The notes beneath the pieces were generated by a model. The model made no database searches and was not told the DNA's origin. It saw nothing but the letters and a program-made list of their open reading frames with translations. From contig OZ038450.1 in the NCBI GenBank assembly GCA_964036195.1, forward strand, positions 1,552,701 through 1,616,700: a DNA stretch of 64,000 bases, read 5' to 3'. This document shows, piece by piece, positions 1 through 64,000 of this stretch. The translations under genes were made by a program, and so were the position numbers. Positions within the stretch are counted from its first letter, which is position 1. Each line of letters starts with the position of its first letter. The DNA is from Sphaerolaimus hirsutus (Eukaryota; Nematoda; Chromadorea; Monhysterida; Sphaerolaimidae).

Positions 1-275
1 TGAACATGGTTTCGCAAACCATAAACTGAAATCTTGATGAAAACCGGTTGGTGCAGTTGACATCAGTTGACATCCCAATGTCAACTGGTCGAATGGTTTT
101 CATCAAGATTTTCGTTTATGGGTCGCGAAACTATTTTCAAATGCACATGGCAATATTGATTCCTTTTCGACATTGCCACATATGCACTTGAAAATAATCC
201 TGCTACCTAAATTCAGCTAAAATGAGTTGACTCCAAACCAGTTGACATTCCAGCGTTTCCAGCGTGTGGAGCGCC
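1..275 (+). mobile_element. Right part of a GGCGCTCC-ended foldback MITE, cut by the window edge
   Basis: Positions 20-275 are nearly identical to 8023-8280. The end is CCAGCGTGTGGAGCGCC. It contains a hairpin: ATAAACTGAAATCTTGATGA near 22 pairs with a TCATCAAGATTTTCGTTTAT stretch near 100, and GTTGACATC pairs with a nearby GATGTCAAC-like segment. No coding sequence. Confidence 0.75.
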
Positions 276-751
276 AATTTGAACAAAAATGGCATGTAAA
301 GCGGCGTTTACACTGCAAAATGTGCCGACAAATCAAAAAGTGAAAAAGTTCCATAAATCCGGAATAAAGTTCCATATCTGCAAGAAAAAACAGTGAAGTA
401 TACTCACTAATTAAGTGCACTCACATGCCAAATTTCAGATAAATCGTACATTCCGTTCAAGAGTTATAAGCATTTGAAAAATATTTCGTTGTCGGTTCGC
501 TTTTTTGGATTGAAAAAATCTTGTTGTTGGCACAAGCTTTTGATTGGCGACAATGCGACGATGAGCGCTTGTCGGCACACGAGACTCAATGTCATCAAGG
601 GAGCTTGATTTTTGTTTTTGCGTGTCCTCATAGAGCTGCGAACGTGTTTTTTGTGACGACAATGAGTAAATTTTTAAATTTTAAATGTGTATAAATTGAG
701 TTATAGAGAACATAAATGACAGTTGCAGTTTATCATCCTGGCAATGTAGAA

Positions 752-1450
752 TACCATATTTCCTCGAAATACCCCCCCTCAAAATGGGCACTATGAATTA
801 ATAAACCCCCTCTCGAAATACCCTCCCCCCAAATTGAGTTCATGACAAAGTTTGCATTTTGTGAACTGGTAATGCATAACACACGTTAAAAACAATGACT
901 GTGTTACGTTATAACGTTGTTTATATTAGGTTGGAAAGAAAGTTCTGTCTGTGTCTGCTTTTATGCTCCGCTCCGCTTTGTTTCTAGAAACAGACAGAAC
1001 TTTCTTTCTAACCAAATACCATTGACCCAGTTATTGAAGTCTGTAGACTCTTATATATGGTGGTTTTTGTCGTATTTTTCCCGAGAGGGGGGGGGGGGGG
1101 TTGAACGAGGGGGGGGTGATTATTTCGCCAGAAATTTTTTGAAATCCTAGTACAAAATCGTTGTTTGTGATGTGCGCTGGGGTAGAAAAATGTATCAATA
1201 ACTGACATGTATAGACTCCTGTAGACTAATATTAGTACTTAGATGGTATGAACACTGTTCTAACGTGATTCCGACATTGTTTTAACGTGTGTTCTGCACT
1301 ATGCAGAACACAAACTGCTGTATTTGTCATGTACGTTTTCTACACTCAATCTGGAGGGGTATTTCGAGGGGGGGGGGGTGATTGTTTCATAGTGGTCTCG
1401 AGAGGGGGGGGGGTCAAACGAGGGGGGGGGTATTTCGAGGAAATACGGCA
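752..1450. mobile_element. CCGTATT-family TIR element
   Basis: Ends are CCATATTTCCTCGAAATACC and its inverse GTATTTCGAGGAAATACGG, with long C and G runs just inside. The middle has the family core: ATATTAGT, TAGATGGTAT, an AACGTG repeat, GTTTTAACGTGTGTTCTGCA and GCAGAACACAAACTGC. The left copy of the TA flank is present; the right is CA. Confidence 0.75.
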
Positions 1451-1756
1451 TTTTATAATTTGAAAATAAAATCACTAAGAAAATCACTCATACTAGATAT
1501 ATTGTGCTTTATAACTACCAAAAAATAGGTATGTAAGCACATTTTTTATAGTAAAGAAAATAGCTGAAAATAGGCAAAAAAAACACACAAACAATTGATT
1601 TTGAAAGTGAAAATCTATAAATTGGTATGAAAAAAAGTGATTTTGGACAAAAATTCAGGTATAATTTTGCAAAAATCACTCCAGATTACCAATCCCTCCA
1701 TTTGAGACCTGTTGTTGTAAATGTGCAGTTGTTGTAAATGTGCCTGGTCTTGACAC

Positions 1757-2195
1757 CATAGTTGTAAAAATGTGTATATGTTTACTCAAAAAGTACATAT
1801 ACTCAAGTACTCACTAAATAAATTTATCTATACTTAAAAAAAGTACCTGTACTTGCTTTTACATATACTTTTTGAAAGTAATTGTATACAGAAAACGTAT
1901 TTCAGATATGCCATGTTATTGGCTTTTTCAAGGCAAAGATGGGAAAAAGGGAGAAAAAAGTGAGAAATAGGAAAAAATTGCTGAAAACAGCTGAAAACAG
2001 GCACATAACCCATGAACTAGTGTTTTTGAAGGTGAAAATGGTATGAAAATTAGTTATTTTGATTGAAAATTAGGGCAAAATTCCTAAATAAATACTCACT
2101 TTTACATTTTCTAGGGAAAAAGTATTTTTCAGATGTTTACCCATCAGTAAAAGTAAAAACATTTACTTTAAGTTTTCTGTACTGGGTGAGTGAAA
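1757..2195. mobile_element. TAGTTGTTAAAA-family element (TACTC/GAGTA motifs)
   Basis: ATAGTTGTAAAAATGTG at the left, then repeated TACTC/AAGTA motifs; the right part has AGTAAAAGTAAAAACATTTA and TTTTCTGTACTGGGTGAGTG. Relatives are at 22472-22941 (best preserved) and 59073-59240. Noncoding. Confidence 0.5.
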
Positions 2196-2239
2196 AAACT
2201 AAGGGGGTGAATTTGCACTAAACTTGCTCAGCGTACCTG

Positions 2240-2775
2240 CTGTATTAAATGAATAGTATTTTACTTGTAAAATGATAATTAATGGATTGGGGAATATTAG
2301 AGTACATTTTTTGTGCTTGTGAATAGTAAATAAAGCCCAAAATATCAATTGGAATTGAAATAAAGTGTGAGTGATTTTTTTTGCAAAAATACCCATTTTT
2401 TGTTGACTTGTTATGTATATTGCATTTTGTCAGATGTTTGTGACTTCAAGTCAAGTTTTGCATGGAATAGTGCTTTAATAAGGTTATAAGAAAAGGCTAA
2501 TACATTGAAAATGACTTTTCACACTGTTGAAGTATGTGGGAGCACAGTGGCTGGATATTATATACTAACTAACATATCACGGCTTATTATTACACAATAG
2601 CATGAACAAATGAAAGCTTTCACACTAAAAATGCCTAGCACTAAAAACCAATGAAAACAATCACCAATGGTAATGTGTATGTGAGATTGTGCGCTTGTGC
2701 ACAAAAAATTGCAAAATACTTAGTGCATAAGTACAAAAATCTTTGGCTGCTGTTTTTTTATAAAAAAACAATGGT
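2240..2775. mobile_element. Diverged relative of the poly-A hAT-like element at 46099
   Basis: Shares with 46320-46680 the order GTTCGTGACTTCA-like, GGTTATAA, ACACTGT-GAAGT-(C/T)ATG, GGCTTATT, AATGAAAACAA-CACCAATG and TGCAAAATAC-TAGTGC. Its ends are eroded and no target duplication is visible. The 104-codon frame running out of it into the purine-rich DNA is not credible as a gene. Confidence 0.5.
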
Positions 2776-2782
2776 TTTGATT

Positions 2783-3265
2783 AGGGTGTCAATAAATTTT
2801 TTTATGGAAAACGGATACGGAAACGGAACAAAAAATTTCAGCGGCCAGAAAACGGAACGGAAAACGGAAATAAAATTTGCAATTGGCGGAAAAGGGAAAC
2901 GGAAAAAAAATTTCAATGGCCAGAAAACAGAAAAAGGGGCCGGAAAAACAGAAACAGAAAAATGAAATTTGCTGAAATTTTGCCAGAAAATGGATAAAAT
3001 TACCTGAAATTTTTCTGGAAGTAGAAAAACTTTGTAAAATTTTTTGCTGGAAACAGACAAAATTTACATAATTGACAATCTGCATGAATGTTTACCAGTT
3101 TGGCTGGAACAGAAAAATGAAAGTTGAGCCAGAAAAAGGTAAAATGAGGAGGAAAAACAGAAAATTTAGGCGGAAAACAGAAAATGAGCCGGAAAAACGG
3201 AAATGGGAAAAAAGTGGCCGGAAAACGGAATGGAAAATGGAGAAAAAAAATTCAGCAGCCGATAG
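2783..3265 (+). repeat. Purine-rich low-complexity tract (GGAAAACGGAA-like)
   Basis: Begins TAGGGTGTCAATAAATTT, resembling the TAGGGTGTCAAC end of the element at 35797, and continues with degenerate CGGAAAA/CAGAAAA repeats. Probably one end of that family; the partner end was not found. Confidence 0.5.
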
Positions 3266-3451
3266 TGCAGCAGTGCATATATAAGGTGATATTGGGCACT
3301 ATACATTTCCATATGAATCAATTTTCTGTTCAATGCTATTTTTTGTTGAAGTTTAATACGAGGTGTTTTGGAATAAGTGAGTATTAGGGTGTAAACTAAT
3401 TAGTGATGATTTTTTGTGATTGTACATATGTACATTCACATGTCCCAATCT

Positions 3452-4514
3452 GTTGTACCTGACTGATTTTGATGCCGTACAATTATGTTGGGGTTTGGGG
3501 TCTGTGCTATGACGGATTGTTTTGGTTTGCTCAAATAATCCCCCAGTCCCGATAAGGGGGGACTATAAAAAGGTGATCATTTTGCATGGATGATCTGCAC
3601 ATTGATTTTGAAGCTTAATCACTCAGCCATTTCTGGGCCGATTTGGATTGTTCAACACTCAAAATTATCAGAACGACCTAAAGATTCAATTTTTGTGGTC
3701 AGTTTAGTGATGTCTAAAATTCCGTATGCCAATTTAACCCAGTTTTCGAACATCATAAAATAATTTTTGGAACATGCTATCATATACTTTAGACAAGAAG
3801 AATAAATCTGGCCTAAAAATTACTTCAATATCTCTTTCCAATCAAAAGTTATAACACTTCCGCCTCTCACTCATAAAATAACTGCATAAATGAATAAATG
3901 AATGAAGAACAGCGCATACAGATAATCAGAACATAAAAATGAAATTTACAGGTCATTATGATCATTTTAAGCATTCATAGGTGAAAATCAGCTTAGAAAT
4001 GGCTGAAATGTAGAGTTATGAATTCGCATGCTTTGTTCCTCATTTATATTTATTGTTTTAAATTTATATTTATGGTTTGGAGGTGGAAGTTTGAGGTGCT
4101 TTAACTTTTTACTGGAACGACATATTGAAATAATTTTTGGGCCAGATTTATTATTTTTGTTTGAAGTATATGATAACATGTTCAAAAAAACTGTCAAAAA
4201 ATAATTATTACGATTATTTTTCATGTTCAAAGACCGGGCCAAATCGGCATACGGAATTTAGACATCGCTAATCGGGCATCGGATTCAAAATTGAATCTGT
4301 AGGTTGTCCTGATCATCTCAAGTGTGGAACGATTCTTATCGGCCGAGAAATGGCCGAGTGATAAGGATTCAAAATCAATGCAAAATATCTCTTTTTATAG
4401 ACCCTCCTTACCTCGGAACTGGGGGATTATTGGGGCAAAGCAAAACAATCTGTCATAGCCCAGACCCCAAACCACAAAATTCCCGAACGGCATCAGAATC
4501 GAGCAAGGTACAAG
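3452..4514. repeat. Large foldback (inverted repeat), about 1.06 kb
   Basis: The left arm (about 3452-3860) and right arm (about 4098-4514) are imperfect inverted copies. Matching landmarks: TTGTACC to GGTACAA at the tips, AATAATCCCCCAGT to ACTGGGGGATTATT, CACTCAGCCATTTCTGGGCC to GGCCGAGAAATGGCCGAGTG, and AATTCCGTATGCC to GGCATACGGAATTT. A third partial copy of a tip is at 63297-63400. No coding content. Confidence 0.8.
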
Positions 4515-4533
4515 AATTTTTGGTATTTTATGT

Positions 4534-4577
4534 ATTTGTCGGTTTGGGTCTCGTTAACGAGACCCAAACCGACAAAT
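4534..4577. repeat. Perfect 44-bp palindrome
   Basis: Arms ATTTGTCGGTTTGGGTCTCG plus TT read identically on both strands about GTT|AAC at 4555/4556. A near twin with one mismatched pair is at 55529-55570. Likely the centre of a GTCGGTT repeat family, not a terminator. Confidence 0.9.
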
Positions 4578-4899
4578 TGAGCAAAAACGATGGTGGTCGG
4601 ATCAATAATGCGACTGTTTGTCGTCACGTAGCCGTCACAAGCTGCGAACGGTTTTTCTGTGACGACAACAGTCAGGAGTAAAACATTCAACGAGACCCAA
4701 CCGACAAATGCCGACAACGAGGCTTTTTTGTCGGCACACGCAAAAATTTTGGAAAATTTGTGCGTTGTCGTGACAAAATGAGCATTGCCGACAGAAAAAA
4801 ATTTGCTGGCACAGCTCGCAGTGTAAACGCCGCTTTATGTTCTTAATAAAACATTTTTATGAAATGAGTTGATAGCAACATGCTTGAAACTTTGATGAA

Positions 4900-5000
4900 G
4901 TACTAATCCCCCCTTGAAAAATCAACCCCCTCGAATAGAACCCCTCAGAAAAGTTTGTCGAAAACTAATTCCCTGGGGGGATTATTCGAGTAAATACGGG
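4900..5000. mobile_element. CCGTATT-family remnant
   Basis: C-runs, CCCCTCGAATAGAACCCC and a right end GGGGATTATTCGAGTAAATACGG-like. Too short and eroded to define both ends. Confidence 0.45.
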
Positions 5001-5100
5001 GCATCAATGACCCATATTTACCATGCGAGGGTGGTTCCCCCCAAGGCCACCTGAAGAGCCCGTGTAGCGGACTCCAGTGAAACAAATCGGGTGTCTACAA

Positions 5101-5415
5101 TAGGGTACAAATTGGATTGACTTTTTGGGATTCGTTTTTCGAATTTTCGGGGTCGGGATTTTGACAAAAAAACGTTTGGGATTTTGCCTCGTGAAAACTC
5201 TTCAAAAACGCACTTGGATGTCAGAGAAGTTATTTTACTTAAAATGTACAATTTACATTTCTCACCGCAACCTGAGCAATTTTCTTCACTTTTGACCTTC
5301 ATTTCGGCAATTTCTTGGGATCAGCGTCGAGATTTTCAAATTTTGGGATCGGGGTTGGTTTTGCTGAATCCCGAAAATTGTTCGGATTCTGAATCGGTAT
5401 CCCGTTTGAACCCTA
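5101..5415. mobile_element. TAGGGTTCAAACGGGA-type hAT-like MITE
   Basis: Left end TAGGGTACAAATTGGATTG, right end ATCCCGTTTGAACCCTA, with GGGATTC/TCGGGG repeats inside. Flanks GTCTACAA and GTTCACAA match at 6 of 8 positions, consistent with a decayed 8-bp target duplication. Confidence 0.65.
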
Positions 5416-5620
5416 GTTCACAATGTGACGTTTCAGCTATCTGTTTAACTGTCGGCATTTCACAAAGCTTTACCTATATTAGATTGGTAAATTAATTTCC
5501 GTGGTACCAGGCATACTAAGCTATTATTGATTTTGGTGAATTTTGGGCATGTAATGGTTTCGCGTAGTGATGTAAAAAGCGTGAACACTTTGGCGCCAAG
5601 AGCCAAAAGCGCTTTCTATT

Positions 5621-5976
5621 TACCGTATTTCCTCGAAATGCCCCCCGGGGGTGTTTGTTTCATAGTGCTTCCGAGAGGGGGGGAGAAATTTTTTGAAATG
5701 GTAGTACAGAATCGTTGTTTGTGATGTGCGCTGGGGTAGAAAAATGCATCAATAACTGACATGTATAGACTCCTGTAGACTAATATTAGTACGTAGATGG
5801 TATAAACACTGCTCTCACGTGATTCCGACATTGTTTTAACGTGTGTTCTGCACTACGCAGAACACAAACTGCAGCATTTGTCATGTACGTTCTCTTTACA
5901 CTCAATCTGAGGGGGGGGGTGATTGTTTCATAGTGGTCTCGAGAGGGGGGGGGGGGTATTTCGAGGAAATACGGTA
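5621..5976. mobile_element. CCGTATT-family TIR element
   Basis: TA|CCGTATTTCCTCGAAATG on the left and GTATTTCGAGGAAATACGG|TA on the right, with C/G runs and the family core. The core is close to that of 752-1450 (for example GATGTGCGCTGGGGTAGAAA in both). Confidence 0.85.
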
Positions 5977-6247
5977 CATCGGCGCTGGCGCCAGGCACTT
6001 TTGTTCCTGGGGCTGGGCCACCAAAAAAATTGCACCAAGCGTCAAAAGCGCGATTGGGTTTTTCTTGGGCAAGCGCCTTTTTTCTTTGGCGCTAGCGCCA
6101 GCGCCATAACGCTTTTACATCCGCAGTCTCCCGTTAGAAGATTCCACTCCTTTGCAGATGCCTTGCCGTTTCCATGGTTGAAAATTGAATTTGATCACCC
6201 GCTGAGAGTTCCAGTTCGCCTGGTGCGTTCCTAATTTCGGTTCACTA

Positions 6248-6664
6248 TACTTATTGTCAGTACTTTTCTATTGCATACGGCGCGCGTGGTCTGGGTCAAT
6301 GAGTGTGCAACAGACGCTATTAGCACAAAAAGCGCAATTCATATGTTAAGTAAAATATAATACAATGCGGTGATTTATTGTTATGTTACAAATGAACTTT
6401 TCAGCCGTGAGCGGGAGAATTATAAATGATTTGCAGACTTTCGGAACTTTATTTGCAACTGGCTGTCATTCATATGCAGGTTAAGACTTTGCGTAGTTTA
6501 ATCAAGACGCGTGTTGCATGTAATCACTACTCGATCACTTATTTGCCTTTATTTATCTATACAAACGTCACGTTAATCCGCCTAAGCCGCATAATGACGT
6601 CTGTTGCACACTCGTTGACCCAAGCCACGCGCCGTATGCAATAGAAAAGTACTGACAATAAGTA
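6248..6664. mobile_element. 417-bp MITE with about 68-bp TIRs
   Basis: The left TACTTATTGTCAGTACTTTT and GGGTCAATGAGTGTGCAACA are matched in inverse at 6598-6664 over about 68 bp. TA dinucleotides flank both sides. The 280-bp middle is AT-rich and noncoding. Only one copy is in the window. Confidence 0.9.
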
Positions 6665-7019
6665 TAAAACGCCCTAATTTCACTTCTGTTTTATGACTTT
6701 TTATTTCCGCGGTACGTGGACGCTGGACGTTTGTTTTAGTTCTCACCTGCCTCCGGTTTTCGTGTGTTTATTCGCTGTTCTGCGTGTTTGCCCTGCCAAA
6801 AAAACTGATAGGGCGCTTTTGGCGCTTGGCGCTATTTTTGACCGGCGCCAGGAATAAAATGCCTGGCGCTGGCTCTCGGTGCTTTTCACATCACTAGTCA
6901 AGAGTAAAGTTTTCATTTTTACTTTATCACTTGTGGAACTGGCCCCTGGGAAATGCTTTTCTTCACCATTTTCCATTCAATTTTTTCTGCATGCCGTTTG
7001 TTCATGTCATTGAAGTAAT

Positions 7020-8280
7020 GGCGCTCCACACGCTGGAATGTCAACTGGTTTCAGTGTCAACTCGATTTTAGCTCAATTTTGGTTGCATGACAATTTCAAG
7101 TGCACATGCGGCAATGTCGAAACGGAATCAATTTGACATGTGCATTTGAACATGGTTTCGCAGTAGGGTTCAAACGGGACCAGTTTTTCGGACCGGGACC
7201 GGGACCGGGACCAGAAATTTTCTAATGTTGGGACCGGGACCGGGACCGGGACTGGGGGGTCGGGACCGGGTCCGGGACCGGGACTGGCTTTTTTCAATTG
7301 TCGGGACCGGGACCGGGACCGGGACTGGGGGGTCGGGACCGGGACTAGGATTTGCCGAACCATGTACCAGCACTGCGGTCTTGTTTGAACCTTGTTGGTA
7401 CGTAATATCCAGCCAATGTTGTTCCACACACCTCCAGTGTGTGAAGGACCACGCTCAATGTATTAGCCTTTTCTTATAACATTATTCAAGTAATGCCCCC
7501 CCTCAATTTTGGCCCTGTAGTTAAGAAACAGAGCCATTTATAGGCGCCAATGCCATGGCAGTATTGGCGCTGACATTGGCGCCAATGTCTACTATCTAGG
7601 TATCTTTATTTACCTATAAATATTTCGTACTAGAATCATGTTGGGGACCTTTCTAACGCTGTTATATTACAGAAAAATACTTGTAATCATTGGATGGGTA
7701 TTTGCGCGCTCGCGCACAAATTTTTTTTAGATGCGCCTACATTATCTTTAGAAAAGTGCCATTTCTGGCAAGCTTTTTGAAAAGGTCATTAAAAATACGT
7801 TTTTCTTCATCCCTTGTCGGGACCACTATAAAATTCCGGGACCGGGACCGGGACTGGGTGGTCCGGACCGGGGCCGGGACCGGGACTGGCTTTTTTGAAT
7901 TGTCGGGACCGGGACCGGGACTGGGGTGTCGGGACCGGGACCGGGACCGGGACCGCCCCAGTCCCGACTTTTTGCCGAACCATGTACCGGGACCGCGGTC
8001 CCGTTTGAACCCTATTTCGCAGCCCATAAACTGAAATCTTGATGAAAACCGGTTGGTGCAGTTGACATCAGTTGACATCCCAATGTCAACTGGTCGAATG
8101 GTTTTCATCAAGATTTAAGTTTATGGGTCGCGAAACCATGTTCAAATGCACATGGCAATATTTATTCCTTTTCGACATTGCCACATATGCACTTGAAAAT
8201 AATCCTGCTACCTAAATTCAGCTAAAATGAGTTGACTCCAAACCAGTTGACATTCCAGCGTTTCCAGCGTGTGGAGCGCC
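7020..8280. mobile_element. GGCGCTCC-ended foldback MITE interrupted by a hAT-like element
   Basis: Left end GGCGCTCCACACGCTGG and right end CCAGCGTGTGGAGCGCC. Removing 7164-8014 and one TTTCGCAG copy gives a roughly 400-bp element whose sequence across the site (GGTTTCGCAG-CCATAAACTG) parallels the uninterrupted copy at positions 8-30. Both copies share the internal CATCAAGATT hairpin. Confidence 0.85.
7164..8014. mobile_element. TAGGGTTCAAACGGGA hAT-like element with GGGACC arrays, 8-bp TSD
   Basis: Ends TAGGGTTCAAACGGGACC and GGTCCCGTTTGAACCCTA; perfect duplication TTTCGCAG at 7156-7163 and 8015-8022. Two GGGACC-repeat blocks (about 7180-7345 and 7835-7975) flank a 480-bp unique middle. 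Open frames here translate the arrays as PGPGPG or VPVPVP on either strand and are not genes. Confidence 0.93.
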
Positions 8281-8608
8281 AATTAAGCAGGTGTAGGTGG
8301 TCTATTCGATTAAACTCATTCCAATGCTAAATAATACAGACATTTCTTAGATTAATGTGACTTTGGCACATGCAAATCAATTAAAACCGTTCTTTTTGCG
8401 CCAATAATTATTTCTTAATTTATTTTAATTTATGTTTAAATAGTTAAAACTAATATCTAGTTTGTGTACATTTTATCCGAACGCTGCCAAATTCTTTTTC
8501 TTAGGCGCGGCATTTTTACACATCACCACATCAGAACACAGAAACGGAATGGCGGTTCCGCAAAAATTTTGTTTGCGTTTTTCTTTTATTTATCATCTCA
8601 ACCGGTGG

Positions 8609-9531
8609 TAGTGATGGAAAAGCGCCAGAAAAAAGGGCGCCAGGCGCCAAGGGCGCCATGGCGCCATTCGGAAAGTGGGCGCCAAGCGCCAAGGGCGCCA
8701 CAGAAAAAGGGCGCCAGGCGCCAAGGGCGCCATGGCGCCATTCTGAAAGTGGGCGCCAGGCGCCAGAGGCGCCACGGAAAGAGGGCGCCAAGCGCCAAGG
8801 GCGCAATGGCGCCATTTGAAAAATAGGGCGCCAGGCGCCAAGGGCGCCAGTAAAAATAGGTGCGTACAACACCCTGTGTGTGCTGAAAATGCTTCTACAG
8901 CACTTTAGTACATGCATTTACGTCTTAATTCACGTTCTCCAGGATTTAATTAACAAAAACAAGACTAGCAACATAATTTTTTTATATAAAATCCACATGA
9001 CAAATTCAAACACCATGGAAATTGTCATTAGATAACAATCCATTCTCTTCAAATAGACTTTTTCAATCAATGTTCCCTTGAAATGGACAAAAACGGAATT
9101 GCAACGATTTGAATCCATTGATTTATGATTTTGCAAGTTCGATGGTCCAACATTCTCGTCTTCTGATCGGTCAGGCACACCTTATCAACCATTCGACGAA
9201 AGATTCCCACCCACTCAAACCACTTTGTCCATTTTTCTGGCGAATTTAGATCATCAACGGATGCGTTGTTCATTTTTTTTCATTTATACAACGCTCACCT
9301 TGAAACCCTGCTGGCGCCTTTTTGGCGCCCTTTTAAAGCAGGGCGCCAGGCGCCAAGGGCGCCACGGAAAAAGGGCGCCAAGCGCCAAGGGCGCCATGGC
9401 GCCTTTCAGAATGTGGGCGCCAGGCGCCAAGGGCGCCACAGAAAAAGGGCGCCAAGCGCCAATGGCGCCATGGCGCGGCGCCCTTTGGCGCCCTCAAATG
9501 GCGCCAGCGCCATGGCGCCATTCCATCACTA
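8609..9531. mobile_element. TAGTGATG hAT-like element with GGCGCC arrays, perfect 8-bp TSD
   Basis: Starts TAGTGATGGAAAAGCGCC and ends GGCGCCATTCCATCACTA; flanks ACCGGTGG at 8601-8608 and 9532-9539 are identical. GGCGCC palindrome arrays occupy both sides (8620-8860 and 9310-9530), with a 450-bp unique centre. It is the longest simple copy in its group, and the centre holds a short minus-strand frame (9067-9273). Confidence 0.95.
9067..9273 (-). CDS. Unrecognised 68-codon frame inside the hAT-like element
   Basis: The minus strand reads MNNASVDDLNSPEKWTKWFE, then WVGIFRRMVDKVC. Composition looks protein-like (mixed charge, several Trp) but I recognise no domain, and a second frame (8930-9178) takes over with no stop-free join. 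It could be a decayed piece of a mobile-element protein captured in the element, or chance. No hAT dimerisation or catalytic motif is visible. Confidence 0.2.
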   Translation of the reverse strand: MNNASVDDLNSPEKWTKWFEWVGIFRRMVDKVCLTDQKTRMLDHRTCKIINQWIQIVAIPFLSISREH

Positions 9532-9806
9532 ACCGGTGGTGATTAATTCACTGAACTTTGTCTCAATAACCCAGTGGTTGTGATTGAAGAAAATAGGTCG
9601 TCAAGTTAAATATCAGGGTATTTTTTGTCACTGAATTTTGAACACAGTCCATCAGCATTCACTAGGTATATTTCTTTTTCGCCTGATTTGTATTTTTTTC
9701 TTCGTTTTTATTTATTTATTTAGTTAACCCCGGAGCCTTAACGCCTGAGCTTTTATATTATTTGTTCAACTGACCCTTGAACATTTCCCCAGGGTGGATT
9801 GAATGT

Positions 9807-9971
9807 GCCTGCACACACTAGTTTTTACCTGAACTTTTGAAAACTCCTAAATCACCTTAATTCATAGTGGTCATTTTGAGGGGGGGGGGGGGTATTTCGA
9901 GGAAATACGGTACGCTTAACGCTGATTTATGAGGTTTCAACATTTCAATTGTAAAACTAGTGTGTGTAGGG
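9807..9971. mobile_element. CACACACTAG-ended TIR element
   Basis: GCCTGCACACACTAGTTTTT on the left and AAAACTAGTGTGTGTAGGG on the right. A CCGTATT-family right end (G-run, GTATTTCGAGGAAATACGG) sits inside at 9880-9912. Related ends occur at 31785, 34317 and 34549. Confidence 0.6.
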
Positions 9972-9989
9972 TCGTTGGGTGGGGGTGCA

Positions 9990-10186
9990 CTGATACGCAC
10001 ATCTGCCCGTTACGCACATTCGCCCGTTGTTTTCACTTGACACTTCAGATATGAGTGAAGTGAAAAAAGTTCACTAATGTGATTGCGCAACTTTTTTTCA
10101 CTTTTTCACTTCATCTGAAAATCACTTGAAAAAGTGTCAAGTGAAAAAACGGGCGAATGTGCGTAACGGGCAGATGTGCGTATCAG
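9990..10186. mobile_element. 197-bp palindromic MITE (CTGATACGCACATCTGCCCG)
   Basis: Inverted arms of about 58 bp: CTGATACGCACATCTGCCCG and TACGCACATTCGCCCG on the left, their inverse on the right, then TCACTTGACACTT. The middle is a GTGAAGTGAAAAA palindrome. No clear target duplication. Confidence 0.85.
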
Positions 10187-10377
10187 GCCTGCCCCCGTTG
10201 GGTGTCCGACAACAGGGAGTGCAGCACCCCACCAAATTTACACACATTATGAAATAAGCAGTGGCATTGATACTTTGCCTCAGAATATCACACAAATTAC
10301 TACTTTATTCGAAAACAACTGCTAATAAAAATGTGAATTTGCACCCCTCTCCCCACCCCGCCTGGACACATCCTGAC

Positions 10378-10661
10378 TAGTGATGTGAAAAGCGTCAGGA
10401 CTTTGGCGCCAAGCGCGAATGGCGCCACAGCAAAATGGCGCCAAGCGCCTGAAGCGCCATGGCGCTTTTTGCTTTGGCGCTAGCGCCAAGCGCAGCGCCA
10501 GGCATTTTGTTCCTGGCGCCGGGCAAAAATAGCGCCAAAAGCGCCATGGCGCTTTTCATGTGCATGGCGCCTAGCACCACTGCAAGATAGTGCCAAGCGC
10601 CATGGCGCTTTTTGCTTTGGCGCTAGCGCCAGGCCAGCGCCATGGCGCTTTTACATCACTA
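10378..10661. mobile_element. TAGTGATG hAT-like MITE, 284 bp, perfect 8-bp TSD
   Basis: Ends TAGTGATGTGAAAAGCG and CGCTTTTACATCACTA; target ATCCTGAC duplicated at 10370-10377 and 10662-10669. The interior is almost entirely GGCGCC/AGCGCC palindromic repeats. Confidence 0.95.
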
Positions 10662-10917
10662 ATCCTGACCTAAGCCAAATTTTTCCACTGGCAACCATTT
10701 TTTTTTTATCGGCTAACCGCACACAATCCCTTTGATGTCATTCAGGACTTGACGTAAACTTACGATGAATGTATCGCCGCTGTGTGTGTAAAATGTCTGT
10801 GGTGTTTGATGTGTGTTTTTTAGTTGTATGATAGATACTCATTTGGCATGCTACCAAATCTTAGCTCATTTTTTTGTAGATATTTCGGCTATCTGAAAAC
10901 CCATTAAATGAAACCAT

Positions 10918-11100
10918 GGGGCACTCTTGAACACTGTACAGTTAAAAAAGTCATGTAAAAAGTAATGTAAAATGTCACGTAAAAAGTAATGTAAAATGTT
11001 ATGTAAAAGGTACCTTATGTAAAATTTCATGTAAAAGTCATGTAAATGCAAAATTAAATTTCTATTAGGCATTTTTACATCTCTCATGAGATTTTACATT
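10918..11100. repeat. Degenerate CATGTAAAA tandem repeat
   Basis: About ten copies of (C/T)ATGTAAAA(G/T), resembling the inner motif of the TGTAAAATG MITEs, closed by a short inverted GCATTTTTACAT-CATGAGATTTTACATT segment. From 11101 to 12170 I see only AT-rich noncoding DNA. Confidence 0.55.
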
Positions 11101-12170
11101 TCGTGATAATTTAATTAATTGAATCGCGTTTGATTTTTTGTACTTCAAAATACTCCTCAAATGCTTTTGTTTTCCAGAAGAACGGCATTTCATGACTCTT
11201 TCATTCAACAACTTTTTCATTCACTTTTTCATGTCAATATTGATTGAGTTTTCAGGTTATCGGATTCACACGGAAATCCTTTCACTTCGTGCATGAGATA
11301 AAATCTGTGCGCAAACGTTATTGAATATCTGGGGAATTAATAACGGTCGATTGGGGTCCAAAATCGATAATATTGTGTGACCACACTGTATAGTGAAATT
11401 GGGAATGTTTGTCATTTTTGTGGTTAGTCCGATTATTTATTTACATTGGTAATTTGAAAAATAGACGACTCGCATTTTGAAATCCGTGGGCACTCGCATT
11501 TTTGGTTTCGTTCTTTAAATCTACCTTTTGTGACGTCGCACGCTGGCCCATTTGGAATTGCTAGATTTTTTTGCGAAAATTCTTACCCAGCTTCCAGTAA
11601 AAAGTTTCTTCAAGTCATAAACTGAAGCTTCCATTGACGCGTAATTATTCATTCACCATACATTTATTCTAAAATATTCTATTTCTTCTCTAATTTCCCC
11701 AATTCTCACCTCAAACACGTTATATTTACTTTGCACTTTCTTCATATTCGGGCACCCTCAAAATGTGTGTGTGTAGTGGACAATGGTCACTATTTACCTG
11801 CACACACATTTGCATATGCATTGTGTACAGTACAGTTTACACGGGTCATTTATATTAGTGCCCAAATTGAGGTTATAACCTGCGCTTTTGGCCTGCTTTT
11901 AATTGTTTGGGTGATTTTATTCTGTTTTTAGTTTTCAGATAAATTTGGCGGTTTGAAGAAACTTTTTGGTGTTTTTGGATGGAGTTTGTGAAAGATTCTT
12001 TTAGGATACTTTGAAGGATATTTTTTGCATCAGTTACCTTGACGCTGTTTTGAGTGGCTTGCTTTGGCACCTTTCCAAAAATAGTGTTTTTTTTTGTGTA
12101 GCGTCAGGTTTACAACGATATTTCTCTTCGCTAATGATATTTTTGATATTATACTTGCGGCCTTTAGAGG

Positions 12171-12354
12171 TAGGGTTCAAACGGGATCGAATTTTCGTGA
12201 TTGGGATGGTTTTTTTAAAATTTTCCGGATCGGGATCGTGATTGGGTGGGATCATGATTGGGTTTTCAAAGTTTCGGGATCAGGATTGTGGCTTAGATCG
12301 GTACCGCTAAATTCCACAAATTACCGGGCTTAGGGATCAGGATCCCGTTTGATC
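12171..12354. mobile_element. TAGGGTTCAAACGGGA-type MITE, decayed
   Basis: Left end TAGGGTTCAAACGGGATCG is sharp. The right end GGATCCCGTTTGATCACTA has mutated. GGGATCGGGATC repeats lie inside. The flanks do not form a convincing 8-bp duplication. Confidence 0.55.
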
Positions 12355-12383
12355 ACTACTTAGTAGTGCATAAAGCTCTTTGA

Positions 12384-14104
12384 CTTTAGTATAAAGAGAG
12401 GGTGCATCACTTCACATTCTAGTCACTTTACATTCTCTGTATTTGCACAGTTTACATTCCACAGTACTGTGTTCACCGCTCCAGTTTACATCCTACAATA
12501 AAATGTCACATCCTGTACTTTTTGCACACTTCTCATTCCACTGAAAAGCTTCACTTTACATTCCATCAAAAAAGTGATTACAACAGGTGACACTAATCCC
12601 CTATTGTGCACACATCCCATAAGATAGCAACAGGAAACAGCTGTGCATCAAATCATTTGACATATTATACAGACACCACGTTTGTGTTGTCATTTACAAA
12701 ACAATTCAGGGGTCATGTAATATTTAGAGGTAAATAATAGTGTCCATAGAGTACAGTAATGAGTTCTGAATTTTGAATATTTTGAATTTTGAATTTTCTT
12801 CTGATACTCCATTTGAATTTGATGTTTTTAATTGTGTTTTGCATTTTATAGGCATTTTAAATAGATAGCATTTTTTAAATAGATGTTTTTTGTTCTGTAT
12901 GATAGATGTATGACTAAACATTCTAAAATTTAAAAAGTTCACAAGTTTTTGAATTTTTTCAGTTTTAAAATTTTCAAAATTTAAATTTTCAGAAATGTAA
13001 TCAGAAATATACAAAAATTAAAAAAAATTGAAAACTTGAAATCAAATCAAATATAAATTTGTAAATTCAAAAACTTTCTCTATTTTTTATTTTGCTTATT
13101 TTAAAATTTGAAATTCAAGTTTGAAAAGTGATGAAAATTTAAAAAATTAAATAATCAATTTGGGTAATCAGGAAGATTTGAAATTTTTAAATTTTAATTT
13201 GAAAATTCTAAAACTATTTTCAAAAAAATATTTGTGAAGTGATTTGAGAAAAAAACACTCAAAATCAAAATACTTTTTCCAGAGGGTTTGCCAACACACC
13301 TGTGACATACAATACAATTTCCGTTACAAAGATTTATGTAAATACAATCTGTAGCACAAATGAATAAATAAAGCACATTTCTAGTGTCACCTACATGTCA
13401 TTCACACTTACACATCAAAAGTTCACAAACTATGCACTAATTGCATAACAGATGTGGAGGTCACAGTACACCATGTAAACATGGCATATTAAGTTACAAT
13501 ATCTGCAGTAGACAGTGGGATGTGAAGTGTGAAAAATTCAAAAACTTGTGAACTTATTAAATTTTAGAATGTTTAGTCATACATCTATCATACAGAACAA
13601 AAAACATCTATTTAAAAAACGCTATCTATTTAAAATGCAAAACACAATTAAAAACATCAAATTCAAATGGAGTATCAGAAGAAAGTTCAAAATTCAAAAT
13701 ATTCAAAATTCAGAACTCATTACTGTACTCTATGGACACTATTATTTACCTCTAAATATTACATGACCCCTGAATTGTTTTGTAAATGCCAACACAAAAG
13801 TGGTGTCTGTATAATATGTCAAATGATTTGATGCACAGCTGTTTCCTGTTGCTATCTTATGGGATGTGTGCACAATAGGGGATTAGTGTCGCCTGTTGTA
13901 ATCACTTTTTTGATGGAATGTAAAGTGAAGCTTTTCAGTGGAATGTAAAGTGTGCAGAAAGGAGGGGATGTCAGATTTCTCCACAGAATGTAAACTAATG
14001 CACTATAGAATGTAAAGTGAAGCACTGTGGGATGTAAACTAGAGCTTTTGGACAGAATGTAAAGTAGCTAGAATGTAAAGTGGTCTGGCCTCGTATAAAG
14101 ATGA
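12384..14104. mobile_element. 1.7-kb foldback element with about 440-bp arms
   Basis: Arms 12518-12960 and 13530-13961 are near-perfect inverse copies; for example CCACTGAAAAGCTTCACTTT pairs with AAAGTGAAGCTTTTCAGTGG, and CTATTTACCTC recurs inverted. Outer segments consist of repeated (C/G)TTTACATTC motifs and pair less exactly (TAGTATAAAGAGAGG near 12388 with CCTCGTATAAAG near 14091). The loop 12961-13529 is AT-rich. The 96- and 72-codon frames on opposite strands are the same palindromic sequence. Confidence 0.9.
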
Positions 14105-14407
14105 TCTAACTCTAGTTAAATTTTTTCTCCAGAAAACGTTTAAAACTCGTTTCCTTCCCATCCCACTTTTCAGAATTACCTTTTCTTACGTTCATAAACT
14201 TTTTTCGTGAATTTTTCTTCAAGTCCATTCAATCATCGCCCAGTCTCATAGCTCATGCGATTTTTTCTGTCCCATGCAGGCGACATTTTGTCTGCGCGGC
14301 GACACCGAGCAATCATGCGCTTTTTCATGTAGAGGTTTGGTTCAGTAGTCTTTAGAGGGTCTGTAAAGTGGCTGTGCAAATTCTTTTGCAGGTGCAAATA
14401 GGTTATG

Positions 14408-14557
14408 AGGGCAGTCCCAGACCCTGTAAAATGCCCTGTAGACAGTCAATGTCGAGTGTCATTCAAAGTGTCAAAACTGATAGAAAATACCCTGTGATAT
14501 GGCAAAGTTTTGACATTTTGCATGACATTTGACAATTTACTGCCTCTGGGAGTGCCC
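14408..14557. mobile_element. TGTAAAATG-family MITE
   Basis: Left GAGGGCAGTCCCAGACCCTG, right TGCCTCTGGGAGTGCCCC, with TGTAAAATG/CATTTTGCATGACATTTGAC motifs between. 14558-15600 has no gene; it includes a C-run at 15560-15573. Confidence 0.7.
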
Positions 14558-15607
14558 CTACTCCGATGCTAGTGCGGCAATTTTCTAGATTTCCTTTTTG
14601 CACATGCAAATCGATTTGTACTGACAGTTTGCCTTCACACTTGATGAAACATGAATGCAGCATGATAAATACATAAATTTATGTTGTATTTATGTGTGTC
14701 TGTGCACTCAATTTGTCATCGAGATTAATTACATGTGAGGAGTGCTTTAGTAGTTTTGTTTCCTTTGTTTAATATATATTCACATTGTTTTTGCATTTGG
14801 AAAAACAACTGGAACTAATTTTTATGTAGAGGAGCAAGGAAACTTCCGGTAACCTAGAAGCTGACCCACCTCATATCACCTTTGATTAGATTTTTGTGTC
14901 ATTCTTATGATATAATTTTGCAGCATAAAAAGATCAACTGCTTAAGAAACTGCACATTTAGTTATGTGCCCCGGAATAACTATACATTTATTACATAAAA
15001 CTGTGATGTTTGCAAACTTTCCTGATTTTTTTGGGTGGACCAATTTGATATGCCAGAAAATACTAATTTCCTCAAACAAAATCCATGCATTTCAGCCTCG
15101 CACAGGTTACATACATATTGTATGAGATCCATGTACTTTATATACACATTTCTAGTAGTGCCAAATAGTGACTATGCACTATAATGTCCTAAAACAGGGG
15201 AACCCCTGCATTTGCGGCGGCAGTGTGAACGTTTGCTCAAAGTAATTTATCACTAGCTGAAGTGACATGCGTGTGATCAATGGTGCGGCTTACTATGACC
15301 AGCCTACACTCCATGAGTGCCAGCTATTTAGGGGTTATGTAGGGTTAGGGGGGTAAAATGCCCCCTCCCCCCGATAAAGTGTTATATGTACCTATATTTA
15401 TGTACTTAGTCGGCTATTTTTAGATCTCCAGTTCTTTGAATTCATCCAAATTATTACAAATTCAACTTTTTTATTTGATCCCTCGCTACGGGCACCAATG
15501 CGTATGACGTATTTTTCATTTCCATACAATTCCATACAAGAGCTGTTTAGTTTATTTGCCCCCCCCCCCCCCCATCCCACAATAAAATTTTTTTCAACCG
15601 TTTATCC

Positions 15608-15794
15608 AAGATCCCTCTGACGCCACTACCAGACAGTGTAAATATCCAAAGCAATGTAAAACGCACTGGGAAATGTGAAATTTTGTTATTTTTTACTCGA
15701 TGTTTGGCATTTTTGGTGATGTTTTACATAACTTTGGGCACTTTACATGACATTTGACATTCTACAGGGCTATTTTCAGGGTTTGGGTGGCACC
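15608..15794. mobile_element. TGTAAAATG-family MITE
   Basis: ACTACCAGACAGTGTAAA at the left; ACATGACATTTGACATTCTA, CAGGGCT and GGGTGGCACC at the right. It abuts the next copy, sharing the CCAGG junction. Confidence 0.6.
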
Positions 15795-16058
15795 AGGTGG
15801 CAATCCCAAGCCCTGTAAAGTGTAAAGTAAAGTGTCAAATGCAAAGTCAAATGCAAAGTAAACTGTCAAATGTAAAGTCAAATGCAAAGTAAACTGTCAA
15901 ATGTAAAGTCAAATGCAAAGTAAAGTGTCAATTGTCATGCAAAGTTCAGTAATAAAATCTTTTCTTTTTTGTTTTAATTGACACTTTACTTTGCATTTGA
16001 GTTTACATTTGACACTTTACTTTACACTTTACAGGGCTTGGGATTGCCCCCTGGAGTT
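15793..16058. mobile_element. TGTAAAATG-family MITE with internal tandem repeats
   Basis: TIRs AGGTGGCAATCCCAAGCCCT and its inverse AGGGCTTGGGATTGCCCCCT. Just inside the left end, a 36-bp unit with AATGTAAAGTCAAATGCAAA is repeated about three times (15840-15925). Confidence 0.8.
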
Positions 16059-17292
16059 CGGGAGCTACTTGACATAACTTTTATAGCTACTCACAGTTCA
16101 AAAATACAATGTTCAAACGGGATTCAGAACACGACAAATAAAAATATTCACCATTCCAGACTCTAGACACCACCCCAAAAACCCTTGTCACATTTAGTTC
16201 AGTCTTTTGTTGTTTAATTTCATTTTTTTTTACTTATTCAAAAAGAGATAATTTTTGTTGTGAATACACCAAACACATTTGGCATGAACTGCCAATTTTA
16301 AAATTTATCAATTCTAAGGCGTCAGGCGTCAAGTTTCAAATCCCTAAGCCAAGTGCGCTCGGAACACATACTTAGTATGGATAAAGTTCCAAGTACGTTC
16401 ATATTCATGCATTGTGTTCATGTACATGAGGTAGTTTATATGGTACTTACCTGGTTCTGCTATGTTCTATTGCATGTGCTTGGTGTTAGATATTATAAAA
16501 AGGTGTTCTATTTTATGTATTTTGCATCATCATGCTTGTAGTGCGGCTACTTTTTATGTTTTGTAAATGGAAATGAGTGTTTTTCCAGTTAATCGGGGGT
16601 GAATTTGGATTAATTCAATGCAAATGCATTTTTTATTGACACACAACCTTTTTTCGAAGTATCTCCATTATTTTGCTGGTATTCAGGGTACCCAACTACC
16701 AGTGTGTCACACTCTGATCAAATTATATACCTACATACACAAATGTGTGCAGGTAAATAGTATATATTTAGCGCATGTATTTAGCCAGATAACATATCAA
16801 GTAACCTGTCATTTGCATATTTCTATGTGCATGTGCACTCAAAGCATGAGACACCCAAGTCAATAAATAGTAGGGTTAACCTTTGCTTTTAAAATACTTT
16901 GCAAATTTACTATTTATTTATTTACATATGTGTGTAAAAGTGAGGGTGAATATTAATTGTAAGATAAAAATCGGCGTGACATGCATGAATAAAGCGAAAA
17001 TGAGTAGCATAGGTCACATGCAAAGTTGCATCTTGTATACCTAGTTGGTAAGCACTGAAAAAGAGCACAGTTGATATAACGAATGTATTTTTCAGAGTTT
17101 CTGGGTTTTTTGTTTCATTACACATAAAGCACGGAAGCATGGAAATACAAAACTTAAATGTTTTCCAGGAAAAGAACGGTGAAAGCCATACAAAAAACAA
17201 ACAATCATCGTTAAAATGTGTTCGAGTTCAAAAATAGCATCAAAACATAGAAACTCAAAACAGAGAAATTGTTTTCCACGTTTTCACACCAT

Positions 17293-17658
17293 TACCGTAT
17301 TTCTTCTAATAGAAGAGCGCCTTTCTATTTTTTTCGTCAACTTACCTTTCGTTTTCGAAACCGTTTTTCGTGTTCGTTACCCGCCGTTCTATTTGGAGAT
17401 GCCGTTCTATTTTTTTAGCGTTTTTCACAAATATTTCATTTGAACAATTTTTTTATCAGAGCAGCAATTTGAAAATTAATACTTATTTGAATGGTTTATG
17501 GACTACTTTGAACGTTCTCGCCATCCATTTTTTATTTTTCTGTGTTTTGGCACTCGGCACAACGTAATTTTTACCTGCTGTTCTATTGGAGACTGCCGTT
17601 TTATTGGAGGTGCCATTCTATTGGATGCATGCCGTTGTATAAGAAGAAACACGGTACC
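17293..17658. mobile_element. TA-flanked TIR element (CCGTATTTCTTCTAATAGAA)
   Basis: Left TACCGTATTTCTTCTAATAG, right TATAAGAAGAAACACGGTA, with TTCTATT-GGAG motifs inside. It is related to 43571-44187 (TTCTAATAGAA and TTCTATTAGTATAAATACGGTA). 16060-17290 shows nothing else; 17660-18770 shows only AT-rich DNA and a solitary GGCGCTTTTCAATCACTAG hAT end at 18099. Confidence 0.7.
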
Positions 17659-18772
17659 TGCGATATGTTGCACGCAGTAAAGCTTGGCTTGCATGTTTGA
17701 TTAAATTGTGACATTTGACCGGGCTTGAGGCTGCCTTACCTTTTAAATTGCAGTTAATTGCATCACTCTTTTAGCTATTTTATAGTGAAATTCTGAAACA
17801 GCTTGATTTTTAGTGGTTTTGTAGGATTATACTGTTTTGAAATCGTTGAGCACTCGTAAATGGACTGCAGTTTACAGTAAATGTTACAAATATGTATTTA
17901 TTTCTTTTGTTTGGCTGAAATTATTGCTAGAAATGTGCCAGAGATGTTGCTTTTCTGGGCAATACAGAGAACGAATTTTCGAATTATAGAACAGCGCATT
18001 TTTGAATATCGACTATCGACATCGAAAAACATTTAAAATAATATCTAATGTCGAATGTCGTATCTATTTATAAGTACAATAATATCATTGTAATTCTGGC
18101 GCTTTTCAATCACTAGATCAGTTTTACTTTTGTAAACACATTAAATGAGTGGTTTTGAAGTATCTATCAAACTTTACAATTCACTGAAATTTCATGTGAT
18201 TCAAGTAAGTGCTTTAAGTGAAATTCAGTAGCTGAAATGAAGCTTGAATCAGCATTGTGTTGTAGTATCTCATAGATTTTATAATTTCTTCTCGTCAAAT
18301 TTTATAAAGATTTCAATGAAATGTTTTTTTTTGCATTTTATGTTTATGATTCAGAGGTTGATCCATTACCTTTACTTCATAATTTCACTTTCACAAACTT
18401 GTCTCAAGGTCTTAAGTTTTTAGAATGTCAATTGAAATTTACCTGCCTTGATTTATGAAAATAAATCATTGAAACTCACAATTTTTCCATGGAAATGAAC
18501 GCCTTCAACCTTTTTGATCCATTTATCATACAATTTAAATATGGTTTTGGGCTAAATCCAGTCAGGGTTTTTTCATTTGGGGTTGTTTCTCACTTGAAAC
18601 GGTCATCTACAATATTTAAATACATTTCCTTTAGTCAAAATCGATAGTATGCTTTATCTACTCGAATAATTCCCCTCATCTGAATTCTTTGAAAGGGGAA
18701 CTTTTCAATGGGGAATTTTTGAAATCTTCCAGATTTTCACGATCAAGATTTTCAACCATGTCTCTATCAACT

Positions 18773-19206
18773 TACCGTATTACCTCGAATTAACCCCCCC
18801 CCCCTTGAATTAACCCCCCCCTCGAAATACCCCCCCTAAAATTCGGCTGAGGAAATAATAAACCCCCCCCCCTCGAAATACCCCCCCTAAAATTGAGTGT
18901 AAAGAGAACGTACGTGACAAATACGCAGTTAGTGATCTGTACAATGCAGAACACACGTGAAAAATGATGATTAGGTCACGTTAGGGAAGGTTTTATGTGT
19001 ATATACAGTTATATATGCGTATAAATACATAAACATCTATGTAATTGTTCGATTTTTCTACGTCTGCGTATGGGGAATTTCCGAAAATTTCCGGCGAAAT
19101 AATAGACCCCCCCCTCGAATAAACCCCCCCCCCCTCGAATTATCCCCCCTCAAATTTTGCTGGCGAAATAATAAACCCCCTGGGGGTATTTCGAGGTAAT
19201 ACGGTA
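18773..19206. mobile_element. CCGTATT-family element, CCGTATTACCTCGAATTA subtype
   Basis: TA|CCGTATTACCTCGAATTAACC at the left and GTATTTCGAGGTAATACGG|TA at the right. C-run blocks at both sides. The core has GTATATACAGTTATATATGC and GATTTTTCTACGTCTGCGTA; it is the uninterrupted relative of 57428-58315. Confidence 0.85.
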
Positions 19207-19510
19207 TTTCACGGAAAAATGCTTTGTTCACAAAAAAAACATGCCTATTTTTTCAAATTGAACACAACTATTTTTCGTATGCCTAAACGGGGAAATTATT
19301 CGAGGGGCGAATTTTATTCTCACTCGTATAATAGCGGGAATTATTCAAGACGGGGGCATTTTTACGGCATTTTTAGGGCAATACGGTATTTTATTTGTAT
19401 GAACATGATGCAAATTTTGATTGTCACAATTTCGCAGACACCCTGTAGTTAAACTTTCTGGATGTCTCATGGTGTAAGCTGAGCATATACGCATTTCCAA
19501 TTGTTGCAAG

Positions 19511-19695
19511 TAGTGATGGAAAAGCGCCATGGCGCTGGCGCCTGGCGCTAGCGCCAAAGCAAAAAGCGCCATGGCGCTTTTGGCGCTTGGCGCCATTTTG
19601 CTGTGGCGCTATTGGCGCTTGGCGCCGTGGTCCTGAAAAGCGCCATGGCGCTTTTGGCGCTTGGCGCCAAAAGTCTGACGCTTTTTCCATCACTA
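19511..19695. mobile_element. TAGTGATG hAT-like MITE, 185 bp
   Basis: Ends TAGTGATGGAAAAGCGCC and GCTTTTTCCATCACTA; flanks GTTGCAAG (19503-19510) and GTTGCGAG (19696-19703) match at 7 of 8 positions. The interior is GGCGCC/GGCGCTT palindromes throughout. The smallest complete copy. Confidence 0.93.
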
Positions 19696-19960
19696 GTTGC
19701 GAGCACTCGCTTTAAGGATGTTACCACTGCACTGAGATTGCATTGAACTGGCCATTTAGGCAGCTTTTATGTGTGAGTATAACTGTTATTTCATGACAAT
19801 AGGGAATATATACTATATTATACCGTGTTTTATGTGTCAATTTGCAATGTTTAATACACCTTTTATTAAGTTTGTGGGACCGTTCTAATGTCGTCGTCAA
19901 GTGGGTTTTATACCTGGTTCCAGTGCAATTGGTAGGACTGGAAGAGGCCTGCATTCAACT

Positions 19961-20250
19961 CAGGGGTCTCCAATGGGGGGGGGGGTTGGGAAGATGGCCC
20001 CCGGAATCGACAGTTAAATATCTATGTATTTTGCGCAAATTCTGAACGATGTTGCCTCAATTTTGACTCAAACAGCTAAATTTTGGCCCTTTTTAGATTC
20101 AAAATCGCTGTCCCGCGAAATATGTACTTATATTCCTATGTTCAGCTAGTTTTAAGTTATTTCTGGCTAATTGAACCTATTTTTAGCGATATTTTCCTTC
20201 TCTGTCCTTCACATTTTGAAAAACCTTTATATTGAAGCCCCGCGATCTAA
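19961..20250. mobile_element. CAGGGGTCTC hAT-like element, left end only
   Basis: CAGGGGTCTCCAATGGGG followed by a G-run and an interior with AAATTTTGG, TTTTAGCGAT and CAAAATCGCT motifs like those in 29060-29589. The right end was not found; the copy appears truncated. 20251-20930 holds no supported feature. Confidence 0.5.
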
Positions 20251-20929
20251 TCTGTGTAGGTAAATAAATTTTCTTCAAAATCCCATTTTAAGTCTAGCTT
20301 CCCACCCAGCCACCTACAATTCTTGCATTTCACCGTTGGGAACATTTTCCCGCTGACAAATGTGTTCCATTTCGGGCAGCGAAAACAACAATTTACATTT
20401 TACATTCGCATGCAGTCGCAGCGCAGTGCAGTGGAAACGCATGTTTGCTATAATATCAATTTCGATGTGTTCTGACAGATTTTTGTTGCTAATATGTAGG
20501 TGGCCTATTTATCTTTGTTTGTTGCCGACTACACTACAATTTTGGCACTGTGCCAATCGTGAAATGTGATTTCTCCAGTTGTTCAAACTGGGTTGCCACT
20601 AATAAGACTTTGGGCCTCATTTGAGCGGTGCAGATAACGAGATCATGCATCACCATTTTACGTTGCCTCTGCATTGAAATTTGCAGGGTGCTCCATTGTG
20701 TAACGGAGTTTTATTCAGTGAAATACCGTATTTTATTGAATGAGTGAACCCGTTCCGGCGGCGATATTTCTATTATTTTCAATTATGTATTCTCAATTTT
20801 CGTTATCGAAAAATCTTCCGTATTTACGATACATCGCAACTCTTGGCACCTTGACAACACTGAGTCATGCAATGCTAATGATTGCACTGCGAGCAATGTG
20901 TGGCTTACGATACGACTACAGGACACTCC

Positions 20930-21066
20930 CACACCCTGAAAAATGTCCTCGCAAAATGTAAAATGTCATGCAAAGTGTCTAAAGCCATGGAACATTCCCT
21001 GAAAAATTGCATGATACTTGACATTTTACTGGACATTTTACACTGAGTGGAAGTGGCACCTGTTTG
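20930..21066. mobile_element. TGTAAAATG-family MITE
   Basis: CACTCCCACACCCTGAAAAATG at the left, ACACTGAGTGGAAGTGGCACC at the right, and TGTCATGCAAAGTGTCTAAA plus its inverse-type motifs between. Confidence 0.6.
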
Positions 21067-21334
21067 ATAAAAAAATACCCTGCACATTGATAGCAGTTCA
21101 GCCTTCCTTCTTCAAGAAAATCCAGCGAAAATATTTCTAATCTGGAGCACCCTGTCAAAAATCAAGCCTTATATTTTAGCGTTACGCGCGCATCCCGGCT
21201 TTTATTGTAAGCCGGTGGCAAATGGTCTGGCAAAAATGCATCATTATGTGAGCTCCAGTGCACTGGGGGCATCCCAGGGGGCGGAGTCACTTGCAGCGTA
21301 AGGCGCCACACACACGACCCCCATGGGAAAAAAT

Positions 21335-21852
21335 ACCCCGTTTTTTTCTGAAAAAAAACGGTTTGAAAACGATTTTTTTTAAAGCTCCCAAATATGGTAA
21401 TCAGTGAAGTAGTGAACATATACGGGTATATCACCCAAGACCCACTACTTTGTGATGTTAAATATAGCTCGAAATCCTTGAGCTCGAGTTTCCTCGAAAT
21501 ACCCCCCCCCCCCCTTGAAATACCCCCCTCGTTCTAATATTAGTCTACAGAACCTTATAAATGGCGGTTTTTGTTGCATTTTTCGACGTCTGCGTACGTT
21601 TCAGACGACAATTTCATACTTGGTTTTCAAAAATTTTCTTGTGAAATAATACCCCCCTCGAAATACCCCCCCCCCTTGTTTAACCCCCCCCTCTCGGGAC
21701 CACTATGAAACAATCACCCCCCGGGGGGTATTTCGAGGAAATACGGTATACAGTGACTGTGGAGCCATTGGATATCCATTTTTATGTCGACTCGTTACTA
21801 TGTTCAACAAAACGTTGTTTAAAAAAACGTTTCAAAGCTCCGGCCATCCCTA
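21335..21852. mobile_element. Poly-A hAT-like element split by a CCGTATT element
   Basis: AAAAAACGG, TTTTTTTTAAAGCTCCCA, GATGTTAAATATA and later CTGTGGAGCCATTGGATA, AAAAAACGTTT and GGCCATCCCTA follow the order of the intact copy at 46099-46761. The CCGTATT element 21486-21748 (right flank ACGG|TA) interrupts it. The left end of the outer element is not identifiable. Confidence 0.6.
21486..21748. mobile_element. CCGTATT-family element
   Basis: Left TTTCCTCGAAATACCCCCCC (the first bases are lost), right GGTATTTCGAGGAAATACGG|TA. Core TATTAGTCTACAGAACCTTA, GACGTCTGCGTACGTTTCAG and CTCGGGACCACTATGAAACA is shared with 57677-58128 and 58591-58962. Confidence 0.8.
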
Positions 21853-22354
21853 CGCAAAATTGAGCACAATTTATCTGTACTATTCAGTGCCTTGCGTGCA
21901 CCCTACGCTCCAATTGAATCTGGGCCCTGCAGACATCGCAGTAGTGTTTCCAGCTTCGTGTCCTCGCAGCGGTGCGTGATTACTAAGCCCTCCATGCGTA
22001 GTACACATATGAAAAATGGAGTATCGCAGCTTCTTTTGGCCGAAATTTCGAGCCGCTAATGTGGATAAAAATTCGTGCGTGACCATTGTGAATTGTGTGT
22101 GAATTTGAAGCGCCGCTTTTCGAATGATTTATTTGAAGAGTGATTTTCGACTGAATTACGGGTATATTTGGGATCATGTTGGGATTCAAACGGACCGTGT
22201 TCTCGGAAAAATTGCGTTTTTAGTCCCGAACGCGGTCCCGCTCCCGGCGAATTTGCTCAGTAAAGTGAAGCCTTATGGGTGAATTATGTCCTTGAATATT
22301 TGATGTACTTCAAAAAATGGAATAAGTTTCCAATTTTCATTTTTGGCAACCCCT

Positions 22355-23002
22355 GGGCGCAGACCCGCACCCTATAAATATTAAAGTAACGTGAGAAATG
22401 TCAATTATAATAATAATAAAAAAAATTTTTTTCTGAACTTGACTTTTTGCATGGCAATTGACAATTTTGTCTCATAGTTGTTAAAACGTATTTACGTTTA
22501 CTCGATAAATACGGATACTCGATTACCGCGTAAATACGATTACGCTTCCTCCCGAAAAAATACCGGTACTCACTTACTACAGTACAGAAAACGTATTTCA
22601 AACAGGCTTTTAATCGCTCAAAAGTTTAATAGAGAGAAATGCTCAAAATAGGGACAAAATATCCAAAATAGCATAAGAATAGGCAAAAACACAATAACTT
22701 GTGCGTTTAATGGTAAAAAAGTTCGAAAATTAGTGATTTTAAGCGATAATTGCGGCAAAATTTCTCAAAAATACCCAATTTTACGTTTTCCGGGGACAAA
22801 AGTAATTTACTCACGTTTACTCATGAGTAAAAGTAAAAAATAAATACTTTACGTTTTCTGTACTCACCTGTGAGTAAAAAATAAATACTTTACGTTTACG
22901 TTTACTTTTGACAAAGTTCATTACTATTAACAACTCTGGTTTGTCTAACGTTTTATTTACACGACACATTACTTTACGCTTTACAGGGTGCGTGACTGCC
23001 CC
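22355..23002. mobile_element. TGTAAAATG-family MITE, middle layer of a triple nest
   Basis: Left GGGCGCAGACCCGCACCCTA, right TTTACAGGGTGCGTGACTGC then CCC. It is interrupted by the TAGTTGTTAAAA element 22472-22941. Confidence 0.6.
22472..22941. mobile_element. TAGTTGTTAAAA-family element, inner layer
   Basis: Left CATAGTTGTTAAAACGTATT and TACTCGATAAATACG; right ACTTTACGTTTACGTTTACT and TATTAACAACTCTGG, the inverse of the left tip. The best preserved member of its family here. Confidence 0.65.
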
Positions 23003-23763
23003 ACTCGCAACCATTGGCACCTCAGTTTTTACATCGAAAAATGAAACCTCAATCCTTGGTCCCTGTCCCAATCCCATGTCCCTTTTCCCGGCGGATTAAA
23101 ATGACAGTGTCAGTGCCGATCCCGAAAACCCGCAAGCGTTTGAACCCTTGATCAAATGCAGCGCGCTGCATTCAAATGCGTGTATTTTTTAGTGCCAGCC
23201 AGCCATGTGTCATTCCATCATTGTGGATGTCATATCAGTCAGGTATATTAATGAGGTATTGAGGTATTTATGTTTCAAATTTAGTTGTTGGGTTCTGTGA
23301 GGGTCCAGGGATTTTTAGGAAATGTGCTTTTCTGTTTTGGAGAAGTTCTTTTTTTCATATCGATTCACATTTAATTTTACTGATTTTAATTTTTTTGTTC
23401 TTAAATTGGATGATTGGTTTTAAATCTTAAAGAATATGAGAATTTTTATGGCAGGCATGATTAGCTAGTGTAATTATTTAATTCAATCACATTTAAAAAA
23501 TTGCTGTTAAAGTAGGTAAATATATGTTCCCATTTTTATTATGGTCTTGATTCCCCGAAAAAGCATATTTTTGCACCACCTCTTCTCATTCCCGAAAATT
23601 ATCCGATTTTATTCAAATTTACAAAAGCTCACATGCGTTTTAGCTTTGCGCAATCGAGGCATGATATTAATTTAGCATGTTTATCGACAAAATGCCAGCG
23701 GTGCATTTTTTGGTCACAGATGCAGTTGTTTTTTTGGGTTCATGGCACTGCCATTTCCTCATG

Positions 23764-24072
23764 CACAGCAAAAAATGGGTGTGTGATGCGTCGTGAAGTG
23801 TCTTAATGTCGACACTTCCCGACGCTGTGAGGCGCTGGTTGACACTTGAAGCCACTTCACGAACCATGCAAAGTATGCTGTAACAGTTCATGAAGTGCAC
23901 TTAATGAACTGCGGTCACCGTGATGATAGGTGAAGTGTGTGGAAGACACTTCACGAACAATTTCGAAAAACTTCGTGATGTGTGGTGATGTGTGTGGAAG
24001 TGTCTTCACAGAGGCCGCTTCACGCACATCCAGCCCGCTTCCACACACTTCACGAATCTATTTTTTGCTGTG
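23764..24072. mobile_element. CACAG-ended MITE, 309 bp, 3-bp TSD
   Basis: CACAGCAAAAAAT at the left and ATTTTTTGCTGTG at the right are exact inverses, flanked by ATG on both sides (23761-23763 and 24073-24075). The interior is packed with GTGAAGTGTC / CACTTCAC palindromes. CACWG ends with a short duplication fit the CMC (Chapaev-like) superfamily; that assignment is inference. Confidence 0.85.
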
Positions 24073-24397
24073 ATGCCTTCATCCATAGCATGGGTTCGAT
24101 TTAATTTAACGTTTGTTTAGCCAATTCGCACATTGTGTAAGAAATATTTTGCTCCCCAATTCATCGCGTCTCTGAAGTGTAAATACCACTGTTTTTCGAA
24201 ATCGGGAAGCACATTGGATGGAAAGTGTAGAAATTTTGATAAAAAATACAAAATATCGGGTCGCTTGAAAGAAACGTGTCAAGTTGACTTAATTTGATAA
24301 CCGGTTATTATGTGCAACATACCTACCTAGGTTCCATTTCCCTTTACCTTTTTCATTTTGTTTTATCCAAATATACTTTTACGTTTTCATTCAGGAG

Positions 24398-25421
24398 CAG
24401 GGTTGGCAAAATCTCAGAAAAAAATAGAATAAAATAAAATAAAATAAAATGGAAAATATAAGAATAAAAAAAAAATTGTATAAAAATTTGAATTTTTGTA
24501 ATTTTTTTGTAAAATTGTATAAAAATTCGTATTTTTGTAAAATTGTATAAAAATTCGTATTTTTTGTAAAATTTTATCTCGTTGCTTGAGTTTCTACCTG
24601 TTTATTCATGGATCTGGGAGCAGTCCCAAGCGTAAAGTGTCCAATGTCATGTAAAATGTCATGCAAAGTGTCAATTGTCATGACAAATGTAAGGTCAAGT
24701 GTAAATTGTCATGACATGTAAAAAATAAAGTATCAATTGTCAAGTAAATTGTGTCCAAATCTTATGTTTTATATCTAAATCTTATGTTTTGTATCCAAAT
24801 TATGTTGTTGTTGTTGTATCCAAATCTTATGTGAACATTTGGATACAAAAACATAAGGTTTGGATACAAAACATACTATGGATACAAAAACACAAGATTT
24901 GGATACACAATTTACACTTTGCATGACATTTGTCATGACAATTGCCACTTTGCTTGAAATTTGACATGACACTTGACATTTTGCATGAGAATTGACACTT
25001 TACTTTATATTTGTCAAGACAATTGACAAATTGCATTACATTTTACAAATGTGCCCAGCACACTCCACTAGTCCTTCTACTGAAAATGCAAACCATTCTT
25101 ATCAATAATTGTAACTTTACACTTGCAGCTAGCTAACAATACATACTGCATGCAACTTTTGAAAAGTAAGGGAAAAATTTGTCACATGTTTTTCATGTAT
25201 AGGTCTAATTATAACATTTTTTGGCCTTGCATGCATGATTCTGATTTTTTGTAAAATTTTTGTAAAATTTTTGTAAAATGTGTCATTTTATTTTATTAAT
25301 GACTTTTGGGAATAAAATAAAATAAAATACAATGAAACAAGAATAAAATAAAAATAAAATAAAATTTTTATACAATTTTTATACAATTTTACTAAAATGA
25401 ATTTTTATAAAACCAACCCTG
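24398..25421. mobile_element. CAGGGTTGG hAT-like element, perfect 8-bp TSD
   Basis: CAGGGTTGGCAAAATCTC at the left, AACCAACCCTG at the right, and TTCAGGAG duplicated at 24390-24397 and 25422-25429. Subterminal AATAAAATAAAAT and TTTTTGTAAAATT arrays occupy both ends. Its middle (about 24610-25070) is a TGTAAAATG MITE, nested, with GGGAGCAGTCCCAAGCG and GTGCCCAGCACACTCC ends. Confidence 0.93.
24610..25070. mobile_element. TGTAAAATG-family MITE nested in the CAGGGTTGG element
   Basis: TGTCATG(C/A)AA motifs on the left with their inverse (TTTGCATGACATTTGTCATG) on the right. The centre carries TCC(A)AAATCTTATGT / ACATAAG(A/G)TTTGGATAC short inverted repeats. Confidence 0.7.
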
Positions 25422-25889
25422 TTCAGGAGCAAATTTCGCAAATGGAGTAGTAAAAACAATTTTAAAGTAAAAAGTTATCATAATTGTAAACTTTAACTTT
25501 TCTATAAACTTTTCACAAAAATTTGCTTATCTTTTAACTTTTTACTTCTCACAACATTCTGTAAACTCTTCACATATATAAGTTTGCTTCTCTTTTAACT
25601 TTTTCACTTCACACTTCAAAATTTTTTTTTTTGGTTTACCCACCGTGTATAATATCTATTCAAATAGATAGATAGGTATGTTTCCTTACCTAAATATGTA
25701 AATAGTCAACGAGTCACTTCCACAATTCCGCCCCACAATTCTACACTTAGTTTTCTCTGCAGAAAGTACACACAGAGAGTGTCATGCTTTTGAGTGGAAC
25801 AACTGTATTTTGGGCTCACATCTACACTAAACTCACTTTTCTGGTACGGTGTATGTAAGCCAGGAGTTGTGGAAAATGCACCGGAAAAA

Positions 25890-26120
25890 AGTGGCAAACT
25901 CCATGGCGCTTTAATGGGGAACGACGCACGGCGCCAATGGCGCTGGAAATTTGTGGCGCCATTAATTTGGCGCTATTTACAGTGCGAAAAATACAGTGCG
26001 AATGCGCATTTAAACAAAATGGCGCCAGGTGCTAGCCGCCAGTCGGGTCACAACGAAATGGCGCCAAGTATTGGTCAAAGTTTTCAACGCTGGCGCTAGG
26101 CGCCAGCGCCATGGCGCCTT
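25890..26120. repeat. Degenerate GGCGCC tract
   Basis: ATGGCGC, GGCGCCA and CGCCAGCGCCATGGCGCC motifs scattered over 230 bp without TAGTGATG ends; an old copy of the GGCGCC hAT group. The 101-codon + frame across it is an artefact. Confidence 0.55.
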
Positions 26121-26349
26121 TCGAAAACTAGTCGAAAGTAATGGGACAGCATCCCTAAAGAATTGGTGTCTGTGTACATACTAGTGATATCCATGTTTAG
26201 GTAGTTTGTGAACGTTTTTGACATTTTAGCTGAAGTTTGCAAAGTGAATTAGGTGTAAAAGGAAGCATTGATTTGGTTTGGATAGGATTTTAGCTTGCAA
26301 GTTTCATGTTTATGTCATTTTCGAACAGTGTTCTTGTGAAGTTCCGGGG

Positions 26350-26400
26350 GCCCTGTAAAATGTCAAAGGTCATGCAAAATGTCAAAAGTCATGTGGCAAC
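26350..26400. mobile_element. TGTAAAATG-family half element
   Basis: GGGGGCCCTGTAAAATGTCA followed by CATGCAAAATGTCAAAAGTC. The opposing end is absent; a TACTCGG MITE follows closely. Confidence 0.5.
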
Positions 26401-26414
26401 CGTCATTTTAAGTA

Positions 26415-26656
26415 TACTCGGCGGACATGATTCTCTGCCCTCGCGCTCTGTGTCACATTGGAAGCGTGCCAATGATGATAAAGCATGCGATTTTTTTAAT
26501 AAAATATGAAAAAAATCATTGCTGTGAATAAGTTAACGTTTAGCATTATAGCAATGATTACATTTTTCAACTTTCTATGAAAATCGCATACGTAAAAAAC
26601 CCGTTGGCACGCTTCCAGCGGGAACCACGCGTACAGGGTGTAAAGTAACTGGAGTA
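26415..26656. mobile_element. TACTCGG MITE, 242 bp, TA-flanked
   Basis: TA|TACTCGGCGGACATGATTC at the left, GGTGTAAAGTAACTGGAGTA|TA at the right. Inside are TGGAAGCGTGCCAATGATG and CCGTTGGCACGCTTCCAGCG, an internal inverted pair typical of the family. 26660-28810 shows no further supported feature. Confidence 0.9.
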
Positions 26657-28827
26657 TAGACCCAATCTATTTTGTCTGTAAAGATGACATTCATTTATGG
26701 GTTTTGAGATTTATTGTTCCGCATCTTTTATGGGGGCATGTCCAAAACCAAATTTGAGGTAAAATCAGTCATGTAAAAACCGTAAAACACGCACTGCGAG
26801 AGTCATTGACGAAAAATTGCAAGTAAAATGTATTGATTTATTTAGTCCCTTTTGCCCATTATCAATCAATGCCTTATTTTTAGATTTGAGATCTGTAATC
26901 TGCTGTAACTTGTTCATTTCGTTTTTGGTTGTGTGCATTTAGTTAGGTAAGATTGTTGTGTAATAATTTATAGTATAATACCCTAAATATGTTATGAGCA
27001 TTGTTGAAATTGTTCCGGGTCGGGTTATTGAATGTTTGAAATTAGTTTAGCGTTACCTTTTTAGCCAAAAATATAAAAATATAAAATAAACTCTATTTGT
27101 TTACTGCTTGCTACATCTCTATAAAAGCCTATACAATTTTTTGATCCTCACTTTATCCTATCTTTGTTTGCAAATCAATTTCACATTAAATTGTTCTATT
27201 CTAATACCCACATCAATACAACATACACATTGCATTTTATTTTGCATTTTAGCATTTGAATAGCTTGCTTTTTCTGTGTTGGGTTTTTTCTTTGCATGCA
27301 GATAGCCTTCCACTTTTTTGCTATGGGCAGATGCTGACTGGAATATTCTGATTGCAAAAACTGTTGAAGCCTGTGATTTTAACCTTTCTGTGTGATTTTA
27401 CTGTGTGATTTTGTGTGATTTTTATCTATACAAAGCTTTATTTTGCTTTTTTGGATAGACCAAATTCAAGCTGTTGTTGTTAATTATTTTTGATCCTTTC
27501 TTGTTTTTAATTTTCATTATTTTATTTATTTTCTCTCTCTCATATTTTATGTTTCAATTCTGACAAAGTGTCAGCTTCAAAGATAGTAAATTGCATCAAA
27601 TTCACACTGACCAATTCCCATGGCAAAAGCCTCTGCACGCTGCCTATTTTATCTCATCTCATTTCATTTCATTTTGCCTCTACTATGGCGGGCATAAATT
27701 TTACAAAAGCATGCGGATGTCAGTTCAGTGACACCTCAGCTATTCTGATCGGACCGCATCTTTGCGGAGAATTCTACCGTATTTTTACGAATAAAGTGAT
27801 GGTAGAAATTATGCACCATTTTTTGTCGATAGTGGCGGCTATGTGATGTGATGCGAGAAATGGCTTCATCTACATTTTTCGTCATCCATTTTGAAGTGTC
27901 TTCTTACAAATAAACATAAATTTCACGTCTCAACCAAATTGAATCATATCGGAATGCATTAAAATAATTTAGAATAGCATCACCAGTAGATTCTAGACAA
28001 AATACACTTGTGTCATTTTTGAAAGTCAGCCAGAGGTATAAATCATTAACGAGTCTAACCCTAATGAAACATTCTTTGATCTTTTTGACCCCACAGCGGT
28101 CAAGTGGTCACTTTTCATGATATACATCTATCCATGCATGTGCCTGTATACTCAACGTTTGGATCGCGTGCTTTCAGCGGAACTTACCATAATCTGCTGA
28201 ATAAGGTCATGCGATAAATTCTGTGCTGGATTATCCCATGACCATGTTTTATTTTGTTGTGTTTGGTTAAGAAAAATAGTTTTCCAAATCTTTATTCATA
28301 TGAGATATGGTAGATTTATTTGCAGGGTGAGTTCAGTGAGGAACGAATGCATAATGCGTGCCTGCATGCACTCAATGATATGATGCGCTGATGAATGGGG
28401 AAGATACCCAGCTGTTGTGTTTCAACCGTCTTGCACTCATTGTGTTCTCTACACATATGTAACTGAGTGGACCTTATGCTTTGCGCACAATGCTACCGTA
28501 TTTTGATGAATACAGTCACGTGGTTGATTCAGTGGAACATTATTTCAATGTGAGACCAACTTAGTGTGATTAAAAATTTTGTAGGCACTTTTGGCTGATT
28601 ATTCAGATCTGGGATGGTAGAATTCACAGATACTCTTGTAGAAGGTAGAAAATAAAAACCCCATTCATTAGGAATGATGAATGTAAATTGGTTGACTGGG
28701 TCAATATTTTTATGCATGGTACTTTCTGCATGTGATTCAGAACCGTTATTGTTTGGATGTATTTTTTTCAGTTTTTTTTGTTTCATTTTTTCATAGTATA
28801 ATGACGTAAAATATATAACGCCTGGGG

Positions 28828-29008
28828 CAGTGCCAACCCTGTGAAATGCCCTGTAAGATGTCAAATGTCATGCAAATTGTCAAAAGTCATGTAAAATGCC
28901 CTGGAAAATGGCAAATGAATGTTTACCATTTTTCCAGGTCATTTTACTGACTTTTAACACTTTGCATGATATTATACAATTTATGGCCTGGGATTGGCAC
29001 CTGCAATT
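28828..29008. mobile_element. TGTAAAATG-family MITE
   Basis: GGGGCAGTGCCAACCCTGTG at the left and GGCCTGGGATTGGCACC at the right, with GTCATGCAAATTGTCAAAAG and the inverse TTTTAACACTTTGCATGATA. Confidence 0.75.
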
Positions 29009-29059
29009 ATTCATCACCAGTTCGGTCATTGAAAGCTCCATTCAAAAATTTCACCATTG

Positions 29060-29589
29060 CAGTGGTATCTTGAATTTTGACCCTCCGAGTGGTTGGATAG
29101 ATAGCAAATCGCTCCGCCGGAGGGATAGATAGCTGAAAAATTTTCTGGGGGGGTTGGGGGGGGGTTGGGGGGGGGGTTGTGGTGGTTCGATATATAGGCT
29201 TTTTCAGGGCATAGAAGGAAGAAAAGGGAGAAAAATCGCTAAAAGTAGGTGTAAAATAGCTCAAAATGGGTATACAAGAGCATATAGTACTTAAAATAGC
29301 TGAAAATAGGCAGTTAGACGCATGAACCAGTGATTTTGGAGGTGAAAATCTATATATAGGTATGAAAAATAGCGATTTTGAGCGAATATTGGGGTATAGT
29401 TTCTGAAAAATCGCTACAGATAGGCAGATAGCTGGGCGATTTGGGGGGGGGGGTTTAGGGGGTAGTAGCCCAAAATTTTGCCTCCGGGATAGATAGATAG
29501 CTGAGCGGCCTCCGGGATAGATAGATAGCTGGGCGGTTTGGGGGGGGGGTAACCCCCCCCCAACCCCCCCCCCCCATTCGAGACCCCTG
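29060..29589. mobile_element. CAGGGGTCTC hAT-like element, perfect 8-bp TSD
   Basis: Left CAGTGGTATCTTGAATTT, right ATTCGAGACCCCTG; CACCATTG duplicated at 29052-29059 and 29590-29597. Near both ends are G-runs and GGATAGATAGCAAATCGC / GGATAGATAGATAGCTG(A/G)GCGG repeats. Interior TAGC-GAAAATAGGC motifs also occur at 62986-63296. 29600-30990 shows nothing supported. Confidence 0.9.
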
Positions 29590-30995
29590 CACCATTGAAA
29601 TTAGTCAAATATTCACTCAAATATCAATGTAAAATACCACATTCGGATAGGTCATAGATATGAAATTCAGGCCGCTTATAGGTCATTTCAAGCTGGAATC
29701 AATCAAATCCGTGTGAAATATCACTGTGAAAATGGAAGATAGATAAGTTATGACCTGTGATCCATACATTCAGTGCACTTCAATCATATTTATCATACAT
29801 TCATACACTCTGTTTTGTTGCCTGTGTTGTACCAAGGTTAGCGTTCCAAAAATAGGCAATTTTTAGAAAATACAATTAAATATAATTTTAGAAATTCTCC
29901 TCTAATAATATGGAGAAAATATAAATATATAACAATGAGATTTTTTGAAAATTTCTTCCTTATAAATACAATATAATTTTATATCTCTGTATAAACCTGG
30001 AGAAAAAAGAAATATATGTGACATTTTTCATTTTTTCTTATATTTAAAAATGTAATTCTCGAGATTTTTGGAGCGCTAACCAAGGTGCGAGTAAACAAAT
30101 CGAATGTATTCTAAACATTTAATGTTATGTATTTTTACCTGTGCTCTGGCTTTGGTTTTTATAGACCACTAAAAACTGCAAAATGAGTCATTCACACTAG
30201 TCCAGAAAAGGTGCCCGAATAAATATGTGGATTATGTATATACCATGAAATTGTTCTGCAATTATGTGCAAAAATCACAAAAAATACATCAATATTTGGT
30301 TGTCTGACTCATATGTTTACAATTGTACTGCTGTAAGTTCATAGATAAGATATATTCATTTTTTTCTATTGTGCTTTTAACTTCATTGACCGTTAACTAT
30401 TGACATTTCCTTACACCTGACTAGCATTTTAGAATATTCTGTTTGTATTTACATAGTATACCATATTATGATTATGATAAAGAGCAAAGTTGATGATGCA
30501 GAATTTTTGCACAACTTCACTTTTTCTAAATTTTTAGGGTCAAATGATGTTTGAGGCTGGCTATCATATTCATTTAAAAGTACTATTCCCCGGTTATTTT
30601 CTTTGGCACATTTAGCCTCCATTTTTACAGAATTTATGACATGTCATTTGTGTCAATTTTTGCCATTTTACCTGCAACAGCTTGTGTCGGTTTTGACTTG
30701 AAATAACACTGCTCAGATGTCACCAGAATTTTGACCTCGTGGGTTCTTTATTTTAAAAGTGAATCTCTCCTTCGGAGTGAATCCTTGTTGGTAAATTGGA
30801 GGGGTGGCGGGGGTTAACATAGGTTTTTCAAGCGAAAGAATTATTCAAGGGGAGATTATTCAAACAAATACGGTAAATTGGGGCAATATCGCCTAAATTT
30901 CCACACATATATTTACAGGTGATCTGGGTGATTTTGAGAGAGGGGTATAGTCGGCATAGGCAAAATATTCCCTCAAAAGGTATGTAGATAGCAGA

Positions 30996-31252
30996 TACCG
31001 TATTTCCTCGAATTACCCCCGGGGGTTTATTTTTCATAGTGAAAGTTTTGAGAGAAAAACTAGAAAAATGCAACAATAACCACCATTTATAAGTTTTTAC
31101 AGCCTTATATAAGGATGTAGATGGTATAAACGATGTTCTAACGTAACACAGTATGTGTTTTGAACGTCCGTTATGCATTTCCCGGACCACAAATTCACAG
31201 TGCCCATTTTGAGTGGGGGTATTTCGAGAGGCGGGGGTATTTCGAGGAAACA
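30996..31252. mobile_element. CCGTATT-family element, short
   Basis: TA|CCGTATTTCCTCGAATTACC at the left and GGTATTTCGAGGAAACATG at the right; the core keeps GATGTAGATGGTATAAACGA and GTTCTAACGTAACACAG. 31260-32280 has only a possible CACACACTAGTTTACTACT end at 31783. Confidence 0.75.
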
Positions 31253-32289
31253 TGCTGGGTCTGACATAGGTAAAAATATTACTTTAGGGTTTGTGGGTAA
31301 CCCCTTCTACCCCCCCTTTTGTTGACCCTAGCTGCCGCTTTCTTTTCTCCGACAATAGGTAAATTCAATTTTGTCGAGACAAGCAACTTTTGTGGCACAT
31401 TTCATCACCTTGGGGATCAATACATTTAGTGGGCCTTTCATTCACTCCGCATTCCTTTATGGTTCCAAGTGATTTATGCGACTTTTTCCAGCCTTATTTT
31501 GGGTGTTTGGCGGGGAATTTCAGTAATTTTTCCTCTACAATTTCTCCATCGTGTCACTTGATTTGTCAATTGTCAGTAATTTGCTGTAATTTTCCGCCAA
31601 TATCTATATGCTTCTTTTTATTGTCTTCAAGTTTGCATCCCTCATAGGTAGTTGCAAATTTTCTTTTGGCCATGGGGAAAACCCGAATTTGTTTTGTTAA
31701 AGTAGAATTTCGTAACAATTCCGTAGAATTCGTCGTAATTCCGTTTTATTTAGTTGCCGAACCATTTCACTTTGGCGGTGCACACACTAGTTTACTACTA
31801 ATTAAATTTAGTAAACTCATAAATCAAACAAGTGGGATATGAGTTTACTTGAATTAGGTGTTTGTCAACTACTCTTCACGGGGAGTAAAAATCACCACTT
31901 CCAGTAAACTCAAATACGTTCAGGCTTATTTTTGAGTTTACCAAATGTTTTTTAAGGAAACGTTACTGGAAACGCTTGTCTCTGAATGAAATTATAGGAA
32001 ATTGACAGTTGTTTTTTTCGTCGTTGTCAAAAACGTTAAATAAATAAGATCAATCACCAAACCAAGTCACCCAAATAAATAACACAATCCGTTACCCGCA
32101 TTCAATTGTCCAAATACGCGACAACCCGGTTCCCAATTCCGATTCCAATTCCCAACGCTACTTGCTTATAATAGAGAGCAATCGCTCAAAAGTCTGTGGC
32201 TCAAAATGTTGGTTCCCCCAGTTCAAAAGGCCAGCCAAGCCAATCTCATCTCATCTCATCCCCGTTTTGATGTCAGTTGTTACTTTTCT

Positions 32290-32520
32290 AGGGGCCAGTA
32301 CCAAACCCTGTAAAAGGCGCTGTAAAATGTCAAATTCCCTGTCAACTATCAAATGTCAAACGTACGTTTGCGATTTTCCGGGACATTTCACATGGCTTTT
32401 GACACTTTGCACGACATTATACGGCTTTTGACACTTTGCACGGCACGGTATTTTACATTTTTACATTTTACAGGTAATTTGACATTTGACAGGGTTTTGG
32501 ACTGGCAAAAGGCTTCAAGT
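32290..32520. mobile_element. TGTAAAATG-family MITE
   Basis: GGGGCCAGTACCAAACCCTG at the left; GACAGGGTTTTGGACTGGC at the right; GGCTTTTGACACTTTGCACG motifs repeated inside. A weak GGCGC tract (32530-32620) follows, then noncoding DNA to 33400. Confidence 0.7.
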
Positions 32521-33400
32521 TTGCCAGTGGTGGACTTAGCGCCATGTTTTTGGCGCTGGTACCTATGTTTCTTTTGGTGCTCTTGAATGCTTTGTGAAAT
32601 TCATGGCGCTTTGGTGTTGCTATTTTATTTGTGAGTTTCAGTTCAGTTTTGTTGTTGCGTTTATATGCTTCAAATTGTAATGTCGGAAGTTTTGATGCGC
32701 TCATAGATTTATGTTGTTTTTCGCCATATTTGTTCAATCGTATTAATTGTAGTAAATACATTTTTTATGGTCTGGTAGAGTAAAAAGACTTACTGTGTTC
32801 AGACACTTTATTTTTGTTCGATTTGACTAAGCAACTAAAATTTATTAGGCACTTGTGTCAGCCTAATTTCTCTAATTTTGAGAAGTGTCATTGCTCATAA
32901 AGTAAAAAGTGCATATGTTTCCCATTTAGTGTCGTTTTATGGTGTAAAACGCTATTTTTTGTCGTTTTGCGAAATTATTAATGTCAGTAATTTTGCATTG
33001 CGGTTTAATCATCTCATAAAAATTGATATTTAGCTGGATGTTCGATGTTGATAAATTCCAGATTACACTAAATGTTACTGAGAAATAGTGCTTGTTGTTC
33101 GTGATTTTTGTCTTTTCATCTAAAAATTGAAAGCTCATAATCTGTGCTGATTCTGCGGACTTGAAAAATTCCGTCAACTTTTTCAATCTATTAAAATTCA
33201 GAGGAAATTTAGTGTCAAACAGGATTCAAAGGGTTTGGAACTGAAATTTTTTTTTTTAAAGGTGGATGCTATAAGTTTGCTAAAATGTTTCATTTTAGCA
33301 AATGTTTTCAGATAAGCTGTGCATCGCCACATTATTTACGTGTATAAAAAGTGAACACACATACATTTAACACGTTTTTGTTCAATGTAAACAACAGTTA

Positions 33401-33639
33401 TACTCGGCGTACGCTGCCCTCGCACTAATTTATGTCTCGTGTTGGAAGCGTGCCAATAATTATTAAATCATGCGATTTCCGTAAAAATATGAAAAAAATT
33501 CATCGATGTGAATGTGTTAATGAATAACATTATAACAACAATCAATTTTGTCATCTTTTTATGAAACTCGGACACGTTAACCATCGTTGGCACACTTCCA
33601 GCGGGAACCACGCGGGCAGGGTGTAGAGTAACCGGAGTA
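33401..33639. mobile_element. TACTCGG MITE, 239 bp, TA-flanked
   Basis: TA|TACTCGGCGTACGCTGCC and GGGTGTAGAGTAACCGGAGTA|TA. The interior TTGGAAGCGTGCCAATAATT and CGTTGGCACACTTCCAGCGG form an inner inverted pair. Very similar to 43809-44052. Confidence 0.9.
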
Positions 33640-33896
33640 TACATTCCGTGTTTGCAATTTTTGGATTTTTTCCTTGCAGGAATAATTGTATTTTAATGGT
33701 TTGATTTTATGGAATTCTTTTGCGAAGGAACACATGTCTATGGCGATAATTTATAAACTCTGAACTTTTCTTTTTTTTCTGACATATTCCAACAAGTGTA
33801 TTCAGTTTTTTTGTTCTTAAACTTTGCTTATGCCACTAAGTTAATAGGTACTTGGTCAGTTTCAGAAATACTTGGACATTGCATGGTGGTTGATAG

Positions 33897-34033
33897 TCCA
33901 GTGTAAACGCCATGTAAAATGTCAAATTTTGTTACATGTTTTACTGGTTATTTGACATTTTACACACCACTTTTTACACGTTATTTGACATTTTACACAA
34001 CGTTTGACACTTTGCATGACATTTTACACGGTC
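33897..34033. mobile_element. TGTAAAATG-family MITE
   Basis: AGTGTAAACGCCATGTAAAA at the left and TTTGCATGACATTTTACACG at the right, with several TTTTACAC(A/G) repeats between. Confidence 0.55.
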
Positions 34034-34249
34034 TGCGAGTGGCTTCGTAATACTGTTAGCAAATCGCAATGTCTCAATACTTTCGGAACACCACAAACAA
34101 CATTCCGTCTCCGGAACTCGCTATGCCGCGGCGACATTTTTATGTTACTGGTCATGTTGTCGCATCAAAAATAAATTCATCACATTTGAACTTAACCACA
34201 GTTGGCGAGACAAAATAAATCCTGAAGTCTTAAGAATCTTTATACTTGT

Positions 34250-34316
34250 ACTAAGCCGGACTGGTTACTCTGCACTCGCATTTATTTATGTCTCACTTTG
34301 GAAGGGTGCCAATGGC
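34250..34316. mobile_element. TACTCGG MITE, left half (split by insertion)
   Basis: CTCTGCACTCGCATTTATTT and GTCTCACTTTGGAAGGGTGCCAATG-like sequence parallel the first 65 bp of the TACTCGG MITEs. The matching right half is 4 kb away at 38274-38410, beyond two CACACTAG elements. Confidence 0.65.
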
Positions 34317-34538
34317 CCTACACACAGTAGTTTTCTCTGGTGAAAACTGAAATGGCGACATGGCGACATTCAGCCTACTCTTATAGTATGCCATGTGTTT
34401 TAGCTGAAATTTTCAAATTGAAAATTTCATTTATTCAAATTCAAATATAAATTGAATTAAATCATTCCACCTTGATGATTAATTTGTATTTTAAAAATTT
34501 TCAGTTTTCACCGAAATCACGGTGAAAACTAGTGTATG
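34317..34538. mobile_element. CACACACTAG-type element, short copy
   Basis: GCCCTACACACAGTAGTTTT at the left and AAAACTAGTGTATGAAGGC at the right, AT-rich between, with GGTGAAAACTGAAATGGCG. Confidence 0.6.
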
Positions 34539-35437
34539 AAGGCACAATGGGCCTACACACACTAGTTTTCCGCGTGACTTTCGTGGGAAAACTCAAGTTA
34601 GTTTTCCCATTGTGCAGGCAACAGATGCAAGAGGCCGCCATTTGCAATTTTTTTATGATGATCCCTTTGTGACACCCATTTGGGAAAACTGTGAAAAAAT
34701 GGTGAAAGTTTAATGAGTTTTGCACCATAAAAAAATTGATTTCCGGAACGTTATTTATGTTGCATGTTATACACTATGTGAAACTGTATATATATGTACA
34801 TTTTTGTGCTTCCAGTTACTTTTGTTCTTTTTTAAATTATTTTTGAAAATCATGAATATAATAATTTTTATAAAATCATTGGTTACTTTGTAATACTTGT
34901 AAATTTAGAGCCACGTACAGTTTTTTTTTCTCTTTTATTTGATACTAATCACACACTGTCATTACCGCAGTTTGAAAAATGAATGAATTTAACATGTATG
35001 GCATAAAAAAATCAATAAAATTTTAATCACTTGGCAATCAGCTGCAATTTTTTCACACGAGGCACAGCATGTATTCAGTATATTGTCAATAAAAGGGTGA
35101 TATATCTACACCATAAAAAAACAAAAAAAAATATTTTTCAATTTCTTTTACTAAAACATGTCCTAAAAATCGAATTTTTTACCCTGAGCGCTCATTAGAC
35201 TTTTATCGAAAGACAAAAATATGCGGGAACACATGAAATCCAAATCAAGCATTAATCAAGAACTCAACTAATTGTATAGTTGAAAAGCTAAAATGTTTAG
35301 TTTTCCCACGTTGCATGCAGAAGGTGAAAAATAATTTACACTTGGTAGTAAAATTTTCATTTAGCTTTTCACTTATTACCAATTCATGCAGCACACACAT
35401 GAACAATCAAAACCTGTCATAAAAAAATTATAAAAAT

Positions 35438-35590
35438 TCAACAATTTTGCCAATTTATCCATGGCAGAACCCCCTCTGGAGTCTTCATCCACTCCTTCAG
35501 TTTCTCTCTCAACCCTCTGTGGTCACGCTCGCGTTGTTGATCACCATGTTGCATGTTATCCAGCCCGTCATACGCATCCCTCCAGTCCAA
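35438..35590 (-). CDS. Unrecognised exon-like open frame
   Basis: On the minus strand, AATAATGCAG precedes a frame reading LDWRDAYDGLDNMQHGDQQR then ERDHRGLREKLKEWMKTPEG and ending in TGA. The charged composition and higher GC than its surroundings look coding-like. I do not recognise a family, and neither a donor nor a polyadenylation signal is obvious. It may be a captured gene fragment inside the 3.7-kb element. Confidence 0.2.
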   Translation of the reverse strand: MDWRDAYDGLDNMQHGDQQRERDHRGLREKLKEWMKTPEGVLPWINWQNC

Positions 35591-35796
35591 CTGCATTATT
35601 TAGCATACATTCTTTGTAATAAAAACATGTCAAAACAGTGATAAATGTAAAACAAAAACAAAACAAACTGTGTGGTTGCAAAGCATTTGTTCATCTGGAG
35701 CGAGCAGCGGTGCTTTCTCATTCCCCATCTGGTGGCAGTCACAAACTGTGTAAAATCACCGTGTAAAATGGCAAGTGTCATGCGAGGTGTCAAAAC

Positions 35797-36069
35797 TAGG
35801 GTGTCAACTTTCCATTTTCCGTTTATGCTTTCCACAGGCAAATTTTTTTCCATTTCCGCTTCCATTTTCTGGCCCACTTGTCTGCTTTTCAAAAAAAAAT
35901 TCATTTTCCAGCTCAATTTTCTCTTTCTCAAGTATTTCTGTTTCAGTGAAACTGGTAAACATGCATGCAAGTTCTCAATTTTGTAAATTTTTGTATTTCC
36001 AGCATAATTACAGCAAATTTTTCAATTTTCATTCCCGTTTTCCGCCAAAAAGTTTTTGTTGACACCCTA
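35797..36069. mobile_element. TAGGGTGTCAAC-ended TIR element
   Basis: TAGGGTGTCAACTTTCC at the left and GTTGACACCCTA at the right, with TTTTCC/CCATTTCC repeats inside, the inverse of the purine tract at 2783-3265. The eight-base flanks do not match. Confidence 0.7.
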
Positions 36070-36429
36070 AGTATCAATGAATAAAATCCTTTGAAGTTGT
36101 AGTAATGTGTGCCACTGTCTGAAATGTATGATTGTTACAAAAAATGCCAAAAATATCATGTCAAAGTTCAGTTGAGTTTTCCTAACATGACGTTATTTGT
36201 GCTAAACTACTATTTCTTTACTGTCGCCATGGTTGTCACCATGAAAACCATGTGAAAACTCAAAAATTTGAAAAAATTATTACTCATTTAATACATATTG
36301 TTAAGTGCCCATCTCTCTACACAAAATAGAGGAAAAAATTCTGCATAAGACCTCCAAATTTCACATCTCTGGTCCATTCATGTCTCGTTTAAAGATAATT
36401 TTTCAAAGTGGCCACCCGTGTGAAAACTC

Positions 36430-36600
36430 ACTGATATGGCGACAAAAATGGCGACATTTTGACACCATTTTTGTCGCCATGGCGACAGTTTTCCACAGTG
36501 GCTTGCATATTGGGAAAACTGCCGACACGTGTGGCGACATTTCTTGTCGCCACCTGTCGCCACCTGTCGCCATGTGTCACCAGTTTTCACAATGTGTATG
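36430..36600. repeat. GGCGACA / TGTCGCC palindromic array
   Basis: Around ten GGCGACA or TGTCGCC words in 170 bp, partly arranged as inverted pairs (ATGGCGACAAAAATGGCGAC with GTCGCCATGGCGAC). A second cluster lies at 37990-38225. Confidence 0.7.
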
Positions 36601-37133
36601 CATACTGTTCCCATAATGACAGACAAAGTGGAAAACTGCTTCATGCATTGCAAAAACTGCTATTGAGCTAAGGAATATTGTCAACATGCTGGCACGTTGT
36701 GAAAACTCAACATGCATTTTTTTAAATAGTGCAAACAGTGTTATTTATAATTACTGGTGAATGAGAATAGCAGTATTTACTTTTGAAGTCATTTTATTTG
36801 ACTTTGTTTAATTCATTTGGAGATTGGTTTAGCAAGTAGTTTGTGAAGTACTTAGTTAAGTAGTTAAATGTTGTGCAATTAGTGAGTAACTAGTTCCTAT
36901 CTTGTTACAACATTGATATAGTTTCATACACACTTGCAAATTTCCAATACAGTAACTTATTCAATCTCATTCACTTTTTGAAGTTTGTGCAATACAATTA
37001 CAGCTATGAAAAGCTTAAGAAATATGGTCAAAATACAATAATCATGTTTTTGTTTGTAATGTTTGTGTTCCCATTACATTTTTCAAAATTCTGATCCTAA
37101 TGCATGATTCCATTTACTAAGGCATTATTCACA

Positions 37134-37555
37134 TACCATATTTCCTCAAAATACCCCCAGGGGGTTTATTTTTTCAGAGTGGAAACTTTGAGGGGGGGGG
37201 TATTTTTAGGGGGGGCTTATTCGAGCAGGGGGTTTTATTTCATCAGTAATTTTCAGGAAATTCATAGTAAACAGTGTGCTTTTTCATACCCAAAACTGGT
37301 AATAAACATGGGTAAATAGGATATATCGGGAAATATCGGGTATTTAGACGTACATCTGTACACATATTAACGTATGTGTATCTGCGATGCAAATTGGCAT
37401 CAATAAATACATAATGTACATTGCATACATATATATCATTCCAGACAGGGGGTATTTCAAGGGGGGATTATTTTTTCCTTGGCTCGAAAACACCTGGGGG
37501 TATTTCAAGGGGGGGGGGGTAATTCAAGGGGGGTGTAATTCGAGGAAATACGGTA
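37134..37555. mobile_element. CCGTATT-family element
   Basis: TA|CCATATTTCCTCAAAATACC and GTAATTCGAGGAAATACGG|TA; long G-runs at both sides. The core differs from the other copies (TATATCGGGAAATATCGGG). Confidence 0.8.
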
Positions 37556-37989
37556 CATTATTCTCAAAAACATTCATTGCTGTCTTTTTACAATTGTATT
37601 GTCTGTAATATTTCTCTCATATGTAAAAAGTAAAATGGAGAACAACAGTTGTGTACATGACATTTTTCTCATAAATATACAATGAAAAACAGTAACAAAT
37701 ATAAAGCATGAAAAATTAACAAAATCAAAAACAAATGTATCACATGTAAAACACAAAAATAGTAAATATGTATCTGATAAAGCATGATTTCACTAGTACT
37801 TTCACAGATTAAACTATGTTGATACAACATCACATTTGTTCACATTGCCCTCCTCCTCCTCATTGCCCTCCTACTCCTCTTCCTCCTCTGTCTGCATGTC
37901 AAAAATGGCTGTGGTTAATTGCTAGTTCAACAGAGTTGCTTACACAGCAAAGTTTGTCAGTTTTCACGTATTGCATTCACATGTCGAAA

Positions 37990-38225
37990 ATTGAATTAAG
38001 TTGTCCATGGTGACAATGGCGACAATGGCGACATGTCGCCATGTGGTATGGCGACATTCAAGAAGTGTTGCCATACCACATGGCGACATTTTCCATTCAG
38101 TTTTCCACTATTGCATTCATGTTGGGAAAAATTGTGACTTGCCGAAACCAACACACACTTTTTTCCACCCCTAAATTTTATTTAATGCAAGATGGGAAAA
38201 CTGAATGGCGACATGTCGCCATTTG
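37990..38225. repeat. Second GGCGACA cluster with an inverted repeat
   Basis: GTCGCCATGTGGTATGGCGAC pairs with the inverse at GTTGCCATACCACATGGCGAC across a short AAGAAGT loop (38035-38088). GGCGACATGTCGCCAT also occurs near 38207. Confidence 0.7.
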
Positions 38226-38273
38226 AGTTTTCCCAAGCGTCACGCGGAAAACTAGTGTGTGTGGGCACAATGT

Positions 38274-38410
38274 GGTTTTTGTGAAAAATGGAAAATTTAT
38301 TGTTGTGAAAAGTTTTTCAACTTTTCATGAAAATCACATGCGTTTTATAATATCGTCGGCACGCTTGCAGCGTGAACCACACGTGTAAAGCGTAAATTAA
38401 TTGGTGCATT
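38274..38410. mobile_element. TACTCGG MITE, right half (split by insertion)
   Basis: AACTTTTCATGAAAATCACA, CGTCGGCACGCTTGCAGCG and GTGTAAAGCGTAAATTAATT follow the order of 26560-26650. It lies directly upstream of the gene's first coding exon. Confidence 0.6.
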
Positions 38411-38498
38411 CCACTCAGGCTTTTCAATCAGCGTCGCCATAATCGGTCTACCGTAATCCTACCGTAATCCACTGAACGAAATCGCCCATTGCAATGCG
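38280..38498 (+). promoter_or_regulatory. Presumed 5' flank/5' UTR of the Ptpmeg-like gene, partly MITE-derived
   Basis: From about 38280 to 38410 the sequence aligns by eye with the right half of the TACTCGG MITE family (CGTCGGCACGCTTGCAGCG compared with the family's CGTTGGCACGCTTCCAGCG). The start codon is about 90 bp further on. TTCCACTCAG at 38410-38419 could be an acceptor for an upstream noncoding exon. No clear TATA box or initiator is visible. Confidence 0.35.
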
Positions 38499-38639
38499 AT
38501 GATGCGCTTTGGCAGCGGATGCTACAATGTGAAAGAAGTGGAAGTTATAAAAGAGACTGATGCTAATCGGGCGCACGGCAAGAATATTGTGGCGAGGGTA
38601 GTGTTTTTGGACGGCAGCCAACATGATTTTGAGTTGGAG
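38499..38639 (+). CDS. Ptpmeg: Exon 1 (first coding exon), residues 1-47
   Basis: Begins MMRFGSGCYNV and ends with VVFLDGSQHDFELE. An in-frame TAA at 38454-38456 lies upstream; the first in-frame ATG after it is 38499, immediately followed by a second at 38502. The out-of-frame ATG at 38494 is ignored. Relatives begin with a similar arginine/aromatic stretch followed by YNV, which supports this start. Donor GAG|GTTTGA at 38640, phase 0. Intron 1 is 468 bp and unremarkable. Confidence 0.85.
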
Positions 38640-41600
38640 GTTTGATTTTTGCAAGATTTTTCTTTTTTGGAATGACTGCTTTTTTGAAATTTTCTGGGTC
38701 AATTTATTTTTCAGATTAGGTTTTCTGAACTGAAATATTTTGATGCATTTTGTCGGAATTCGGAATATTTACTAAATTAGCAGCTGGTATATTTTTCAGA
38801 ATATTTACATGTCCTATTTATTCGCTGTTTTTATTAGCCATTTAACAAAAAAATGGCGAGATAATGGTACTCATAAATTCGGTAAATGGAGTTTGACAAA
38901 CGTTACAATGCCTAAATCTTTGAAACACCCCCACGTGTATGAAAGCAAGACCAAAAACTTACTGAATATGCATACCTAATCTTCAAAAAACTTCTCAAAG
39001 TATCAACGCACACAATTTCACCACGTAAAACCTCGCTCCCCATACCCATACAACAAACCTTTCACCACAAAAATACTCGAAAAAATACCCGCCACCCCCA
39101 AATACAGCGCCACGCGCCCGGCTGCACTCTCCTAGATTTAGTCTTCACGCACTTAGAACTGGTGGAACGGGATTATTTCGGTCTTCAATTCGTGGAAATT
39201 GTTGCCGATGGGGAGCCTAGACCCGAGCGTTGGCTCGATGCCAGCAAAGGCGTCAGGAAACAGATGCAGTGTGAGTTTTGTGGTTGTGTTATTTTTTTGG
39301 TTTGATTGAAATTTGTGCAATTGTCATTTTGAATTATTACTTAACGTGTTCCCTTGAAATGCCGTCAGCGGGTTTATTTTTTTTAGAAAAATGACAAATA
39401 ACTTCCAGTGAACTGAGAGTCCAGCTGTAGGTAGATGAGCTCGGCTTAAAGACTATACAATGCTAATGAATGTGCCTATTTCCCAGATCTCTCATTCGAT
39501 TTGCACAAATTGCAATTTGCACAAAACTCAAATTGATTTGCTCAGGCACAATAAATAATGCCCATTGACCAAATAATTTACCACCATTAAAGCAGTCAAT
39601 TTTTCCATCGCAGGCCCGCCATACACACTTTATTTTCGAGTGAAGTTCTACGTTTCCGAGCCGGCCAAACTTTTGGAAGAGTACACCCGCTATCATTTTT
39701 ACCTCCAAGTGCGAAAAGATTTGTTGGATGACAAGTTGCAGGCGCCCGAATCAAATTGTGCACTTTTGGCTTCTTTCGCCGCTCAGTGTGAGTTACGGGC
39801 TCGGTTTTTATGTGAATTTTTGTTTTGCCTCTGAGGGCAGACCCAGGGACGTAGCCAGGAGTTTTGTGCGGGGGGGGGGGCGGATTGTATACGGAGCCCG
39901 GCGAACGGGGGGGGGCGACGCCCCCCTCACGTTTGACCCCTGAAGGAATAGTGCCTTGGCGCCAGCGCCATTCGTAGGCGCCACGCCATGGCGCCAGTGG
40001 CGTTGGCTTTCGCGCCAAATCCTGCTGTAAATACATGTATGTAATTTACATAAACACCTTCCCGGACAAGTTCACCACCCATTTTTTTCTTTCACTTCGA
40101 ATGCAATATATCCGTCCATGGGGGTGTTATAAAGCCGAAACTTTGTATATATAAAGTTGTAAGACCCCTCTACTCCCCAACAATGGGGGAGGTGCGGCGA
40201 CTCACTACAGGGTGGGTCGCCCTATATGCAACAATTTTTTTGGCGCTTTTGGTGTCCCAAACAAGTTCACCACCCACTTGATTGGCTACACTACGAGAGC
40301 CATATCTCCAGCTGTGATGGCGGTATAAAGCTGAAATTAGGGGGATTGGAAAAATGTTGCAACAACATACCTAATATAAAACTGAATTGGGTTGGAACAC
40401 TATTTCAGCCAAAAAATTTTTTTTCAGTAGGGCACCCACCTTGTCCCATAAACAGTAGAATGAAAATTTCACTTTAAACCATTTTTTTGTTTCACACTTA
40501 CAAAGTTGGTTTACAAAGTTCACTAGAGAATGGTCAAAGGTTCAAAGTTATGTAAACAACATAACCTCTTAAATGCCTCCATAAGGAAATTTACTTGGGG
40601 TGATTTCTATGAAGTCAAAATGATGTCATTTCAGGAACAAAATTTGACACAATTTTCACTTTTTCATTCACCCCAAATAAATTTCCTTATGGAAGCATTT
40701 TAGAGGTTATGTTGTTTACATAACTTTGAACCTTGGACCCTCCCCTAGTGAACTTTGTAAACCAACTTTTTAAGTGTGATACAAAAAATTGGTTAAAAGT
40801 GAAATTTTCAGTCTGCTGTTTATGGGACAGGGTGGGTGCCCTACTGAAAAAAATTTGATGAGCAGAACTAGAGTTCAAATCTGATTCAATTTTATATCAG
40901 GTATGTTCTCACAACATTTTTTTGTAATGCAGTTGAATGGCGAACTTGTTTGGGACACTTGGGCTGTTCTTAAAAAAATAATCAACTTTATATGCAGTGA
41001 CCCATGCTTTAGTGGGTCGTCGGCAGCCGCCCCACTGGTGTATTGTGAGGGGAGTTGTTGGCAAGACATCCCCCAAATTTCAACTTTCTACTGCCCTCAC
41101 AGCTGGAGATATAGCCTTCAAAGTGTAGCTAATCAAGTGGGTGGTGAACCTGCTTGGGACAACAAAAACGCCACAAAAAATGTTGCATATAGGGTGACCC
41201 ACCCTGTAGTGAGTCGCCGCACCTCCCCCATTGTTGGGGAGTAAAAGGGTCTTAAAACTTTATATATACAAAGTTTCAGCCTTATAACACCCCCATGGAC
41301 GGAGATATTGCGTTAGAAGTGAAATAAAAAAATGGGTGGTGAACTTGTCCGGGAAGGTGTTTACATGTATAGCGTCGAGGACATATTTTGGGTGCTTTTT
41401 TGTCGTAAGCTATAGTTATGAATGAAATATACTGTACGACGTCGAAATGCGCGGAAGTGCCATTTCTCGCACATTTTTTGTCCGACCCGGGAAGGGGGGG
41501 GGGGGCGGCCGCTCCCCCGCCCCCCTGGCTACGTCTTTGACCAGACCCTGTAAAATGCCCCGTAATATTTCGTGTCACGTAATGCAATGTGTCAATTCAT

Positions 41601-44600
41601 GTAAAGTACGCTGGAAATGGCAAACGGGTTTGCCATTTCACAAACCATTTTACATGACTTACATGACTCACAAGACACTACATGACTTTTGATATTTTAC
41701 AAGGTATGGAAGGGGCACTTGATTGATAAAACAATCATCCTGTTGGTCTGGCTCCGCACTTTTTCAAGTGACGAGAAGAAAGTAATAAGTGACGTTGAAT
41801 GCAGGGTTCAAATCGGATTGGGTTTTCGGAATCGGGATGAGATTTTCAGAAGTCTGAATTGTGATCGGGATCAGACTGAAAAAAACCCGGTCTGTACCCA
41901 ATTCCGAATCGGAATAACACTGTTGTTGTTGTTGCATTTTTCAGTTGTCGGGCTATTGAAATGGCGTTAAAAATCGGAAGCGGGCATGGAAAGTCCGCCA
42001 TTTTGTTGAATGTGATAATGAGTTGTTGGCAATGTCCAGTCACTTTTCTATGTTGTAGAGTTCTCTCTACCATACGCGTGGTAACTTAGGTCTCAACGTT
42101 CGTGGTTAAATTTAAAAAACCGCAGCTGAATTCGGCGACTACAGTTTCGACGAAATGGGCGAGTCTTATCTAGACGCAGTAAAGTACATTCCCAATCAAA
42201 CCCAGGCATTTCTTAACAAGGTCATGGAGCTACATAAAATGCACGTGTGAGTGAAAGTTCTATTTTTAAAAAAATTAGCCATTCTAAAAACGGACAATTT
42301 AAAAAACCGCCGTTCTTACACTCTTTTTACAGTGGACAAACCCCAGCCGATGCGGAATACAATTTTCTGGACCATGCGCGCAGATTGGAAATGTATGGCG
42401 TCGACTTGTACGACGCCAAGGTTCTAAATTCTTCCCTATTTGTTCCTTTTCAGGTTTCTCTCTCCTAAAAAATCCCTGCCTTTCAGGATTCACAAGACGC
42501 GACCATTTCCGTTGGCGTGGCGAGTTTTGGAGTTTGCGTGTTCAGAAATCAGCTGAAAATCAACGTGTTTTCTTGGTCGAAAATCATGAAGATTAGCTTC
42601 AAAAGAAAGCAGTTTTTTATTGAAGTCAAAGTGGATGAGGTGAGTAGTTTAAATGTTGGCAAATTAAATTCATTCAAATCCACAGTTTTCTGTTGAATGG
42701 TATTGCACCCTGTAAAGGCATGGCTTATTGATGTTTGATTCGGTACAATTTTTCGGCAATGGGAAAAATGATTTACCAATAATTTCGATTTCCGTTTTTA
42801 AAAAAATGGTTACGATGCCTGCGTCTTTTGAAAACAACACTTTTGAAAACGTTGAAAAATGCGCCGACCAACCCTACCATAATTGCACATCACCGACTTT
42901 ACAAATCCTATTCTGCACACGCAAACCCCCAAAAACTTCTCTTCACCCCCGCAGTCCAAGCCGGCCACCCTGATCGGCTTCACGCTGATATCGACGCGTC
43001 TCTGCAAGCTCCTATGGAAGGCTTGTATTGAGCACCACACATTTTTTCGTTTGATCGCGCCGCCGCCGCAGCAGCAAACGAGGTCGCTGTTTTCACTCGG
43101 CAGTAGGTATAGATTCAGGTGGGTTATGGTAGTGGGTTGGGTTATGGTATTTTACACTTGGATTGAGTGGCTGTGTTTGGTTGCGCTGTAGGTTTAGGGA
43201 AAGTTGTCTTGTCTGAATGTTATACTTGATGTATAATGTCACCTCTGCACACACGAGTTTACTACTGAAATTTGACAATCTTATGTTAACATGTTAATTT
43301 AAGAGGTTTATGTGTTCTTGTAGATAAGTTTGATAGGTTCAAGTTCAAATGTTATTTTTAAGTACCTAAATACATTGAGTTTTGCAAAATCCAATGATCA
43401 AGACCGACTAAATTTGCAAACACAAATTCGTGAATATTTATGCATGCGTTAACCATCGCTATAAGCTTAACAGTGACTAATAATGGTGATAGGCACTTTG
43501 CAAGCCGCCATTCACGTTTCAATGGATTTATTGGTCTTGCGCGACTTTACTATAACTGAACTTTACTGCTAACGCATTTTTTCTAATAGAATAGCCCGCT
43601 TCTATTTTTTCGTGAACTTTTTTACCCGCCCTCTATGAGAGACGCCCTTGTATTGGAAGCCGCCGTTCTATTTTTGTCATTGATTTCAGCCGGTGTTTTC
43701 AAGTGCTGCCAAGGTTTTTCAAGGTGTTACTTCACAGATTCATCGAGTGTCAATTCAAATGACGATTCGTAGAATAAATTCACCAAACATTTGATATTAA
43801 AATAGGTATACTCGGCGTACATGATACTCTGCCATCGCACTGATTTATGTCTCGTGTTGGAAGCGTGCCAATGATTGTTAAGTCATGCGATTTCCGTAAA
43901 AAGATGAAAAAATTCATCGATGTGAATATGTTAATGAATAACATTACAACAACAATCAATTTTGTCATCTTTTTATGTACGCGCATGCGCTAACCATCGT
44001 TGGCACACTTCCAGCGGGAACCACGCGTGCAGGGTGTAAAGTAACCGGAGTATAGCATCAAATCAATGGACCAAAGCCAAAATAACAGCATCCACTGGCA
44101 TTTAAATTTTTTATGCATTTGTCACAATTCCAACAGTTTTTGACCCTTCTATTTGAGACCCGCCCTTCTATTAGTATAAATACGGTATCGTAAAATGTAA
44201 ATTCCACTTGAAATTCTGACTGCTTGTATATTTGTTTTGCACCTGAAAATTCCCCAGTGGGAAGCATATGAAGTATTGTTTAAGAGTGAAAACTTGTTTC
44301 ACGCTAACACAAAACTTGTACGTTTCCCAAACACTGTTATATTAGTTTTTAGATAGTTTTGAATGGCAGACAATTACCAATTTTTCTCGTTCTCACTAAC
44401 ACACTGAGAGATGCAAAAAAATTGAGGTGCAAATTATATTTTATGTATTTACCGGGTGTTTGGTGGAACTGGGAAAATTTGTTTTCTGTTTGAAAAATGA
44501 TGAAAATATCACATACCAATATATTCATATTTTTATCACCTTTCTCTCTCGAAAAATCTAAAATTTTCGTGCCTTAATGTGACTAGTGATGCAAAAAGCG

Positions 44601-47600
44601 CCAGGACTTTGGCGCCAAGCCCCAAAAGCGCCATGGCACTTTTTGGAACCCCAGCGCCAAGCGGAAATGGCGCAAGAGCAAAATGGCGCCAAGCGCCAGA
44701 AGCGCCATGGCGCTTTTTGCTTTGGCGCTAGCGCCAAGCGTCAATGGCAACACAGTAAAATATCGCCGAAAGCGCCAGGATGCTTTTTCCTTTGGTGCTA
44801 GCGCCAGGCGCCAGCGCCATGGACCTTTTCCATCACCAAATGTGACTTCGTTGGCAAATCTCAAACACTTATCATATCAAATATTTGGGAACAATATTTG
44901 ATATCGACGCCATAATATCGGGGTTTCGTATCGAATATGAGGAATTTTGTAATTTGGGCATTTTCGAAATATTTATACAGAAAATGTTGAAAAGATATGG
45001 CTATCACAAAACTGAGAAATTTCAACCGTTTCAACCAACCTGTAGGGGAGACAATGCCATTAATTGTTTTTAATGATATTTAACTTTTATGAGACAATTT
45101 TTAAGCGTGCTCCTATAGAAAAGTATTTAAATTTCACGTGATTTGAACATTTTTTGAACTCTTCATTAGAATTGCAAAAATTTCCGACAACCACACGGCA
45201 TATTAAGAGATGCAGTTTAAGAACCATTGTGAATTTTTATGCAGCCAAAATTTGCACATGTTCGGTCATAAAAAACAGCAAAAATAACAGTTACTCCCAC
45301 ACAAAATTTTATAAAAATTTATACGATATTCATTTTCCGTATAACGTTTCCCAATTTTCCATACTGTATACTTTTATTTGTTTGTCCTGCCAAAATAGTG
45401 AAATCTGCAATCAAAAACTTGTGTAAACAAATGACATAACCATTTTCTGACAGACGACAGTGGACACAATTAAGGATAGCAAATAAAGATAAATTTTATT
45501 TATTTATTTCAAGTTGATTCAATTTTCGATTTTTTTTCACATTCAGACAAAACACTTAAAAAAATTATTAACCTTTTGAGAAAAAAGTTTGAAAATATAA
45601 GATTTGAAAACAGTTTTTGGATTTGTGAGGTGATCTTAGGCTACAAAATGTAAGTGGGGTCACCTAAATGGGGTGAAGAATGAGTAACCACACCCATAGA
45701 AACCGGGAAATTCTAGGTCTACGCATTTTGGTAAAAAATGGAAAATTTAAAAACAACAAAAATTTAAATACTTTTTAGGCATGTTGTCATCGTAAGACAC
45801 AATGCACGTATATAAATGTGTCGCCATGAAACCATACATTACCAAAAGTATTGTGTTCTAAATGAAATTGACCAAGTATTATTGTGTACAATCTAATGTT
45901 TACAAATTTGGCTAGGTAAATGTGTTTGCATTTGGAGTAAATAGAGTTCAGAGGATTATCGTTTGACTACTTATTGAGGCCAATTTATTTTAATGTGACT
46001 TCAGTCGATTTTATTTGCCTTTTGCTGCTAGATGTACAGTTGTGGAAGCGTAGTTACGTTTATCCGAAATACCAGGGTATTTTTACAGGTGTCTGTTATA
46101 GGGTTGGAAAAAAAACGTTTTTTTTAAACTCGATGTTTTTTTTTAAAAAAAAACGTTTTTTTTTAAAAGCTCCCAGATATGACCTAGTGTCAACATATAT
46201 AGGTATATAAGACACTGGCAATACTCTGTGATGTTAAATATGACCATATAATGGCTGTGGAGCCATGGGATAGCATTATAAGTGGTGATTTGTGTCAAAA
46301 ATATCCATTTTTCGTCGACATATCGTTCGTATATCGCCTTATAGTCGAATGTTCGTGACTTCAGGTAAAGTTTGGCACGGAATGGTGATCAAACAAGGTT
46401 ATAAAAGGAGGTTGTTACTTTGGGAGTGAAGTTACACACTGTGGAGGTACATGGAAGCACATTACCTCAATATTATATATTACAGCAACATATGTCGGCT
46501 TATTCACCCATGGTAGCACATAGAAATGGATGTTTTGATACTAAAAATGCAACAAAGCCAATGAAAACAACCACCAATGTCAATTTGTGTGTGAAATTCC
46601 GCGCTTGCGCGCAAAAATTTTGCAAAATACCTAGTGCTTAGTACTAAAAATTTCGGCCGATGTTTTTTTAAAAAAAAAAACATTTTGGACGTCATGTTTA
46701 AAAAAAAAAAAAAACGTTAAAAAAAAAAAAAAACGTTTAAAAAAAACATCGGCCAACCCTAGTCTGTTAATACTTTTAAGTAAACGTGTTCACTAAATAC
46801 TTTCACGTTTGGTTAACTTGTGCAATTGACGAAATATCTCTATTTTCGCTGAATCTTTTAATCAGAAAATAAATCATGTTTGATGCAATTTCGTTTCGTT
46901 TCGTTTCGTTTGTTCATTTCTGAAAACACGGAAGATACGTATGAAATAAAATCACACATAAAGTAATCACACATGCAATTTAGTTATTATCCTTTACATC
47001 TTTATTTACATTTATCAGTGTATTCCAACTTATCTCTATTTTTCCATATTTAAATACTTACAGTATCATATCAAGTCAGAAAAAGTCTTTGCATACAAGT
47101 TAACATTTTCCAAAACACACACAAAATGTACAAACTTCTACAACTGACAAAATCGAACCGACTGTATTTTAAAATTTCCTTACATTTGTAATGAAGACTG
47201 CGTTTTAAAATTTATTATTTAAAAATATGTCCATTGGTTTTCACCTGTCACTTTTCCTGTCTGTGAGAAACATTTTGTTTATCACGTTGACACCAATTTT
47301 GCTATCCTTTTTATTAGTGAGCTAAATGTTATGTCTTCTGAAGCCATTTGAATTCTTTCGGTTTAGTTGCACCTGTCCGGATGGGTGAATTTTGCTTACC
47401 GTATTTCTTTGAATAAACCCATGTGGTTTTTCATCAGGTTTTCGTGGGTAGGAGGGGGGGGGGGGTCGATGAATTACTTTTCGATTTGGGGGTAATTTTG
47501 GAGCAGTCATTTTAAGGCGCATGGTGTTATTTGATGAAATTTCAATGCTAGTCAGTTTCAGGTGAATCCAAAACTTGAGATGTGTAAATATGTAACTTCC

Positions 47601-50600
47601 ATTTTCTATTTTAGGTAGAATGTAAATCATCATATTTACATAGATTGTAAATCATCATATTTATATTTAAGTGCCCAAGAATCCCCGGAGTATGGTGGAT
47701 AAATAATGATGTATTTATTCATAGATCCTATTGGCACTTGAACCAAAGCATAATAAGTGCTCTTGAAAAGCGCTAAATCAGTGATTTTTTGAAACCTAGC
47801 ATAGCACCCCGGGGTGCTATGCAGCTGTATAACACCCCGGGTGTTGTGCACGGGGGGGGGTCCTTTACACGGAGAAATACGGTAATAAGTTGCTATCTCT
47901 GATTCCACCAGTAAAATAACATTTCACCTCCACTCATTTTTTTCAAATTCAGTTTCTTAAGTGAAGATTTACCTTAACAATTTACCTGTGAGCGTAGGAA
48001 CGATCCGAAGCAGTAATAATGAATGTCATCACCTATCGTGTGCGACTGTAAATCGATTCAAATTGGCTCTTAAAAACGCCCATTTTTGCCGTTTTTGTTG
48101 CGAAAAATGTCAATTTCGGTCGTGTTTTCTGATTCCACCTACCCAATTTTCGCGTGCTTTTAATGTCTTTCCCAGTTTGTGTAATATTGGAGCAGAAAAA
48201 AGTTGGCCGAAATTTTTACCAAGTGTCAACTGTCAATTTGATGGGCCACTGGCGGATAATGTGCGGTTTTGTGAATATTTAAGAATGAATATTTTGACAG
48301 GTTCCATTGCAAATTGAGTCATTGAGTGATGTCGACGTAGCACCGTTGGCGTTTTTTTGTCTTATTGCAAAAAAATAAAAATCGCAAAACATTATGCACC
48401 AAACGAACTATTGCGGAGACAATTTAATGTGGACAGATAAGAAAAATTGTTTCAGTGCTAAAACCTGGGGGCACTTTCATCGTAGACACTGAAAAATTCT
48501 CTGAAATGTCAGATGTCATGCAAAGTGTCTAAAGTCATGTAAAATGCCCTGGAAAATGAAAACTTGTTTGTTACCTTGACAGCTTACAGGGTGGGTCAGG
48601 CGCAAGGGTGGCACCTGTAAAGTTTTCCTCACAATTAACCACGAAAAGTAGTAACCTGCCAATTCACCAAAAATTTCATCTACAAATGTCAACTTCCCCA
48701 TCTGTGCTCATCGATATCGATATTTTTTTGCAGCGTGAATCATTTCGTTCAAAAATCGATACGTTTCACTCAATATTATACGCGCGGTGTCATTGACTTG
48801 ACGTCTAAATATAATTCAGTGCCACATTCCATTAATGGTTGTGCTCCAAGTCTTTCAAGGTTTCTTCCACTGAATGTTTTCAAATTTTTCTTCGATTTTA
48901 AGAGGTCACTTTGAAAGTTCTGGGACTTTCCGGGGGCAATTTCAGACCCTGTAAAATGTCAAATGTGATGCAAAGTGTCAAAAGTCATGTAAAATGCCCT
49001 GGAATATGGCAAAAGGATGCTCATGAGCATGACTTTAAACACTTTGCATGACATTTTACATTTTACACAAAATTTACAGGTGGTGTAGTGCCCCCAGCGC
49101 CTGACTAACGGAAACAGATTTTGTTCTAGAAAGAGAAAACGTAGGAAAGTGCTTTTGAATATAATTATATCATTTTGATTGAAAACATTATTTTCCATTT
49201 TCAGTTTCCAGAAAGAATCATTTTTGCTTTTATGCAAATAAATAGATTACCCAATTTTTATAATATTATAAATAGATAGCGCACTAATTTGTCACTGTGA
49301 GGCTAGTGCACCATTATTTCTTTCAATAATTAAAATATAAAAATTTTTGTAAATTTACCTGTGTACATTTTATCTAATTTAAAAATCAACAAATCACTTC
49401 ACAACCATCACAGCCACTCTAAACTCCAAAAAAACTATCCGAAATGCCGTACAAAAGTCTTCAGAAAATGCCATCTACCACCAATCTGAATCAACAGCAA
49501 ATGCCGAAAATTGCGATGTGGCCTAGTGAAATAAGACATGTTTTTCACACTATGACTTTACCTAGAAATAATAATTGCAGCGGGCGGACAGAATACCAGA
49601 CTTTCACGTGATTTGAACATTTTTTGAACTCTTCATTAGAATTGCAAAAATTTCCGACAACCACACGGCATATTAAGAGATGCAGTTTAAGAACCATTGT
49701 GAATTTTTATGCAGCCAAAATTTGCACATGTTCGGTCATAAAAAACAGCAAAAATAACAGTTACTCCCACACAAAATTTTATAAAAATTTATACGATATT
49801 CATTTTCCGTATAACGTTTCCCAATTTTCCATACTGTATACTTTTATTTGTTTGTCCTGCCAAAATAGTGAAATCTGCAATCAAAAACTTGTGTAAACAA
49901 ATGACATAACCATTTTCTGACAGACGACAGTGGACACAATTAAGGATAGCAAATAAAGATAAATTTTATTTATTTATTTCAAGTTGATTCAATTTTCGAT
50001 TTTTTTTCACATTCAGACAAAACACTTAAAAAAATTATTAACCTTTTGAGAAAAAAGTTTGAAAATATAAGATTTGAAAACAGTTTTTGGATTTGTGAGG
50101 TGATCTTAGGCTACAAAATGTAAGTGGGGTCACCTAAATGGGGTGAAGAATGAGTAACCACACCCATAGAAACCGGGAAATTCTAGGTCTACGCATTTTG
50201 GTAAAAAATGGAAAATTTAAAAACAACAAAAATTTAAATACTTTTTAGGCATGTTGTCATCGTAAGACACAATGCACGTATATAAATGTGTCGCCATGAA
50301 ACCATACATTACCAAAAGTATTGTGTTCTAAATGAAATTGACCAAGTATTATTGTGTACAATCTAATGTTTACAAATTTGGCTAGGTAAATGTGTTTGCA
50401 TTTGGAGTAAATAGAGTTCAGAGGATTATCGTTTGACTACTTATTGAGGCCAATTTATTTTAATGTGACTTCAGTCGATTTTATTTGCCTTTTGCTGCTA
50501 GATGTACAGTTGTGGAAGCGTAGTTACGTTTATCCGAAATACCAGGGTATTTTTACAGGTGTCTGTTATAGGGTTGGAAAAAAAACGTTTTTTTTAAACT

Positions 50601-53600
50601 CGATGTTTTTTTTTAAAAAAAAACGTTTTTTTTTAAAAGCTCCCAGATATGACCTAGTGTCAACATATATAGGTATATAAGACACTGGCAATACTCTGTG
50701 ATGTTAAATATGACCATATAATGGCTGTGGAGCCATGGGATAGCATTATAAGTGGTGATTTGTGTCAAAAATATCCATTTTTCGTCGACATATCGTTCGT
50801 ATATCGCCTTATAGTCGAATGTTCGTGACTTCAGGTAAAGTTTGGCACGGAATGGTGATCAAACAAGGTTATAAAAGGAGGTTGTTACTTTGGGAGTGAA
50901 GTTACACACTGTGGAGGTACATGGAAGCACATTACCTCAATATTATATATTACAGCAACATATGTCGGCTTATTCACCCATGGTAGCACATAGAAATGGA
51001 TGTTTTGATACTAAAAATGCAACAAAGCCAATGAAAACAACCACCAATGTCAATTTGTGTGTGAAATTCCGCGCTTGCGCGCAAAAATTTTGCAAAATAC
51101 CTAGTGCTTAGTACTAAAAATTTCGGCCGATGTTTTTTTAAAAAAAAAAACATTTTGGACGTCATGTTTTAAAAAAAAAAAAAACGTTAAAAAAAAAAAA
51201 AAACGTTTAAAAAAAACATCGGCCAACCCTAGTCTGTTAATACTTTTAAGTAAACGTGTTCACTAAATACTTTCACGTTTGGTTAACTTGTGCAATTGAC
51301 GAAATATCTCTATTTTCGCTGAATCTTTTAATCAGAAAATAAATCATGTTTGATGCAATTTCGTTTCGTTTCGTTTCGTTTGTTCATTTCTGAAAACACG
51401 GAAGATACGTATGAAATAAAATCACACATAAAGTAATCACACATGCAATTTAGTTATTATCCTTTACATCTTTATTTACATTTATCAGTGTATTCCAACT
51501 TATCTCTATTTTTCCATATTTAAATACTTACAGTATCATATCAAGTCAGAAAAAGTCTTTGCATACAAGTTAACATTTTCCAAAACACACACAAAATGTA
51601 CAAACTTCTACAACTGACAAAATCGAACCGACTGTATTTTAAAATTTCCTTACATTTGTAATGAAGACTGCGTTTTAAAATTTATTATTTAAAAATATGT
51701 CCATTGGTTTTCACCTGTCACTTTTCCTGTCTGTGAGAAACATTTTGTTTATCACGTTGACACCAATTTTGCTATCCTTTTTATTAGTGAGCTAAATGTT
51801 ATGTCTTCTGAAGCCATTTGAATTCTTTCGGTTTAGTTGCACCTGTCCGGATGGGTGAATTTTGCTTACCGTATTTCTTTGAATAAACCCATGTGGTTTT
51901 TCATCAGGTTTTCGTGGGTAGGAGGGGGGGGGGGGTCGATGAATTACTTTTCGATTTGGGGGTAATTTTGGAGCAGTCATTTTAAGGCGCATGGTGTTAT
52001 TTGATGAAATTTCAATGCTAGTCAGTTTCAGGTGAATCCAAAACTTGAGATGTGTAAATATGTAACTTCCATTTTCTATTTTAGGTAGAATGTAAATCAT
52101 CATATTTACATAGATTGTAAATCATCATATTTATATTTAAGTGCCCAAGAATCCCCGGAGTATGGTGGATAAATAATGATGTATTTATTCATAGATCCTA
52201 TTGGCACTTGAACCAAAGCATAATAAGTGCTCTTGAAAAGCGCTAAATCAGTGATTTTTTGAAACCTAGCATAGCACCCCGGGGTGCTATGCAGCTGTAT
52301 AACACCCCGGGTGTTGTGCACGGGGGGGGGGTCCTTTACACGGAGAAATACGGTAATAAGTTGCTATCTCTGATTCCACCAGTAAAATAACATTTCACCT
52401 CCACTCATTTTTTTCAAATTCAGTTTCTTAAGTGAAGATTTACCTTAACAATTTACCTGTGAGCGTAGGAACGATCCGAAGCAGTAATAATGAATGTCAT
52501 CACCTATCGTGTGCGACTGTAAATCGATTCAAATTGGCTCTTAAAAACGCCCATTTTTGCCGTTTTTGTTGCGAAAAATGTCAATTTCGGTCGTGTTTTC
52601 TGATTCCACCTACCCAATTTTCGCGTGCTTTTAATGTCTTTCCCAGTTTGTGTAATATTGGAGCAGAAAAAAGTTGGCCGAAATTTTTACCAAGTGTCAA
52701 CTGTCAATTTGATGGGCCACTGGCGGATAATGTGCGGTTTTGTGAATATTTAAGAATGAATATTTTGACAGGTTCCATTGCAAATTGAGTCATTGAGTGA
52801 TGTCGACGTAGCACCGTTGGCGTTTTTTTGTCTTATTGCAAAAAAATAAAAATCGCAAAACATTATGCACCAAACGAACTATTGCGGAGACAATTTAATG
52901 TGGACAGATAAGAAAAATTGTTTCAGTGCTAAAACCTGGGGGCACTTTCATCGTAGACACTGAAAAATTCTCTGAAATGTCAGATGTCATGCAAAGTGTC
53001 TAAAGTCATGTAAAATGCCCTGGAAAATGAAAACTTGTTTGTTACCTTGACAGCTTACAGGGTGGGTCAGGCGCAAGGGTGGCACCTGTAAAGTTTTCCT
53101 CACAATTAACCACGAAAAGTAGTAACCTGCCAATTCACCAAAAATTTCATCTACAAATGTCAACTTCCCCATCTGTGCTCATCGATATCGATATTTTTTT
53201 GCAGCGTGAATCATTTCGTTCAAAAATCGATACGTTTCACTCAATATTATACGCGCGGTGTCATTGACTTGACGTCTAAATATAATTCAGTGCCACATTC
53301 CATTAATGGTTGTGCTCCAAGTCTTTCAAGGTTTCTTCCACTGAATGTTTTCAAATTTTTCTTCGATTTTAAGAGGTCACTTTGAAAGTTCTGGGACTTT
53401 CCGGGGGCAATTTCAGACCCTGTAAAATGTCAAATGTGATGCAAAGTGTCAAAAGTCATGTAAAATGCCCTGGAATATGGCAAAAGGATGCTCATGAGCA
53501 TGACTTTAAACACTTTGCATGACATTTTACATTTTACACAAAATTTACAGGTGGTGTAGTGCCCCCAGCGCCTGACTAACGGAAACAGATTTTGTTCTAG

Positions 53601-54120
53601 AAAGAGAAAACGTAGGAAAGTGCTTTTGAATATAATTATATCATTTTGATTGAAAACATTATTTTCCATTTTCAGTTTCCAGAAAGAATCATTTTTGCTT
53701 TTATGCAAATAAATAGATTACCCAATTTTTATAATATTATAAATAGATAGCGCACTAATTTGTCACTGTGAGGCTAGTGCACCATTATTTCTTTCAATAA
53801 TTAAAATATAAAAATTTTTGTAAATTTACCTGTGTACATTTTATCTAATTTAAAAATCAACAAATCACTTCACAACCATCACAGCCACTCTAAACTCCAA
53901 AAAAACTATCCGAAATGCCGTACAAAAGTCTTCAGAAAATGCCATCTACCACCAATCTGAATCAACAGCAAATGCCGAAAATTGCGATGTGGCCTAGTGA
54001 AATAAGACATGTTTTTCACACTATGACTTTACCTAGAAATAATAATTGCAGCGGGCGGACAGAATACCAGACTTTGGAAGATATGAAGCGAAGGGCGAGG
54101 GTTGATCGGACATTTAATCG
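38499..54120 (+). CDS. Ptpmeg: Ptpmeg/PTPN3-PTPN4-like tyrosine phosphatase, 5' part (FERM domain; 8 spliced exons, 3'-incomplete)
   Basis: Exons 38499-38639, 39108-39270, 39614-39787, 42126-42246, 42333-42420, 42487-42639, 42955-43118 and 54052-54120 join in frame to about 357 residues. The product matches, from my knowledge of the family, the N terminus of PTPN4/PTPN3: FERM lobe F1 about residues 28-105 (RDYFGLQF, RWLDASKGVRKQ), F2 about 106-225 (LLEEYTRY, LLASFAAQ, EFGDY, IPNQ, GQTPADAEYNFL), F3 about 226-320 (KISFKRKQFFIE, LWKACIEHHTFFRL), then the FERM-adjacent start (SLGSRYRF, SGRTEYQ). EEYTRY, LLASFA and KISFK-KQFFI favour PTPN3/4 over protein 4.1. These cytoplasmic phosphatases use FERM for membrane/cytoskeleton attachment, then PDZ and PTP domains; neither of the latter is visible here, so catalytic ability cannot be judged. 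All introns are GT-AG. Fly Ptpmeg symbol used by family; orthology is inference. Confidence 0.93.
39108..39270 (+). CDS. Ptpmeg: Exon 2, FERM F1 lobe, residues 48-101
   Basis: Acceptor AATACAG at 39101-39107. The exon encodes GCTLLDLVFTHLELVERDYF, then GLQF and RWLDASKGVRKQMQ, the most conserved part of the F1 lobe. It ends one base into a codon at a consensus donor, GTGAGT, at 39271. A GT two bases earlier is also possible, but only 39270 keeps the frame into exon 3 (split codon TGC, Cys). Intron 2 is 343 bp. Confidence 0.92.
39614..39787 (+). CDS. Ptpmeg: Exon 3, FERM F1/F2 boundary, residues 103-159
   Basis: Acceptor CATCGCAG. Encodes PPYTLYFRVKFYVSEPAKL, LLEEYTRYHFYLQVRKDLL and LLASFAAQ, close to the PTPN4 sequence in order and spacing. 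Donor GTGAGT at 39788, phase 1; the split codon with exon 4 gives Ser (AAQ-S-EFGDY), as in relatives (VQSELGDY). Intron 3 (39788-42125, 2,338 bp) holds a 1.7-kb hAT-like insertion. Confidence 0.95.
39844..41539. mobile_element. CAGGGACGTAGCC hAT-like element in intron 3
   Basis: CAGGGACGTAGCCAGGAG at the left, CCTGGCTACGTCTTTG at the right, G/C-runs just inside; flanks GGCAGACC and ACCAGACC match at 6 of 8 positions. It lies within a TGTAAAATG MITE: GGGCAGACC on the left rejoins CTGTAAAATGCCCCG on the right. The interior contains a GGCGCC tract (39955-40015) and the large foldback 40044-41368. Confidence 0.75.
40044..41368. repeat. 1.3-kb foldback inside the intron 3 element
   Basis: The two halves are inverse copies about a centre near 40650. 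Landmarks: CACCTTCCCGGACAAGTTCA to TGAACTTGTCCGGGAAGGTG, GGGGGAGGTGCGGCGACTCA to TGAGTCGCCGCACCTCCCCC, ATATCTCCAGCTGTGA to CACAGCTGGAGATAT, and TAAATTTCCTTATGGA. It would form a long hairpin in the unspliced transcript. Confidence 0.9.
41540..41720. mobile_element. TGTAAAATG-family MITE, right part
   Basis: ACCCTGTAAAATGCCCCGTA at the left; TTGATATTTTACAAGGTATG and AGGGGCAC at the right. Its left tip is GGGCAGACC on the far side of the 1.7-kb insertion. Confidence 0.7.
41802..41912. mobile_element. Decayed TAGGGTTCAAACGGGA-type copy
   Basis: GCAGGGTTCAAATCGGATTG with TCGGGATGAGA / GATCGGGATCAGA repeats. The right end is not recognisable. Confidence 0.45.
42126..42246 (+). CDS. Ptpmeg: Exon 4, FERM F2 lobe, residues 161-199
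   Basis: Acceptor ACCGCAG at 42119-42125. Encodes EFGDYSFDEMGESYLDAVKY, then IPNQTQAFLNKVMELHKMH. Donor GTGAGT at 42247, phase 2; the split codon with exon 5 gives Val. Intron 4 is only 86 bp. Confidence 0.94.
42333..42420 (+). CDS. Ptpmeg: Exon 5, FERM F2/F3 boundary, residues 201-229
   Basis: Polypyrimidine tract and CAG at 42321-42332. Encodes GQTPADAEYNFLDHARRLEM then YGVDLYDAK; the family has a G-(L/Q)-(S/T)-PAEAE-(F/Y)N pattern here. The donor AAG|GTTCTA is weak, but it gives an in-frame join (phase 0) over a 66-bp intron 5 ending CTTTCAG. Translation through intron 5 would stay open for some codons, so intron retention could mislead a gene predictor. Confidence 0.9.
42487..42639 (+). 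CDS. Ptpmeg: Exon 6, FERM F3 lobe, residues 230-280
   Basis: Encodes DSQDATISVGVASFGVCVF, RNQLKINVFSWSKIMKISFK and RKQFFIEVKVDE. The W-x-KI-x-KISFK-x-KQFFI pattern is the phosphotyrosine-binding-like F3 core of PTPN3/4. Donor GAG|GTGAGT at 42640, phase 0. Intron 6 is 315 bp. Confidence 0.94.
42955..43118 (+). CDS. Ptpmeg: Exon 7, end of FERM and FERM-adjacent start, residues 281-334
   Basis: Acceptor CCCCCGCAG. Encodes SKPATLIGFTLISTRLCKL, LWKACIEHHTFFRL, a PPPQQQ linker and SLFSLGSRYRF. Phase-2 donor AG|GTGGGT at 43119. Joined to exon 8 this gives SRYRF-S-GRTEYQ, matching the family's GSKFRY-(C/S)-GRTE-x-Q. Intron 7 is 10,933 bp, the largest visible, and carries the tandem duplication. Confidence 0.93.
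43571..44187. mobile_element. TTCTAATAGAA TIR element containing a TACTCGG MITE
   Basis: Left TTTTTTCTAATAGAATAGCC, right CTTCTATTAGTATAAATACG then GTA; CCCGCC and TTCTATT motifs at both sides. The TACTCGG MITE 43809-44052 is inserted in the middle. Lies in intron 7. Confidence 0.65.
43809..44052. mobile_element. TACTCGG MITE, 244 bp, TA-flanked
   Basis: TA|TACTCGGCGTACATGATAC and GGTGTAAAGTAACCGGAGTA|TA. TTGGAAGCGTGCCAATGATT and CGTTGGCACACTTCCAGCGG form the inner pair. Confidence 0.92.
44584..44838. mobile_element. TAGTGATG hAT-like MITE, 255 bp, perfect 8-bp TSD
   Basis: Ends TAGTGATGCAAAAAGCGCC and CTTTTCCATCACCA; AATGTGAC duplicated at 44576-44583 and 44839-44846. GGCGCC arrays fill the interior. 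In intron 7, 300 bp before the duplicated unit. Confidence 0.95.
46099..46761. mobile_element. TAGGGTTGG hAT-like element with poly-A/T tips, perfect 8-bp TSD
   Basis: TAGGGTTGGAAAAAAAACG and GGCCAACCCTA; GTCTGTTA duplicated at 46091-46098 and 46762-46769. Subterminal runs of T and A around ACGTT form hairpins. The 73-codon frame inside is not recognisable. It is duplicated with the tandem unit at 50569-51231. Confidence 0.93.
47397..47884. mobile_element. CCGTATT-family element with a CCCCGGGGTG inverted repeat
   Basis: TA|CCGTATTTCTTTGAATAAAC and GGAGAAATACGG|TA. The centre has GCATAGCACCCCGGGGTGCTATGC-type symmetry (about 47798-47821) followed by ACACCCCGGGTGTTGTGCAC. Second copy at 51867-52355. 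Confidence 0.75.
48467..48620. mobile_element. TGTAAAATG-family MITE
   Basis: GGGGGCACTTTCATCGTAG, AGATGTCATGCAAAGTGTCT and TACAGGGTGGGTCAGGCGCA, ending GGTGGCACC. Duplicated at 52938-53091. Confidence 0.65.
48932..49096. mobile_element. TGTAAAATG-family MITE
   Basis: GGGGGCAATTTCAGACCCTG at the left, TTTACAGGTGGTGTAGTGCC then CCC at the right; GTGATGCAAAGTGTCAAAAG and the inverse AACACTTTGCATGACATTTT. Duplicated at 53403-53567. Confidence 0.8.
49581..49604 (+). pseudogene. Truncated exon 8 copy at the duplication breakpoint
   Basis: The acceptor and first 24 bases of exon 8 recur here with the same upstream 4.4 kb. The sequence then jumps to the start of the duplicated unit, so the frame reads SGRTEYQTFT and stops at TGA 49609-49611. 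If exon 7 spliced to this first-encountered acceptor, the protein would end after the FERM domain. The GTGATT at 49608 might act as a weak donor, but the result would lack most of exon 8. Confidence 0.8.
50569..51231. mobile_element. TAGGGTTGG hAT-like element, second copy through segmental duplication
   Basis: Identical to 46099-46761 except one base in an A-run; the flanking GTCTGTTA copies are also duplicated. Not an independent insertion. Confidence 0.93.
51867..52355. mobile_element. CCGTATT-family element, second copy through segmental duplication
   Basis: Matches 47397-47884 with one additional G in the G-run near 52330. Not an independent insertion. Confidence 0.75.
53915..54051 (+). 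CDS. Possible alternative 5' extension of exon 8 (uncertain)
   Basis: From ATG 53915 the frame is open for 46 codons and runs, without splicing, into the true exon 8 frame (NNN-C-SGRTEYQ). The nearest upstream in-frame stop is TAA 53891. The peptide starts MPYKSLQKMPSTTNLNQQQM and has no domain I recognise. It could be an alternative first exon giving a FERM-less isoform, or chance. The same frame exists in the upstream copy at 49444 but hits a stop there. Confidence 0.2.
54052..54120 (+). CDS. Ptpmeg: Exon 8, FERM-adjacent region, residues 336-357
   Basis: Acceptor AATTGCAG at 54044-54051. Encodes GRTEYQTLEDMKRRARVDRT then FN, plus two bases of an Arg codon, with donor CG|GTTTGT at 54121. 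PTPN4 has a basic, similarly spaced segment ending VFAR here. A partial copy of this exon lies 4,471 bp upstream (49581-49604). The reading frame is also open upstream to a Met at 53915, through the acceptor. No later exon was found up to 64,000. Confidence 0.85.
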
Positions 54121-54727
54121 GTTTGTGGGGCGACTTATTTTATTTTTGGTGTGATGGAATTGGCTTTGGCAGTTTGTTTTTGGCGGTTCGATTTTTTCTT
54201 TAAGCGGCGTTTACACTGCAAAATGTGCCGACAAATCAAAAAGTGAAAAAGTTCCATAAATCCGGAATAAAGTTCCATATCTGCGAGAAAAAACAGTGAA
54301 GTATACTCACTAGTTAAGTGCACTCACATACCAAATTTCAGATAAATCGGGCTTTTAGTTTTAAATTTATAAGTATTTGAAAAATTTGACGTTGTCGGTT
54401 TGCTTTTTTTGATCGAAAAAATCTTGTTGTCGGCACAAGCTTTTGATTGGCGACAATGCGACGATGAGCGCTTGTCGTCACAAGAAAAAAAATGTTGTCA
54501 TGTGAACCTTATTTTTGTTGTCGATTGTCGCCACGAGCTGCGAACGTGTTTTTTTCAATTTTTTTGTGACGACAATGAGTAAATTTTACAACAGGTGCTG
54601 AAGTTTACCACAGTTGCTTATTTAAGTGTGTGAGCAAGTAGTATATAGTGAGTGATAGGGGGGGGTAGTGCATGTACCATATTACCTAGAATTATCACCC
54701 CCTTGAATTGATCCTCCTCGAAATACC

Positions 54728-55165
54728 CCCAGGAGGCAGTCCAAGACCATGTAAAAGACCCTGTAAAGTGTAAAATGTCATGTGTCATGAATTAGACCCT
54801 GTAAAATGCCAGGGTCTATACTAGCTACATACTTAAATATAAGTCTATTGAGTCATTTTTGTACATCGGAGTAGGGTTCAAACGGGATTGACTTTTCGGG
54901 ATCGGGATCGGGATTGGCTTTTTGAAATTTTGGGATCGGGTTCGGGATTGGGGTTTCAGGATCGAGATTGGGATATGTTTCTCAAATTTCGGGATCGGTA
55001 TTGGGCTTTCAGGATCGGGATTGAGGTTTCGGGATCAGCATCAGGACCAAAAATCCTGAAATTTCTCGGGATTCAAGATCGGGATCCCGTTTGAAACCTA
55101 CATCTGAGTACATTAAAAACAACGAATTAGTACTGGGAGTTTTGTAGAAATTGCCTCCTCTCCAT
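54728..55165 (+). repeat. Segment repeated in inverse orientation at the window's right edge
   Basis: CCAGGAGG to TTAGTACTGGGAGTTT corresponds in inverse to 63790-64000. Shared landmarks: TGTCATGTGTCATGAATTAG, TATACTAGCTACATA and GTCTATTGAGTC. The inverse copy lacks the hAT-like element at 54872-55100. Confidence 0.85.
54872..55100. mobile_element. TAGGGTTCAAACGGGA hAT-like MITE, 229 bp
   Basis: Ends TAGGGTTCAAACGGGATTG and GATCCCGTTTGAAACCTA; flanks CATCGGAG (54864-54871) and CATCTGAG (55101-55108). GGGATCGGGATTGG repeats throughout. The empty site is preserved in inverse at 63829-63836. Confidence 0.94.
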
Positions 55166-55201
55166 ATCCTGTCGACTTCACTCTATTATAACAATTTTAA
55201 A

Positions 55202-55414
55202 GTCATGGTTGGCGCTTTTTGGCGCCATTTAAAATGTCGGCGCCAGGCGCCAATAGCGCCACAGAATAATGGCGCCATGGCGCTTTCTCAGATCACGGCG
55301 CCAAGCACCAATGGCGCCAATGCGTTTTAGCGCCAGGCGCCAAAAGCGCCATGGCGCTTCTTGCTTTGGCGCTAGCGCCAGGCGCCAGCGCCAGGGCGCT
55401 TTTCCATCACTAAT
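55202..55414. mobile_element. TAGTGATG/GGCGCC hAT-like copy, left end lost
   Basis: The right end GCGCTTTTCCATCACTA is intact; the left starts directly with GGCGCTTTTTGGCGCC. The 118- and 123-codon frames over it read the palindromic array on both strands and are not genes. Confidence 0.75.
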
Positions 55415-55528
55415 TGGACTGCTAAATGTCGGCACAAAAAAATTAAAAAAAACACGTTCGCAGCTTGTGCCGGCAATGTGCCAACAAAGTGACACAAGGC
55501 ACATGCGACTGTCCTCGTTTTTGCGCGA

Positions 55529-55570
55529 TTTGTCGGTTCGGGTCTCGTTAACGAGGCCCGAACCGACAAA
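55529..55570. repeat. 42-bp palindrome, one mismatch
   Basis: TTTGTCGGTTCGGGTCTCG mirrored by CGAGGCCCGAACCGACAAA about GTT|AAC at 55549/55550. Diverged in sequence from the 4534-4577 palindrome yet still symmetric. Confidence 0.9.
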
Positions 55571-55824
55571 AATAAAAAATGGCAAAAATGTACCGAATGA
55601 GGTAGAAAAAAAAACAGTTTTTACCCTGGTGGGTATTTAGACACCGTATTCCCTCGAAATACCCCCCCCCGTCTCGAAACACTCCCCTCAAAATGGCCAC
55701 TATAAATTTTTTCATCCCGCATACACTAACTGATCTGCAGATCTGTCCCCGTAGATTCAATTACCTTAAATTGCACTCAATCCTGAGGTCATCGCTGTAT
55801 ATGTACTATATTTACATATACAGT

Positions 55825-55960
55825 CATTTCTGGCGCTAGCGCCAATGCCAATGTCGCCATGGCATGGCGCCCATGAATGGCGCCAGCGCCACGGCGCCAT
55901 TCCCTTGGTCTGTACGCAAAATTTTAGATGGGGGGGGGCTGAGCCCCCCTTCGCTCGCGG
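55825..55960. repeat. GGCGCC tract followed by a GGGGGGGCTGAGCCCCCC palindrome
   Basis: GGCGCTAGCGCC, GGCGCCAGCGCC and GGCGCCATT words without TAGTGATG ends, then the G/C palindrome at about 55930. Origin unclear. Confidence 0.55.
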
Positions 55961-56032
55961 GGCTCTGTAAACAAACAGCCCCTTGCGTCCGGGTACAGAG
56001 TTATTAATATATTTACCTATTTTGAGCCTACC

Positions 56033-57245
56033 ATATTACCGTGAATTAACCCCCTTGAATTAACCCCCTCAAAACACCCCCCCCTAAAACTTGGCTGAGG
56101 AATAAATAAAAAAAACCTCGAAATACCCCCCCCCAAATTGAGTGTAAACAGAACGTACATGCAACGATGAGTAAGTTCTCCAGAAAAAAACACTTTCTGT
56201 CTTTTGAGTTTTTCAAAAATGAATACCTGTGTTTTGTTTTTTGCAATAAAAAACTTGAGTAACTCTTTTTATTTCTGTGTTTTTGGTAAAAACTCGAGTT
56301 TTTTTCATAAAATGCAAGTTTTTACCCAAATGCAGCACTTCACTGCAAAAAAACAGTGGTCTTCTGATTAAAAATTACATTGTGCATGTTGAAGGGGCAC
56401 CAGAAGACCCTGAAAGATGTGCTGAAAAATGTAAAGTCATTTAAAATGTCAAATTTATTTTTTACAGGGTGTTTGGCATTTTTGACGACATTTTTCTTTA
56501 CTGTTTACACTTCAAATGAAATTTCACTGTGATTGATACCATATAAACATCACTGTACTGACCCGCCTATCATTCAAATGTAGGAAAAAGCACCACAAAA
56601 ATCAACAACATGTCCACATGGTCAACAAAATCAAAAGAAGTGGTCTTCAATGGGGGGCTGAGTGTAGCCCCCAAATCAGCCCGGAATCTATTGATCTATC
56701 ATTGTTTTTAAATATTGCTATCTATTGAGACCAATTTACTGGAGGGAGACCCCTGATCAAATGCACATTCCTTATTTTGTTCAGTCGATTACAGCAGTAT
56801 TACTTAAATCCTCAAATCCAAGGAAAAACTCAAAAAACTTTTCTGTGTTTCCATGTTTCTGTGTTTCTGTGTTCTCCAATAAAAAACTTTTTGTTTTTTG
56901 AAGTTTTGAGTTTTTTTGAAATTATTGAGTTTCCGTGTTTCTGTGTAAAACAAATACACAGAAACTCAATGAGTTTCTGTGTTCAATTTCTGTTTTTTCC
57001 ATCATGCGTACATGACAAAAGGTGCGATTTGTGAACTGGCAATGCAAAACACACATTAAAAACAACATTATAACATTGTTTAAACCATCGACATACTTGT
57101 TAAAGTCTGTTGACTCATATATGGTGGTTTTTGTCACATTTTTCTATGTCTGTGTAAGTTACAAACAACAAATTAGTACTGAGTTTTCAAAAAAATTCTG
57201 GCCAAATAATACCCCCCCTTGAAATCCCCCCTCAAAATTCTCACT
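56033..57245. mobile_element. CCGTATT-family element, interrupted
   Basis: ACCATATTACCGTGAATTAA with C-runs at the left. After CAGAACGTACATG the family core stops and resumes at CGTACATGACAAAAGGTGCG near 57006, running to ATAATACCCCCCCTTGAAAT. The 840 bp between include TTTCTGTGTTT-rich repeats, a TGTAAAATG half element (56390-56470) and a 118-bp hAT-like MITE. Confidence 0.6.
56638..56755. mobile_element. CAGGGGTCTC-type hAT-like MITE, 118 bp
   Basis: AAGTGGTCTTCAATGGGG at the left, GGAGGGAGACCCCTG at the right; flanks ATCAAAAG (56630-56637) and ATCAAATG (56756-56763) agree at 7 of 8. The middle is AATCTATTGATCTATCATTG. Confidence 0.8.
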
Positions 57246-57427
57246 CTGAATACAATGAATACATTTTCATATTATCACTGATAATATCTGAATAATGGTG
57301 CGAATTCTGCCAATTTACTGCCGACTTAGCAAATCAAGCTTTACCAATTAATATTGTTATATTTTTACCTCTGCATATACTTAGCAGCATAGTTAAAATG
57401 TATTTACTTTTACTCGATAAATACATA

Positions 57428-58315
57428 TACCGTATTACCTCGAATTATCCCCCCTTGAATTAACCCCCCCCCCTCGAAATACCCCCCCCCCCCCCCCCTA
57501 AACTTCGGCTGAGGAAATAATTAACCCCCCCCCCCCCTCGAAATACCCCCCTAAAATTGAGTGTAACGTGAACGTACATGACAAATACCGCAGTTTGTGA
57601 TCTGTACTATGCAGAACACACGTTAAAACTGATGATTAAGTGACATTAGGGAAGGGTTTTTGTGTATATACAGTAATACCGTATTTCCTCGAAATACCCC
57701 CCCCCCCTTGAAATACCCCCCCCTCGTTTGACCACCCCCCCTCTCGGGACCACTATGAAACAATCTTCCCCCCCTCGAAATACCCCCCCAAATTGAGTGT
57801 AAAGGGAACGTACATGACAATAACTGTAGTTTGTGTTCTGTGTACTGCAGAACACACGTTAAAACAATGTCGGTGTCACGTTAGAACAGTGTACATACCA
57901 TCTACATACTAAAATTAGTCTACAGAACCTTATAAATGGCAGTTTTTGTTGCATTTTTCGACGTCTGCGTACGTTTCAGACAACAATTTTGTACTTGGTT
58001 TTCAAAAATTTTCTTGTGAAGTAATAACCCCCCCTCGAAATACCCCCCCCCCCTTGTTTAACCCCCCCCCCCTCTCGGGACCACTATGAAACAATCACCC
58101 CCGGGGGGTATTTCGAGGAAATACGGTATATGCCTATAAACACATATAAATCTATGTGATTGTTCGATTTTTCTACGTCTGCGTATGTGGAATCTCCAAA
58201 AATTTCAGGCAAAATAATAGACCCCCCTCGAATAAACCCCCCTTGAATTATCCCCCCTCAAATTTTGCTGGCGAAATAATAAACCCCCTGGGGGTACTTC
58301 AAGGTAATATGGTAT
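57428..58315. mobile_element. CCGTATTACC-subtype element containing a CCGTATTTCC element
   Basis: TA|CCGTATTACCTCGAATTATC and GTACTTCAAGGTAATATGG|TA. Core as in 18773-19206 but split after TATATACAGTAA by 57677-58128. It is inserted into a TAGTTGTTAAAA-type fragment (57391-57427). Confidence 0.85.
57677..58128. mobile_element. CCGTATTTCC element, nested
   Basis: TA|CCGTATTTCCTCGAAATACC and GTATTTCGAGGAAATACGG|TA. Nearly the same sequence as 58591-58962 over the core (GGAACGTACATGACAATAAC and GACGTCTGCGTACGTTTCAG). Confidence 0.9.
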
Positions 58316-58590
58316 GCAATTGAGCACAGTTTTTGTAAAAAAAGCTAAGCTCTCAATCACAAACTGAAAATTTGGTGCCATTTTCAAAATTTTAGCCATC
58401 ATTTTCAGTGAGAAAAAAAAGTTTTATGGTGTTTGTTTGTATGGGCCAATTAATCTTCAATACTATCTTAATAGAAATCTAAAATATCATATTAATAGAT
58501 AATGTCAAGCAGAAGTTATGAATTTTCAGCCCAAAAATGATGACTTTTAACTTTGATCATTTTTTTCAGTAGCAAGATGACATTTCCAGT

Positions 58591-58962
58591 TACCGTATTT
58601 CCTCAAAATACCCCCCCCCCCCAAATTGAGTGTAAAGGGAACGTACATGACAATAACTGTAGTTTGTGTTCTGTGTACTGCAGAACACACGTTAAAACAA
58701 TGTCGGTGTCACGTTAGAACAGTGTACATACCATCTACATACTAATATTAGTCTACAGAACCTTATAAATAGCGGTTTTTGTTGCATTTTACGACGTCTG
58801 CGTACGTTTCAGATGACAATTTCGTACCTGGTTTTCAAAAATTTTCTTGTGAAATAATAACCCCCCCCCTTGAAATACCCCCCCGCGTTTAACCCCCCCC
58901 CCCCTTCTCGGGACCACTATGAAACAATCACCCCCCGCGGGGTATTTCGAGGAAATATGGTA
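58591..58962. mobile_element. CCGTATTTCC element
   Basis: TA|CCGTATTTCCTCAAAATACC and GTATTTCGAGGAAATATGG|TA; close sibling of 57677-58128. Confidence 0.9.
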
Positions 58963-59072
58963 TATGCATGGAAGGAAATTTGAGTTTCTATATATGGAGA
59001 TTCCAAATCCGTGATAAAAAAGCAACAAAAATTTTTGACATAGGTTTGGTCCTTACACAAAGGGAGTCTTAA

Positions 59073-59240
59073 TACCATAGTTGTTAAAATGTATTTACTT
59101 TTACTCGCTAAATACGTATACTTGAGCATTGAGTAAATATGTTTACGTTTCCTCTGAAAAAAGTTCCAGTACTTGCTTTGATGTATACTTTTGAAAGTAC
59201 GCGAGTATAGAAAACGTATTTCAAATAGGCTTTTATATCA
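59073..59240. mobile_element. TAGTTGTTAAAA-family left end
   Basis: CCATAGTTGTTAAAATGTAT, TTTACTCGCTAAATACGTAT and TATAGAAAACGTATTTCAAA follow the order of 22472-22620. The right end was not located; 59240-60085 is otherwise without a supported feature. Confidence 0.5.
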
Positions 59241-60094
59241 CTTTTTGAAGGCACAGAAGGAAAAAAATGGGAGAATATGCTTAAAATGGAGGAAAATAGA
59301 CAATTAGGTTACAAGTATGACTTGTAAGCCAATTATTTTTTCCCCAATCCAATTTTATTCTTCATGTGAGATACCAATTTGACTGTCGTGAACTTTGTTT
59401 TAATCACTTTAATCAATCCTATTTACATATGAGTAAAAAGTATGATATGCCATTTCAAATATGCCCTACTATACCAAAAGAAATAAAGCGAAATTTGGAA
59501 AATATCTCGATATCTCGATATTGAATATTGAGTTTCAGTATAAAATATAGAATATTGAATATGAATATAGAAAAGTCATATCGTTCCAAGCCTAGCCCGT
59601 GTCTCAGAGTCTCCAATTAAGTGAAGTAGCCCCCCACCCAATCGCTCAGCTATCAACCTCGCAGTGGGCAAATTTTTGGTTACTATTTCCTAGGGTTCAA
59701 ATAACATCTATCCCGAAATCTGAAAAACAATACCGATCCCAAAAATTTGCTCCTGCTCCCAATCCAACTGAATTTATAACTAAAAGTGAAAAAGAACTTT
59801 TTTCATTGAGAAATGTGAATGCAAATATCCAGCGTGCATTGAGTTCCATTTCACTTCTCTCACTTCACTTTTGTGAAAAATTAGTTTTTAGAGAAAAGTT
59901 AGTTATCAGAGAAAAAAACCCATACTAGAACTCAATACACATTTTGCACTTGCTATTTCATGTTTCATTATCATTTGATGTTTGTTTCCTCCATCAATCA
60001 CGATTCCGCGTTCACGATTTATTTCATGTTTCATTATTGTTCGATGTTCCTTCATTATTTTCATTTTTCTCGGTGTTGCTTTCACCAATTGTAA

Positions 60095-60582
60095 TTCAAG
60101 GGAATACGTGATTCACGGGGGTAATTCGAGGCGGTAGGTGATTCACGTGGGGGGGTAATTTGAGGGAATAGAGGTAATTAAGGCGGGGGGGGGGTAATTC
60201 GAGGGAATAGAGGTAATTCACGCGGGGGGATAATTCAAGGTGGTAGATAATTCACTTCAGGGGGGTAATTAGAGGCGGTAGGTAATAAACGACGGGGGGG
60301 GGGTAATTCGAGGCAATAGAGTTAATTCACGCAGGGAGGGATAATTCGAGGTAGGTTATTCACGCGAGGAGGGATAATTCGAGGCGGTAGGTAATAAACG
60401 CAAGGGGGGTAATTCGAGGGAAAATAGGTAATTCACGCGGGGGGGGGGATAATTCGAGGCGGTAGGTAATTCACATGAGGGGGGGATAATTCGAGACGGA
60501 AGGTAATAAACGCGGGGGGGGGGTAATTCGAGGGAATAGAGGTAATTCACGAGGGGGATAATTCGAGGCGGTAGTGTCTTAC
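60095..60582 (+). repeat. G-rich tandem array of about twelve 35-45-bp units
   Basis: Units combine a G-run with (T/A)AATTCGAGG, then either GAATAGAGGTAATTCACG or CGGTAGGTAATAAACG, partly alternating. The AATTCGAGG-A(A)TA words resemble CCGTATT element tips, so the array probably arose from one. Minus-strand translation gives a false repetitive peptide (RIIPP, ELPTASNYPPP). Confidence 0.85.
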
Positions 60583-61079
60583 GGGAGGCTGCCCTGTATT
60601 TGCTCAAAATGGTGCAATTCATACCTCATACCAAAAATGATCACACTTGCTCGTCCGTCCAAATCTTCGTTGTCGGTTCGCTCGGAGTTCAACGAGGCTT
60701 TTTTATCATATTTTCGTTGTCGGTTCGGTTTCTTTTTAACGAGGCTTTGTTGTCGGCACAGGCGAAATTTCCGTAAAATTTGTGCGTTGTCGTGACAAAA
60801 AGTCCATTGCCGACAGAAAAAAGTTTGCTGGCACAGCTCGCAGTGTAAACGCCGCTTTAGCTGTAATCTCAACTTCAGTCCGAGAGCAGAGCCCTGGTTA
60901 AAAGCAGTTATTCGACGTTCGCATTGATAAAATGATAAATTAATCGCCCACTGCGTGAAATCAAATAAGTGAGATGATTGGCGTTGAGCATTGGCAAGTA
61001 ATGCCATTTAATGTGTGTATTATTCGCATCAGCCATGCGAAAAGCGTTGATGTAATCGTATTTCTCAGTCACGAAAAGC

Positions 61080-62245
61080 AATCTAGCCGGCTAAAGCTGG
61101 TCGGTTGGCCTGACGCAAGTGTTTGTCGTGGCGCGGTGGTGCGTGCTTTCATCGACGCTACTGGATCGGCGGATGGCGTCGCGCTGCGGCCGGCGGCCAG
61201 CGCGGGTTGATCCAGCGCAGCTCAGCAAACACGCACGCGCACCTGCGGCTGGTGCCCGCGGCGCGGACTCACCACCGTGCACCGCTCTTGGCCCGCCCCA
61301 CGCGACTGACACGCCCTCCCGTTTGCATCGAAATATTTACATTCATATCTTGATCACTTGTCGTCCGAGTTTCGCAAATTTGCATATCAATGTCGAGCCC
61401 ACGGTGTGAATGCGCTTGCATCGCCGCCGCGGCGGCAGCTTTGCATGCAAGCTTTAGTAGGTGCACACCGCGTGCACGGGTGCCGCCGCGCACTTCCCCA
61501 GCTCGCTTCGCCGTGCGCCCGTCATGCTGCAGGCTGCGCCGGCTGCGTCTAAAGCCGCAGCTAGGTGCGCCGCCCGGCCGTGTTGTTCCAGTGTGGTGCC
61601 TTTTATCGATTGCACTCCGCCGCCGCCGCGCCGCGCCGTAGTTGCTGCCTTCAGTTGGTGCCGACCTGCGCTGCTGCAACCAACCGCCGCCCTCCCCCAG
61701 TCGCCGCGTATTGCTGCACGTATGTATATTTTTGTGTACGCGCCACGCAAGGTGGCCGCTCTTGTAAGTTTGCTTTGAGTATAGCGTCGAGCGCGGCCGA
61801 ATAGCAAAGCAGGCGAGCAGCTGCCGCGTCTTGTGTCGCTGCGTGCCCGAGTATAAATGGAATTATACTGAACCACCGTGCGTCAAATCAAGTACGCACT
61901 ACGCTGGAGCAGCGCACCCGTCCGGGCGCTGCCGACAGTCTGATAGCTCCCCCATTTGGCTTGATGGTGCGCAATGCGCGCGCCTCCTCGCCGCAGTGGA
62001 CTGTGTCGCGCGTTCCCGCTGCTCCAGCTGCGCGGCCGCGGCCGCCGCCGCCGTTGCGGCCGCTGCGCCAACGCCGCCGCGTGTCTGCTGGAGCAGCGCA
62101 GCGCTGCTACCGGTATAGTTTCACGTGCGGCCGCTGCTTTGGCTGGCCGCTTGATTCCAGAGGATTTTCCAGACGGCATATGCGACATCGTGGTGGTGTC
62201 ACCACCGACTGCCGTCGGCCGCGGCGACAAGATTGACCCGTCGGT
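61080..62245. promoter_or_regulatory. CpG-rich island, possible promoter region
   Basis: A sharply bounded GC- and CpG-rich stretch with GCCGCCGCC and GCGGCCGC clusters, unlike the flanking AT-rich DNA. GTATAAATGG at 61851 and GTATAAAT at 62395 could be TATA boxes on the + strand. All six frames stay open for long distances because stops are GC-poor; I see no recognisable protein. It may mark the promoter or first exon of another transcript or of a short isoform, or be a foreign insertion. Confidence 0.4.
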
Positions 62246-62554
62246 CGCCTGTCCTGACCATTATTTCTGTCTACTTGTTATTATAGGTATTTGCATTTAG
62301 TGAGCCTGCAACGCATGCCTGTCACATTACCGCTTATTAAACGCATTCTCTTTCGTCTATTAAATATTCATCCTCTTCTGAAGTTTTTGTTCAAGTATAA
62401 ATGCTAGCTGCGTCTTGAAATATATTGAAGTTGTTTGTAGCTAGCGACGCATTTGAAATATGTACTTCTATCAATATAAATATCGGATGTAGCTTTCATA
62501 CTACTTTCTTCTTTCATGATGAAATCCTTTCCAACATCACTAATTACGTATACT

Positions 62555-62667
62555 GCATTTCCTCTAAATATCCCCCATTGAATTACCCCACCCCTTCGAA
62601 ATACCCCCAGCTCTGAGCGAGAAAATACCCCCCCCCCCCTCGAAATACCTCCAGTCTGGAATAAGGT
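62555..62667. mobile_element. CCGTATT-family element, very short copy
   Basis: TACTGCATTTCCTCTAAATA, C-runs, CCCCTCGAAATACCTCCAG and AATAAGGTACG. Core missing. Confidence 0.5.
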
Positions 62668-62785
62668 ACGTCAAGTATGCAAGGTAAATACATGTTGTAT
62701 TTATTGATATCAATTTGCATCGCAGTTTTACGTTGATATGTAAATATAAGTATATCCTGTTAGGTCACGCTTATAACCAGCTTTG

Positions 62786-62985
62786 NNNNNNNNNNNNNNN
62801 NNNNNNNNNNNNNNNNNNNNNNNNNNNNNNNNNNNNNNNNNNNNNNNNNNNNNNNNNNNNNNNNNNNNNNNNNNNNNNNNNNNNNNNNNNNNNNNNNNNN
62901 NNNNNNNNNNNNNNNNNNNNNNNNNNNNNNNNNNNNNNNNNNNNNNNNNNNNNNNNNNNNNNNNNNNNNNNNNNNNNNNNNNNNN
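62786..62985. other. Assembly gap (200 N)
   Basis: Exactly 200 Ns, a round number, so the true gap length is probably unknown. The left half of the CAGGGGTCTC element on its right side is missing into it. Confidence 0.99.
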
Positions 62986-63296
62986 TTTTGAGAAATTTTG
63001 TCTCAATTGTTGCTCAAAATCCCTAATTTTCATACCATTTTATAGTTTTTCACCTTCAAAATAGCGGCTTTCCCCTATGTACATGTTTAAATACCTATTT
63101 TTAGCCATTTTTAGCCCGTTTTTACCAATTTTTTCCACTTTTTGTCATCTATGCACTGAAAAAACCTCTATATTTTGCCCCCGCGAGCCCCCCCCCAAGC
63201 CCCCCCCCAGAAAATTTTTTCAGCTATCTATCCCTCCAGAGGAGCGATTTGCTATCTATCCAGCCCCCGCGAGGGCCAAAATCCTGGAGACCCCTG
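62986..63296. mobile_element. CAGGGGTCTC hAT-like element, right part
   Basis: Inverse orientation of 29060-29589: CACCTTCAAAATAGCG, AGCTATCTATCCCTCC, GATTTGCTATCTATCCAGCC and the end CTGGAGACCCCTG. It is inserted in a copy of the 3452-4514 foldback, whose sequence resumes as CTCGGGACTGGGGGATTATT. Confidence 0.75.
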
Positions 63297-63678
63297 CTCG
63301 GGACTGGGGGATTATTTGAGGAAACAAATTTTTTTCGTTATAGCCCAGAACCCAAACCAAAACATACTCAAAGGGCATCAAAATCGCCCAACATACAACA
63401 GAATGGGACACATTTCTATGAAATCGCAAAAAATACAAGAAACTTAGTTCACACCCAAATACATTGGAAGGGTGACAAAAAACTAAAACGTAAAGAATGA
63501 ATGGTGAGAATGTTCAAATAGATATTACCTAAATTCCAGCATTCAAAAAGATATTTATTGTTGACAATGAAAAATATTGACACAAAATGGAAGAGCACTA
63601 ATCTATTAGAAGAAATACAGAAACCATAAAAGGGATTTAGCATCACAAACAAATTGTTGAGTCTGATACTTTGAAAGG

Positions 63679-64000
63679 ACTGTATTTCCTTGAATTACCC
63701 CCCAAGGTGTTCATTTTCAGAATGGAAATTTAGGGGGAGGGTTAAACGAGGGGGTATTTCAAGGGGGGCGGTATTATTTCACCAGAAATTTCTTGAACTC
63801 CCAGTACTTATTCATTGTTTTAAATGTACTCAGATGTACAAAAATGCACAAAACCACGATGTAAAAGACTCAATAGACTTATAAATATATTTAATTATGT
63901 AGCTAGTATAAACCCTGGCATTTTACAGGGTCTAATTCATGACACATGACATTTTACACTTTACAGGGTATTTTACATGGTCTTGAACTACCTCCTGGGG
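63679..64000. mobile_element. CCGTATT-family left end and inverse copy of 54728-55165
   Basis: ACTGTATTTCCTTGAATTAC at 63679 with C- and G-runs, then the inverse of the 54.7-55.2 kb segment up to the window edge (GACCCTGTAAAATG family motif in inverse near 63918). Confidence 0.7.

Follow-up and report, generated by a model that had tools for sequence, protein, structure and literature searches.

A 4.47-kb tandem duplication, probably real and very young, with its breakpoint inside a coding exon of a putative PTPN3/PTPN4-type phosphatase gene of the nematode Sphaerolaimus hirsutus

The closest described system that was found is the partial tandem duplication of BRCA1 exon 10, a human clinical variant of 2.0 kb made up of 395 nt from the intron end and 1617 nt from the exon start; according to the available part of the report, read-through meets a premature stop after 10 residues, and the cDNA showed the duplicated stretch, including the part of the intron (PMC11839443). 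The tandem duplications and other copy-number variants (CNVs) segregating in Drosophila are, as far as the available parts of two studies describe them, young, often undiverged and bounded by simple breakpoints with short microhomology (PMC6380325, PMC4056370). False duplications created during genome assembly likewise consist of near-identical copies within one scaffold, these being marked, in the available account, by gaps between the copies, by depth that is halved or very low, or by haplotype k-mers (PMC9516828).

The locus presented here lies in a stretch of 64,000 nucleotides of S. hirsutus (contig OZ038450.1, positions 1,552,701–1,616,700), the whole of which is called the window below and to which all coordinates given without a contig handle refer. 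It resembles the BRCA1 case in that the intact exon is preceded by a duplicated acceptor with a truncated copy of the exon, but it differs in that the exon piece measures no more than 24 nt and that a donor-like site occurs in frame before the stop. It would share with the Drosophila variants a young age, next to no divergence and a simple breakpoint with a few shared bases, although those are often shorter—83.4% of one class being below 500 bp (PMC6380325)—and were called from the reads of several lines (PMC6380325, PMC4056370), whereas the phosphatase duplication rests on a single assembly. Unlike the described false duplications, it has no gap between its copies.

Comparison of the window with itself by BLASTN yielded a direct repeat in which 45132–49604 corresponds to 49602–54075 with 99.955% identity; across the 4474 columns there is a single mismatch and a single gap. 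This bears out the near-perfect 4.47-kb tandem duplication that the sequence-only reading had placed at 45132–54075. Chance could not plausibly yield 4.47 kb of sequence matching at 99.96%; of the self-matches of at least 200 bp in 134 kb of C1, no other attains 99%, the two that follow standing at 97.4%. The two copies are arranged head to tail and touch each other. Copy 1 (45132–49604, plus strand, 4473 bp) takes in most of intron 7 together with the acceptor of exon 8 and the initial 24 nt of that exon; copy 2 (49602–54075, plus strand, 4474 bp) runs on into the intact exon 8. The junction itself (49602–49604) is a TTT that belongs to both copies, i.e. the 3 bp of shared sequence claimed by the same reading, and the breakpoint is located, as had also been claimed, 24 bases into a coding exon, the first base of exon 8 being 54052 and that of its truncated copy 49581. 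Near-zero divergence between copies in head-to-tail order is what a young tandem duplication would show. A repeat rich in GGCGCC/AGCGCCA flanks the duplication at 44582–44842 and 55220–55416, the two blocks lying about 10.6 kb apart and outside the breakpoints.

The gene concerned is probably a phosphatase of the PTPN3/PTPN4 (PTPMEG) type. Its model was set by eye from the sequence, so that "exon 8" is a nominal number; it consists, all on the plus strand, of exons 1–6 (38499–42639), covering the FERM N, M and C parts, of exon 7 (42955–43118), which carries the end of the FERM C domain and the donor CAG/gtgggt, and of the intact exon 8 (54052–54120), which corresponds to the FERM-adjacent (FA) region and the 3' end of which was placed where the FA match stops. 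The families PF09379, PF00373, PF09380 and PF08736 all exceed the Pfam cut-off over the exons at 38499–43118 and 54052–54120, representing the FERM domain and the FA region. A short exon is probably missing from the model between 38639 and 39136, since a gap of nine residues opens at this point in the alignment to FERM. A search for exon 9 by a splice-plus-motif pattern gave two weak candidates, neither of them convincing. In intron 3 of the model, there is an imperfect palindrome (40350–40921; 577 columns, 84.6%) enclosed by inverted arms of 296 columns (40051–40346 and 41068–41363; 90.9%), perhaps a terminal-inverted-repeat element.

It should be pointed out that the FERM part alone does not prove a phosphatase, because among the solved structures the band 4.1-like protein 3 (253 bits), FARP2 (244) and protein 4.1 (235) are all nearer to it than PTPN3 (223). 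The assignment to a phosphatase gene, made already in the sequence-only reading, draws its support from PDZ and then PTP exons situated about 72 kb downstream of the FERM exons on the same strand (C1:1678–1682 kb), in which PF00595 and PF00102 exceed the cut-off and which match best PTPN3 (6t36_A, E 1.3e-116) and PTPN4 (2i75_A, E 3e-101). The order FERM-PDZ-PTP is the architecture reported for PTPN3 and PTPN4 (PMC2602985, available in part). The FERM and PDZ-PTP parts would belong to one transcript, with about 72 kb and one gap of 200 N (62786–62985) between the two sets of exons, the gap lying 8.7 kb past the duplication. Just before this gap, a GC-rich block (61100–62299) reaches 61–64% in 400-base windows compared with 38% for the window as a whole and is perhaps a CpG island or a promoter. 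Short repeats at 57430–58970, 60100–60570, 62540–62660 and 63680–63770, with motifs like CCGTATTTCCTCGAAATACCCCC and C- or G-runs as judged by eye, perhaps derive from a MITE-like element.

Elsewhere in the assembly, two PTP genes with near-equal PF00102 scores, C13:2517867–2519735 (minus strand) and C13:2549441–2551796 (plus strand), face opposite directions about 30 kb apart; when their loci were compared, no stretch of 300 bp matched at 98%, and the pair therefore looks like an older inverted gene pair. The 17 pairs of at least 300 bp and at least 98% identity found among 30 PTP loci, all of them at 100%, each join, to judge by their coordinates, neighbouring places of one gene and were therefore taken for overlapping cuts rather than duplicates.

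Concerning the consequences for splicing, exon 7 is followed by the copied acceptor with a 24-nt stump of exon 8 (49581–49604, plus strand), this decoy acceptor being identical to the real one over 60 upstream bases, and the intact exon 8 comes 4.47 kb later. Read on past the breakpoint, the stump gives ...SGRTEYQT-F-T-stop, so that both a decoy acceptor and a stop three codons beyond the breakpoint, as claimed from the sequence beforehand, do exist. Use of the decoy could, however, have another outcome than the stop, because a cryptic donor-like site that the sequence-only reading had passed over, CAC/GTGATT (49605–49613, plus strand), occurs in frame one codon before it. Together with the decoy acceptor, this site would bound a 27-nt in-frame exon (49581–49607) adding nine residues, in which GRTEYQT is repeated. 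With textbook donor weights, the cryptic site scores 3.8, the inferred donors of exons 1–7 scoring 2.8, 6.7, 6.7, 6.9, -0.7, 11.2 and 9.6; the donor inferred for exon 8 at 54120 scores 1.5, and it was preferred over a higher-scoring rival at 54148 (4.0) because the FA match stops there even if a longer reading is offered. Beyond the stump, the next candidate donors (scoring 2.8 at most, at 49698) come only after the stop. When the stump was joined at random to sequence of the window, an in-frame donor at least as good preceded the first stop in 11,804 of 100,000 joins (11.8%), and the cryptic donor is therefore no sign of selection.

Since the stump has no donor of its own, most transcripts would be expected to leave it out, with exon 7 joined to the intact exon 8 across an intron lengthened from 6,462 to 10,933 nt (model coordinates). 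Use of the decoy would lead to the premature stop or, less often, to the in-frame insertion of nine residues. The likely effect on the gene is thus a longer intron and some mis-splicing, the gene being left usable. A partial loss of its function is also possible, given that the duplicated stretch was kept in the BRCA1 cDNA and brought a premature stop with it, according to the available part of that report (PMC11839443). That the event amounts to the birth of a microexon by partial-exon tandem duplication, i.e. a new in-frame 27-nt alternative exon repeating the FERM-adjacent GRTEYQT and made in one step, would be a long shot.

The two differences between the copies are confined to one A-run and one G-run, exactly as had been noticed before. 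The single mismatch, A at 46700 against T at 51170, is situated at a T/A-run boundary, where copy 1 has T3A15 (46700–46714, plus strand) and copy 2 has T4A14 (from 51170); the single gap corresponds to one G at about 47852/52322, with G9 in copy 1 (47852–47860, plus strand) against G10 at 52322 in copy 2. Among the 12 homopolymer runs of at least eight bases in the unit, these two differ between the copies and ten are alike, whereas outside such runs the copies differ at none of 4349 sites. The A-run marks the edge of a dispersed repeat, and a copy of this repeat on another contig has a third T/A split; the place is thus naturally unstable as well as error-prone. This dispersed repeat occupies 46135–46727 of the unit and has a 96% inverted copy at C2:5061123–5061716 with T/A runs at its ends.

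No change in 4349 sites corresponds to a divergence below about 0.07% (95%). If the duplication is real, its age would be below about 35,000–115,000 generations, assuming rates of 1e-8 to 3e-9 per site. Such a bound agrees with the fly data, in which, as given in the available part of the study, copies without any divergence make up 1,560 of the 1,920 tandem duplications (PMC6380325). The alternative of an ancient duplication, with copies homogenised by gene conversion or preserved by selection for some part in regulation or splicing, found no direct support and would have to account for the same 0 of 4349 sites in a unit that is nearly all intron and partly a dispersed repeat; a single recent event is simpler, and an old origin is hardly credible.

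We consider it probable, at roughly two chances in three, that the sequenced animal does carry a head-to-tail tandem duplication, very young and of an ordinary kind. The junction would then be present in the DNA of the animal, and the duplication would have arisen without long homology, by end joining or by replication template switching at the TTT. The microhomology is weak evidence for such a mechanism, since at least three shared bases occur in 6.8% (and at least two in 17.7%) of 200,000 random pairs of the same spacing. Among fly CNV breakpoints, 262 of 644 (41%) have at least 2 bp of microhomology without extra bases, nearly all of them not being tandem duplications, and the breakpoint within an exon counts against a real event, as only 9 of the 644 fly CNVs overlap coding exons (PMC4056370, both figures from the available part). 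What speaks for the animal's DNA is, first, the junction, which is seamless: it contains no N—the sole N-run of the window being at 62786–62985—and the 3-bp overlap is all that the two sides share, so that a join made by overlap or by scaffolding would hardly be possible without a read holding the junction. Moreover, when the best candidates in the 348-Mb assembly were scored, the junction, the left flank and the right flank each had one full-length match, the partial matches being the two copies, and no haplotig was seen for any of these three queries. Stray haplotigs look rare, because the PTP-exon matches listed, at least 115 of them, all lie on nine chromosome-scale contigs (C1, C2, C3, C6, C7 and C13–C16). 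Between the young structural variant and the assembly duplication, the pair of alternatives that the sequence-only reading had rightly proposed, what the sequence shows favours the former without settling the matter.

The most serious competitor is a chimeric or template-switched read near a contig tip, taken into the assembly and producing a false tandem copy, which we regard as less likely, yet as a serious possibility. The contig does end at 62785, at the gap that the sequence-only reading had not taken into account, 13,181 bp from the junction and within reach of one long read; the copies differ only in homopolymers, where consensus errors fall too, and the contig set may be rather fragmented, to judge by two gaps in 254 kb. 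In the available part of one report, 69.3% of the alignments were chimeric in MDA libraries, but at most 0.81% in unamplified and PCR-amplified HiFi libraries (PMC11809032). A chimera with its halves 4.47 kb apart in direct order would, however, be a special case, and correct reads would normally outvote it in the assembler. In the sample searched for a second direct pair of at least 200 bp at 99.9% (134 kb of C1, 70 kb of C2 and 50 kb of C6), none was found, and this small sample thus gives no sign of a systematic fault. What comes nearest to such a pair is found on C2, where a direct pair of 2.65 kb at 99.06% (C2:5032128–5034764 and C2:5047393–5050030) has its members separated by 15.3 kb and another, of 156 bp, reaches 99.4%.

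False duplications of the haplotype (heterotype), homotype or scaffolding classes, in which two alleles, an uncollapsed error-bearing read or overlapping contig ends are set in tandem, are common enough, comprising 0.3–2.3% of three VGP assemblies in the available part of the survey; the homotype class, stemming from sequence errors and lacking haplotype k-mers, would suit differences restricted to homopolymers (PMC9516828). A scaffolding or haplotype error nevertheless fits poorly, because the junction is seamless, the full-length matches are unique and the other gaps measure 200 N: neither a gap between the copies nor an overlap is present at the junction, both gaps elsewhere in the 254 kb (that of the window and a second one near C2:5,062,170) are exactly 200 N long, and the 0 of 4349 sites outside long runs leaves no allelic divergence. 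This whole group of explanations is, in our opinion, very improbable.

Either way, the kind of event is already known, with one close case in the available part of the BRCA1 report (PMC11839443). If the duplication is an artefact, it should caution those who annotate the genome: gene-prediction software could report a spurious truncated exon at this place. If it is real, it would be an intragenic duplication of recent origin, joined at an exactly defined point; it could serve as a marker and would offer a natural test of how splicing handles a copied acceptor with a truncated exon.
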